From contig CALLKY010000019.1 in the NCBI GenBank assembly GCA_938083135.1, positions 1 to 46,850 on the forward strand: DNA of 46,850 bases, written 5' to 3'. Made by a program: the position numbers and the translations under genes. Of the stretch, positions 1 to 46,850 are shown one piece after another. The stretch's first letter is position 1. Each line of letters begins with the position of its first letter. The notes under the pieces are model-generated. The model saw only the letters and a program-made list of their open reading frames with translations. It did not search any database and was not told the DNA's origin. The stretch is from an uncultured Alphaproteobacteria bacterium (lineage in GTDB: Bacteria; Pseudomonadota; Alphaproteobacteria; Bin95).

Positions 1-137
1 TCAGAAAAGCCGCCGCCCGTAATCTCCCAGATCTCTGGGACGCCATCCGAGACGCCATCGACGACCTCACGCCAAACGACTGCAGGAGCTACTTCACAGC
101 TGCAGGCTATGAACCAGAATGATGGGAATCTGCTCTA
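1..137 (+). mobile_element. IS630-family element, truncated by the window edge (3' end only)
   Basis: The first 137 bases hold the 3' end of an IS630-type transposase gene, then 13 bases of IS end (123-135) and TA (136-137). IS630 elements duplicate a TA target. Bases 2-138 are a perfect inverted copy of 46714-46850, and the two copies diverge immediately after the TA plus one G. That marks the IS boundary. The start of the element lies outside the window. Confidence 0.85.
3..122 (+). CDS. IS630-family transposase, C-terminal fragment
   Basis: An open frame enters from the window edge and ends at TGA 120-122, giving 39 residues. It contains LPDLWDAI and ends NDCRSYFTAAGYEPE, which resembles the usual tail of IS630-family transposases (acidic-C-x-x-YF-x-x-AGY). 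The DDE catalytic domain lies outside the window. The gene is cut by the sequence end, not by mutation. An identical fragment lies on the other strand at the right end. Confidence 0.8.
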   Translation, partial: RKAAARNLPDLWDAIRDAIDDLTPNDCRSYFTAAGYEPE

Positions 138-1073
138 GTCTACCAGCGGCAAGCCTTCTTCCCTGCGAATATCATTGATGACCTCTTTCACCCGTTGTTG
201 GAGTGGCGCGTATTGCATGCCGAACTCCTCGACCAATCGGGTGTTGTCGATCAAATAGGTGCCGGAGCTTGTTGGGCCATCCGTTTCGTTCTCAAAGCGG
301 ATATCAGCGTCTGGCAGATAGGCGCGCACCATGGCGCCAAGTTCCGCCAAACTGACGGTCGTACCGCCTGAATTGTAGGTGGTGTGTTTAGGTTTGTCGG
401 TCAGCAGAATGCGCGCAAATGCTTCGGCCATATCTTCAACGTGAATGACGTTCCGCATGGCGTTCGCGTGGGGGAAGGTAACGGATTTCCCGCGTGCCGG
501 TTGGCAAATGCAGTTCACATGATCAATGGAGCCAAACTTCTTGTCCGGCCCGTTGACGTTAGCGGGACGGACGCAGGTGATCGTCATGTCATAGGCGCGG
601 CGATAATCGTGTGCCTGCCATTCATTGGTGATCTTGTTGACGGCATATTGGGTTGTGCCGCGTCGCTCATCTTCCTCGTGCACGGGCCGTTCGCCGAATT
701 CCGTTTGGCCGCCGGACACGGCAAGCGAACTTGCGAACACGGTGTGTTTCACACCCATCCGCCGGGCCGCCTCAAAGCAATTGTCCATGCCCTGAATATC
801 CAGCTTGAACGCCACATGGGGTGCCAGATCGCCGATAAAGTAGGAGAGATTGATGACGCGTTCGGCTTTCGATTCCTGCATCGCGCCGATCACGTCATCA
901 AATTGCGTCACGTCCCCACGCACGACCTTCACAGAATCGCCAAGGTCAGCGAACGCTGCAGACGCACCCGCGACGTCAATATCCATGCAGGTTACGTCAT
1001 GCCCGGCTTTCGCCAAGATTGGCAGCAAACGTCGCCCAATAAAGCCAGCCCCGCCGATTGCGAGAATAGACAT
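135..1073 (-). CDS. NAD-dependent epimerase/dehydratase (extended SDR)
   Basis: This 312-residue protein is an extended short-chain dehydrogenase of the nucleotide-sugar epimerase/dehydratase type. The N-terminal Rossmann motif GGAGFIG is at residues 7-13, and the catalytic YxxxK is Y143/K147 after a Ser-rich strand near S115-S116. The substrate is not evident. Its neighbours are catabolic, so a carbonyl or hydroxyl oxidoreductase role is as plausible as sugar epimerisation. It is the last gene of a minus-strand cluster starting at 5504, 24 bp after the SDR gene. Its stop codon TAG (135-137) is made of the TA target duplication plus the first IS base, so the IS landed exactly at the 3' end and the native terminus may have differed slightly. 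Confidence 0.8.
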   Translation of the reverse strand: MSILAIGGAGFIGRRLLPILAKAGHDVTCMDIDVAGASAAFADLGDSVKVVRGDVTQFDDVIGAMQESKAERVINLSYFIGDLAPHVAFKLDIQGMDNCFEAARRMGVKHTVFASSLAVSGGQTEFGERPVHEEDERRGTTQYAVNKITNEWQAHDYRRAYDMTITCVRPANVNGPDKKFGSIDHVNCICQPARGKSVTFPHANAMRNVIHVEDMAEAFARILLTDKPKHTTYNSGGTTVSLAELGAMVRAYLPDADIRFENETDGPTSSGTYLIDNTRLVEEFGMQYAPLQQRVKEVINDIRREEGLPLVD

Positions 1074-1097
1074 GCTCTCTCTCCTACCTTTGAACCG

Positions 1098-1844
1098 CTA
1101 GGTCATTTCTACGCCGCCGTTAACCGGCAGCAATTGGCCATTGATGAACCCGCCATTATCGCTGCAAAGCAATTGGACCAAGGCTGCGATATCATCTGCC
1201 TTGCCTAAGCGGCCAACAGGGTTTGCTGCGATGAGTGCACCATGTTTGCCATCATGGGCAACGTTCTCGCCCTCACCGGGGAAGGTGCCGGGGGAGATGA
1301 TGTTTGTCGTGACGCCCTTGACGCCAAACTCCCGCGCCAGGGCTTTGGTGAGGCCCCACATGGCATGCTTTGACATCGTAACGCCTGGCCTGCCGGCTTT
1401 GCCTTCCTGCGCATTCATGCCTGTGAAATTGATGATGCGGCCCCAGCCGTTCTCAATCATGCCCGGAAGGAACGCCCGAGACAGCCATACGGCGGAATAG
1501 GTGTTCACGTTCATGACGTGAGCCAAGTCCGCGTCCGTCATTTCAAGGAACGGTGACAATGGGCGGATGGCAGCATTGTTGAGCAATACGTCCACGCGGC
1601 CAAATTCAGCCAATGCTTCAGCGGCCATGCGATCGACAGCGGTTTGATCGCCCAAGTCCGCCATGCAAACCAGCGCATCGGTGCCGATATCACGAACTTC
1701 GCCAGCCGTGCGGTCACAGATATCCCGTTGCGTCGACCCATTGATAACAACGTTGAATCCAGCGCGGGCGAGATAGTGCGCGCAGCCCCGGCCAATGTTC
1801 CGGCCAGAGCCTGTAATGAGGGCGGTTTTGGCGCCTCTTGCCAT
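1098..1844 (-). CDS. SDR-fold protein lacking the catalytic Ser and Tyr
   Basis: This is a 248-residue classical-SDR-like protein. The nucleotide-binding TGSGRNIG (residues 11-18), NNAA (89-92), the structural Asn of NVN (112-114) and the PG region near 185 are present. At the active site the Ser position is Gly142 and the Tyr position, four residues before Lys159, is Val155. The spacing 142 to 155 equals the Ser-Tyr spacing of FabG (13 residues), so the alignment is unambiguous. Reduction or oxidation by the usual Tyr-Lys mechanism seems impossible. It may bind NAD(P) structurally, act on an unusual substrate, or serve as a partner of neighbouring enzymes. It lies 33 bp downstream of the flavin monooxygenase gene on the same strand. 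Confidence 0.82.
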   Translation of the reverse strand: MARGAKTALITGSGRNIGRGCAHYLARAGFNVVINGSTQRDICDRTAGEVRDIGTDALVCMADLGDQTAVDRMAAEALAEFGRVDVLLNNAAIRPLSPFLEMTDADLAHVMNVNTYSAVWLSRAFLPGMIENGWGRIINFTGMNAQEGKAGRPGVTMSKHAMWGLTKALAREFGVKGVTTNIISPGTFPGEGENVAHDGKHGALIAANPVGRLGKADDIAALVQLLCSDNGGFINGQLLPVNGGVEMT

Positions 1845-1877
1845 AGCGATGCTTCCTTGCAGTGCGCCCCCACGAAA

Positions 1878-3185
1878 TCAGGGCATGTTCAAACGGTAAT
1901 GGTCTCTGAGAGTGTCGCCCTGATATTCGGTTTTGAAAAGCCCGCGCTTCTGTAGAATCGGCACGACTTCATCTATGAACACGTCGAGCATATAGGGTAG
2001 GACGGGTGGCATCAGGTTGAAGCCGTCCGCGGCACCGTCTTCGATCCAGTCTTGCATCAGATCGGCGACTTGATCCGGCGTCCCTGCAAAGGTGAAGTGG
2101 CCGCGGGCACCTGCGAGCTTCGACAATAATTGCCTGAGTGTCGGCTTCTCACGGCGCACCAGGTCAACGATGACGGCTGTGCGGCTGCGGGCCGCTTGCA
2201 CGGTATCCGGGTCCGGGAAGTCTTCTGGTGACAGCGGCGTATCCATCGGCAGGTGAGAGAAGTCATGGCCGCCGAACCGGCCTGACATGCGTGTGCGACC
2301 AACTTCCGGGTCCGCTAGATCATTAATCTCGCGCGTCAAGCGCTCGGCTTCTGCTGCCGTTGAGCCAATCATTGGGCTGAACCCGGGCAGCACCAGCGCT
2401 TGATCCTCCGCCCGGCCTTTCTGGCGGACGCGGGCTTTGATATCCTTATAGAACGCCTGTGCTGCAGCTTTCTCCAGATGCGCTGTGAAGATGGCTTCGG
2501 CATGTGTGGCAGCGAAATCGCGCCCGGTTTCCGATGATCCGGCCTGGATCAACACCGGACGACCCTGGCGGCTTTGCGGTACATTCAGCGGGCCGGTGAC
2601 GGCGTAATATTCGCCCTTGTGGTTGATGGGACGGATGCCGTCGGCACGGGCATAGCGACCAGCGGCGCGGTCATCCTGAATGGCGTCCGCGTCCCAGCTT
2701 GCCCAAAGCGCTTTGGCGATTTCGATGTATTCCCGCGCCTTCGCATAGCGGATGTCATGGCTGACCTGCGCCGCATCGCCATAATTACCCGCAGCAGGCA
2801 CGGACCATGACGTCACGACATTCCAGCCAATCCGCCCGTTGCTGATGTGGTCCAGCGATGCCAATTGGCGAACCAGATTATAGGGCTCTGTGTAGGTGGT
2901 GGAGGCTGTCGCGATGAGGCCGATCTTACTGGTCGCCGTGGCAATCGCGCCCAAGGCTGTTAACGGTTCCAGCCATGTGCGTGGCGCACTATCCACATCG
3001 GGGCCGAGCGCCAACTGATCCGCCAGGAAGATACTGTCGAACAGCCCTTCCTCAGCCCGTTGGGCAAGCCCTTGGAAATACTGAATATCAGACAGCGGCA
3101 GCGGCGACGCTTTTGGGTGCCGCCACGCCGCTTCATGGTGGCCGCGGCCATGGATGAAGAGGTTCAGGATCATATGCTTGGGCAT
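1878..3185 (-). CDS. LLM-class flavin-dependent monooxygenase, NtaA/SnaA/DszA family
   Basis: This 435-residue protein matches the length and pattern of the FMNH2-dependent monooxygenases that include nitrilotriacetate monooxygenase NtaA, SnaA and DszA. The N-terminus carries HPKA and the strand FDSIFLAD. The middle has DHISNGRIGWNVVTSW, typical of the luciferase-like barrel, then GEYYAVTGPLNVPQSRQGRP and QAGSSETGRDFAA, characteristic of this subfamily. Such enzymes need a separate NAD(P)H:FMN reductase, and none is adjacent. The substrate is unknown; carbon-nitrogen or carbon-sulfur cleavage would fit the family. It lies 27 bp downstream of the crotonase gene, in the same apparent transcription unit. 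Confidence 0.85.
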   Translation of the reverse strand: MPKHMILNLFIHGRGHHEAAWRHPKASPLPLSDIQYFQGLAQRAEEGLFDSIFLADQLALGPDVDSAPRTWLEPLTALGAIATATSKIGLIATASTTYTEPYNLVRQLASLDHISNGRIGWNVVTSWSVPAAGNYGDAAQVSHDIRYAKAREYIEIAKALWASWDADAIQDDRAAGRYARADGIRPINHKGEYYAVTGPLNVPQSRQGRPVLIQAGSSETGRDFAATHAEAIFTAHLEKAAAQAFYKDIKARVRQKGRAEDQALVLPGFSPMIGSTAAEAERLTREINDLADPEVGRTRMSGRFGGHDFSHLPMDTPLSPEDFPDPDTVQAARSRTAVIVDLVRREKPTLRQLLSKLAGARGHFTFAGTPDQVADLMQDWIEDGAADGFNLMPPVLPYMLDVFIDEVVPILQKRGLFKTEYQGDTLRDHYRLNMP

Positions 3186-3212
3186 GGGGTAACGCTCCAG
3201 CAGAGGAACCGC

Positions 3213-4022
3213 TTATGTCCCCGTGAAGACAGCCGGGCGCTTCTCCATGAACGCCACGCGGCCTTCGGTGAAGTCATTGCTGTCAGCGGCTTTGCGGCTG
3301 ATATCAGCGAGGAGCTGCATGTCCCGACCGCTCTCATCCTTCAACACCTGGGCAATAGTCTGCTTGGAAGCGTGGATGGAGATCGGCGCGTTGACGGCGA
3401 TCTGCTCGGCGATCTGGCGAACGGTCGCTTCGAGCATATCTGGCGTCGTAACTTCCTCGATAATGCCCATCTGGAGGGCGGTTTCGGCGGAATAACGGTC
3501 GCCCGTATACATCATCTTCCGCGCCATGCCGGGGCCAACCAGGCCGACCAGCGTGCGCAAGCCTTCGAATGCATACGCGATGCCTAGCCGGGCGGCAGGA
3601 ATGCCGAACTGGCTGTCCGTGGATGCCACGCGGAAATCCGCTGTGAGCGCTAGGCCAAGGCCGCCGCCCAGGCAGAACCCCCGGATCATCGCAATCAGCG
3701 GCTTGTCCAAATTGGCAAGGCTTTCTCGGCCCGCGCCAGAACGGGCGGCATAGATGGCTGCGGCTTCTGCGGTCGCCCGGTTGTCCTTGTATTGGGAGAT
3801 GTCACCCCCAGAAACGAAGGCCTTGTCCCCAGCACCTTTCATAACAACAACCCGGATGTCTGGGTCCTTGGAGAAGTCCTCAACTGCAGCAGTTACGGCC
3901 TCCCACATTTCTAACGTCATGGCGTTGCGGCGTTCGGGCTGGTTGAACGTTAGCCAGCCGACGCCGTTTTCTTTATGCGCTAGAACGCGGTCTTCCGGCG
4001 GGGTAATGGGGCGAGATGCCAT
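3213..4022 (-). CDS. Crotonase-superfamily protein without hydratase glutamates
   Basis: This 269-residue protein has the enoyl-CoA hydratase/isomerase fold, with oxyanion-hole segments VSGGDISQY (residues 70-78) and GFCLGGGLGLAL (115-126). An ungapped comparison with rat mitochondrial enoyl-CoA hydratase from the GGG motif to the FGxP motif puts Gly123 at the position of Glu144 and Ala143 at that of Glu164. Both general acid/base residues are therefore missing. It probably binds an acyl-CoA but is not an ordinary hydratase; isomerase, hydrolase, decarboxylase or ring-opening activities are open. It is in the same minus-strand cluster as the flavin monooxygenase and the odd SDR. Confidence 0.82.
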   Translation of the reverse strand: MASRPITPPEDRVLAHKENGVGWLTFNQPERRNAMTLEMWEAVTAAVEDFSKDPDIRVVVMKGAGDKAFVSGGDISQYKDNRATAEAAAIYAARSGAGRESLANLDKPLIAMIRGFCLGGGLGLALTADFRVASTDSQFGIPAARLGIAYAFEGLRTLVGLVGPGMARKMMYTGDRYSAETALQMGIIEEVTTPDMLEATVRQIAEQIAVNAPISIHASKQTIAQVLKDESGRDMQLLADISRKAADSNDFTEGRVAFMEKRPAVFTGT

Positions 4023-4077
4023 GGTGATAGTCCTTTTGTTTCTTTGGTCTCATGCGTTTGATCAGCGGCCAGCTTAG

Positions 4078-4248
4078 GCTAAGCGCAGTCATCACGAAAA
4101 GCCCGATACAAATTTGCCGTTCAAGCAGGCACCACCACTCATTGTCGTAGTGGCGGACCGGCTGGTTGAGATCGCCCAGATTGCTGATCATAAGGAAGCA
4201 GTCCGGGCTTCTATTGAAAATAGTACTCCTGAATATAAAGGCCCTTAA
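4078..4248 (+). other. Possible remnant of a protein-coding gene between two minus-strand genes
   Basis: The 222-bp gap between the crotonase and amidohydrolase genes holds a plus-strand frame open from 4078 to the TAA at 4246-4248. Its codon pattern looks protein-like (segments APPLIVVVADRLVEIAQIAD and TPEYKGP). It lacks a convincing ATG and N-terminus, so it could be the tail of a lost gene or chance. A minus-strand frame at 3973-4191 also exists but overlaps the crotonase start and has no ribosome binding site. I do not recognise either. Confidence 0.2.
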
Positions 4249-5504
4249 CCAGCCATTTCCGCCACCGTCTGTGCGATGACGCGTGCGCCGGCGGCAAGGT
4301 CTGATGCTGTCGCTGATTCAGCTTCATTGTGGCTGATACCATCCTTGCAAGGCACGAACACCATGCCGGCGGGGCAAAGTGCGGCCATGTTGCGGGCGTC
4401 ATGTCCAGCGCCTGAAAGAAGGTCCATGTTCGGCGCATCAGCGCGGTTTGCAGCGCGGCGGATCATATCCATCACGCCTTTATCAAATGGCACTGTGTTG
4501 GAGCGCTGGATTTCATTCACATTGACTTGGCATGGCCCTGCAAGCGCTTTGCACAATCCGGCGATTTGGCTGCCAAGCGCCTCGCGGACGTCATCATCTG
4601 GGCAGCGGAAATCAATGGAGAATTGCACCCGGCCCGGCACGACAGACGGCGCACCTGGATAGGCCTGCATACGGCCAACATTGAAGCGGATCACGTCCGC
4701 TGGATCTTCCATCAGCCTGTGCAGGCCAACGACCATCTGTGAGGCGGCAAGGCTGGCGTCTTTGCGGCGGCGCATCGGCATCGTGCCAGAATGCGCTTCC
4801 TCACCAATAACTTCGACGGAATATTTACGGGAGCCCTGGATGCCGGTCACCACGCCGATGGTGTTGCCGGTTTCCTCCAGCCTGGGTGCTTGCTCAATAT
4901 GCGCTTCAACGAAGCCTGCGACGTCCGCTTTGAAGGGATGGTCGTCCAACGGGCCAAGCACATTGCGGGTTTCTGCCAGGGCATCAGCCAGTTTGACGCC
5001 GTCCTGGCCGATCACGTTCAGCATGCGGTCTAATTCTTCCGGGCGGGCATAAACTTGGCTGCCCATCACGCCTGGTTGGAAACGACCGCCTTCTTCATTG
5101 GTGAAATTAATGACTTCAATCGGGCGGGTGGTCGTGATCCCGGCAGCGTCCAACGCATAAAGCGCCTCCATACCGGCTAGAACACCGAACGCGCCATCGA
5201 ATTTGCCGCCGGTCGGCTGCGAATCCAAATGGGAGCCCGTTGCAGCCGGCGCGGCAGATGGGTCAGAGCCAGGGCGGCGGATATACATGTTGCCGATGGC
5301 ATCCATGCTTACATGGCAGTTCAGCTCAGCGGCCCATTCTGCAAGCAGCTTGCGGGCTTGATTATCCTCGGGCGTCAGTGCTTCGCGGCACACGCCACCT
5401 TTTGCAGTGGCCCCAAACTTCGCCATTTCCATATGCATGCGCCACAGCCTGTCTTCGTCTACGGAGGCCGCGATACGGGAGAGATCAGCTTCGGAAATGG
5501 TCAT
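4245..5504 (-). CDS. M20-family Zn-dependent amidohydrolase (N-carbamoyl amino acid/allantoate amidohydrolase type)
   Basis: This 419-residue enzyme belongs to the M20 group of N-carbamoyl-L-amino-acid hydrolases, allantoate and ureidoglycolate amidohydrolases. Visible metal and substrate motifs are TGSHLDSQPTGGKFDGAFG, FTNEEGGRF, EAHIEQ, EEAHSGTMP, and near the C-terminus SGAGHDARNM and ISHNEAE. It hydrolyses an amide or carbamoyl bond in the cytoplasm with two divalent metals. The exact substrate cannot be read from the sequence. It is the first gene of the minus-strand cluster and diverges from the SDR gene at 5592, so the 87 bp between them must hold both promoters. Presence beside an NtaA/DszA-type monooxygenase suggests breakdown of a nitrogen-containing compound (inference). 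Confidence 0.85.
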   Translation of the reverse strand: MTISEADLSRIAASVDEDRLWRMHMEMAKFGATAKGGVCREALTPEDNQARKLLAEWAAELNCHVSMDAIGNMYIRRPGSDPSAAPAATGSHLDSQPTGGKFDGAFGVLAGMEALYALDAAGITTTRPIEVINFTNEEGGRFQPGVMGSQVYARPEELDRMLNVIGQDGVKLADALAETRNVLGPLDDHPFKADVAGFVEAHIEQAPRLEETGNTIGVVTGIQGSRKYSVEVIGEEAHSGTMPMRRRKDASLAASQMVVGLHRLMEDPADVIRFNVGRMQAYPGAPSVVPGRVQFSIDFRCPDDDVREALGSQIAGLCKALAGPCQVNVNEIQRSNTVPFDKGVMDMIRRAANRADAPNMDLLSGAGHDARNMAALCPAGMVFVPCKDGISHNEAESATASDLAAGARVIAQTVAEMAG

Positions 5505-5591
5505 GGGTGTGGTTCCTGCAAAAATGATGCGTCCATTTTAGCATATCGGCCAATCCGCGCTATATGGTGCAGATCAGAGGAGACTTGGCCG

Positions 5592-6449
5592 ATGAATCAA
5601 AAAATCTGCGTCATCACCGGTGCAACGGACGGCGTCGGCTTAGAGACTGCCCGCACGCTCGGCAAGGACGGCTGGACGCTGGCGCTTGTCGCTCGCAACG
5701 CTCAGAAGGGCGAACGCATCGCCACAGAATTACGTGCTGAGTGCGGGAATGAGGACATTACGTTCAAGCAAGCTGATCTTTCACTGCAAAAAGATGTGCG
5801 CCGCGTCGCGGGTGAACTGGCGGATTCCTATCCCCGCATCGACGTTCTCATTAACAATGCCGGCGCGATTTTTTGGAAGCGCAAGCAGACGGCGGAAGGA
5901 TTTGAGGCGACGCTTGCGCTCAATCATCTGAACTATTTCCTACTGACAAACCTGCTGCTCGACCGATTGAAGGCGGCACCATCCGCACGGATCGTCAACG
6001 TCGCCAGCCGGGCGCATGTGGGCGCTTCGGTTGATTTTGATGATATGGACGGCACGGCTGTCTACAAGCGATGCATGGGCGGATGGATCGCGTATCAGCG
6101 GTCCAAGCTGCAGAATATCATGTTCACCTATGCACTCGCCCGTCGGCTTGAAGGCACCAATGTGACGGCGAATGCGTTGCATCCGGGCTTCGTGAAAACC
6201 CGGTTTGGTAAGGATAATGGCGGGGCTTTTGCTGTCATCCTGAATATCGGAATGCGGGTTTCGGCGATCTCTGTTCAAAAAGGTGCTGAGACACAAACCT
6301 ATCTGGCGCGCTCGCCTGAGGTAGAGGGCGTTTCTGGCAAATACTTCTCTGAATGCCGGGCGGTGACCTCGACCAAGCAGTCCATGGATGAAGCGGCGCA
6401 GGAACGGCTATGGGCCATGTCTGAGGATATGACGCGTGGTAGCCAGTAA
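5592..6449 (+). CDS. Classical SDR oxidoreductase (retinol dehydrogenase-like)
   Basis: This 285-residue protein has an intact SDR active site: TGATDGVG near the N-terminus, NNAG, NVASRAH with the catalytic Ser, and YQRSK with Tyr and Lys. The insertion between Ser and Tyr and the phrase LHPGFVKTRF resemble the retinol dehydrogenase/WW-oxidoreductase group, which oxidise or reduce lipophilic alcohols and ketones with NADP(H). I chose ATG 5592 because an AGAGGAGA purine stretch lies just upstream and the Rossmann motif starts eight residues later. The upstream open extension to 5229 overlaps the amidohydrolase antisense and is not homologous. It ends 4 bp before the convergent paaE stop. Confidence 0.85.
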   Translation: MNQKICVITGATDGVGLETARTLGKDGWTLALVARNAQKGERIATELRAECGNEDITFKQADLSLQKDVRRVAGELADSYPRIDVLINNAGAIFWKRKQTAEGFEATLALNHLNYFLLTNLLLDRLKAAPSARIVNVASRAHVGASVDFDDMDGTAVYKRCMGGWIAYQRSKLQNIMFTYALARRLEGTNVTANALHPGFVKTRFGKDNGGAFAVILNIGMRVSAISVQKGAETQTYLARSPEVEGVSGKYFSECRAVTSTKQSMDEAAQERLWAMSEDMTRGSQ

Positions 6450-6453
6450 GGCG

Positions 6454-7521
6454 CTAAACGTCGTCGAAGTCTAAGGTCAGTGTTGGCGTTGTTGGCCAGG
6501 ATTGGCAGGTCAGGATAAATCCCGCCTCAAGCTCCCAGTCTTCCAGCGAATAGTTGACCGCCATTTCGGCCTTGCCCTCAACGACGCGGGCGCGGCAAGT
6601 ACAGCACATGCCTCCTCGGCAGGATGAGGGCAGGTCTATCCCGGCGCGTTCGGCTGCGAGAATGGCTGAGCTTTCACCGGGCACCATCTGAAATGTCCGC
6701 GCGGTGCCATCATAAATCGCGGTGACGCGCGCACCTTCCGGTGGTGTATCGGCGGTGTCGGGTGCGCGGATCGCAGCCCCAGGCGTTGGCAGGAAGCGTT
6801 CAGTTTGTATGCAGGCTGGGTCAGCGCCTAATGCAGGTAGGGCGGCCTCTACAGCATCCATCATGGCCGTTGGGCCGCAGACAAAGACCAGATCAGCGTC
6901 TGCTGGCGCAATTAGTCCCGCTGCGGTCAAGGCCTGTAGGCGAGGGCCGTTGATATGGCCGTTGAACAGGTCCACGTCCTGCAATTCGCGGCTCAATATA
7001 TGGATCGCTGAGAACCGCGCCATGTAACGGTCTTTCAGGTCATCCAACGCTTCCCGGAACATGATCGATGCCATATCCCGATTGCCGTAGACCAGCGTGA
7101 AACTTGCGGATCGCTCAGCCGCCAACAATGTCCGCGCAAGGCTGATTACCGGCGTTATGCCAGACCCCGCAGCAATGGCGAGATAGCGGCGGGCTGGGGC
7201 AGAGCCCGGCGAGCATCCGAACCGGCCTTCAGGTGCCATGACATCCAGTGTGGCACCTGGTTTCAGGTTTTCGTGGGCCCACTCTGAAAACCGACCGCCG
7301 GGAACGCGTTTGATCGCGACCTCTATTACCGGATCCCCAGGGGCGGAGCAGATCGAATAGCAGCGTTGCTCGGCGGCACCGTTGATCTCAGCTCTCAGCG
7401 TCAAATATTGCCCCGGTGCGAACGCAAGTGCCGGGCGCATGTCGAATGCCACGACAAGGCCGTCAGCGGTCTCGGGCCGCGTTGCTTTGACGGTTAAGGG
7501 TTTGAAACCGCGACTGCTCAT
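6454..7521 (-). CDS. paaE: Phenylacetyl-CoA 1,2-epoxidase reductase subunit PaaE
   Basis: This 355-residue reductase has an FAD/NAD(P)H ferredoxin-reductase module, with the FAD motif RCYSICSAP and the nucleotide-side motif AAGSGITPV. A C-terminal plant-type [2Fe-2S] ferredoxin domain follows, with cysteines in CRGGMCCTC and a final Cys in LTCQSW. It passes electrons from NADPH to the di-iron subunit PaaA. It is the last gene of paaABCDE and overlaps paaD by 4 bp, so translation is probably coupled. Order and domain content match known paa operons. Confidence 0.93.
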   Translation of the reverse strand: MSSRGFKPLTVKATRPETADGLVVAFDMRPALAFAPGQYLTLRAEINGAAEQRCYSICSAPGDPVIEVAIKRVPGGRFSEWAHENLKPGATLDVMAPEGRFGCSPGSAPARRYLAIAAGSGITPVISLARTLLAAERSASFTLVYGNRDMASIMFREALDDLKDRYMARFSAIHILSRELQDVDLFNGHINGPRLQALTAAGLIAPADADLVFVCGPTAMMDAVEAALPALGADPACIQTERFLPTPGAAIRAPDTADTPPEGARVTAIYDGTARTFQMVPGESSAILAAERAGIDLPSSCRGGMCCTCRARVVEGKAEMAVNYSLEDWELEAGFILTCQSWPTTPTLTLDFDDV

Positions 7522-7979
7522 AGCGCTTTAAAAGCCTCAAACGGCTCCAGGCAGGATGTGCAGCGCCACAGCGACTTGCATGCAGTCGCGCCAAAGCGGC
7601 TGAGTTCCTCTGTCACTGTACTTTCGCATCTGGGGCAGGTGACGGATGCGCCGGGGCCTGGCGGGGGTGCAATGCCCATATGGGCCAGCTTGGCGCGGCC
7701 TTCGGCGGAAATGTCGGCACTGGACCATGCGGGTGCCAATTCTGTCTCGACGCGGGCGTTCTTGATCCCGGCTTTAGCGAGCGCTGTCTCGATTTCCATC
7801 TGGATGACGGTCATCGCCGGGCAGCCTGAATATGTCGGCGTTATGCGGACAATGATGCGACCGGAAGCATCTGCATCAACGCCGCGCAGCACGCCCAAGT
7901 CTGCGATTGTCAGCGGCGGCAGTTCGGGGTCCGAGACAGAGCTTACTGCCGCCCATGCTGTTTCAGTGGCCACTACCAT
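7518..7979 (-). CDS. paaD: Phenylacetyl-CoA epoxidase assembly protein PaaD
   Basis: This 153-residue protein has an N-terminal MIP18/DUF59 domain, including the Cys-bearing segment TPTYSGCPAM. A C-terminal zinc ribbon has CPRC and CTSC pairs. PaaD is thought to assist iron or iron-sulfur maturation of the epoxidase complex rather than form part of the core catalyst. It overlaps paaC by 7 bp and paaE by 4 bp. Length and both domains are normal for the family. Confidence 0.92.
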   Translation of the reverse strand: MVVATETAWAAVSSVSDPELPPLTIADLGVLRGVDADASGRIIVRITPTYSGCPAMTVIQMEIETALAKAGIKNARVETELAPAWSSADISAEGRAKLAHMGIAPPPGPGASVTCPRCESTVTEELSRFGATACKSLWRCTSCLEPFEAFKAL

Positions 7980-8728
7980 TGGAGGCCAGGATGCATGCGT
8001 TGGAGCGATTGCATTTCTGCCAGCATGTGGCCCAGGTCTTCACCATGAAGGCCATCGCGGCCGCCTTCCGCCATCCAACTATCATCGGGACGGGTGAGAG
8101 AGGCATCACTGAGAGTGGCGTCGATTGTGCGATCCCAGGCCGCGCGCAAGGTCTTGCGATCAGGTGCGATGCCTGCTGCAGCTAATCCGGCCTCAGCGGC
8201 AATCATCTCGAAAAGCTCGCCGGTAAATGCCCAAAGCTGGTTGATCGCGGCCTGCATCCGCCGGTGGGATTCATCCGTGCCGTCACCTAAGCGGGCAGTC
8301 CATTCGGTGGCATGGCGCAGGTGATATGCGGTTTCTTTCTCCGCCTTGGCCGCAACCGCAGCAAGGCGTTGGTCGGTTGAGGCCGTCATTGCTTGCCAGA
8401 AGGGCAGGGCCATCGCCGTATAGAACAGCTGCCGGGCAATGGTCTGGGCAAAATCGCCATTCGGCTGCTCGACCAAGGTGAGGTTCAGGTAGCCGCGCGC
8501 GTCACGATGATAGGCCAGCGCATCTTCATCCCTGCCTGCACCTTCCAACGCGCCAGCATATTGGTATAGACCGCGCGCCTGGCCGATCAGGTCCAAGGCA
8601 ATATTGCCGAGCGCGAGTTCCTCTTCCAGAATCGGCGCACGGCCTGTCCATTGGCTAAGCCGATGGCCCAGCACGAGCTGATCGTCAGCAAGGCCTAAGA
8701 CATACTGGAAAAGCGTAGGGTCGCTCAC
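7973..8728 (-). CDS. paaC: Phenylacetyl-CoA epoxidase structural subunit PaaC
   Basis: This 251-residue ferritin-like subunit pairs with PaaA in the epoxidase core and has a structural, non-catalytic role. Family signs are LADDQLVLGHRLSQW at the N-terminus, the helical segment ALGNIALDLIGQARGLY, and KETAYHLRHATEW. Its start overlaps the paaB stop by 4 bp (8725-8728). The length is typical. Confidence 0.93.
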   Translation of the reverse strand: MSDPTLFQYVLGLADDQLVLGHRLSQWTGRAPILEEELALGNIALDLIGQARGLYQYAGALEGAGRDEDALAYHRDARGYLNLTLVEQPNGDFAQTIARQLFYTAMALPFWQAMTASTDQRLAAVAAKAEKETAYHLRHATEWTARLGDGTDESHRRMQAAINQLWAFTGELFEMIAAEAGLAAAGIAPDRKTLRAAWDRTIDATLSDASLTRPDDSWMAEGGRDGLHGEDLGHMLAEMQSLQRMHPGLQW

Positions 8729-9015
8729 ATGTCCCCCACTTCTTCCGGCACGTGGTAATCGGTTGGTTGGCGGTAGGTCTTGTCGTCAGCGGGGTCAAAC
8801 ATCTCCGCTTTTTCATCAGGGTCGCTTGCAGCGATGGCGCTGGCGGGGGCTACCCAGATAGAGCGGCCTTCGCCCCGGCGCGTATACACATCCCGCGCCG
8901 CCATCAGCGCCATTTCTGCGTCACTCGCATGAACGCTGCCAACGTGGCGGTGGGCCAAGCCATTGCGAGGCCGGATGAACACTTCCCAAAGCGGCAGGCG
9001 GGCGCGGTCGCTCAT
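8725..9015 (-). CDS. paaB: Phenylacetyl-CoA epoxidase subunit PaaB
   Basis: This 96-residue protein has the PaaB signature: [18 protein letters not shown] near the N-terminus, then [18 protein letters not shown] and a segment ending [10 protein letters not shown]. PaaB bridges PaaAC heterodimers in the multicomponent epoxidase. It overlaps paaA by 4 bp and paaC by 4 bp. Confidence 0.93.
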
Positions 9016-10001
9016 TCGGCGGCCTCCTGCTGCGTGGACCGCTTCGCGGCGTAGGCGAGGGCAGCTTCACGCACCCATGCGCCATCGTCGTCAGCCTTTT
9101 GGCGTGCAGCGATGCGTTGGCGATTCATCGGGCCGCCGCCTTTGACAACCTTCCAGAAATCATCCCAATCCAGTGGGCCGATATCATAGTGCTGGGTCAC
9201 ATCATTCCATTTGCATTCGGGGTCAGGAATGGTGAGGCCCAGATAATCTGCCTGGGGCACTGTTGCATCTACGAAGCGCTGGCGGAGTGCATCATTGGTA
9301 AAGCGCTTGATTTTCCAGGTCATGGATTGGTCGGAATGCACTGAATCTGTGTCCGGCGGCCCAAACATCATCACGGAGGGCGTCCACCAGCGGTTCAGCG
9401 CATCCTGGGCCATCGCTTTTTGTTCAGGGGCACCCTGGGCAAGGGTGGTCATAATTTCGTAGCCCTGGCGCTGATGAAAGCTTTCTTCCTTGCAAACCCG
9501 CACCATCGCCCGCGCATATGGCCCGTAAGAACAACGGCAAAGCGGGATTTGGTTCATAATTGCGGCACCATCGACCAGCCAGCCAATGGCCCCGATATCT
9601 GCCCAAGTCAGGGTCGGGTAGTTGAAGATGGAGGAATATTTGGCAGCGCCAGACAGCAGTTGGTCCTGCATTTCTTCGCGGCTGATCCCCAGTGTTTCAG
9701 CCGCGGCATACAGATAAAGCCCATGCCCGCCTTCATCCTGCACTTTGGCCAACAATGAAGCTTTGCGGCGCAATGAAGGTGCGCGCGTTACCCAATTGCC
9801 TTCCGGCTGCATGCCGATGATTTCAGAATGAGCGTGCTGGGAAATCTGCCGGATCAAGGTTTTGCGGTAGGCGGCAGGCATCCAGTCCCGCGCTTCGATC
9901 TTTTCTTCTGCATCGATGCGGGCCTGGAAGCGGGCGAGTTGTTCTGGCGTTTCCGCGGCATTCGGGTCCCCCGAAGCGTTGATCAGACCTTGCGCGTACA
10001 T
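9012..10001 (-). CDS. paaA: Phenylacetyl-CoA 1,2-epoxidase catalytic subunit PaaA
   Basis: This 329-residue di-iron oxygenase subunit inserts one O2 atom into the aromatic ring of phenylacetyl-CoA. Iron-ligand segments typical of PaaA are visible: [30 protein letters not shown], and [13 protein letters not shown], plus [10 protein letters not shown]. It is the first gene of the five-gene operon and starts 24 bp after the msrA stop, so read-through from msrA is possible. The rest of the pathway (paaK ligase, paaG, paaZ, paaF, paaH, paaJ) and a paaR/paaX regulator are not in the window. Confidence 0.95.
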
Positions 10002-10025
10002 TGCCCGCCCTCCTATTCGCGACCC

Positions 10026-10691
10026 CTACTCCGCTGCTGCAACAATCCCAATTGGGCAGCCAACGCCGGTGCCGCCAAGACCGCAATAGCCAGCCGGGTT
10101 CTTTGCCAGATATTGCTGGTGATAATCCTCTGCATAGTAGAATTCGGGCGCATCCAGAATTTCTGTCGTGATGGCGCTGAATCCAGCATCTTTCAGGCTT
10201 TTCTGGAACACGGCCTTTGAAGCTTCAGCCGCCTTCTTCTGTGCGGCGGTCGAGCAATAAATGCCGGAGCGATATTGTGTACCGACATCATTACCCTGGC
10301 GCATGCCCTGGGTTGGATTATGACCTTCCCAGTACCGCTTCAGCAACGCTTCTACGCTAATTTTAGCGGGGTCATATACAACAAGCACGACCTCATTGTG
10401 GCCCGTCCTACCGCTGCACACTTCCTCATAGCTCGGGTTTGGCGTGACGCCAGCGGCATAGCCGACAGCGGTCGAGTAAACGCCATCAGCCTGCCAGAAA
10501 ATCCGCTCTGCGCCCCAAAAGCAGCCAAGGCCGAAGATAATCGTCTCCATGCCGTCAGGGAATGGCGGCACGATGCGAGCGCCGGAAACAAAGTGTGTTT
10601 CAGGAACTTTGACCGGATCAGCACGACCGGCGAGGGCGTTGGCGGCTGTCGGCAAATCCAGGCTTTTGCCGCCGGATAGGAAGCTGAACAT
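10026..10691 (-). CDS. msrA: Peptide methionine-S-sulfoxide reductase MsrA
   Basis: This 221-residue enzyme reduces methionine-S-sulfoxide in proteins and free methionine. The catalytic motif GLGCFWGAE is present, along with the family segments [30 protein letters not shown] and AEDYHQQYL. Resolving cysteines occur in the C-terminal [14 protein letters not shown] chose ATG 10691 because AAAGGA lies 8 bases before it. A longer frame from 10766 lacks such a site. It is followed after 24 bp by paaA, which makes sense if oxidative damage accompanies oxygenase activity (inference). Confidence 0.93.
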
Positions 10692-10770
10692 GGGAGGCGT
10701 CCTTTCGCTTGAATACTTGGCTTCTAAGATGGCCCCCAAAGGGGCCTGCATCAAGGGCTTTGCCAAAGCG

Positions 10771-11208
10771 TTATGAGTCTGTTTCCGTTGCGCGGTCCCA
10801 GGTGAGGGTGAGACGGTTTTGATTGTCTTCCCGCTCGTAACACGCCTTGTCTGTCAGTGATTTCACAAGATGGACGCCAAGCCCGCCGACAGCACGGGTT
10901 TCAATATCGCTTGTTGTGTCCGGCGCGGGGGCTTCTACCAGCGGATCGAACGCAGGCGCGTTATCGACGAAAGTGGCTGACATTCTATCTGCATCAACAT
11001 CCAGCGTTAGAATGATTTGGGCACCATCCGCAATTTCATTAAAGCCGTGGCGGATGATGTTGGACGCGATTTCGTCAATCGCAAGCTCAAGTGCGAATGT
11101 GATCCGCTTGCTTAGGTTATGGGCAACCGAAAACCCAGCCGCAGCCTGAGCCGTTTCTGCCAGCGCCGATAAAGCGCATGGGATGGGGATTTCCAACCGA
11201 TGCTTCAT
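10771..11208 (-). CDS. RsbW-like anti-sigma-factor-type ATPase (HATPase_c_2)
   Basis: This 145-residue single-domain GHKL ATPase is of the anti-sigma-factor serine kinase type. The N-box [16 protein letters not shown], a G1-like [10 protein letters not shown] and the glycine-rich [11 protein letters not shown] are present. Such proteins phosphorylate STAS-domain antagonists or sequester regulators. I prefer ATG 11208, with GGAG upstream; a TTG at 11238 would add ten residues. No STAS antagonist or sigma gene is adjacent on its strand. The divergent neighbour, however, is a permease with an N-terminal STAS domain. Confidence 0.8.
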
Positions 11209-11375
11209 CCGACGCGGTAATGCTCCAGAAAATACCAACCTTAGCTAAAGTTAGCAGGCAGGTGCCGTTCCCGCCAGTCTCAGCGATAGGAAACTGGAAC
11301 TATCAATTAACGAATGGCTTAAAGTGTGACGGTTATGAATTCACATGAATGCCCTAACCACGTACAAAGGCGCGG

Positions 11376-12536
11376 ATGACACCGGGGGAAGCCACCATCG
11401 CAAGCGCTACTGATCGCGCCGAGAGTATCATGTCGGAATTCCGGCTTGACGCTAACGGGACCGGCCACGTGATCGGTGATTGGACAACTGTGCCCTTGGG
11501 CGCGGTTGAGCGCTCTGCCCAGAAGGCGCGCAAAAGCAGCCCGTTGAAGGCGCTTGATCTCTCCGGCCTGACCCGTCTCGACACCAACGGTGCGCTCGCA
11601 CTGCTTCGGTTGGCAGAGCAGGCGGGCGCAGATGGTTTGATCCCGCTGCAAAACCCGAAGCCTGAACATGCCCGGCTGCTAGAGGTCGTGATTAAAGCGC
11701 ATGGCAAGGATAAGCCGCTGCCGGAAGGTGGCTCTGCGATTGGTCGTGTGCTCGCGCGTTTGGGTGAGACGACGATCAATCAGGCACGCGAAGCTTTGGA
11801 ACTCTTAAGCTTCGTTGGTGCCGTGACGCTAACGATCCTTGGCCTGTTGATCCGGCCCTGGCGCATGCGTTGGAAGCCGCTGATCTCGCAGATTGAGGCG
11901 ACAGGGCTGAATGCGCTGCCGATTGTGGGCCTTCTTAATTTCCTGATTGGGATCGTTATTGCGTATCAGGCGGCGAACCAGCTCTCAAAGTTTGGCGCGC
12001 AATTGCTAACGGTGGATTCCGTCGGCGTTGGCGTGTTGCGGGAACTGGCGGTTCTGATCACAGCGATCATTATTGCTGGCCGATCTGGCAGTGCTTTTAC
12101 GGCACAAATCGGTTCGATGCAGGTCAATCAAGAAATTGATGCGATGCGCGCCATTGGCCTCAATCCATTGGAAGTGCTGTGCGCGCCCCGGATTATGGCG
12201 CTGATGATTTCGCTGCCGCTATTGGTTTTTTATGCAGGCGTTATGGGCATCCTGGGCGGCGCTGTCGCGGCAATGTTCGCACTGGATATCACCATGACGC
12301 AGTTTGCGAAGCAGCTGCAGGTGGCCGTCTCTATTGATCACTTCTGGGTCGGCATCGTAAAAGCGCCTGTTATGGCGATGGTGATCGCCACGATTGGCTG
12401 TTTCCAGGGCTTGAAGGTGTCTTCAAACGCTGAGTCTGTTGGGCGACGGACAACACAGTCTGTTGTCCAGGGTGTCTTCTTCGTGATCGCGATTGATGCT
12501 GTGTTCTCCATCTTCTTCCTGATTATCGGGGTGTAG
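11376..12536 (+). CDS. MCE/Mla-type lipid ABC transporter permease with N-terminal STAS domain
   Basis: This 386-residue protein starts with a STAS (MlaB-like) domain of about 120 residues, including LDLSGLTRLDTNGALALL. It then becomes an MlaE permease with several hydrophobic helices and the conserved stretch ELAVLITAIIIAGRSGSAFT, followed by GSMQVNQEIDAMRAIGL. In enterobacteria MlaB and MlaE are separate proteins; the fusion is common in alphaproteobacteria and in LinK of the gamma-HCH importer. It sits in the inner membrane and moves lipids or hydrophobic compounds between the membranes. AAAGG lies just before ATG 11376. The gene is 6 bp ahead of the ATPase gene. Confidence 0.9.
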   Translation: MTPGEATIASATDRAESIMSEFRLDANGTGHVIGDWTTVPLGAVERSAQKARKSSPLKALDLSGLTRLDTNGALALLRLAEQAGADGLIPLQNPKPEHARLLEVVIKAHGKDKPLPEGGSAIGRVLARLGETTINQAREALELLSFVGAVTLTILGLLIRPWRMRWKPLISQIEATGLNALPIVGLLNFLIGIVIAYQAANQLSKFGAQLLTVDSVGVGVLRELAVLITAIIIAGRSGSAFTAQIGSMQVNQEIDAMRAIGLNPLEVLCAPRIMALMISLPLLVFYAGVMGILGGAVAAMFALDITMTQFAKQLQVAVSIDHFWVGIVKAPVMAMVIATIGCFQGLKVSSNAESVGRRTTQSVVQGVFFVIAIDAVFSIFFLIIGV

Positions 12537-12542
12537 GCGCTG

Positions 12543-13355
12543 ATGTCTGATCTCAATCACGAAGAATTGGCGATCCATGTGGAGGGGCTGCGCACGCAGT
12601 TTGGCCCTGTCGTTGTCCATGACGACCTCGACCTGAAAGTCCGCAAGGGTGAAGTGCTGGGTGTGGTCGGTGGGTCGGGCACGGGTAAATCCGTATTGCT
12701 GCGCACGATCATCGGTCTGAACAAAGCTGCTGCCGGAAAAATCACTGTGCTTGGCCAGGTCGCTGGCGAAGGCGGGGGTGAGGCGGAGAGGGCGCTACGC
12801 CGCCGATGGGGGGTGCTATTCCAGGACGGCGCGCTTTTCAGCTCGTTGACGGTACGCGAGAATATCGAAGCGCCAATGCGTGAGCATACGGAATTATCCA
12901 ATGATCTGAGATGTTCTGCAGCGGAGTTAAAGATCGCACTTTCCGGCTTGCCGCCAGACGCTGCAGATAAATATCCGTCAGAGCTTTCAGGCGGTATGCG
13001 CAAACGTGCTGGTCTTGCCCGCTCGCTGGCGCTGGACCCGGACATTCTGTTTCTGGATGAACCGACGGCAGGGCTTGATCCTATTGGTGCGGCAAACTTT
13101 GATCTGCTGATCCTGGAATTGCAGCGCGCACTCGGCTTGACCGTTGTTATGATCACCCATGACTTGGACTCGCTACACGCGATTTGTGAGCGGGTGGCGG
13201 TGTTGATCAATAAGAAAACGCAGATCGATACAATTCCGAACCTGATGAAGATCGATCATCCTTGGATTCAGGAATATTTTGGCGGCCCCCGTGGCCGCGC
13301 CGCCGTGGCTTCGGCGGAACGTGCCAATGCAGTAAGCGTTGGCGTGAACGAATGA
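12543..13355 (+). CDS. MCE/Mla-type ABC transporter ATP-binding protein (MlaF/LinL-like)
   Basis: This 270-residue ABC ATPase has Walker A GGSGTGKS, the Q-loop region LFQDGALFSSLTVRENI, the signature LSGGMRKRAGLARSLALDP, Walker B ILFLDEPTAGLDP and the switch His in VMITHDLDSL. The phrase LFQDGALFSSLTV is characteristic of MlaF-type ATPases. It energises the permease encoded 6 bp upstream. The C-terminal tail of about 30 residues is Ala/Arg-rich and has no clear function. Confidence 0.92.
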   Translation: MSDLNHEELAIHVEGLRTQFGPVVVHDDLDLKVRKGEVLGVVGGSGTGKSVLLRTIIGLNKAAAGKITVLGQVAGEGGGEAERALRRRWGVLFQDGALFSSLTVRENIEAPMREHTELSNDLRCSAAELKIALSGLPPDAADKYPSELSGGMRKRAGLARSLALDPDILFLDEPTAGLDPIGAANFDLLILELQRALGLTVVMITHDLDSLHAICERVAVLINKKTQIDTIPNLMKIDHPWIQEYFGGPRGRAAVASAERANAVSVGVNE

Positions 13356-13370
13356 TGGAGGGTTAAGCTT

Positions 13371-14369
13371 ATGGAAACGCGGGCGAATTTTATCGCCGTT
13401 GGACTGTTTGTCATTGCGTTTTTCGTCGCGGCGCTGGCCTTCGTTATATGGCTATCGAACTGGCAGGCGGAACGCAGTTACAAGCAATACTGGGTCTACT
13501 TCGATGGCTCAGTGAAGGGGCTGCGTGTCGGCAGTTCCGTGACATTCCGCGGCATAACCGTTGGCGAAGTTACGTTTATCGGCTTCCCGCCGGATGGCAA
13601 TGTTGAGCAAATCTTGGTCAAAACCCGGATTGAATCAACAGCACCTGTTCGCACGGATACCGAAGCGCGCCATGAAATTCAGGGCATTGCCGGCGGTGCG
13701 TTGATCATGTTGGACGGTGGTTCAAACACAGCCCTGCCGCTTAAAGCAGCAGCTGGAAAGAAGTACCCAGTCATTCCATCCGCACCGTCGCAGCTCGACC
13801 GATTGTTAGAAGGGGCACCAGCCTTGGTGGAACAGGTGCAGGCGCTTGTCGCCCGTGCAACGCAAGTTCTGGGTGATAAGAACCAGGAATCCCTCGCCGG
13901 TATTCTCACCAACATCAACACACTGTCGAATACTTTGGCGGAGCGTTCAGAAAGCATCGAATTTATTGTTGAGGATGCGCGTGAGACGCTAGCGGAACTG
14001 AAGCGATCTGCTGCTTCCGTCCAGAATATTGGCGCTGCATTGGAAAAAGATATCCCGCCTGCAGTGCGTGAAGCGCGGGGTGCGCTGAAAAATATTCGTA
14101 AAGCCAGTGAAGGCGTTGATGGCGCTGTGCGTCAAATCAGGAAAGCCGCAGGCGCGTTCGGTGGCGCGTCCGATCAAGCGTCTGCGTTGCTGCGTGAAAA
14201 CCGGCCGGCGATCCGGGATTTCACTGGATCAACGCTTTATGATGCGAACGCATTCCTGGCGGATACCCGTGTTCTGGTCGATAACCTAAACCGACTGGTG
14301 TCAGATGTCGGGCGTGACCCGGCCCGATTCCTATTTGGAGGACAGCAACGTGGCTATGAAACCCGTTGA
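13371..14369 (+). CDS. MCE-domain periplasmic lipid-binding protein (MlaD/LinM-like)
   Basis: This 332-residue protein has one N-terminal membrane helix (about residues 8-30), then an MCE domain (about 35-120) with FDGSVKGLRVGSSVTFRGITVGEV. A long, mostly helical region follows, typical of tube-forming MCE proteins. It would be anchored in the inner membrane and bind lipid in the periplasm. A GGAGG ribosome binding site precedes ATG 13371. Its 3' end overlaps the downstream lipoprotein gene by 14 bp. Confidence 0.9.
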   Translation: METRANFIAVGLFVIAFFVAALAFVIWLSNWQAERSYKQYWVYFDGSVKGLRVGSSVTFRGITVGEVTFIGFPPDGNVEQILVKTRIESTAPVRTDTEARHEIQGIAGGALIMLDGGSNTALPLKAAAGKKYPVIPSAPSQLDRLLEGAPALVEQVQALVARATQVLGDKNQESLAGILTNINTLSNTLAERSESIEFIVEDARETLAELKRSAASVQNIGAALEKDIPPAVREARGALKNIRKASEGVDGAVRQIRKAAGAFGGASDQASALLRENRPAIRDFTGSTLYDANAFLADTRVLVDNLNRLVSDVGRDPARFLFGGQQRGYETR

Positions 14370-15048
14370 TCTTATTGGACGGCGTCAAGCGCTGATTGGT
14401 CTTGGTGGCGGTGCACTGGTCGCCGGGTGCGATTCTGTGCTCCCGGGTGTTGGTAAGGCACCGCGCCTTTATAACCTGACGCCGAAAAGCACCTTTCCTG
14501 AAGGCCTGCCGCCGGTAGATTGGCAATTGCTGGTGGAGACGCCCTATGCGTCGGCTAGCCTCAATACGGCGCGTATCGGTTTGATGCCGGAGCCGACACG
14601 GTTCGACTATTATGCGCTGGCTAATTGGACAGACCGTGCGCCGCTGATGGTGCAGGGCTTGGTTGTTGAGTCCTTCGAGAACTCGGGCCGCATTGTCGCC
14701 GTTGGTCGTGAAGCTGTTGGTTTGAAGCCAGATTTCGTGCTGAAGATCGAGATCCGTGAGTTTCAAGCCGAAGCTTACCGTGATCCAACGAAGCATCAGC
14801 CGAGGGTGGGGCTGAGTGTGAAACTGGTTGAAATGCCAGACCGCTTGATTGTCGCTGCTGCGACCTTCGAGCGTCAGACATCTGCACCGCCTGATGTGAT
14901 GACGGATATTGTTCAAGCGTGGGATGATGCGCTTGGTGCCGTTTTAAAGCGCTTGGTCAATTGGACGCTGGAAGCGGGCGACGCGGCTTGGAGCGCGCGG
15001 ACGCGGCCCCGGATTCGCCGCTCGCAACCTCGACGCTTTCGCGGGTAA
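14356..15048 (+). CDS. ABC-type transport auxiliary lipoprotein (LinN/PqiC-like)
   Basis: This 230-residue secreted lipoprotein has an N-terminus with a twin arginine (GRRQALIG), a short hydrophobic stretch and the lipobox LVAGC. It could be lipidated at that Cys and possibly exported by Tat. The mature part has the ABC_trans_aux pattern (LYNLTPK, then a strand with WQLLVETPYASASLNTARI). It likely links the MCE complex to the outer membrane. I chose ATG 14356 because GGAGGAC lies about 14 bases upstream; the start overlaps the MCE gene's 3' end by 14 bp. No mlaC- or mlaA-like gene is present. Confidence 0.82.
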   Translation: MKPVDLIGRRQALIGLGGGALVAGCDSVLPGVGKAPRLYNLTPKSTFPEGLPPVDWQLLVETPYASASLNTARIGLMPEPTRFDYYALANWTDRAPLMVQGLVVESFENSGRIVAVGREAVGLKPDFVLKIEIREFQAEAYRDPTKHQPRVGLSVKLVEMPDRLIVAAATFERQTSAPPDVMTDIVQAWDDALGAVLKRLVNWTLEAGDAAWSARTRPRIRRSQPRRFRG

Positions 15049-15131
15049 GCCGCTTCAAGGCCTGCCATTGATCTTGCCGCCATAGCCTGGAACCCTTGCA
15101 CCCTGAATTCTGGGTGAGGGAGCTGGCGTTT

Positions 15132-18100
15132 ATGGGCATCGCAAAATTACTGATCGCTAATCGGGGTGAAATTGCTATTCGCATTGCGCGGACGGCGGCG
15201 GATATGGGCATCGAAACCGTGGTCGTGCATTCCACGGATGACGCAGCCGCACTCCATGTCCGTGCTGGTGACGCTGCAGTGGCGCTGGATGGTGCAGGTC
15301 CGGCAGCCTATCTGGACCAGCAGGCGATCATTGCCGCAGCTAAAAGCGCCGGTGCAGATGCTATTCATCCAGGCTACGGCTTTCTTTCAGAGAACGCCGA
15401 GTTTGCCGCTGCTGTCGTATCTGCAGGTCTGACATTCGTAGGCCCAAAGGCAGACGCCATCGCCCGCTTTGGTGATAAGGGCGCGGCCCGCACGCTGGCT
15501 GAAGCGGCAGGCGTACCAATCGCCCCAGGCCTGCCAGCACCAGTGACAGAAGCGGATGCATTGGCCTTTCTGAATGAGATGGGTCCTGGCGGCGCTATCA
15601 TGTTGAAGGCGGCAGCAGGCGGCGGCGGGCGTGGGATGCGCCCAGTCAGCAATGCCGCCGACCTGCCTGATGCTTTCGCCCGGTCGCAGGCCGAAGCGGA
15701 AGCCGCATTCGGCGATGGCCGTCTCTATGCCGAGAAATTCTTTCAAACTGCGCGCCATATTGAAGTTCAAGTGGCAGGCGATAGTGCCGGGAACGCCGCC
15801 CATATCTGGGAGCGAGAGTGCAGTCTGCAACGCCAGCGCCAAAAGATCATTGAAATCGCACCTGCGCCGGCGCTGGCATCTGGTGTTCGCACACGGCTGC
15901 TTGATGCAGCAGTCGCCCTCGCAAAAGCCGCAGAGCTGGATAGCCTCTCAACGATTGAATTCTTGGTGGATGCCAAGACTGCAGCGGACGATGACAATGC
16001 CGAAATTGCTTTCATTGAAGCCAATGCCCGGCTGCAGGTGGAGCACACTGTTACAGAAGCTGTAACGGGCCTGGATCTCGTAGAAATTCAGCTGCGTTTA
16101 GCAGAAGGCGCGAGCCTTGCCGAAGTTGGTTTAAGTGTGCCGCCGCCCGTGCAAGGCATGGCACTGCAAGCCCGCATTAATATGGAAACGATGACTGCAT
16201 CCGGTGATGCGCGCCCTGCTGGCGGTCGTTTCACAGCGTTCGAGCCGCCAGCAGGGGCGGGGGTCCGGGTGGACCATGCTGGATATGCGGGTCTCTCGCC
16301 AAGTCCGCGGTTTGACTCACTGATCGCTAAGATGATCGTCCATGCCCGTTCTGGCGTGTTTGCTGATGTTGCAGCAAAAGCCGCCCGCGCGCTTGCTGGA
16401 TTCCGGATCGAAGGCGTTCCCACGAATACACGCTTTCTCGAGGCGCTGCTGGCGGACAAAGCCGTCACAACTTGCGCATTCGATACGCGTTTTATTGAAG
16501 CGCACGCTGAACGATTGCTTGGTGTGGAACCACCGCCACGGCGGTTTGTTGAGGCTGCGCCTGCAAGCGGCAGCCAAGCCGGACTCGCTGGATCGAAGAT
16601 TGATGCGTCCGATCCATTGGCAGTCCTGAACTTCGGGAAGCAGGATCAAGCGGCGGAAGCTGCAGCGCCATTGGATGCGCCGGACGGAACCAATGTCCTG
16701 GCCGCGCCGATGCAGGGTGCTGTCGTTAGCCTGGCTTTGGCGGCTGGTGAGACTGTCCGGGCAGGCACCACTATCTTGGTGATGGACGCCATGAAGATGC
16801 AGCACGATATCCGTGCTGATGTCTCCGGCATCATTCGGGCGTTTGCGGTCAATGAAGGCGATGTGGTGCTGGAAGGGGCACCCTTGGCCTATATCGAACC
16901 GGCTGAAGTTACGGCTGATGATGCAGACCAGGGCGAGGCAGTAGACCTGGACGCCATCCGCTCAGACTTGGCTGAAGTGATCGCGCGCCAAGCCAACACA
17001 CTGGACGAAAACCGCCCGGAGGCTGTCGCCAAGCGCCGGAAAACCAAGCAACGAACGGCCCGGGAGAATATTGAGGATCTGGTTGATCCAGGCTCCTTCA
17101 CTGAATACGGCTCCCTCGTGGTCGCTGCCCGTCGTGCGCGGATGAGCCGGGAGGAGCTATGGAAGCGGACGCCAGCGGATGGCCTTGTTACGGGCCTCGC
17201 GCGCGTGAATGGTGATCTTTTCGGGGATGCCGAGGCCCGCTGCATGGTCATGTCTTATGACTACACAGTGCTGGCTGGGACACAGGGCAAAAAGAACCAC
17301 GAGAAGAAGGACCGGATGTTTGAGCTGGCGGCGAAATGGCGGCTGCCGACCATTCTATTCGCTGAAGGTGGTGGCGGCCGACCGGGGGATACTGATGTCG
17401 TGTTCTCCGCCAACTTAACGACGCCGGCATTCCATCTTTTTGGGAAGCTTTCCGGGTTGGCGCCGATGATCGGCATTGCATCTGGCCGCTGTTTCGCCGG
17501 TAACGCCGTGCTGGTCGGTTGTTGCGATGTGATGATTGCGACGGAGAATGCGAATATCGGCATGGGCGGCCCAGCAATGATCGAAGGTGGTGGCCTCGGC
17601 GTTTTCCGTCCGGAAGACGTTGGCCCGATGAACGAGCAGACGGCCAACGGGGTCGTTGATATTTTGGTGAAGGATGAAGCTGAAGCCGTTGCCGTCGCTA
17701 AAAAATATCTCTCATACTTCCAAGGCCCAGTGCAGGAATGGAAAGCGGCGGACCAGCGAAAGCTCCGTCATATTGTGCCGGAGAACCGGGTCAAGGTTTA
17801 TGACATCCGGGAGGCGATTGACCTGATCGCGGATGAGGGGTCTGTGCTGGAATTACGCGCAGCCTTTGGGCGCGCAATGATCACAAGCTTCTGCAGAATC
17901 GAAGGTCGTCCAGTTGGCCTGATCGCCAACAATCCGATGCATATCGGTGGTGCGATTGACGCTGATGCAGCGGATAAAGCCGCCCGCTTCATGCAACTTT
18001 GTGACGCCTATGACATCCCGATGCTGTTCCTCTGCGACACGCCGGGCAACATGGTTGGGCCAGATTACGAGCGTCTGGCGTTGGTGCGCCACTGCTGCAG

Positions 18101-18512
18101 GCCATTCGTTATCAGCGCGAACATGACAGTGCCGTTGTTCACGGTGGTTCTGCGCAAGGCGTATGGACTTGGCGCGCAGGGCATGGCGGGCGGTGGGTTC
18201 CACACGCCAAACTTCGCAGTCGGCTGGCCAACGGCGGAATTTGGTGGCATGGGCCTTGAGGGTGCCGTGAAGCTTGGCTATCGCAACGAGTTAGCTGCAA
18301 TCGAAGACCCGGAAGAACGGCGCCGCGTTTACGAAGAAAAAGTCGCAGGCATGTATGATCAGGGCAAGGCGCTGACGGCAGCTGAACTTTTTGAGCTCGA
18401 CAACGTTATTGATCCAGCGGACACGCGCCGTTGGATCATCGAAGGTCTCCGCTCTGCACCGCCCCCCTTGCCACGCGAGGGTAAGAAACATGCCTGGGTC
18501 GATACATGGTGA
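15132..18512 (+). CDS. Single-chain biotin-dependent acyl-CoA carboxylase (BC-BCCP-CT fusion)
   Basis: This 1126-residue protein holds all carboxylase parts in one chain. The biotin carboxylase domain is at about 1-450 (IAKLLIANRGEIAIRI; ATP-grasp GGGGRGMR; EANARLQVEHTVTEAVTG). The biotinyl domain has MDAMKM with the biotinyl Lys near residue 555. The carboxyltransferase domain runs from about 620 to the end (LCDTPGNMVGP, AYGLGAQGMAGGGF). This order resembles the single-chain long-chain acyl-CoA carboxylases described from mycobacteria. Separate acetyl- or propionyl-CoA carboxylase subunits are the usual alternative. ATG 15132 has GAGGGAG upstream and starts at the conserved N-terminus; a longer frame from 15096 is less likely. 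The acyl-CoA substrate is not predictable. Confidence 0.9.
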   Translation: MGIAKLLIANRGEIAIRIARTAADMGIETVVVHSTDDAAALHVRAGDAAVALDGAGPAAYLDQQAIIAAAKSAGADAIHPGYGFLSENAEFAAAVVSAGLTFVGPKADAIARFGDKGAARTLAEAAGVPIAPGLPAPVTEADALAFLNEMGPGGAIMLKAAAGGGGRGMRPVSNAADLPDAFARSQAEAEAAFGDGRLYAEKFFQTARHIEVQVAGDSAGNAAHIWERECSLQRQRQKIIEIAPAPALASGVRTRLLDAAVALAKAAELDSLSTIEFLVDAKTAADDDNAEIAFIEANARLQVEHTVTEAVTGLDLVEIQLRLAEGASLAEVGLSVPPPVQGMALQARINMETMTASGDARPAGGRFTAFEPPAGAGVRVDHAGYAGLSPSPRFDSLIAKMIVHARSGVFADVAAKAARALAGFRIEGVPTNTRFLEALLADKAVTTCAFDTRFIEAHAERLLGVEPPPRRFVEAAPASGSQAGLAGSKIDASDPLAVLNFGKQDQAAEAAAPLDAPDGTNVLAAPMQGAVVSLALAAGETVRAGTTILVMDAMKMQHDIRADVSGIIRAFAVNEGDVVLEGAPLAYIEPAEVTADDADQGEAVDLDAIRSDLAEVIARQANTLDENRPEAVAKRRKTKQRTARENIEDLVDPGSFTEYGSLVVAARRARMSREELWKRTPADGLVTGLARVNGDLFGDAEARCMVMSYDYTVLAGTQGKKNHEKKDRMFELAAKWRLPTILFAEGGGGRPGDTDVVFSANLTTPAFHLFGKLSGLAPMIGIASGRCFAGNAVLVGCCDVMIATENANIGMGGPAMIEGGGLGVFRPEDVGPMNEQTANGVVDILVKDEAEAVAVAKKYLSYFQGPVQEWKAADQRKLRHIVPENRVKVYDIREAIDLIADEGSVLELRAAFGRAMITSFCRIEGRPVGLIANNPMHIGGAIDADAADKAARFMQLCDAYDIPMLFLCDTPGNMVGPDYERLALVRHCCRPFVISANMTVPLFTVVLRKAYGLGAQGMAGGGFHTPNFAVGWPTAEFGGMGLEGAVKLGYRNELAAIEDPEERRRVYEEKVAGMYDQGKALTAAELFELDNVIDPADTRRWIIEGLRSAPPPLPREGKKHAWVDTW

Positions 18513-18564
18513 GCCCCGGGCCCGAATGATGTAGGATGCCGGTGTCTGCTTTGCAGGTGCCGAG

Positions 18565-19011
18565 ATGCCTTGGGGGAAAGGGCTGGGTTTGGCGACGGAC
18601 GTACAAAACGCCGACAGCGAGATCAGACATTTGCGGGAAACCGTGAATGCGTTGAGGGATGCGCTGGAAGCAAAGGATTCTGATGCGCGGCGTATGCGTG
18701 ATGACGCTTTGGAGATAGCCAAGGCCGAGCAGGATCAGCTTCGCGATACCATCGATGCATTGCGGACGGCGCTTGAGAAATCTGAAACTGAGCGCCATGA
18801 AATCGCTGCCGAGGCGCGCCATGCCGCTGAAGGCGAAGTCACCCAGTTAAAGCGCACGATTGACGCGCTTCGCGGCGAAATGGAATCGCTCGCTTCGGAC
18901 AAAGATGCGGCGCTGATTGCAGCCCAGGATCAGCACCGCAGCGAAATTCGCCAAATGCGTGATACAGTGTCTGCACTTAGAGATAAGCTTGAGGACGCGA
19001 ACAATGGATGA
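18565..19011 (+). CDS. Coiled-coil protein of 36-residue tandem repeats
   Basis: I do not recognise this 148-residue protein. After 20 residues it consists of three complete repeats of exactly 36 residues (21-56, 57-92, 93-128) and a 20-residue partial fourth (129-148). Each repeat begins with a motif like (Q/H/M)-L-R-x-T-(V/I)-x-A-L-R-x-x-L-E, and the rest is charged and Ala-rich. There is no signal peptide or membrane segment. The spacing equals ten turns of alpha helix, so the motif would recur on one face of a long rod. The stop overlaps the adenylate cyclase start by 8 bp, which implies translational coupling and a shared role, perhaps as a scaffold or regulator (inference). Confidence 0.75.
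   Translation: MPWGKGLGLATDVQNADSEIRHLRETVNALRDALEAKDSDARRMRDDALEIAKAEQDQLRDTIDALRTALEKSETERHEIAAEARHAAEGEVTQLKRTIDALRGEMESLASDKDAALIAAQDQHRSEIRQMRDTVSALRDKLEDANNG
18625..19008 (+). repeat. Coding tandem repeat, 108-bp period, 3.5 copies
   Basis: Four copies of the L-R-x-T-x-x-A-L-R-x-x-(L/M)-E motif start at 18625, 18733, 18841 and 18949, each 108 bp apart. The DNA copies are diverged while the protein motif is kept, which suggests selection on the protein and an old duplication. Confidence 0.75.
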
Positions 19012-21286
19012 CGTCCGATCACAGCATGCCCAGGGCGCAGATGCCGCTGCTAGCATGCAGCATATGCAGCTGCTGCTGGATGTATCCCGCAATGTCGCAG
19101 CGCTCGATTCACTTGACGCGGTGCTCGATGCCCTTGTGGCCGTCGCCGCAGAGCAGACCGACGCTGACCGCGCCACGCTCTATTTGGACGACCCTGAAAC
19201 AGGTGAGCTTTATTCCCGCATCGCCCAGGGCATTGGCCGCCGGGAAATTCGCTTGGGCCGGCATGAGGGCATCGCAGGCACTGTGTTTAAGGAAGGCCGG
19301 GCGCTCATTATTGATGACGCTTATTCCGATGAGCGATTTATGGGCCGGTTCGATTCTGAAACAGGCTTCAAGACGAAAACCATCCTTGCCGCGCCAATCC
19401 GCACACCCAAGGGCAAAGTCATTGGCGTTATTCAAGTTCTGAATAAGACGGATGGTATTTTTAGCGACAAAGACCGGGAAACGGTTGAGGCGATAACCGC
19501 ACAATGCGCAATCACGCTGGAATCATTGCAGCTGATTGAGCGGATGGAGAAGTCCCAGGCGCGGGAAAGCGCCTTTATGAACGTTGTTTCGGATATTACA
19601 TCCGAGCTTGAGCTGCCCAAGCTTTTGAACAAGGTCATGTCAGAAGCCGCCCGGCTGTTGAATGCCGAACGTTCGACGCTGTTTCTGAATGACGCCAAAA
19701 CGAATGAGCTTTTCAGCTATGTCGGCGCAGGCCTTGGCCAAACGCAGATCAGGCTGCCGAATTCTGCCGGTATCGCAGGTGCGGTTTTCACGTCCAGCGA
19801 GTCCGTGAATATTCCCTACGCCTATGCAGACCTCCGCTTTAATCCATCTTTTGACCGCCAGACCGGGTTCTTCACGCGCTCCATTTTATGTGTGCCTGTC
19901 GTCAACAAGTCCGGCACTGTCATTGGCGTTACACAGGCGCTGAATAAAGTCGGTGGACCATTCAGCGATGATGATGAGCATCGCCTGCGCGCATTTACTG
20001 CACAGGTCGCAATTGGCCTGGAGAACGCAAAGCTCTTCGATGATGTGCAGGCCATGCGCAACTACAATGAAGCCATGCTGCAATCCATGTCGAACGGCGT
20101 GATTACGTTCGATGGTGATGGTGCCACGCGCACCTGCAACGCAGCCGGTGGTCGTATTCTGCGCATTGATCCCGAAGCCGCAGCGGGCCAACCAATGGCC
20201 GATGTGTTCGGTGAGGCGAACCAGTGGCTGATCGACCGCGCCCAACGGGTTTGTGAGACAAACGAGCCTGATATCGCCGTGGATGCAGAAATTCAGGCGG
20301 AGGGCGAGACAGTCTCTGTCAATGTCACCGTGCTGCCGTTGAGTGCGGGTGAGGAAGAGACTCTCGGCGTTATGGTGATGCTGGAAGACATCTCCAACGA
20401 GAAGCGCGTTAAGTCCACATTGTCCCGCTATATGGACCCGGACATTGCGGATCAACTGCTTTCAGGCGAAAGCGGTGAGGCGGCCCTTGGCGGCAAGCAG
20501 TCTGTCGCGACAGTACTGTTCTCCGATATTCGCGGGTTCACGACGATCTCTGAGAAATTGGGCGCTGCCGGGACAGTCGCCATGCTCAATGATTATTTTG
20601 AACACATGGTCGAATGTATTTCAGACCAGGGCGGCATGCTCGATAAGTTCATTGGGGATGCCATTATGGCCGTCTTTGGCGTGCCTTTGCCCCATGCAGA
20701 CGATCCAGACCGCGGCGTGCGTGCAGCCATCAACATGCAGAGGGCGCTCCAAGCTTGGAGCCCGACAGATCCGGATGGCAATGAATTCCCGCTGCACATC
20801 GGCGTCGGTCTCAATACCGATACGGTGGTTGCGGGCAATATCGGCAGCAAGAAGCGGATGGATTACACGATCATCGGTGATGGCGTGAACTTGGCCGCGC
20901 GGCTTGAATCTGCCTGTAAGCAGTATGGTGCGCAGATCCTGCTGTCCGAACTAACGGTCAATAAGCTAAAAGGTGCCTATCGGCTGCGCCAACTCGACTA
21001 TGTCGTTGTGAAGGGCAAGACAGAGCCTGTGTCGATCTATGAATGTATGGATCACCACACTGAAGAAACTTGCCCAAACTTGATGGATGTCATGGGCTTG
21101 TTTGCAGATGGGCTGCAACGGTATCGCGCCCAGGACTTTGTCCGCGCCCGCGAACGGTTTATTGACGTGCAGAAGGCGCGTGCCGATGACGTCCCTGCAG
21201 CGACATATATTGAGCGCTGCGATGTCCTGCTGAAAGAACCGCCGCCAGAGGATTGGGATGGCGTTTGGATTATGACCGAGAAATAG
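19004..21286 (+). CDS. GAF-GAF-PAS adenylate cyclase (class III, CyaB1-like architecture)
   Basis: This 760-residue protein has two GAF domains (about 45-185 and 215-355), a PAS-like region (about 370-480) and a class III cyclase domain (about 495-690). Metal ligands are Asp508 (FSDIRGF) and Asp552 (KFIGDAIM). Lys548 and Asp620 (MDYTIIGDGVN) are the pair that selects ATP over GTP, so cAMP is the likely product. GAF2 has a complete NKFDE signature (N314, K315, F320, D324, E325), and GAF1 a near copy (N147, K148, F153, D157, then Arg). That motif marks cyclic-nucleotide-binding GAFs in PDEs and Anabaena CyaB1/CyaB2. No membrane segment is seen. ATG 19004 overlaps the repeat-protein gene by 8 bp. 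Confidence 0.88.
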   Translation: MDDVRSQHAQGADAAASMQHMQLLLDVSRNVAALDSLDAVLDALVAVAAEQTDADRATLYLDDPETGELYSRIAQGIGRREIRLGRHEGIAGTVFKEGRALIIDDAYSDERFMGRFDSETGFKTKTILAAPIRTPKGKVIGVIQVLNKTDGIFSDKDRETVEAITAQCAITLESLQLIERMEKSQARESAFMNVVSDITSELELPKLLNKVMSEAARLLNAERSTLFLNDAKTNELFSYVGAGLGQTQIRLPNSAGIAGAVFTSSESVNIPYAYADLRFNPSFDRQTGFFTRSILCVPVVNKSGTVIGVTQALNKVGGPFSDDDEHRLRAFTAQVAIGLENAKLFDDVQAMRNYNEAMLQSMSNGVITFDGDGATRTCNAAGGRILRIDPEAAAGQPMADVFGEANQWLIDRAQRVCETNEPDIAVDAEIQAEGETVSVNVTVLPLSAGEEETLGVMVMLEDISNEKRVKSTLSRYMDPDIADQLLSGESGEAALGGKQSVATVLFSDIRGFTTISEKLGAAGTVAMLNDYFEHMVECISDQGGMLDKFIGDAIMAVFGVPLPHADDPDRGVRAAINMQRALQAWSPTDPDGNEFPLHIGVGLNTDTVVAGNIGSKKRMDYTIIGDGVNLAARLESACKQYGAQILLSELTVNKLKGAYRLRQLDYVVVKGKTEPVSIYECMDHHTEETCPNLMDVMGLFADGLQRYRAQDFVRARERFIDVQKARADDVPAATYIERCDVLLKEPPPEDWDGVWIMTEK

Positions 21287-21293
21287 ACGACCA

Positions 21294-22409
21294 ATGACAC
21301 ACCCGCACCCGATCAACAGCGGCAACGCTATGAAGCTTGGCATCATGGCGTTTAATTGTAGTGGCGGGTCAACGGTGACGACGGCACCTGAAGCCTGGCC
21401 AATGACTTGGTCTGATAACGTTAAACTCGCTAAATTGGCGGACGACGCTGGGTTCGAAGCGCTGCTGCCTGTTGGTCGCTGGAAAGGCTATGGCGGGCCA
21501 TCAAACTTCAATAACTCCACGTTCGAAAGCTTCACCTGGGCTGCTGGCATCGCAGCGGTGACGGAACGGATTGCCGTATGCGCCACGATCCACGCCCCAT
21601 TGGCGCATCCAGTGATGGCAGCCAAGCAAGCGGCGACGATTGATCATATTTCCGGCGGGCGCTTTGTTCTAAACATCGTCTGCGGCTGGTTTCGCGAAGA
21701 GTTCGAGATGTTCGCTGCTGAGTGGCGTGACCATGACCGGCGCTATGAGTACGCCGCTGAATGGTTGGCGTTGGCTCGGCAAGCCTGGACAGAGACTGAA
21801 CCGTTTGATTTCAACGGTGCGTTCTTTACTGGGAAGGCGATCTGGAGCGAGCCCAAGCCCCTGCAAGGCGGTGAGCTGCAGATTATGAATGCAGGGTCAT
21901 CGCCTACCGGGCAGCGTTTTTCCGCCGAAAATTGCGACATGAACTTCGTTATGCTGCGCCAGAAAGACGAGGCCAGCGACCGTGCACAGATAGGCGGTTT
22001 AAAGACGATGGCCGTGAATGCTGGGCGCAAATCACAGTGCTGGATCCACGGCTATGGTGTGTGCCGTGGAACCCAGGCGGAGGCTGACGCGTATCTTCAC
22101 CGGTATGTCGAGGACTTTGGCGATGACGAGGCTGTTGGCAATATGCTGTCGATCTTCGGCATGGAGTCAGAGACGCTTGAACCAGCAGTGATGGATGCAT
22201 TCCGGTTTCACTTTAAGGCCGGGCACGGTGGGTATCCGCTGGTCGGGACGCCGGCGAAGATTGTAGATGATATGGTGCGCCTGCGCGCCATGGGTGTTGA
22301 TGGCATCTTGCTGTCCTGGCTGGATTATTTGGGGGAAGCCCAACAATGGGTCGACGAAGTGCTGCCGCTTATGGAAGCCGCTGGATTACGCTCGCCGCAC
22401 TCGCCCTAG
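21294..22409 (+). CDS. LLM-class flavin-dependent monooxygenase (SfnG/RutA-like)
   Basis: This 371-residue luciferase-like monooxygenase has AATIDHISGGRFVLNIVCGWFREEFEMF, broken here as ISGGRFVLNIVCGWFREEF. It also has RRYEYAAEWLALARQAW and a C-terminal LVGTPAKIVDDMVRLRAMGVDGILLSW. These resemble both dimethylsulfone monooxygenase SfnG and pyrimidine oxygenase RutA. The substrate is undecided, and no flavin reductase is adjacent. An internal ATG at 21330 (MKLGIMAF) is an alternative start that begins directly at the barrel's first strand. The start lies 7 bp after the cyclase stop, and the 3' end overlaps mepA by 64 bp. Confidence 0.82.
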   Translation: MTHPHPINSGNAMKLGIMAFNCSGGSTVTTAPEAWPMTWSDNVKLAKLADDAGFEALLPVGRWKGYGGPSNFNNSTFESFTWAAGIAAVTERIAVCATIHAPLAHPVMAAKQAATIDHISGGRFVLNIVCGWFREEFEMFAAEWRDHDRRYEYAAEWLALARQAWTETEPFDFNGAFFTGKAIWSEPKPLQGGELQIMNAGSSPTGQRFSAENCDMNFVMLRQKDEASDRAQIGGLKTMAVNAGRKSQCWIHGYGVCRGTQAEADAYLHRYVEDFGDDEAVGNMLSIFGMESETLEPAVMDAFRFHFKAGHGGYPLVGTPAKIVDDMVRLRAMGVDGILLSWLDYLGEAQQWVDEVLPLMEAAGLRSPHSP

Positions 22410-23257
22410 CCTTTGCGGCTGGGCCAGCGCTGGCGAAAGAAAAACCCGCGCGCCTTCTGTTTGGCGGTGTGAAATCTGGCAGCGAAGGCACTGCTACACC
22501 TGTTGGCGGGTATGCCAAAGGCTGCATTGGTGGTGCTGTTCAGCTTCCAGCGGATGGACCTGGGTATCAGGCCATGCGCCCCAGCCGGAACCGGGCTTGG
22601 GGGCACCCAATCCTGAAGACATTCCTGGAAGACTTAGCGCAGACCATGCGCGATGAAGGCTATGCCGGCATGCTTGTGGGTGACATGTCTCAGCCTCGCG
22701 GGGGGCCAATGAAGACGGGCCATCGCAGTCATCAAAGCGGCCTTGATGCAGACATCTGGTTTCGCGCCGCACCGGACTACCAGCTTTCCCGGGATGAACG
22801 CCAGAAATGGAGCGCGTATTCCGTCGTGGCGAAAGGCTGGCCGCCCCAGGTGAATGAGAAATTCGATGATCGTGTCGCTCGGCTGATCCAACTGGCGGCC
22901 TGGGATCATCGTACGGCACGGGTGTTCGTTGCTGCCGTCATCAAGAAAGAACTTTGCGAAATGGCACCACCGGGCAACCGCGCATGGCTTCGGAAAGTGC
23001 GGCCCTGGTATGGGCACAAGGACCACTTGCATGTCCGCCTGAAATGCCCGGTTGGCACAATCAGCTGCATTGACCAGAAACCACCTCCACCGGGCGACGG
23101 GTGCGGTAAGGCAATGGCGTTTTGGTTCAAGCCAGCACCTAAGCCGGTGAAACCTGTGAAGCCCAAAAAACCGGTCAAGAAAAAGCCACGAAAGGAAGTG
23201 ATGTTGTCTCATCTTCCTGATGCGTGCACGACGATCTTGAAAGCGCCAGCAGGTTAA
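22346..23257 (+). CDS. mepA: Penicillin-insensitive murein endopeptidase MepA
   Basis: This 303-residue periplasmic LAS-type metallopeptidase cleaves D-Ala-meso-DAP crosslinks. It has a signal peptide with hydrophobic core LAALALAFAAGPALA and the zinc motifs GHRSHQSGLDADIW and WYGHKDHLHVRL. Cys-containing segments (CPVGTISC) are also typical. The C-terminus adds a Lys/Pro-rich stretch (PVKPVKPKKPVKKKPRKE), probably a flexible basic linker that contacts the wall. The start ATG 22346 lies inside the previous gene, with GGGGGA about 7-11 bases upstream; no later in-frame start would keep the signal peptide. Confidence 0.9.
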   Translation: MGRRSAAAYGSRWITLAALALAFAAGPALAKEKPARLLFGGVKSGSEGTATPVGGYAKGCIGGAVQLPADGPGYQAMRPSRNRAWGHPILKTFLEDLAQTMRDEGYAGMLVGDMSQPRGGPMKTGHRSHQSGLDADIWFRAAPDYQLSRDERQKWSAYSVVAKGWPPQVNEKFDDRVARLIQLAAWDHRTARVFVAAVIKKELCEMAPPGNRAWLRKVRPWYGHKDHLHVRLKCPVGTISCIDQKPPPPGDGCGKAMAFWFKPAPKPVKPVKPKKPVKKKPRKEVMLSHLPDACTTILKAPAG

Positions 23258-23350
23258 GGCGCGCTGCGGTATCTGAACTCGCACTGAAGTGCAGAATGTG
23301 ATCTAACAACCGCTACCGCTTTGCCGACTAGAATTTTGGAACCGCCGCCG

Positions 23351-24664
23351 ATGCGCCTCAGCCGCTACTTCATGCCGACCCTCAAAGAAACGCCTTCCGA
23401 GGCGCAGATCGTTTCACATCGTTTGATGTTGCGCGCCGGCATGGTGCGCCAGGCGACAGCCGGAATCTATTCCTGGTTGCCGCTCGGATTCAAAGTGCTG
23501 AAAAAGATCGAACAAATCGTGCGCGAGGAGCAAGATCGCGCAGGCGCTCATGAACTGCTTATGCCGACCATTCAACCAGCAGACCTGTGGCGTGAATCTG
23601 GCCGATATGACGATTATGGCAAGGAAATGCTGCGCATCACGGATCGCCATGACCGGGACATGCTGTTTGGCCCGACGAACGAAGAGCTGATCACCGATAT
23701 CTTCCGGTTCTATGTGAAGAGCTATAAGGATGTTCCGCAGCTTCTCTATCATATCCAGTGGAAGTTCCGGGACGAGGTCCGCCCGCGCTTTGGCGTAATG
23801 CGTGGGCGTGAGTTCCTGATGAAGGACGCCTATTCGTTCGACATTGACTACGCAGCCTCGAAGCATTCCTACAACAAGATGTTCTTGGCATATCTCCGCA
23901 CGTTTGAGCGCATGGGCCTTAAAGCCATCCCAATGCGCGCGGATACCGGGCCCATCGGCGGCGACCTTAGCCATGAGTTCATCATTCTGGCGGAAACGGG
24001 CGAGAGTCAGGTGTTCTGCGATAAGCAGTGGATGGAAATTGATCTGGCTGGCGACAATGTGGATTACGACAGCGATCTCGACCCACGCGTTACCGAACTG
24101 ACCAACATCTATGCCGCGACGGATGAAATGCATGATCCCGCTGCCTGCCCCGTGGGCGAGGCGGACTTGATCACCGCGCGTGGGATTGAAGTTGGCCATA
24201 TCTTCAACTTCGGCACCAAATATTCGGCCGCTATGAAGGCAGAAGTACAGACACCCGATAGCAGCCAAGTGCCTGTGATGATGGGGTCTTATGGCATTGG
24301 CGTTTCGCGCTTGGTTGGCGGCATTATTGAAGCCAGCCATGACGATGCGGGGATTGTTTGGCCGGACCAGGTGGCACCCTTTGGCGCTGCGGTCATCAAT
24401 CTGCGTCAAGGCGATGACAAAACGGATGCGGCTTGTGAGGATGCCTACGCCAAGCTTAAAGCCGCTGGTGTCGACCCGCTTTATGACGACCGGAACGAAC
24501 GCGCCGGGGGCAAGTTCGCCGATATGGACCTAATTGGCCTGCCTTGGCAGCTCATCATCGGCCCACGCGGCGTCGCCAATGGCGTCGTAGAGCTGAAACG
24601 TCGTGCGACAGGCGAGCGTCAGGAGTTGAGCCTGGACGCCGCCTTGCAGCAGATCATCGGCTAA
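23351..24664 (+). CDS. proS: Prolyl-tRNA synthetase, short alphaproteobacterial type
   Basis: This 437-residue class II aminoacyl-tRNA synthetase charges tRNA-Pro. It starts [21 protein letters not shown] and has the motif 2 region [25 protein letters not shown]. Motif 3 is near [16 protein letters not shown], and a C-terminal anticodon-binding domain follows. The large insertion (editing) domain of gamma-proteobacterial ProRS is absent, as usual in alphaproteobacteria. ATG 23351 fits the conserved N-terminus; a TTG at 23321 would add ten residues. The order proS-lolC-lolD is a common alphaproteobacterial arrangement. Confidence 0.94.
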
Positions 24665-24679
24665 GGACGAAGCGCTCCC

Positions 24680-25924
24680 ATGTTCTCCCCTTTCGAACGG
24701 ATGATCGCCAGGCGATATCTCCGCGCCCGTGGCCAGGAGAGTTTTATCTCCGTGGTGGTGTGGTTTTCGCTGATCGGCATCGCCATCGGCGTCGCAACGC
24801 TCATCGTTGTCATGTCTGTGATGAATGGGTTTCGGGAGCAATTGCTGGACCGTATTCTAGGATTGAATGGCCATATTCAGGTCGTTGGCATTGGCGAGCC
24901 GATTTATGATTATGACGCCATGACCCTAAAAATTTCAGGCATTGAGGGCGTGTTGCGGGCTGCCCCAGTCGTCGAAGGTCAAAGCATGGCAACCAATGGC
25001 GGACGAGCCTACGGTGCTGTCACGCGGGGCATGGAGCTTGAAGGCTTGAAGAGCCTAACCGCGCTGGCCAATGGCATTGTCGCTGGCAAGCTGGATGATT
25101 TTGACGGCCGTGGCGTTGCGGTTATCGGTAGGCGGTTGGCCGAAAAATTGCGTATCGGCATCGGCGATAAGTTGACGCTGATTTCGCCAGCGCGCGGGTC
25201 AACGCCCTTTGGTGCAGCCCCGTTACAGAAGGCTTTCCGCGTGGTCGCACTGTTTGATGTCGGTATGTACGAATACGACTCAAGCTTCGTCTATATCCCG
25301 AACCGGGATGCGCGCGCGCTGTTCAAAACCGGCGAAGGTGTCAGCCTGATTGAGGTTATGGTCACAGACCCCGAAAACCTCGAAACCCATAAAGACCGCA
25401 TCCGTGAGGTGGCCCGGCATCAGGCTAGAGTGATCGATTGGCGCTATACCAATGGCGCTTTCGTGAATGCGCTCAATGTTGAGCGGAACGTCATGTTCCT
25501 AATCCTGACGCTGATCATTCTGGTGGCGGCCTTCAACATCGTTTCCAGCCTGATCATGCTCGTGAAAGACAAGACCCGTGATATTGCGGTGATGCGGGCT
25601 ATGGGGGCCACGCGCGGCATGATCATGCGGGTGTTCGTGTTCACGGGCACCGCCATCGGCGTTATCGGAACGCTGGCTGGCTTTGGGCTGGGCATGGCAT
25701 TTGTGCTGAACATCAACGCTATCAAGCGCGGCCTTGAGAGTCTAACGGGGACGGAATTGTTCTCAGCGGAGATTTTCTTCCTCTCCAAACTTCCGGCGAA
25801 GGTCGATAGTTTTGAGGTGGGGATGGTCGTCGTCATGGCGTTGGTGCTGTCATTCCTCGCCAGTCTTTATCCCGCATGGCGCGCCGCACAGGCCGAGCCC
25901 GCGTCCGCATTGAGGTACGAATGA
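24680..25924 (+). CDS. lolC: Lipoprotein-releasing system transmembrane protein LolC/E
   Basis: This 414-residue inner-membrane permease extracts lipoproteins for LolA. It has an N-terminal helix within FISVVVWFSLIGIAIGVATL, followed by SVMNGFREQLLDRILGLNGH, a hallmark of LolC/E. A periplasmic domain follows, then three C-terminal helices including the FtsX-like segment DKTRDIAVMRAMGATRGMI. A single permease gene is present, as often in alphaproteobacteria. Its stop overlaps the lolD start in ATGA, and it starts 15 bp after proS. Confidence 0.93.
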   Translation: MFSPFERMIARRYLRARGQESFISVVVWFSLIGIAIGVATLIVVMSVMNGFREQLLDRILGLNGHIQVVGIGEPIYDYDAMTLKISGIEGVLRAAPVVEGQSMATNGGRAYGAVTRGMELEGLKSLTALANGIVAGKLDDFDGRGVAVIGRRLAEKLRIGIGDKLTLISPARGSTPFGAAPLQKAFRVVALFDVGMYEYDSSFVYIPNRDARALFKTGEGVSLIEVMVTDPENLETHKDRIREVARHQARVIDWRYTNGAFVNALNVERNVMFLILTLIILVAAFNIVSSLIMLVKDKTRDIAVMRAMGATRGMIMRVFVFTGTAIGVIGTLAGFGLGMAFVLNINAIKRGLESLTGTELFSAEIFFLSKLPAKVDSFEVGMVVVMALVLSFLASLYPAWRAAQAEPASALRYE

Positions 25925-26598
25925 CCGCCGCACTCGAACTCAAGGACGTTACGAAAGCTTACCGACAGGGTGATAACCGCCTGGAGGTTTTGCGCGGCGT
26001 AAACTTGGTGATCCAACCGGGCGAAGTAATCGCTCTTGTGGCCCCTAGCGGCGCAGGGAAAACGACGCTTCTGCAGATCGCTGGCCTGTTGGACAGGCCG
26101 GATTCAGGGGATGTGCTGCTTGGCGGCGACGCAGTTGGCAAGCTTGATGACGCAAGCCGAAGTCGCAAACGCCGCGGCTCACTGGGATTTATCTTCCAGT
26201 TCCATCACCTGCTGCCGGAATTCACCGCACTTGAAAACGTTATCGTGCCGCAAACGATCGCCGGACTTTCCAAAGGCGAGGCGAAATCACGAGGGCAGGA
26301 ATTGCTGGCCATGCTTGGCCTGGCAGACCGCATGAGCCACAAACCATCCGCACTTTCCGGCGGCGAACAGCAACGGGTTGCGATTGCCCGCGCATTGGCG
26401 AATGCGCCGAAGGTGGTGCTGGCGGATGAGCCGACTGGAAACCTCGATCACGCAACCGCTATCGCCGTGACGGAGCGGTTACTGCAATTATCGCACGGCG
26501 CTGGGGTTGGCATGCTTGTCGCCACCCATAATCCCGAACTGGCCGGAATGATGGACAGGACCGTGCGGATGGAAGACGGCATTCTCGTCAACGGGTAG
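25921..26598 (+). CDS. lolD: Lipoprotein-releasing ABC transporter ATPase LolD
   Basis: This 225-residue ABC ATPase has Walker [14 protein letters not shown]-loop [16 protein letters not shown] (the FHHLLPEF phrase is typical of LolD), signature [15 protein letters not shown], and Walker [13 protein letters not shown]. It powers lipoprotein release with the permease encoded just upstream. ATG 25921 overlaps the lolC stop by 4 bp. The apparent extension to 25876 is antecedent lolC sequence read in another frame. Confidence 0.94.
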
Positions 26599-26636
26599 GC
26601 GCTGAATAGTTCCATAGAATTACAGAAATTTTACTG

Positions 26637-26661
26637 GGAACAGTATGGCTTTCTGACCGTT
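26637..26661 (+). promoter_or_regulatory. Probable EcfG (general stress sigma factor) promoter
   Basis: GGAAC (26637-26641) and CGTT (26658-26661) are separated by exactly 16 bases. This matches the alphaproteobacterial EcfG consensus GGAAC-N16/17-CGTT. It lies 35 bp before the CsbD start codon and close to its GGAGGT ribosome binding site. CsbD-like genes are frequent general stress response targets, so the match makes biological sense. Confidence 0.7.
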
Positions 26662-26695
26662 GCCTCCACATCACCCAAACCCGATGGAGGTAGCG

Positions 26696-26884
26696 ATGAA
26701 CGCGGACGAACTCAAAGGCCAGTGGAAGCAGCTCAAAGGCAAGGCCAAAGAGAAATGGGGCGAAATTACCGACGATGAACTTGATCAGATCGAAGGCCGC
26801 CGCGACCAGTTGGTCGGCAAAATCCAAGAACGCTACGGCAAATCGAAAGAAGAAGCCGAGCGCGAAGTCGACAGCCTAAGCTAA
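26696..26884 (+). CDS. CsbD-family stress protein
   Basis: This 62-residue hydrophilic protein is highly charged and has the CsbD pattern: GQWKQLKGKAKEKWGEITDD, then a segment with IEGRRDQLVGKIQERYG. CsbD proteins are strongly induced under general stress, but their molecular function is unsettled. A near-perfect GGAGGT lies six bases before ATG 26696, implying strong translation. An EcfG-type promoter lies upstream, so it is likely a monocistronic stress gene even though it follows lolD. Confidence 0.9.
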   Translation: MNADELKGQWKQLKGKAKEKWGEITDDELDQIEGRRDQLVGKIQERYGKSKEEAEREVDSLS

Positions 26885-26926
26885 GCTGAATGGCTCAATC
26901 TGAACTTCACGGGGAGCTGGCGCGCG

Positions 26927-27217
26927 TTACGCGGGTCGGCTCTCCAGCGCTTTAATAAAGCCGACAACGCCGACTGCAGCTGTCCATACAGCCGCTATGG
27001 CAAGTGGAATGTAGCCAATCAAGATCAGTGTGAGCGGTACGCCGATGCAGGTGAGCACCAACCAAATCCAAAACATGCGGATCACGGCACTGTAATGGCT
27101 TTGCCAGAGCGGCGGGGCATCACCGCGTTTTGCATATGCGATCACGACGGCGACGATCCCAAATATGAACGTAAATATCCCGGCTAGCAGAAATCCCCAC
27201 GCTAATAGGACGACCAT
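26927..27217 (-). CDS. Small membrane protein (DUF4870-like), start uncertain
   Basis: This protein of at least 96 residues has three hydrophobic segments (LLAWGFLLAGIFTFIFGIV; WIWLVLTCIGVPLTLILIGY; AIAAVWTAAVGVVGFI). The polar loop YAKRGDAPPLWQSHY resembles DUF4870-type membrane proteins, whose function is unknown. The frame stays open upstream of ATG 27217 to a stop, encoding a Pro/Gly-rich hydrophilic lead that ends ANDDER. That lead could start at an ATT (27311-27313) placed just after an AGTAGGT motif, which would add 32 residues. It follows the DUF2330 gene closely on the same strand. Confidence 0.65.
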   Translation of the reverse strand: MVVLLAWGFLLAGIFTFIFGIVAVVIAYAKRGDAPPLWQSHYSAVIRMFWIWLVLTCIGVPLTLILIGYIPLAIAAVWTAAVGVVGFIKALESRPA

Positions 27218-27323
27218 CCGCTCGTCATCATTAGCAATAGGTGCAGGGGAGGGCGGCGCGCGCCAAGCTTGGCCGCCACCCTGATTGCCGTCTGAAAGCC
27301 GGGGATCATTAATCGTTTAATAC

Positions 27324-28697
27324 CTACTTGTTCCAAATATCTTCCCACCAAGGCTTTGGCTTACCGACATCCGCCAGGCGGGGCTGTTTTTGACGGATAT
27401 CGTCAATCTTCCAGCCTGTCAGGTTCGCCAGTGTTTGGGATTCCTTTTCCCACCGGTCAACCAATTGGCGGCGGTAGTTGGTCGCTGCCTCGCACTGATC
27501 CTTGCCCAACCAAGCGTGGCGCAGCACATACCGGCCTTGGAAGTTAGATGTGTTGTTTGTCTCCTTGAACATCAAGTCATCCGGGTGCGTTTCACCGGAA
27601 TACCGAAGATGCAAGCGGGTGACATACACATCCACCGGGCCAGAAGGTGGGCGTGGCATGATGCGTTGACCTGGGATCGGGCGCGGTTGCGGGCGCACAC
27701 CGCCGCCGTCTGGCTGCACCCACCAAGCGCCAAGCTTGCGGAGTTCTGCGCGACTTAATGGATCAGCAGCGCAGGGGTCACACCAGCTCATGTTCCAGGC
27801 GTACTCGAGGAAGGCAACACCAGGCTCATTCGCCGCCTGTCGCTTAAACATATCCCGATAGAAGTCATCGAATTCGGATTTCACATGGACTGGAATATCC
27901 ATGCCCGTTGGCATCTCGACCGTTCGATAGTTTTCGGTCTCAACCCGGCCATTGCGGGTTAGCGTGAAGACAAACAGTTCCTGCTCACCACGCGCGTTTA
28001 GCATGCCAAGGCGAATTGGCAGCATGAACATCTTGCTTTCAAACGCGATCTGCAGTGGGCGGAGATATGTGGCATTCCGCTTTGCGTGGGCTTTCAAGTT
28101 CACCTTAGCGACGAAGAACTTCATGCCCTGCTTCAAATATCCGCTCAGTGTGCTCTCTGCACCTTTGGGCAAGGTGTAGCCGTTTTCGGTCAGGAACGTG
28201 GTTAGACCATCTGATTGTTCAGCGGACAAAATCTGGATGTCATATTCACCGACGCTGTATTCAGCTTCAATCTTCACACCAAGTGCGGTAGCCCGTGACT
28301 TTACGCTTTCGGCAGCCGTTGGAGCTGCTGAATCTAGCACCATGCCCCGCCGTGCCATCATCCGAAGCTGGCAGGGATTGCCGTCGAAGTACTCAACTAA
28401 CCGGGGTGCGGTATAAGCATCCAGGTGGTCAATCAGTGCGGGCTCAGCCACATTGACCTGGGTTTCTTGCAGCACCACAGGTGTGGGAATGACGATGGCA
28501 AATTCCGTCGGGTCACCCTGATAATCATTGGCCATGGTGATGACCGTTCGGTCCTCAGATCGTGCAATGGCGACCTTGGACGCCTCATTAAACAGGCTGG
28601 AGCCCGCCTTCGCGACGTAGAAGCCGCAGAACGCCGCTGCATGTCCGCTCCACCCCATCGCCAGCAGCGCTGCGGCCGCCATCATTGTCTTCCGCAT
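27324..28697 (-). CDS. DUF2330 domain protein, secreted
   Basis: This 457-residue protein has a signal peptide (basic start, core MMAAAALLAMGWSGHAAA) followed by FCGFYVA and VAIARSEDRTVITMANDYQG. That opening is typical of DUF2330 proteins, which are periplasmic or surface proteins of unknown role. Other landmarks are PTPVVLQETQVNV and the YLRPLQIAFES region. Cysteines at WCDPCA and in the N-terminal FCGF could form disulfides. The C-terminal third is Pro/Arg-rich and Trp-rich. It lies between pyrF (74 bp upstream) and the small membrane protein gene, probably as one unit. Confidence 0.75.
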   Translation of the reverse strand: MRKTMMAAAALLAMGWSGHAAAFCGFYVAKAGSSLFNEASKVAIARSEDRTVITMANDYQGDPTEFAIVIPTPVVLQETQVNVAEPALIDHLDAYTAPRLVEYFDGNPCQLRMMARRGMVLDSAAPTAAESVKSRATALGVKIEAEYSVGEYDIQILSAEQSDGLTTFLTENGYTLPKGAESTLSGYLKQGMKFFVAKVNLKAHAKRNATYLRPLQIAFESKMFMLPIRLGMLNARGEQELFVFTLTRNGRVETENYRTVEMPTGMDIPVHVKSEFDDFYRDMFKRQAANEPGVAFLEYAWNMSWCDPCAADPLSRAELRKLGAWWVQPDGGGVRPQPRPIPGQRIMPRPPSGPVDVYVTRLHLRYSGETHPDDLMFKETNNTSNFQGRYVLRHAWLGKDQCEAATNYRRQLVDRWEKESQTLANLTGWKIDDIRQKQPRLADVGKPKPWWEDIWNK

Positions 28698-28771
28698 GAT
28701 CTATTCCTCACCCCGTATGCTCATTCACTGGCACCCATCATAGGACAGATTAAGGCACGGGTGCGCGTCGA

Positions 28772-29473
28772 TCATGACCGAATTGCGGCGTCAATCTCAT
28801 CGTTTATCGCCATTGCGGCGGCGCGCGGGTCCGCCGCTTGCAGAATGGGCCTGCCGATGACGAGCAAATCAGCGCCGTCTTGAATGGCCTTAGCAGGTGT
28901 GGCGACGCGCTTTTGGTCCTGGACATCGCCACCAGCAGGGCGAATGCCAGGTGTTACGAGAAAGGCACCGGGTGCGAGCAATTCTCTAAGCATTTTTGCT
29001 TCTTGCGCCGAGGCAACGACACCATCTGCCCCTGCAGCAATCGCTGTCTGCGCACGAGCACGGACCAGGGCTGGCACGCCATCCCGCCAGCCTTCGGCTT
29101 CCAGATCCTCTGCGTCCAGCGATGTTAGCACCGTGACGCCGACGACCTTCATATCGGACCCTGCCTTGACGGAAGCAGCAGCGCGCACAACCGGTGCCAC
29201 GGCATGGACGGTCACCAAATCTGCGCCAGCCCGCAGCGCACCCGAAACCGCATTGGCAACGGTTTGGTCGATGTCATGGAATTTATAATCCAGGAAGACC
29301 TTCTTGCCTGCAGCCTTCAAATCTCGAACCAACGCCTCACCGCCTTGCAACGCTAAGGCGGAGCCGACCTTATGCCACATAACAGCGTCGCCAACGGTTT
29401 CAGCCATTGCGCGCGCGCTATCAGCATCAGCGGTGTCGAGGGCTAGACAGAGATGATCACGAGGGTCGGCCAT
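28772..29473 (-). CDS. pyrF: Orotidine 5'-phosphate decarboxylase PyrF
   Basis: This 233-residue TIM-barrel enzyme makes UMP from OMP in pyrimidine synthesis. The active-site motif VFLDYKFHDID is present (the DxKxxD charged array), with CLALDTAD at the N-terminus and the phosphate-binding PGIRPAGG and VIGRPIL near the C-terminus. GGAG lies seven bases before ATG 29473. It stands alone among pyrimidine genes here and is followed by a DUF2330 gene. Confidence 0.94.
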   Translation of the reverse strand: MADPRDHLCLALDTADADSARAMAETVGDAVMWHKVGSALALQGGEALVRDLKAAGKKVFLDYKFHDIDQTVANAVSGALRAGADLVTVHAVAPVVRAAASVKAGSDMKVVGVTVLTSLDAEDLEAEGWRDGVPALVRARAQTAIAAGADGVVASAQEAKMLRELLAPGAFLVTPGIRPAGGDVQDQKRVATPAKAIQDGADLLVIGRPILQAADPRAAAMAINDEIDAAIRS

Positions 29474-29607
29474 GGTGGCGCTCCTTAATGTAGTGTCTGC
29501 AACTGAATAGGTTTGAATTGAGGCGGATTGGTAAATGAGAAAGATTGGTCCGGCTACCCTAGTGGTCTGTGGATAGCTAGAAACAAAGCAGCGAACCTAT
29601 TCCAACA

Positions 29608-29636
29608 TTGATTGAAAATGGACCCTGCTGTATATT
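29608..29636 (+). promoter_or_regulatory. Sigma70-type promoter of the toxin-antitoxin pair
   Basis: TTGATT (29608-29613) and TATATT (29631-29636) are spaced by 17 bases and resemble the -35 and -10 consensus. Transcription would begin near 29643, about 20 bases before the toxin ATG at 29665. The surrounding 190 bp are visibly more AT-rich than the flanking genes. Confidence 0.6.
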
Positions 29637-29664
29637 CAATGCATCTACATAAGAGTTAGAGAAA

Positions 29665-29931
29665 ATGGACTTCCTCTGGAGCTCGGAGAAGGATGCCTTG
29701 CTAAGGCAGCAGCGCGGTTTTGGCTTTATGGATGTTGTTGTTGCCATTGAGAATGGAGGGCTATTGGCTGATTGGCCAAACCTTCGCCCGGGGTATGAGC
29801 ATCAAGGTCAATTCATCGTAGCGATGGGCGATGTTGTATTGGTCGTCCCATATGTACAGGACGGCGAAGACCTATTTCTGAAAACGGCATTCCCGAGCCG
29901 GGTCGCTCGACGAAAATATCTTGGAGGCTGA
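29665..29931 (+). CDS. BrnT-like toxin of a type II toxin-antitoxin pair
   Basis: This 88-residue protein resembles the BrnT/RelE-like toxin group. The N-terminal FLWSSEKDALLRQQRGFGF matches the pattern of a short start followed by a residue pair before the fold. GQFIVAMGDVVLVVPYV and the ending LKTAFPSRVARRKYL also match; the last segment is a common close of this subgroup. It would act as a ribonuclease-type toxin. It is the first gene of a bicistronic unit with its own promoter, 2 bp ahead of the antitoxin gene. Toxin-first order is the usual one for brnT-brnA. Confidence 0.68.
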   Translation: MDFLWSSEKDALLRQQRGFGFMDVVVAIENGGLLADWPNLRPGYEHQGQFIVAMGDVVLVVPYVQDGEDLFLKTAFPSRVARRKYLGG

Positions 29932-29933
29932 AC

Positions 29934-30248
29934 ATGGACGGTCGTGAAACTAGGGAGAACCCAGCATATATCGATGATGATGAGCGGGAGAGCGTGGAAG
30001 CGTTTGAAGCTAGCTTGGAATCAGGGGCTTTCAAATCAACGCTGACGGAAGACCGAAAACGAGAACTGGAATCGGCTGCACGACGTACGCTCAACCCAAT
30101 CAAAAAGCAGATTTCAGCGCGCCTGTTTGAGCATGATATCATCAAGCTGAAAGCGCGCGCGGCTGAGCTTGGAATTCCTTATCAGACGCTTCTTACATCT
30201 ATCGTGCATCAATATGTTGAAGGGCGGCTGGTTGAAAAGAAAATCTAG
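29934..30248 (+). CDS. CopG/BrnA-like antitoxin
   Basis: This 104-residue protein has an acidic N-terminal half and a C-terminal half with ISARLFEHDIIKLKARAAEL and GIPYQTLLTSIVHQYV. That half is the strand-helix-helix pattern of ribbon-helix-helix DNA-binding antitoxins. It probably neutralises the upstream toxin and represses their common promoter. It starts 2 bp after the toxin stop. Confidence 0.75.
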   Translation: MDGRETRENPAYIDDDERESVEAFEASLESGAFKSTLTEDRKRELESAARRTLNPIKKQISARLFEHDIIKLKARAAELGIPYQTLLTSIVHQYVEGRLVEKKI

Positions 30249-30325
30249 AGGCCGCCGCACTTTGCAATCCGGCGCGCGCGGAATATGGTGCGCGAAATTG
30301 TTTTCATGATCTGAGGCTTTGATCC

Positions 30326-32182
30326 ATGCCAGCTTATCGTTCACGCACCTCCACCCACGGCCGTAACATGGCTGGTGCCCGCGCACTTTGGCGCGCTACA
30401 GGCATGACGGATGGGCAGTTTGGCAAGCCGATTATCGCCATCGCCAACTCCTTCACACAGTTCGTGCCAGGCCATGTGCACTTGAAGGATATGGGCCAGC
30501 TGGTCGCGAAGGAAATTGAAGAAGCAGGCGGCGTCGCCAAGGAATTCAATACGATTGCAGTCGATGATGGCATCGCCATGGGCCATGACGGAATGCTGTA
30601 TTCGCTGCCCTCCCGTGAGGTGATCGCTGACGCCATTGAATATATGTGCAACGCCCATTGTGCAGATGCGGTCGTTTGCATTTCTAACTGCGATAAAATT
30701 ACGCCAGGCATGTTGATGGCGGCGATGCGCCTGAACATTCCAGCGATCTTCGTTTCTGGCGGCCCGATGGAGGCCGGCAAGGTTATCCTTGATGGCAAGG
30801 AACGGAAGGTCGATCTGATCGACGCCATGATGAACGCTGTGAACCCAGATGTGTCTGAGGAAGACAGCGAAAAGACGGAGCGTTCCGCCTGCCCAACATG
30901 CGGTTCTTGCTCTGGCATGTTCACCGCCAATTCCATGAACTGCCTTGCCGAAGCGCTTGGTTTGGCGCTGCCGGGCAATGGCTCCATGCTGGCCACCCAT
31001 GCCTATCGTGAGGACCTGTTTAAGCGCGCTGGGCGTCGGATCGTCAGTCTCGCCAAGCGGTATTATGAGCAGGATGACGAAACCGCCACACCGCGCGGCA
31101 TTGCTGATTTCAGAAGCTTTGAGAACGCGATGATCGTGGATATTGCCATGGGTGGATCCACCAACACCATCCTCCATCTGCTCGCCATGGCGCGGGAAGG
31201 CGAGGTGCCGTTCACGATGAAAGATATCGACCGCTTGAGCCGCGGCGTCCCACATCTATCCAAGCTGGCACCGTCCACCAGCATTTATCACATGGAAGAC
31301 GTGCATCGCGCAGGCGGCATCATGCGCATCATGGGGGAGCTTGACCGGCTTGGCCTGATCCACCGTGACCGCCCGACTGTCCACGCAGCCACCATGGGCG
31401 AAGCGCTGGATAAGTGGGACATCATGCGCGATCCGTCTGAGGACGTAGAGACGTTCTATAAAGCGGCTCCCGGCGGCGTGCGCACCGTTCATGCATTCTC
31501 TTCCAGCAATCTCTGGAAAGAGCTTGATAAGGACCAGGCAGATGGCTGCGTCCGCTCTGGTGAGCATGCCTATTCCCAAGATGGCGGTTTGGCCGTGCTT
31601 TACGGCAACATCGCGAAAGATGGCTGCATCGTGAAAACGGCAGGTGTGCCCGCAGAATGCCTCGTGTTCTCTGGTCCAGCCAAGATATTCGAAAGCCAGG
31701 ACAGCGCCGTTAAAGGCATTCTCAGCAAAGAGGTGAAAGCAGGCGACGTTGTTGTCGTGCGGTATGAAGGCCCACGCGGTGGTCCCGGTATGCAGGAAAT
31801 GCTGTATCCAACCAGCTATATCAAAGCCGTTGGCTTGGGTGCCGCATGCGCGCTCATCACCGATGGCCGCTTCTCTGGCGGTTCCTCCGGGCTTTCCATC
31901 GGCCATATCTCACCGGAAGCAGCACTTGGCGGTGAAATTGGCTTGGTTGAGGACGGCGACACAATCCAAATCAACATCGCGGATCGCTCAATCCATTGGG
32001 CCGTCAGCGATGAAGAAATCGCCAAACGCCGTGCCGCTATGGAAGCCAAAGGCGACGCCGCCTGGAAGCCAACAGAAGTCCGCGAGCGCAAAGTGACAGC
32101 CGCCCTAAAACTCTACGCCGCCTTCGCCCGCTCTGCCTCAGAAGGTGCAGCACGGGACATTGATGCGCTGATGAAGAGCTGA
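30326..32182 (+). CDS. ilvD: Dihydroxy-acid dehydratase IlvD
   Basis: This 618-residue iron-sulfur dehydratase acts in branched-chain amino acid synthesis. It has [18 protein letters not shown] and [18 protein letters not shown] with the cluster cysteines. [20 protein letters not shown] near the C-terminus carries the catalytic Ser region. The length and start ([20 protein letters not shown]) match the family closely. It is monocistronic here and is followed by a hairpin-rich spacer. Confidence 0.96.
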
Positions 32183-32236
32183 TGTTGCTGAACTAAAGTA
32201 GCCTAGCTGGCGCTGTACAATTGAGAGAATGCGATT

Positions 32237-32279
32237 GCGTCGTAAGACGCTAACGCCTCTCCCTTTTGGGAGAGAGGCG
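32237..32279. terminator. Two adjacent hairpins after ilvD
   Basis: A 5-bp stem (GCGTC/GACGC, loop GTAA) lies at 32237-32250. A second hairpin follows at 32254-32279, with stem CTCTCCC/GGGAGAG around TTTT and a bulged CGC/GCG extension. The ilvD stop is 55 bp upstream and the convergent GST gene ends at 32324. No U-tract follows, so termination is plausible but not certain. Confidence 0.4.
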
Positions 32280-32323
32280 ATGCTCTCAGGTGCCGAGTTT
32301 TAGCGGATCAACGAATATTTAGT

Positions 32324-32941
32324 TTAAGCCGTCGCCGCCCAAGCCGCTTTCATCGCAGGGCGGGCGTTTAGGCGTTCTATGTAGGCTTCGACGTTTGGTT
32401 TGTCGGAGACATCGGCACCCAGGCGGCGGGCTACGGTGCAGGCGTGGCCGGTCATGATGTCAGCGCCCGAGAAATCACCGGCCAGGAATTCGCGGCCTTC
32501 CATGTGGGTGTTTACGGCAGAGAGCATCTGGCCGAGCAGCTTGGTCGCGCGGTTGACGTTGACGTCATTGCGGCGGTCTGGCGGCAGCAGGATGGTTTCG
32601 ACGACGATGATGTTCACCGGCGGCATGATCATGCCTTCCGCGTAGTGCAGCCACTGCAGGTATCCGGCGAAATTGGCTGAATCTGGCGTTGGGCGCATCC
32701 GGCCTTCGCCATATTTCGACAGTACATATTCAACGATGGCACCAGATTCCAGGATCGTCACATCACCATCTTCCAGTGCCGGCACCCGGCCCATGGGATG
32801 GATTTTGCGGTATTCCGGCGACCGCATTTCGGGATCGCCAAGCTTGTGGAATTGGATGTCGTACGGCAGGCCCAATTCTTCGAACAGCCACACAGTGCGG
32901 ACAGAGCGGGTGTTGGGCGCGTGGTGAATTTTCATGGTCAT
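32324..32941 (-). CDS. Glutathione S-transferase family protein
   Basis: This 205-residue protein has an N-terminal thioredoxin-like GST domain, with MKIHHAPNTRSVRTVWLFEE and the glutathione-binding VPALEDGDVTILESGAI. A helical C-terminal domain follows, ending in FSGADIMTGHACTVARRLG and AYIERLNARPAM. The substrate is unknown. It follows the Ldh-family gene after 10 bp, at the end of a minus-strand unit starting with clpS. Confidence 0.9.
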   Translation of the reverse strand: MTMKIHHAPNTRSVRTVWLFEELGLPYDIQFHKLGDPEMRSPEYRKIHPMGRVPALEDGDVTILESGAIVEYVLSKYGEGRMRPTPDSANFAGYLQWLHYAEGMIMPPVNIIVVETILLPPDRRNDVNVNRATKLLGQMLSAVNTHMEGREFLAGDFSGADIMTGHACTVARRLGADVSDKPNVEAYIERLNARPAMKAAWAATA

Positions 32942-32951
32942 GTGTCAGGCC

Positions 32952-34001
32952 TTAGTTAGCGGAAATGGCTGGAAGGTTGAATTTCTGGGCAAGGGAGCCG
33001 AGCGCATCCCAAGTTTTGTCCTCAATCTGGATACCGCTCGCGAGGCGGGCTTGTTGGCGGTTATGCTCAATCTCGCCTGGATATAGCACTTCATCGAAGC
33101 CATCAGCAGTCGGTGTAGATTTAAGATATTCGGCGAAATCGCGGACGTCTTGCTTGAATGTCGCCAATGGGCGGAAGGCCTCCACCTTGAAGCAAGCAAT
33201 GAAGCAGCCGTCATTGTGGCGGCCAGTCGGCTCCACCCCGAAGCCGAGGCCAGTCAGCACCGCTGACAGCACTTCGACCATGGAGGAGAGCGCATAGCCC
33301 TTGAACCCGACATTGCCGCCAAGCGGTAACAGGGCGCCGCCCTTACCAAGGACTCCGGGATCGTCAGTCGGTTGGCCATCTGCGCCGATTAACCAGCCTT
33401 CGGGCACGGTTTCGCCGCGGGCTTGGGCGAGTTTGATCTTGCCTGCTGCTGCGGCTGCCGTTGAAAGATCGAAGAAGAAGGGGCCGTCGAGGTCAGACGG
33501 GACAGCGATGGAGATGGGATTTGTGCCAAGCCGGGCTTCGCGGCCGCCAAAAGGGGCGACCTGTTTCGGCGCGCGGCCAGAATCGGCTGTCATGATACCG
33601 ATCATGCCCGCTTCTGCCGCCATCAGCGGATAGGCTGCGACCCGGCCAACATGGCCTTGCTTGTAGATTGTGGTTGCGGCGACGTTTTGGGTCTTCGCCT
33701 TTTCGATCGTCATGGCCATAGCGCGCTCGGTCTGCACGTAGCCGAAGCCCCAATTGCCATCGACGACTGTTGTCGTGCCCGATTCCTGCACGATATCGAA
33801 CGCTGCACCGGGCACGATGTGCCCTTTTTCAATGCGGTCAATATATGTGGGAATTTGGATGATGCCGTGGCTGTCGTGCCCGGCCAGGTTAGCGCCAACG
33901 CAATGCCGAGCGACAGTTTCCGCCTCGCTCCTAGGGGCGCCAGCGCCCTCTAAAAGATCGGCGGCGATGGCGCGGAGGCGCTCTGCGGAAACTGTCGGCA
34001 T
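32952..34001 (-). CDS. Ldh-family NAD(P)-dependent oxidoreductase (malate/L-lactate/ureidoglycolate dehydrogenase type)
   Basis: This 349-residue protein belongs to the malate/L-lactate dehydrogenase family that is unrelated to classical MDH. The N-terminus has GHDSHGIIQIPTYIDRI with the catalytic His. DGNWGFGYVQTERAM and TADSGRAPKQVAPFGG then LGTNPISIAVP are family landmarks, and GFKGYALSSMVEVLSAVLTG follows. The substrate is a 2-hydroxy acid, not further defined. It starts 4 bp after the clpA stop. Confidence 0.88.
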   Translation of the reverse strand: MPTVSAERLRAIAADLLEGAGAPRSEAETVARHCVGANLAGHDSHGIIQIPTYIDRIEKGHIVPGAAFDIVQESGTTTVVDGNWGFGYVQTERAMAMTIEKAKTQNVAATTIYKQGHVGRVAAYPLMAAEAGMIGIMTADSGRAPKQVAPFGGREARLGTNPISIAVPSDLDGPFFFDLSTAAAAAGKIKLAQARGETVPEGWLIGADGQPTDDPGVLGKGGALLPLGGNVGFKGYALSSMVEVLSAVLTGLGFGVEPTGRHNDGCFIACFKVEAFRPLATFKQDVRDFAEYLKSTPTADGFDEVLYPGEIEHNRQQARLASGIQIEDKTWDALGSLAQKFNLPAISAN

Positions 34002-34005
34002 GGGC

Positions 34006-36381
34006 TTATTTTACCTTAGCTGGCGCCTTTGGTTTGCGGGCGCGTTTGGGTGGCGGCTTCTTGGCGGGCTTTTTCTCGATGCCCGGGAACTTAAAGCCTA
34101 GCGCCTTGCCGCCCTTCTGGACAACCACTTCAACTGCACCACCATTAGCGAGCTTACCGAAGAGAAGTTCCTCCGCCAGCGGCTTCTTAATGTGCTCCTG
34201 AATGACACGGGTGAGCGGCCTGGCACCATATTCAGGGCTATAGCCCTTCTTACCGAGCCATTTGCGGGCTGGGCCTGACAGTTCGATAGAAACGGCGCGT
34301 TCAGCCAACTGGCCTTCAAGCTCCGCAATGAACTTATCGACAACGCGGTCAATCACTTCAACAGGCAGCGCCTTGAAGGAGATCGTCGCATCCAACCGAT
34401 TCCGGAATTCCGGGGTGAACATACGGTTGATCGCTTCGGTATCGTCACCTTCTCGCACGCTACGGCCAAAGCCCATGGCGGGTTTTGCCAGGTCTGCCGC
34501 ACCTGCGTTGGTCGTCATGATCAGCACGACATTACGGAAATCGATCTGTTTGCCGTTATGATCCGTCAGCTTGCCGTGATCCATGATCTGCAGCAGCACG
34601 TTGTAGACATCCGGATGCGCTTTTTCGATCTCATCCAGCAGCAGCACCACATGTGGGTTCTTATCAACCGCATCGGTCAACATGCCGCCCTGATCAAAGC
34701 CGACATAGCCCGGCGGTGCGCCAATCAGGCGGGATACGGAGTGACGCTCCATATATTCCGACATATCGAAGCGTACGAGCTCAACACCCATGACATTGGC
34801 CAATTGCTTGGCCGCTTCCGTCTTGCCGACACCGGTAGGACCAGCAAACAGGTAGGAGCCAATTGGCTTCTCTGGCTGGCGCAGGCCAGCGCGGGCAAGT
34901 TTGACGGCGCTCGCAAGGGCGTCCAGCGCCTGATCTTGGCCGAATACCGTGCTTTTCAGCTGCTCTTCCAGATTGGCCAGAACGGTCTTGTCGTCTTTGC
35001 TGACGGATTTCGCTGGAATGCGCGCAATTTTCGCGACGATATCCTCGACGTCCTTCACTGTGATGGTTTTCTTGCGCTTAGCTTCTGGCAAGAGCATCTG
35101 CGCGGCGCCGACTTCGTCAATCACATCAATTGCCTTGTCCGGCAGCTTCCGGTCATTGATGTATCTGGCCGAAAGCTCGACCGCTGATTTGATCGCGTCC
35201 CGGGTGTAGCGGACTTTATGATGCTCTTCGTAAACCGGCTTAAGGCCCAGCATGATCTTGATGGCGTCCGGCACAGAAGGCTCGTTCACATCGATCTTCT
35301 GGAAACGGCGCACCAGGGCGCGGTCCTTCTCGAAGTAAGAGCGATATTCCTTGTAGGTCGTGGACCCAATGCAGCGGAGCGTGCCCGAGGCAAGCGCTGG
35401 CTTGAGAAGATTGGAGGCGTCCATGGACCCGCCGGATGTAGCACCAGCACCGATGACCGTGTGGATTTCATCGATGAACAGGATTGCACCGGGGCGTTCT
35501 TCGAGCTCTTTAAGGACAGCTTTGATCCGCTCCTCAAAGTCACCGCGATAGCGGGTACCCGCCAGCAACGCGCCCAAATCGAGCGAGTAGATGGTGCAGT
35601 GCGCCAATACTTCCGGCGTATCCCCTTCAAGGATACGGCGTGCGAGACCTTCTGCGATGGCAGTTTTACCAACGCCAGGGTCGCCAACCAGCAGGGGATT
35701 ATTCTTGGTGCGGCGGCATAGAATTTGAATGACGCGCTCAAGCTCTGGGCCACGGCCAATCAGCGGGTCGATCTTGCCGTCAGCCGCTTTTTCATTGAGG
35801 TCAACGCAATAGGCTTCCAGCGCTTCGGCTTCGACCTTTTCGTCCTCTGGCTCGTCGCCGCCATTACCGCCGCCGTTGGGTTCTGAAGCCCGACGGGATC
35901 CTTCGCCATTTGGGCGACGGCGTTCGCTGCGGCCAGGGGCTTTGGCGACGCCGTGGGAGATGTACTGAACCGCGTCCAGCCGTGTCATTTCCTGCAGGTG
36001 GAGGAAATATACAGCATGGCTTTCCCGTTCGGAGAAGATGGCGACCAGAACATTGGCGCCGTTCACTTCTTCCCGGCCCGATGACTGCACGTGGATCGCG
36101 GCACGCTGGAGAACACGCTGGAATCCGGCCGTTGGTTTCGGGTCTGGCGCGTCGGCGTCATCATAATCAACGGTTTCGAATTCGCTCTCGACATACTCCG
36201 CTACATCCGCGCGGAGTTTCTTTACATCGACGGCGCAGGCGCGGAGAACAGCAATGGCGTCGCTATCATCTCCAAGCGCTAGGAGCAGATGCTCCAGCGT
36301 TGCGTATTCGTGGTTTCGCTCCCGCGCATAGCCGATGGCGCGGTGCAGGGTTTCTTCCAATGTGCGCGACAGCATAGGCAC
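34006..36381 (-). CDS. clpA: ATP-dependent Clp protease ATP-binding subunit ClpA
   Basis: This 791-residue AAA+ unfoldase has a Clp_N repeat domain (1-150), AAA-1 with [13 protein letters not shown], and AAA-2 with [13 protein letters not shown] and [18 protein letters not shown]-containing ClpP-binding loop lies before the [10 protein letters not shown] motif. It feeds proteins to ClpP. The last 30 residues are Lys/Pro-rich. It begins 18 bp after clpS, and a second ATG two codons in (36375) is an alternative start. ClpP is not in the window. Confidence 0.95.
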
Positions 36382-36399
36382 GGGCGCTCCTGGGTTTCG

Positions 36400-36729
36400 T
36401 TAATCTTTTTCCAGCGTCAGCTGGAGAGGGTGTTCGTTCCGACGGGCGAATTCAACGACTTCGGTCACCTTTGTTTCAGCGATCTCATAGGTATAGACGC
36501 CACAGATGCCGATGCCGCGCCGGTGGACATGCAGCATGACCTGGGTTGCCTCTTCCCGCGTTTTACGGAAGTGGGATTCCAGCACATGCACCACGAATTC
36601 CATGGGCGTGTAGTCATCATTCAGCATCAGCACTTTGTACATCGCCGGCTTTTTCGTGGCCGGTTTGGTGCGGACGGTGACGCCGGTATCAGAACCGCCG
36701 TCGCCAGATTTGTCATTGTCGTCGCTCAT
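36400..36729 (-). CDS. clpS: ATP-dependent Clp protease adaptor ClpS
   Basis: This 109-residue adaptor delivers N-end-rule substrates to ClpA. The folded part has [39 protein letters not shown] and the closing [12 protein letters not shown]. The first 30 residues are flexible and Asp/Gly-rich. I chose ATG 36729; the frame is open much further upstream but that part has no family match. It sits directly before clpA. The 258 bp between it and the divergent cupin gene show no recognisable gene. Confidence 0.94.
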
Positions 36730-36987
36730 GAAGTCCACGCGATCATTTCGGTCTCTCACCGTCAGTATACGACATTCCGGATAGAATATGGCGGCCTTGC
36801 GGCAAAGGGAAAGGGGCACCCGGCTGCCGCACGACGGATTGTTTAGAAAACTTGCCAATTCCAGGCGCATTGTAGCGGTTGAACTCAGCCGATGGGTAAA
36901 TGTCCATATTCTTTCACCGGCATTGATTGGGCCCGATTCTGATCGCAATTTCCTTAGCGAAGATACCGTAAAATAAGGAAACTTCTC

Positions 36988-37443
36988 GTGACAGATCAAT
37001 GGAAGCATGGCGGCGTTCAGGTCATTCCAGGCGATGAGCTCGATACCAACACACCGCAAACCCCTGGCATGAACCGCGCCGCCGCAATCAATTTCGCACG
37101 GGCCGGGGCGAAGCAATTATGGGCGGGGACGGTTCACATCCATGCTGATGCCAAGACTGGCGTCCACCACCACGGCGCGCTTGAGAGCGTGATTTATGTG
37201 TTGAAAGGCAAGGCCCGCATGCGTTGGGGTGAGAAGTTGGAATATGTGGCTGAAGCGGGTCCGGGGGATTTTATTTTCGTACCGCCCTATGTGCCGCACC
37301 AAGAAATCAACGCATCAGCGGATGAAGTGCTGGAATGCGTGCTTGTTCGCAGCGACCAAGAATCAGTCGTCGTGAACCTGGATGTTGAGCCGATTGAGAA
37401 ACCAGAATCCGTCAAATGGATAGATCCGATCTATCGGGACTGA
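36988..37443 (+). CDS. Cupin-domain protein
   Basis: This 151-residue single cupin has motif 1 [21 protein letters not shown] with the metal-binding His, His and Glu. Motif 2 is [16 protein letters not shown] with the last His. It is probably a small metal-dependent enzyme or sensor; the substrate is unknown. The start is GTG 36988 with AAGGAA eight bases upstream. It converges on the acyl-CoA synthetase gene, leaving 11 bp between stops. Confidence 0.85.
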
Positions 37444-37454
37444 CCGGCGCTCGA

Positions 37455-38957
37455 TTAAGCGTCAGTACGCGCCAGCGCATCTTCCAGCAGGGCACGCCTG
37501 TCCACCTTGTTTGTGCTGGCAAGCGGCAATGCTTCTAGGAAGAAGATGCGGCGTGGGTGGGCATAGGCGGGGCCATTGGCGAGGGTGAATTGCTTCAGGT
37601 CATCCTCGCTAACCGCCGCGCCGTCTGCCAACACCACGAATGCCACTGGAACTTCGCCCTTAACCGCATGCGGGATAGGCACCACGGCGCTCTGCAGAAC
37701 ATCGCCGTGTTTTTCCAGAACGGCTTCAACTTCAGCCGGATAAATGTTCTCGCCGCCGGAGTTAAACATATCGTCGGCGCGGCTGACGAACCAGTAGAAA
37801 CCTTGGGCATCCCGGCGGAGCACGTCGCCGGTACGGAACCAGCCATCGCCGGGCAGCTTCGCCGCCGTGGCTTCTGGTAGATTGTGGTAGGCCAGCAGGA
37901 CACCAGGGTTTCGCACCCAAAGCTCGCCAGCCATTTCGCCGCCAGGGTCAGCCGGATTGTCTTCATCCATGACGAGCTTCACTTCGCCGCCAGGCAGGGG
38001 GTAGCCGCAAGAGCCGAGCGGGCGGGGAATGCCATCTGGATGTGCGCCGAACATCCGGGGGCCAGCTTCCGTCACGCCATATTGGATCATGATGCGAGGA
38101 TTGTTGAAGACCTGTTTCACTTGCGCCAGCAGCAGTTCGGACGCTGGCGCAGAACCCATGGACACTTCAGTCACCGATGAGAGATCCGTTGTGGCGAGCG
38201 TTTCCTGCTCCAGCATCAACATGGCGACCATCGCTGGGACACCGGATACGGTTGTCGGACGATAGTCTTCAATGGCTTTCAGGTAGGTCTTGGCGTTGAA
38301 ACGGGGCATCAACACGATGCGTGCGCCAGTGTAAAATGCGCTCTTCGTCACCATCAGCGCGTTCTTGTGGTAGAGCGGTGCGGCGATGAGGTAGGCCCCA
38401 TCCGGTCGCATCCAATCCGCCGTGGAAGGTCCCCACATTTGGCCGGTATGGCTCAACAGGACACCTTTTGGCTTGCCGGTTGAGCCTGACGTATAGGGCT
38501 GAAGGGCGGGCATGTCCGGCGTGGTTTCGATGGCTTCAAACGGCCCAAAATCAAGAAAGTCTTGGAATTCCGTGTCGAACGAAATATTCGGCAAGTCCGC
38601 TGGTGCTAAGTCGGCAAAGGCGTCCTCCACAAATGCCAGCTTGCAGCCTGCATCACCAAGCACATAAGCGACCATCTCGACAGATAATTTGATGTTAATC
38701 GGGGCAGGAATTACGCCAGCGCGCATCGCACCAAAGAAGACTGCCAAATATTCAACACGGTTCAACGCAAGGATGCCCACGCGATCACCCGCAACCAAGC
38801 CGCGTGAAACCAAGCCACGCGCTACGGCATCAGCCATATCGCTCAACTGTTCATAGGTGATGCTAAGGGGTGCCTTGGGGTCTTTAAGATCAACAATAGC
38901 CGGGCGGTCATGCCCAACATGGCGCTGAAAGATGCAGCCTAAATTGGTCTTACTCAT
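37455..38957 (-). CDS. Class I adenylate-forming acyl-CoA synthetase
   Basis: This 500-residue enzyme activates a carboxylic acid with ATP and CoA. It has the P-loop-like YTSGSTGKPKGVLLSH, the YGVTEAGP motif, GWFRTGDVLRRD and NSGGENIYPAEVE. The catalytic Lys near the C-terminus is in STNKVDRRAL. Chain length or aromatic specificity cannot be read. Directly upstream (38979-39107) lie three strong inverted repeats. Confidence 0.9.
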   Translation of the reverse strand: MSKTNLGCIFQRHVGHDRPAIVDLKDPKAPLSITYEQLSDMADAVARGLVSRGLVAGDRVGILALNRVEYLAVFFGAMRAGVIPAPINIKLSVEMVAYVLGDAGCKLAFVEDAFADLAPADLPNISFDTEFQDFLDFGPFEAIETTPDMPALQPYTSGSTGKPKGVLLSHTGQMWGPSTADWMRPDGAYLIAAPLYHKNALMVTKSAFYTGARIVLMPRFNAKTYLKAIEDYRPTTVSGVPAMVAMLMLEQETLATTDLSSVTEVSMGSAPASELLLAQVKQVFNNPRIMIQYGVTEAGPRMFGAHPDGIPRPLGSCGYPLPGGEVKLVMDEDNPADPGGEMAGELWVRNPGVLLAYHNLPEATAAKLPGDGWFRTGDVLRRDAQGFYWFVSRADDMFNSGGENIYPAEVEAVLEKHGDVLQSAVVPIPHAVKGEVPVAFVVLADGAAVSEDDLKQFTLANGPAYAHPRRIFFLEALPLASTNKVDRRALLEDALARTDA

Positions 38958-38978
38958 ATCAATCCTGAATGTCAGCTA

Positions 38979-39107
38979 GGGCAATTCCCGACCAATCTGA
39001 ACCAGATTAGTCGGGATAAATTGCCCGCAATCAATGTGATAGAGCGCCGGGCTGCGTGGCCAAGCGACGCACGGCGCTCTAGTACTGAAACAGAAAGCAT
39101 TGTTTCA
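38979..39107. repeat. Three consecutive intergenic hairpins (RIME/REP-like mosaic element)
   Basis: The 176-bp gap between the ferredoxin and acyl-CoA synthetase genes is filled by three inverted repeats. Hairpin 1 (38979-39026) has arms GGGCAATT plus CCCGACCAATCTG, with a 3-base bulge and one mismatch. Hairpin 2 (39041-39080) has AGAGCGCCG/CGGCGCTCT and an inner TGCGT/ACGCA. Hairpin 3 (39086-39107) has TGAAACA/TGTTTCA. The GC-rich middle unit is reminiscent of palindromic intergenic repeats of alphaproteobacteria. A terminator or attenuator role is also possible, although no U-tract follows. Confidence 0.65.
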
Positions 39108-39133
39108 AATCAATTTTAGGCCACTTGGGCATT

Positions 39134-39460
39134 TCAAAGCAATGACGGTGCTGTTGCAGGTAAACGAATAAGCAATTCGTCCATCTCTGCCGTTATGACG
39201 ATCTGACAGCCTAAGCGCGATGTCTCACCGGCACCTGGTGCTAGATCAAGGATCGACTCCTCTTCTTCGCTGGGCTGGGGGAGGGCGTCGAAGGCATTCT
39301 CCTCCAAGATGACATGGCAGGTGGAGCATGCCATCGCGCCCTCACAGTCGCCTTCAATGCCTGCGTCTAAGCGCCATGCAAGTGCAAGGATCGATTCGCC
39401 AATATGCGCCTCGGCATCCATGCGGCGTCCGTCTGCATATATGAATGTTACCTTTGGCAT
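39134..39460 (-). CDS. [2Fe-2S] ferredoxin, adrenodoxin type
   Basis: This 108-residue ferredoxin has the adrenodoxin-type cluster pattern: Cys in GDCEGAMACSTCH and a distal Cys in SRLGCQI, with EEESILDLA between. It likely supplies electrons for iron-sulfur assembly with the cysteine desulfurase encoded 4 bp upstream, or for a monooxygenase. I chose ATG 39460 (MPKVTFIYADGRRM); a start at 39481 would overlap iscS. Confidence 0.9.
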   Translation of the reverse strand: MPKVTFIYADGRRMDAEAHIGESILALAWRLDAGIEGDCEGAMACSTCHVILEENAFDALPQPSEEEESILDLAPGAGETSRLGCQIVITAEMDELLIRLPATAPSLL

Positions 39461-39464
39461 CGGT

Positions 39465-40646
39465 CTATTCCGCTGCTGCATTGATACGGGCGATATCTGC
39501 TGCTGCTCTTGCCAATAGCTCCGCCGCGCGCACAGCTTCGGCCTCCGTCGTTTGCCGCCCGAAGGCGATGCGGACGGATCGTGCGGCGTCTATTGGAGAG
39601 AGGCCGATTGCTTTTAGGACGTAGGATGGCTCGACAGATGCGGACGAGCAGGCGGAGCCCGTGGAGATCGCCACATCAGGTGCTGCATTGATGAGCGGCA
39701 ACGCATCTGCGCCGTCGAACTGCAGGTTCAGGTTGCCAGTTGTGCGTCGTTCCATACTTGCGTTGATCGTATAGCGCGCGCCGGCCTTATTGAGTGCCGA
39801 TAGAAAGCTTGAGCGGATGCGGGCCAGCCGCTCGGCCTCCGCAGCCATCTCCGCTTTTGCCAATACTGCGGCCTTGCCAAATCCAACGCATAAAGGTGCC
39901 GGCAATGTGCCAGACCGGAACCCGCGTTCTTGCCCGCCGCCATGGATTAGCGGCAGTACCCGGGCCCGTGGGCGACGACGAATGTAGAGCGCGCCAATAC
40001 CTTTAGGGCCGTACATCTTGTGCGCAGAGATGCTGAGTAGGTCGATATCTGTTGTGGACATATCCAGTGGGATTTTGCCAGTCGCCTGGGCTGCATCAAC
40101 ATGCAAGAGCGCGCCTGCCGCGCGGGTCAGCCGCGCGGCCTCGGCGATTGGCTGGATGGTCCCGATTTCGTTATTCACTGCCATGAGAGAAACAAGCGTT
40201 GTCGGTGCCTGCAGCTTTTCTTCCAACAGATCTAGGTCGATCAGGCCATCTGGCTGAACAGGCAAAACTTCGGTCTCAAAACCTTCCTCAGCCAATGCTG
40301 CGACGGAGGCGAGGACGCATTTATGTTCGGTCGCGAATGTGAGCACACGGGCAACACCATCACCCATGCGTTGACGAAACCGGCCAGCGCCGATGATCGC
40401 CAAGTTGTTGGCTTCAGTTGCACCCGATGTGAAAATGATTTCGCGACTGTCGGCACCGATCAGCGTCGCAATCTCTTTCCGCGCTGTTTCAACGGCATTC
40501 TCAGCATCCTGACCAAACACGTGCTGTGTAGAATGCGGGTTGCCGAAATTGGACGTGAGGTAGGGCAGCATGGCTTCCAACACCCGCGCGTCCATCGGCG
40601 TTGTCGCTTGATAATCCAAATAGATTGCGTCTGCGCTTGCGGTCAT
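39465..40646 (-). CDS. Cysteine desulfurase, IscS/NifS type
   Basis: This 393-residue PLP enzyme removes sulfur from cysteine for Fe-S clusters and tRNA thiolation. The PLP Lys is in SISAHKMYGPKGIGALY, the His-bearing segment is FATEHKCVLAS, and the catalytic Cys is in STGSACSSASVEPSYVL. The Cys-loop phrase is IscS-like. It lies 6 bp downstream of a second, divergent desulfurase gene and 4 bp before a ferredoxin gene. No iscU, sufB or iscR is in the window. Confidence 0.92.
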   Translation of the reverse strand: MTASADAIYLDYQATTPMDARVLEAMLPYLTSNFGNPHSTQHVFGQDAENAVETARKEIATLIGADSREIIFTSGATEANNLAIIGAGRFRQRMGDGVARVLTFATEHKCVLASVAALAEEGFETEVLPVQPDGLIDLDLLEEKLQAPTTLVSLMAVNNEIGTIQPIAEAARLTRAAGALLHVDAAQATGKIPLDMSTTDIDLLSISAHKMYGPKGIGALYIRRRPRARVLPLIHGGGQERGFRSGTLPAPLCVGFGKAAVLAKAEMAAEAERLARIRSSFLSALNKAGARYTINASMERRTTGNLNLQFDGADALPLINAAPDVAISTGSACSSASVEPSYVLKAIGLSPIDAARSVRIAFGRQTTEAEAVRAAELLARAAADIARINAAAE

Positions 40647-40652
40647 GGCGCT

Positions 40653-41765
40653 TCAGGTCCCAGCGGAATTCGCGTTTCGTCTCATATATAGCGCGGTCCA
40701 GGCTGCAACGAAGGCCTCAATTTCAGCTTCCGTGGTGGAGAGGCCGAGGCTGACGCGAATTGTGCCAGCTGCGATATCGTCGCGAAGACCCATCGCTTCA
40801 AGCACATGGCTTGCCCCGACTTTGCCCGATGAGCAGGCAGCACCAGCAGACACAGCAATGCCCGCAAGGTCCATGGCCATCACTTGGGTCGCCGCATCCA
40901 CGCCCGGCATGGCGATGGATGCTGTCGTGGCGAGGCGCGGTGCATCCAAACCGTTTAGAACGGTGCTGGGTGCGGCTGCCAGAACTGCCGCTTCCATTTG
41001 ATCCCTGAGGTGCGCGATTTGAGGCTGTGCAGCCAAGCTCGCGTCCAGTGCAGTAAGCGCGCCGCCAAAGCCTGCGATGCCAAGCACGTTTTCAGACCCG
41101 CCACGCAGCCCGCGCTCCTGCCCACCGCCGGTCAACAGCGCTTTTGGGACGACACCTTTGCGAAATACGGCAGCGCCTGCACCCAAGGGTCCGCCGATTT
41201 TGGCAGAGGAGAACGCCAGCATATCCGCGTCGAGATCAGCCAGGACGACAGGCATTTTACCAAACGCTTGGGCCGCATCTACAGCCAGCAAGCCGCCTTT
41301 GGCGTGGACGCATTCAGCGATGTCGGCGATAGGTTGAATGGTGCCAGTCTCATTATTGGCAAGCATGACAGCGACGATTGCGTTCGAAGCATCATCGGTG
41401 AGTGTATTCTCAAGCGCCGCAATATCCAGCAACCCGTTCGGAAGGACTGGCAAGGTTTCAGCATGAGGTGCCGCTTCAAGAATGGCGGCATGCTCTGTTG
41501 CTGACGCGAGAATGCGTGATCTGCCGGGAATATTGAGCATCAACTGGCAGGCTTCTGATCCAGACGCAGTGAATGCGATGTCTTCAGCCCTAGCACTTGT
41601 GCACTCTGCAAGCGCAGCGCGTGCATCCTCAACCATCCGACGGACAGCGCGACCGTGGCCGTGGATGGATGATGGATTTCCACACAAGGCCATTGCCTCT
41701 GCGATCGCCGCAGCTGCTTCCGGCAGGAGTGGTGCCGCTGCATTATGATCTAGGTAAATCCGCAT
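40653..41765 (-). CDS. Second, divergent cysteine desulfurase-family protein
   Basis: This 370-residue NifS-like PLP protein keeps the catalytic Cys (SAGAACSSGKVGASHVL), the ATEHAAIL histidine and a candidate PLP Lys. The canonical S-A-H-K is here FSSAKIGGPLGAG, so the His before Lys is Ala, and the later PKG is PLG. The SGTEANN motif is SGSEACQ. It may be a specialised desulfurase or a partner of the downstream IscS. Such pairs recur in alphaproteobacteria (established arrangement, exact role unsettled). It diverges from the alpha/beta hydrolase gene with 156 bp between. Confidence 0.85.
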   Translation of the reverse strand: MRIYLDHNAAAPLLPEAAAAIAEAMALCGNPSSIHGHGRAVRRMVEDARAALAECTSARAEDIAFTASGSEACQLMLNIPGRSRILASATEHAAILEAAPHAETLPVLPNGLLDIAALENTLTDDASNAIVAVMLANNETGTIQPIADIAECVHAKGGLLAVDAAQAFGKMPVVLADLDADMLAFSSAKIGGPLGAGAAVFRKGVVPKALLTGGGQERGLRGGSENVLGIAGFGGALTALDASLAAQPQIAHLRDQMEAAVLAAAPSTVLNGLDAPRLATTASIAMPGVDAATQVMAMDLAGIAVSAGAACSSGKVGASHVLEAMGLRDDIAAGTIRVSLGLSTTEAEIEAFVAAWTALYMRRNANSAGT

Positions 41766-41921
41766 AAAGCCATATGTATCCGGGTGCGCGGCATAGAGGG
41801 CAGTCTTAAAGTGCGACGGATTGACCCAAATTCTTGAAATTGTCCGCGATTTGTGGTCTTTAGCGCTTCCTCCGGCGCTCGGGACCTAGCAGCGCAGCGA
41901 CATTTGAGAAGCAGGTAGTTC

Positions 41922-42641
41922 ATGGCAGAAGTCATTATCCCGGGGCCAGAAGGCAGGCTCGAAGGTCGCTATCATCATGTGGAGGGAAGCGATTCTCCAC
42001 TGGCGATCATCTTGCACCCGCATCCGCAATATGGCGGGAACATGCACAACAAGGTCGTGCAGGGCCTGGCGCAGATTTACATCAAGCGCGGGTTTTCGAC
42101 ACTCCGCTTTAACTTCCGCGGCGTTGGCCGCAGCCAGGGAACCTATTCCCGCGGTGAGGGCGAGCTCACGGATGCGGCGGCGGCCCTTGATTGGCTGCAG
42201 ACGCTAAAGCCTGATGCGAAGAACGTTTGGGTTGCTGGATTCTCCTTCGGTGCCTGGATCGGCATGCAATTGCTGATGCGCCGGCCAGAAATCGGTGGGT
42301 TCATCTCGGTCTCCCCACCGGCCAATATGTATGACTTCTCATTCCTGGCACCGTGCCCGTCATCCGGGCTGATCATCCATGGCGACGCTGATGAGATTGT
42401 GCCACAGGAAGCCGTGCTGCGACTTGTCGATAAGCTTTCGCTCCAAAAAGGCATCGTCATCGATTACGAGAATATCGAAGGGGCTGGCCACGTCTTCATG
42501 AAAGACCTGGAAATGATGCTTGGGCGCGTCGCCGTTTATGTCGACAGGCGCCTGGAAGACGAAGCGCTGCTATTGGCGCCGCCTGAAGAAGAGGCGGAAG
42601 AAGCAGAAGGCGATGCAGACGAAGCCTCCACGGCCAAATAA
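41922..42641 (+). CDS. Alpha/beta hydrolase
   Basis: This 239-residue hydrolase has the nucleophile elbow GFSFGAW, the upstream HPHPQYGGNMHNKVV and NFRGVGRSQG segments, IHGDADEIV with the acid, and GAGHVF with the catalytic His. It matches a family often found next to alphaproteobacterial Fe-S gene clusters; the substrate is unknown. The last 25 residues are very acidic (EEEAEEAEGDADEAS) and overlap the convergent anmK gene by 106 bp. Confidence 0.88.
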   Translation: MAEVIIPGPEGRLEGRYHHVEGSDSPLAIILHPHPQYGGNMHNKVVQGLAQIYIKRGFSTLRFNFRGVGRSQGTYSRGEGELTDAAAALDWLQTLKPDAKNVWVAGFSFGAWIGMQLLMRRPEIGGFISVSPPANMYDFSFLAPCPSSGLIIHGDADEIVPQEAVLRLVDKLSLQKGIVIDYENIEGAGHVFMKDLEMMLGRVAVYVDRRLEDEALLLAPPEEEAEEAEGDADEASTAK

Positions 42642-43738
42642 CTACCTGTTTTTGGCGGTGACGGGTAGGCAATACGACCGCCCGTCATTGGGCTGGGCGC
42701 ACCGGTTGTTCCAGGGAAGCTGATCGGCAAGCCTGCTTTCGTGCGCACCGCCAAATAGGCAAAAGCCTCTGCTTCAAGGTTATCGCCATCGCGGCCAATG
42801 GCTTCGATAGGATCAACCGGCGCTTCAAGGTTTGCCGCCAGCCGTTCCATCATCCAACTGTTCAGCCGACCACCGCCGGTGACGAGCCAGCGTTTTGGTG
42901 GCTCTGGCAAAATCTCAATGCTCTGAGCGATAGCCGCGACGGTAATTTCCGTCAGCGTGGCGGTGCCATCGCGTGGACTAAGGCCATCGGCCATCGCCAT
43001 GGTGAAGTCCAAACGGTCCAGTGACTTAGGCGCAGCATTGCTGAAGAAATCGGCGGCCAGTGCTTGCTTCACGCGCGATTGATCAATGTGGCCTGTCCTT
43101 GCAAACCCGCCGTCCTGATCAACGAGATGGTTCGTGTGGGTCTGCATCCAGTCATCGAGCGGGCCATTGCCAGGGCCGGTGTCGCAGGCGATCAACGCAC
43201 CGCGCGCACCGATCCAGGTGATATTCGCTACACCGCCGATGTTAAGGATGGCGATGGGACGTTCCGGGACGGAGGCCGCAATCGCCACATGATAAATTGG
43301 TGCTAGCGGGGCACCTTCACCGCCGGCAGCGACATCGGCAGTTCTGAAATCAAATGCTGTTGGAATGCCTGTGGCGTCCGCTAATCGCTGGCCATCGCCG
43401 ATCTGCCAGGTCCGCCCATTTGCAGGATCATGGGCGACGGTTTGGCCGTGGAATCCAATCAGATCTATGTCTACTGCCTTCCGCCCAGTTGTTTGCAAGA
43501 GATGCGCCACGGCGTCTGCATGGAGGTCTGTCAGTTCGACTTCCAATGTACCTGGATCAATGTCGCCAGCGATTGCGCGCCGAAGGTCGGACCGGAATGC
43601 GTCGGAATAGGGCGCAAAGAACACGCCAAGCGGTTCTGCATGCGCACCGCCATCTGTTTCGAGGAGTGCTGCATCGACGCCATCCAAGGATGTGCCACTC
43701 ATCAGCCCTAAGCTGAGCGCCAAATCATAATCCTCCAA
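42536..43738 (-). CDS. anmK: Anhydro-N-acetylmuramic acid kinase AnmK
   Basis: This 400-residue cell-wall recycling enzyme phosphorylates and opens 1,6-anhydro-MurNAc. Its motifs are GLMSGTSLDGVDAAL, DLIGFHGQTVAHDP, NIGGVANITW, CDTGPGNGPLDDW and SFPGTTGAPSPMTGGRIA. Family members normally end near that last motif. Here about 40 further Ser/Ala-rich residues run antisense into the alpha/beta hydrolase gene, so the ancestral stop seems lost. The start is TTG 43738, with no better ATG in frame before the conserved N-terminus. Confidence 0.9.
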   Translation of the reverse strand: MEDYDLALSLGLMSGTSLDGVDAALLETDGGAHAEPLGVFFAPYSDAFRSDLRRAIAGDIDPGTLEVELTDLHADAVAHLLQTTGRKAVDIDLIGFHGQTVAHDPANGRTWQIGDGQRLADATGIPTAFDFRTADVAAGGEGAPLAPIYHVAIAASVPERPIAILNIGGVANITWIGARGALIACDTGPGNGPLDDWMQTHTNHLVDQDGGFARTGHIDQSRVKQALAADFFSNAAPKSLDRLDFTMAMADGLSPRDGTATLTEITVAAIAQSIEILPEPPKRWLVTGGGRLNSWMMERLAANLEAPVDPIEAIGRDGDNLEAEAFAYLAVRTKAGLPISFPGTTGAPSPMTGGRIAYPSPPKTGSYLAVEASSASPSASSASSSGGANSSASSSRRLST

Positions 43739-43835
43739 TGGGGCCTGACCCTAGCGTTAAGAAATGTTAACGATTGCCCAATAAATACATTTTCTATAGC
43801 TTTTTTTTGCGAACGCAATTGGAGTTAGGACTGCC

Positions 43836-44294
43836 ATGCAGGACCAATCCATAACGTCCTCTAAGCCGCTAGAATCAGAAGTTTATTACCACTTTTTCTA
43901 TCTCAGCTAAGCGCGCTCTACTTCTGTGTCAGATGAGATTGATGCAATTCTAGCAGCGTCCCGCCGCAACAATGTGAAAGTTGACGTGACGGGAATGCTG
44001 TTGTTCCACGAAGGCTCTTTCATCCAGTATTTGGAAGGGCCGCAAACAGGCGTGGTCGCGACGCGGCAGCGGATCGCATTGGATGACCGACATAGCGGTA
44101 TGCTCAAGCTTTCCGAGGGGCCAGTTGCTCAACGGCTTTTTGGTGAATGGAGCATGGGCTTTCGGCAGGACAACAGCTTGCCGGAGCTGCAGAGCTTTCA
44201 TTTTGACCTTGATGCGCTGGAAAAACGATTGCCTGAAACGACCCTGACCATGGTCCGGACAATGATGCGCACGGTGTTTCAGACGGCGCGATAA
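43836..44294 (+). pseudogene. BLUF blue-light photoreceptor gene with an in-frame TAA
   Basis: From ATG 43836 (TTGGAGTTAGGA upstream) the frame reads a BLUF domain of 152 codons interrupted by one TAA at codon 25 (43908-43910). Read through the stop, the flavin-site residues are Tyr22, Asn46, Gln64 and Trp105. Their spacing is identical to AppA Tyr21, Asn45, Gln63 and Trp104. The rest is intact (SRRNN, TGMLLFHEGSFIQYLEG, EWSMGF). A CAA to TAA change is the simplest cause, because Gln is a natural residue after YLS. A GTG at 43926 could start a truncated 122-residue form lacking the first strand and Tyr22. It could also be a sequencing error. Confidence 0.85.
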
Positions 44295-44419
44295 ATGGGT
44301 TGCGGCATAGGGCTGCGTTGCCTCACGGGCCGCAGGCGTGCTAATTCGCGGCAGGCGTTGAGGCGACCCAGGTTGGGGCGCTTGGCCAGCGCCTGCTTCA
44401 ATATCCCCGGATCAATGCC

Positions 44420-45685
44420 ATGACCACGCCCACACCAGAGGCACAATCAGAATTCCTTCGCGCCATGACTGAGCGCGGGTTTATGCACCAATGCACGGAT
44501 TTTGCGGCACTCGACGCTAAGGCCGTCAGGGAGCCAGTGACAGCCTATATCGGCTTTGATTGCACGGCCGACAGCCTGCATGTTGGCAGCCTTGTTCAGA
44601 TTATGATGCTGCGTTGGCTGCAAAAAACCGGCCATAAGCCAATCGTCCTGATGGGCGGCGGCACCACAAAGATTGGCGACCCGTCCGGCAAGGATGAAGC
44701 GCGCCAGCTTATTACGGTCGAGCAAATCCAGCAGAATATGGCTGGCATCCGTAGCGTCTTCGAAAAATTCCTGACCTTCGGGGATGGCCCGACGGACGCC
44801 GTTATGGTCGATAATGCAGAATGGCTGGATGAGCTTAAATATATCCCACTGCTGCGAGACGTAGGCCGGCACTTCTCTGTCAATCGCATGCTGACTATGG
44901 ACAGCGTTAAAACACGGTTGGAGCGGGATCAACCGTTATCATTCCTGGAATTCAACTACATGATATTGCAGGCATATGACTTCGCGGAACTGGCGCGTCG
45001 CCATGGCTGTGCGTTGCAGATGGGCGGATCCGACCAGTGGGGCAATATTGTCATGGGCGCGGACCTTGCCCGCCGCATGGACGGCAGTGAGGCTTATGGC
45101 CTGACCACGCCGCTGATCACGACCTCTGGCGGTGCCAAAATGGGCAAGACGGCCGCGGGTGCGATCTGGCTGAACGAGGACCGCTTGAGCGCCTACGATT
45201 ATTGGCAGTTCTGGCGGAATACGGGCGATGATGATGTAGGCAGGTTCCTCCGTCTTTTCACGGACATGGACTTAGCCGAGATCGCTCGCCTCGAAGCTTT
45301 GGATGGTGCTGAGTTGAACGAGGCCAAGAAGATCCTTGCCACTGCAGCGACCGCGATGGCCCATGGTCAGGCTGCTGCTGCGGCGGCGGCGGAGACGGCC
45401 CGCCAAGCCTTTGAGCTGGGCAGCCAGGAAGCGGACCTGCCGACAGCCGATGCGCCTCGCGACCAACTGGAAGCCGGTGTTCCTGCATTTGTGGCGCTGA
45501 ACCTGGCTGGGTTGGTGAAATCTAACGGCGAGGGGCGGCGTTTGATCAAGGGCGGTGGTGCCAGGGTAAATGATAAGCCGATCACGGCAGACGACCAGAC
45601 GATATCGCTCAAAGACGCCGGGCCGAATGGTGCCATCAAACTCTCCGCAGGTAAAAAGCGGCATGTGCTTTTGCGTGCTGTGTAG
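44420..45685 (+). CDS. tyrS: Tyrosyl-tRNA synthetase
   Basis: This 421-residue class I synthetase charges tRNA-Tyr. It has the HIGH-like LHVGSLV after GFDCTADS, the tyrosine pocket [15 protein letters not shown] and [11 protein letters not shown], and the KMSKS-like [13 protein letters not shown]-terminal S4 domain ([12 protein letters not shown]) is present. It is followed after 8 bp by a metal-hydrolase-family gene. Confidence 0.95.
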
Positions 45686-45693
45686 GTTCCGCC

Positions 45694-46515
45694 GTGGGTG
45701 ATATCCAGCCACGTGACTACAGGTTCGGTTTAGCGGACGCGCCGAAGCGCCATTGGCTTCGTGGTGATATGGAGCTCACGGCGTTGGTGGACTGTTTCGG
45801 CGTGTTGTTGCCGGAGGGGGAGCGGTTCTTTATCCGCTCGCTCAAGTTCTATGAGCCGAAAATCGAAGACCCAATGCTCATTGAAGAAATGCGCGGGTTC
45901 TATCAGCAGGAAGCTTTTCACAGCCGCGAGCATGCTGGATACAACGCCGCAATGTCATCGCTGGGATATGACGTGACTCGCATGGAAGCGTTCGGTGCCG
46001 CGTTGCTGGGCGATATCAAGACCAATTCCAGCCGCCTAGCCGTCACCTGCGCGCTGGAGCATTTGACCACAACATTTTCCCGCACTTTGCTGCAAAGACC
46101 AGATTTGCTGGATGGTGCCCATGAGCCTTATCGCGACTTATGGCTATGGCATGCGCTGGAGGAGCTTGAGCATAGGTCCGTCGCCCTTGAAGTCTATGCG
46201 GCAGTGATGGTGCGGTTGCCCGCGTGGAAGCGGTACCTGTTCCGTACGATGGCGATGAATATGACCGTCTATACGATCGCCCGGGCCTATATCCATAATC
46301 TGAAGCTCTACGCAGAGGCCGATGGCGTAAAGCCCGGTTTCCGCTTCACTATGCGATGCTTGCGGCGAATGTTTATATCGCCTGGATTTATCTTGATGGG
46401 CTTGCCGTATTTCCTGAAATACTACCGCCCCGGATACGATCCCGCTGGTGCCGATCGTAAAGGCCTGGTACAGCGCTGGCGGACCCTGGTTGGCAGCCGG
46501 GGCACCGCCGTTTGA
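45694..46515 (+). CDS. PF10118-type metal-dependent hydrolase
   Basis: This 273-residue protein resembles the predicted metal-dependent hydrolases of PF10118. It has EEMRGFYQQEAFHSREHAGYN, a second ALEHLTTTFSR and WHALEELEHRSVALEVY, which are His/Glu-rich helices that look like di-metal ligands. A hydrophobic stretch near FILMGLPYFLKYY may touch the membrane. The function is unproven. The start is GTG 45694, 8 bp after the tyrS stop, so they are probably one unit. Confidence 0.8.
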   Translation: MGDIQPRDYRFGLADAPKRHWLRGDMELTALVDCFGVLLPEGERFFIRSLKFYEPKIEDPMLIEEMRGFYQQEAFHSREHAGYNAAMSSLGYDVTRMEAFGAALLGDIKTNSSRLAVTCALEHLTTTFSRTLLQRPDLLDGAHEPYRDLWLWHALEELEHRSVALEVYAAVMVRLPAWKRYLFRTMAMNMTVYTIARAYIHNLKLYAEADGVKPGFRFTMRCLRRMFISPGFILMGLPYFLKYYRPGYDPAGADRKGLVQRWRTLVGSRGTAV

Positions 46516-46576
46516 GTTTTTGTTTCCTACGTCTTTGGCGGTATATGCGGGTGGCTGCATAGCAGGCGCAATTCAG

Positions 46577-46716
46577 TCACGTATTGGTAACGCTGCGGCG
46601 GACGAAGTGGAGGTCTGCGATGGTGCATATGGTATCATTGTTCGGCCCGTGGCCACTCTTGGCGTTGGCGAGATGCATCGTGACAAAAGGGGCGTCGATC
46701 CACAAGCCGACGCCTA
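46577..46716 (-). other. Possible C-terminal remnant of a gene cut by the IS
   Basis: Between the PF10118 gene and the IS, a minus-strand frame is open from the IS junction to TGA 46577-46579, with a C-rich third position typical of coding DNA here (segments IDAPFVTMHLANAKSGHG and DLHFVRRSVTNT). It has no start inside the window. A plus-strand frame at 46448-46717 also exists and overlaps the upstream gene. I recognise neither. Confidence 0.2.
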
Positions 46717-46850
46717 GAGCAGATTCCCATCATTCTGGTTCATAGCCTGCAGCTGTGAAGTAGCTCCTGCAGTCGTTTGGCGTGAGGTCGTCGATGGCGT
46801 CTCGGATGGCGTCCCAGAGATCTGGGAGATTACGGGCGGCGGCTTTTCTG
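46715..46850 (-). mobile_element. IS630-family element, truncated by the window edge (second copy, inverted)
   Basis: This is the exact inverted copy of the left end: TA target duplication at 46715-46716, then the IS end GAGCAGATTCCC and the transposase tail. Identity of 137 bases with no mismatch indicates very recent copies or one element collapsed by assembly. Confidence 0.85.
46730..46849 (-). CDS. IS630-family transposase, C-terminal fragment (second copy)
   Basis: The frame is identical in sequence to the fragment at 3-122, on the opposite strand, with its stop at 46730-46732. The N-terminal part lies beyond the window end. Confidence 0.8.
   Translation of the reverse strand, partial: RKAAARNLPDLWDAIRDAIDDLTPNDCRSYFTAAGYEPE

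Follow-up and report, generated by a model that had tools for sequence, protein, structure and literature searches.

The window, a 46,850-nucleotide stretch of DNA from an uncultured alphaproteobacterium (contig CALLKY010000019.1), contains two genes on the forward strand in which a short gene for a repeat protein (ORF1) runs into a longer gene for a predicted cyclase (ORF2). Their features are listed in Table 1. A mechanical list of open reading frames starts ORF2 at a TTG at 18917; the nearest relatives favor the ATG at 19004. With that start the genes overlap by 8 bp, as the initial annotation had proposed, and relatives have similar overlaps or short gaps between repeat gene and cyclase, so that ORF1 and ORF2 are likely to be translationally coupled. 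Directly upstream of the repeat gene, at 15096-18512, a single protein carries biotin carboxylase, biotin carrier, and carboxyltransferase domains. Downstream, a luciferase-like monooxygenase gene (21294-22409, +) starts 7 nt past the cyclase stop, and such a gene also adjoins the cyclase in the closest relative (L047).

Table 1. Features of the ORF1-ORF2 locus, in window positions; aa numbering refers to ORF2.
Feature	Positions	Strand	Description
ORF1	18565..19011	+	148 aa, 36-residue coiled-coil units; dedicated partner of ORF2
Repeat unit 1	18619..18726	+	starts EIRHLRETVNALRDALE
Repeat unit 2	18727..18834	+	starts EQDQLRDTIDALRTALE
Repeat unit 3	18835..18942	+	starts EVTQLKRTIDALRGEME
Repeat unit 4, partial	18943..19008	+	EIRQMRDTVSALRDKLE and C-terminus
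ORF1 stop / ORF2 start overlap, 8 bp	19004..19011	+	
ORF2	19004..21286	+	760-aa GAF-GAF-PAS-class III adenylyl cyclase (predicted)
GAF1	19112..19519	+	aa 37-172; NKFDE without final Glu
GAF2	19613..20026	+	aa 204-341; complete NKFDE, candidate cAMP site
PAS domain	20069..20407	+	aa 356-468
Class III catalytic domain	20507..21025	+	aa 502-674; D508, K548, D552, T622, N629, R633
C-terminal three-helix, TPR-like tail	21074..21235	+	aa 691-744, from model

The four units of ORF1 are spaced exactly 36 residues apart. A motif search that imposed no spacing counted 268 units in 54 ORF1 homologs, and the 230 in-phase intervals between units take only the values 36 (206 times), 72 (17 times), and 108 (7 times), the dominant phase holding 284 of the 302 motif matches. 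The core of the unit is E-x3-L-x2-T-x3-L-R-x2-L-E, with the consensus E-I-R-Q-L-K-E-T-I-Q-A-L-R-D-E-L-E; its Arg hardly varies, to some extent because the search motif demands it. One reading of the hydrophobic pattern places ten core positions in each 36 residues, a step of 3.6 residues, and by standard coiled-coil reasoning the repeat would therefore form a nearly straight bundle, equivalent to two heptads plus two hendecads. Array length varies among homologs from 2 to 13 units. In one genus (g339), five genomes (L156, L162, L163, L172, and L178) encode repeat proteins of ∼198 to 496 residues beside cyclases that are alike, the length differences representing whole 36-residue units gained and lost. 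Recent tandem duplication of DNA was rejected as the source of the period, since no 108-bp tandem array was found in the two long repeat genes scanned and the ORF1 gene of the window contains only weak short repeats. Against Pfam and NCBIfam, ORF1 scores below every curated cut-off shown and matches no named coiled-coil family. A 544-residue homolog (L104) exceeds the cut-off of Phage_tail_APC alone (29.9 against a cut-off of 26.6, with no single stretch passing); this match was set aside as a chance coiled-coil match, and no named family convincingly covers the repeat.

A profile built from six relatives of ORF1 matches 31 of the 385 genomes of the class and 25 of the 398 genomes of a phylum sample; 23 of the latter are new, and most of these come from other classes of the phylum. 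Within the class the repeat gene lies directly upstream of a cyclase ortholog on the same strand, repeat first, with two exceptions to the simple picture. The contig of G207 stops soon after the repeat gene, its cyclase starting at the end of another contig; in G376 the cyclase starts normally behind the repeat gene and breaks off inside GAF1. The broken cyclase is followed by an unrelated ORF (L180, G376:C61), reflecting either gene decay or a chimeric contig. Cyclases beside a repeat gene are 52-79% identical to ORF2. All 23 further genomes of the phylum sample have the cyclase adjacent in the same strand and order, and in one of them the two share a reading frame. Chance coiled-coil matches are ruled out, because each profile match adjoins a cyclase.

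The converse search with the cyclase gives the same picture: matches of at least 52% identity all have a repeat gene upstream unless the contig ends (for example G325), and in G505, missed by the ORF1 profile, the repeat gene is present in the upstream DNA. No cyclase ortholog with readable upstream DNA was found without the repeat gene, and no repeat gene was found apart from an ORF2-type cyclase in more than 700 genomes. Repeat units are absent from the 1.5 kb upstream of the eight sister cyclases examined, which have the same layout (44-48% identity); relatives at this distance include a GAF-GAF-PAS-cyclase paralog in the window's own genome (L039:1049-3442 (-), G000:C135; 45% identity), which has no repeat gene. 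In a maximum-likelihood tree, 44 repeat-linked cyclases fall on one side of a single branch with support of 100/100. The test of synteny proposed with the initial annotation is thus passed, the pair being kept in about 57 genomes, which is far beyond chance. As judged from dN of 0.027 and dS of 0.79 relative to its closest relative, ORF1 is under purifying selection, and these values together with the recurrence of the pair indicate that it is a real gene. The description of the pair as an alphaproteobacterial version with a dedicated coiled-coil partner stands with respect to the dedicated partner and has to be widened with respect to taxonomy, the pair occurring also in other classes of the phylum. 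A search for plasmid-borne relatives with named hosts gave no match. The record of one relative, L050 (CAMDSO010000057.1), bears the title Bordetella parapertussis, a doubtful species name; it is a metagenome bin, and its cyclase falls among alphaproteobacterial ones. In one family of small genomes, a gene with a weak HD-domain match (L042:1571-2320 (-), L094:1492-2208 (-); in one of them a score of 22.1 against a cut-off of 22) overlaps or adjoins the 3' end of the cyclase gene; its product may be a phosphodiesterase for cyclic nucleotides, encoded in one operon with the cyclase.

Pfam matches in ORF2 comprise two GAF domains (1.6e-40), PAS_4 (1.7e-12), PAS (2.5e-11), and Guanylate_cyc (3.9e-24). 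Both this order and the structural model reproduce the layout of Anabaena CyaB1, a cyclase activated by cAMP, to which the initial annotation had likened the protein. The model has a mean pLDDT of 81.9 and a pTM of 0.41, and the arrangement of its domains is therefore unreliable. The three-helix tail at the C-terminus of ORF2 matches TPR_2 in one ortholog (L175), weakly and below cut-off. Lysine and threonine at the substrate positions are the adenylyl pattern of class IIIb cyclases. When the active site was aligned with those of 3r5g, Cya2 (2w01), and the E488K-derived construct 6fht, ORF2 was found to have the complete residue set of this class: the metal-binding Asp 508 and Asp 552, Lys 548 and Thr 622 at the substrate positions, and Asn 629 and Arg 633 for the transition state. 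These six residues are invariant in 44 sequences. The Glu that replaces the substrate Lys in guanylyl cyclases (E488 in Cya2) is absent, Lys occupying the position of K548 in 44 of 44; in Cya2 the Glu-to-Lys switch E488K converts the guanylyl into an adenylyl cyclase (PMC5995499). It is thus very probable from the active-site residues that ORF2 makes cAMP, and the preference for ATP over GTP expected at the outset is predicted by K548 and T622. The cGMP-making cyclase of Rhodospirillum centenum was set aside as a reference, since ORF2 has ATP-type residues at its substrate positions. With 15 matches to cNMP_binding, of which three lie within one ORF, the window's genome is likely to encode cAMP receptors. 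It also has 10 class III cyclase matches, and the ORF1-ORF2 unit is therefore one among several possible sources of cyclic nucleotide.

The NKFDE motif of GAF2 is complete (N314 K315 ... F320 x3 D324 E325, reading NK...F-SDD-DE), in ORF2 as in all 44 orthologs. That of GAF1 (N147 K148 ... F153 x3 D157, reading NK...F-SDK-D-R) has R158 in place of Glu, and across the orthologs this column is mostly Leu, with Glu absent from the residues listed. An earlier reading of the motif as full in GAF2 and near-complete in GAF1 is therefore accurate, only the last Glu of GAF1 being gone. NKFDE alone is no proof of cyclic nucleotide binding. The closest folds to the ORF2 model are all cyclic-nucleotide-binding tandem GAFs, the best match being the tandem GAF of Anabaena CyaB2 (1ykd) at about 31% identity. 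In GAFb of CyaB2 the ligand is surrounded by T293, I308, T309, D356, and N359 (PMC4411481); mapped on the alignment, the GAF2 equivalents are T225, V240, G241, D284, and T287, preceded by R223. Nearly all 44 sequences have in GAF2 the Arg, Thr or Ser, the hydrophobic stacking residue, the Asp, and all of NKFDE. In GAF1 the base-stacking position equivalent to I308 is variable, which, with the missing last residue of NKFDE, leaves only GAF2 as a good candidate for a cAMP site; on these residues GAF2 is a credible site and GAF1 a doubtful one. At the position after TG[YF] of GAF2, sister cyclases mostly have Arg or Lys, as do CyaB2 and PDE5. In the repeat-linked clade this residue, next to the conserved T-G, is an invariant Phe (F290, window 19871-19873), which may alter pocket chemistry or ligand choice.

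Pocket conservation in GAF2 suggests that cAMP is probably its ligand, and feedback of cAMP on the cyclase is plausible on the same grounds. Alternatively, the GAF tandem might not bind cAMP, NKFDE being structural and the ligand another small molecule or none; ORF2 would then simply sense through its PAS and GAF domains, with ORF1 as a structural partner and no cAMP feedback. The loss of the GAF1 Glu, the variable stacking position of GAF1, and F290 in place of the usual Arg or Lys are consistent with this explanation, as is the wide range of ligands bound by GAF domains (PMC4411481). Nevertheless, retention of the GAF2 pocket residues and NKFDE in nearly all 44 sequences and the ligand type of the nearest folds argue against it, and loss of cAMP binding is considered a lesser, although real, possibility.

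The repeat protein and the cyclase are joined naturally in one genome, where three repeat units, at spacings of 36 and 38, are followed within a single 888-residue ORF (L175, G419) by a Pro-rich linker and then by the cyclase. Such a fusion is a classical hint of functional interaction and is not proof of contact. Its model has helices at residues 9-75 and 91-120, and confidence is low at 121-140; with the linker in the low-confidence part, the model shows no rigid route by which the rod could signal to GAF1, and it is uninformative as proof of contact. A MAFFT alignment of separate repeat proteins to the N-terminus of the fusion misplaced the repeats. Residues conserved only in the repeat-linked clade are scattered over the domains of the cyclase with no clustering in any one of them, so that no docking site is visible. 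The fusion sets the repeats at the N-terminus beside GAF1, and GAF1, having lost the final NKFDE residue, could take another input. Both points, together with the strict one-to-one linkage and fixed gene order, are compatible with ORF1 being an allosteric regulator or sensor subunit, responding to the membrane, another protein, or the cell pole and acting through the N-terminal/GAF1 region. However, the enzyme changes little while the array ranges from 2 to 13 units, and the fusion linker is predicted to be flexible; a scaffold accounts for both more readily than a rigid allosteric lever does. An allosteric role is accordingly considered rather unlikely, and the rod is probably in the main a scaffold. 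That the genes are mere neighbors, ORF1 being a general cytoskeletal or chaperone-like coiled coil co-transcribed by chance, would fit the commonness of coiled coils and is strongly disfavored, indeed highly improbable, given the absence of separate repeat genes from more than 700 genomes, the repeat gene before every ortholog with readable upstream DNA, flanking genes that otherwise differ on both sides, and the natural fusion.

The two proteins almost certainly work together. The explanation that we favor is that ORF2 is an adenylyl cyclase of the CyaB1 type and that ORF1 is its own dedicated scaffold or regulator, a straight coiled coil. Both genes would form one conserved signaling unit, probably coupled in translation, in which ORF2 acts as a soluble class IIIb adenylyl cyclase converting ATP to cAMP. 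Binding of cAMP, probably to GAF2, would raise the activity and create a positive feedback switch, with the PAS domain as a putative second input. ORF1 would be a straight, hardly supercoiled rod of 2 to 13 units in one fixed phase that most likely self-associates, binds the cyclase physically, and holds cyclase dimers or brings them into clusters, and it may thereby determine where they are located or how active they are. This explanation as a whole, feedback included, is judged probable, because its central claim is that of a dedicated partner of an adenylyl cyclase. A more speculative and rather less likely extension is that the rods, as a new family, gather copies of a single cyclase into multi-enzyme foci of cAMP, in which the unit count of a rod would determine how many enzymes it binds.

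The enzyme type and its layout are already known, and the partner family appears undescribed, with sampling that covers one phylum and with an earlier description or members elsewhere possible. No description of the pair was found in the open-access papers searched, most subscription papers lying outside that search, and Pfam, NCBIfam, and those papers yielded neither the partner family nor its exact period or strict tie to one cyclase clade. Tandem-GAF cyclases of bacteria have so far been studied as lone enzymes. The retention of a partner across several classes and the fixed 36-residue phase suggest that assembly contributes to the working of the switch, and the pair offers a test case for the spatial organization of cAMP in bacteria. 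If the proposal of foci is true, ORF1 would be a bacterial scaffold reserved for a cAMP switch that activates itself. A helix repeat of exact period could also serve as a molecular ruler or scaffold part.

Among known systems, the closest in design is Anabaena CyaB1, a GAF-GAF-PAS-cyclase that acts as a self-activating cAMP switch (PMC4411481). ORF2 resembles it in domain order, predicted substrate, NKFDE in GAF2, and class III catalytic domain, and differs in the incomplete motif of GAF1, so that it is CyaB1-like in layout only; whether a double NKFDE truly defines the CyaB1 type is uncertain. We know of no coiled-coil partner gene for CyaB1. Equivalents of R291, T293, I308, and D356 of CyaB2 are recognizable in ORF2, whereas N359 and R362 of GAFb correspond to T287 and F290 of GAF2; the GAFa domain of CyaB2 has Val at the I308 position, as does GAF2 with V240. 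Mammalian PDE2, PDE5, and PDE10 also have regulatory tandem GAFs, PDE5 giving the top sequence scores for the GAF part of ORF2, although theirs sit on phosphodiesterases and those of ORF2 on a cyclase. By sequence, the closest solved catalytic domain is that of Pseudomonas aeruginosa CyaB (3r5g, 38-39% identity), which shares the RMDYTIIG Lys/Thr pattern; the N-terminal part of that enzyme is unlike that of ORF2. Cyanobacterial CCRPs (PMC7002697) and Streptomyces Scy (PMC3718342) are, like ORF1, helical rods, and they organize other proteins. No family common to them and ORF1 was found, and ORF1 differs in having an exact 36-residue unit and in being tied to one enzyme.
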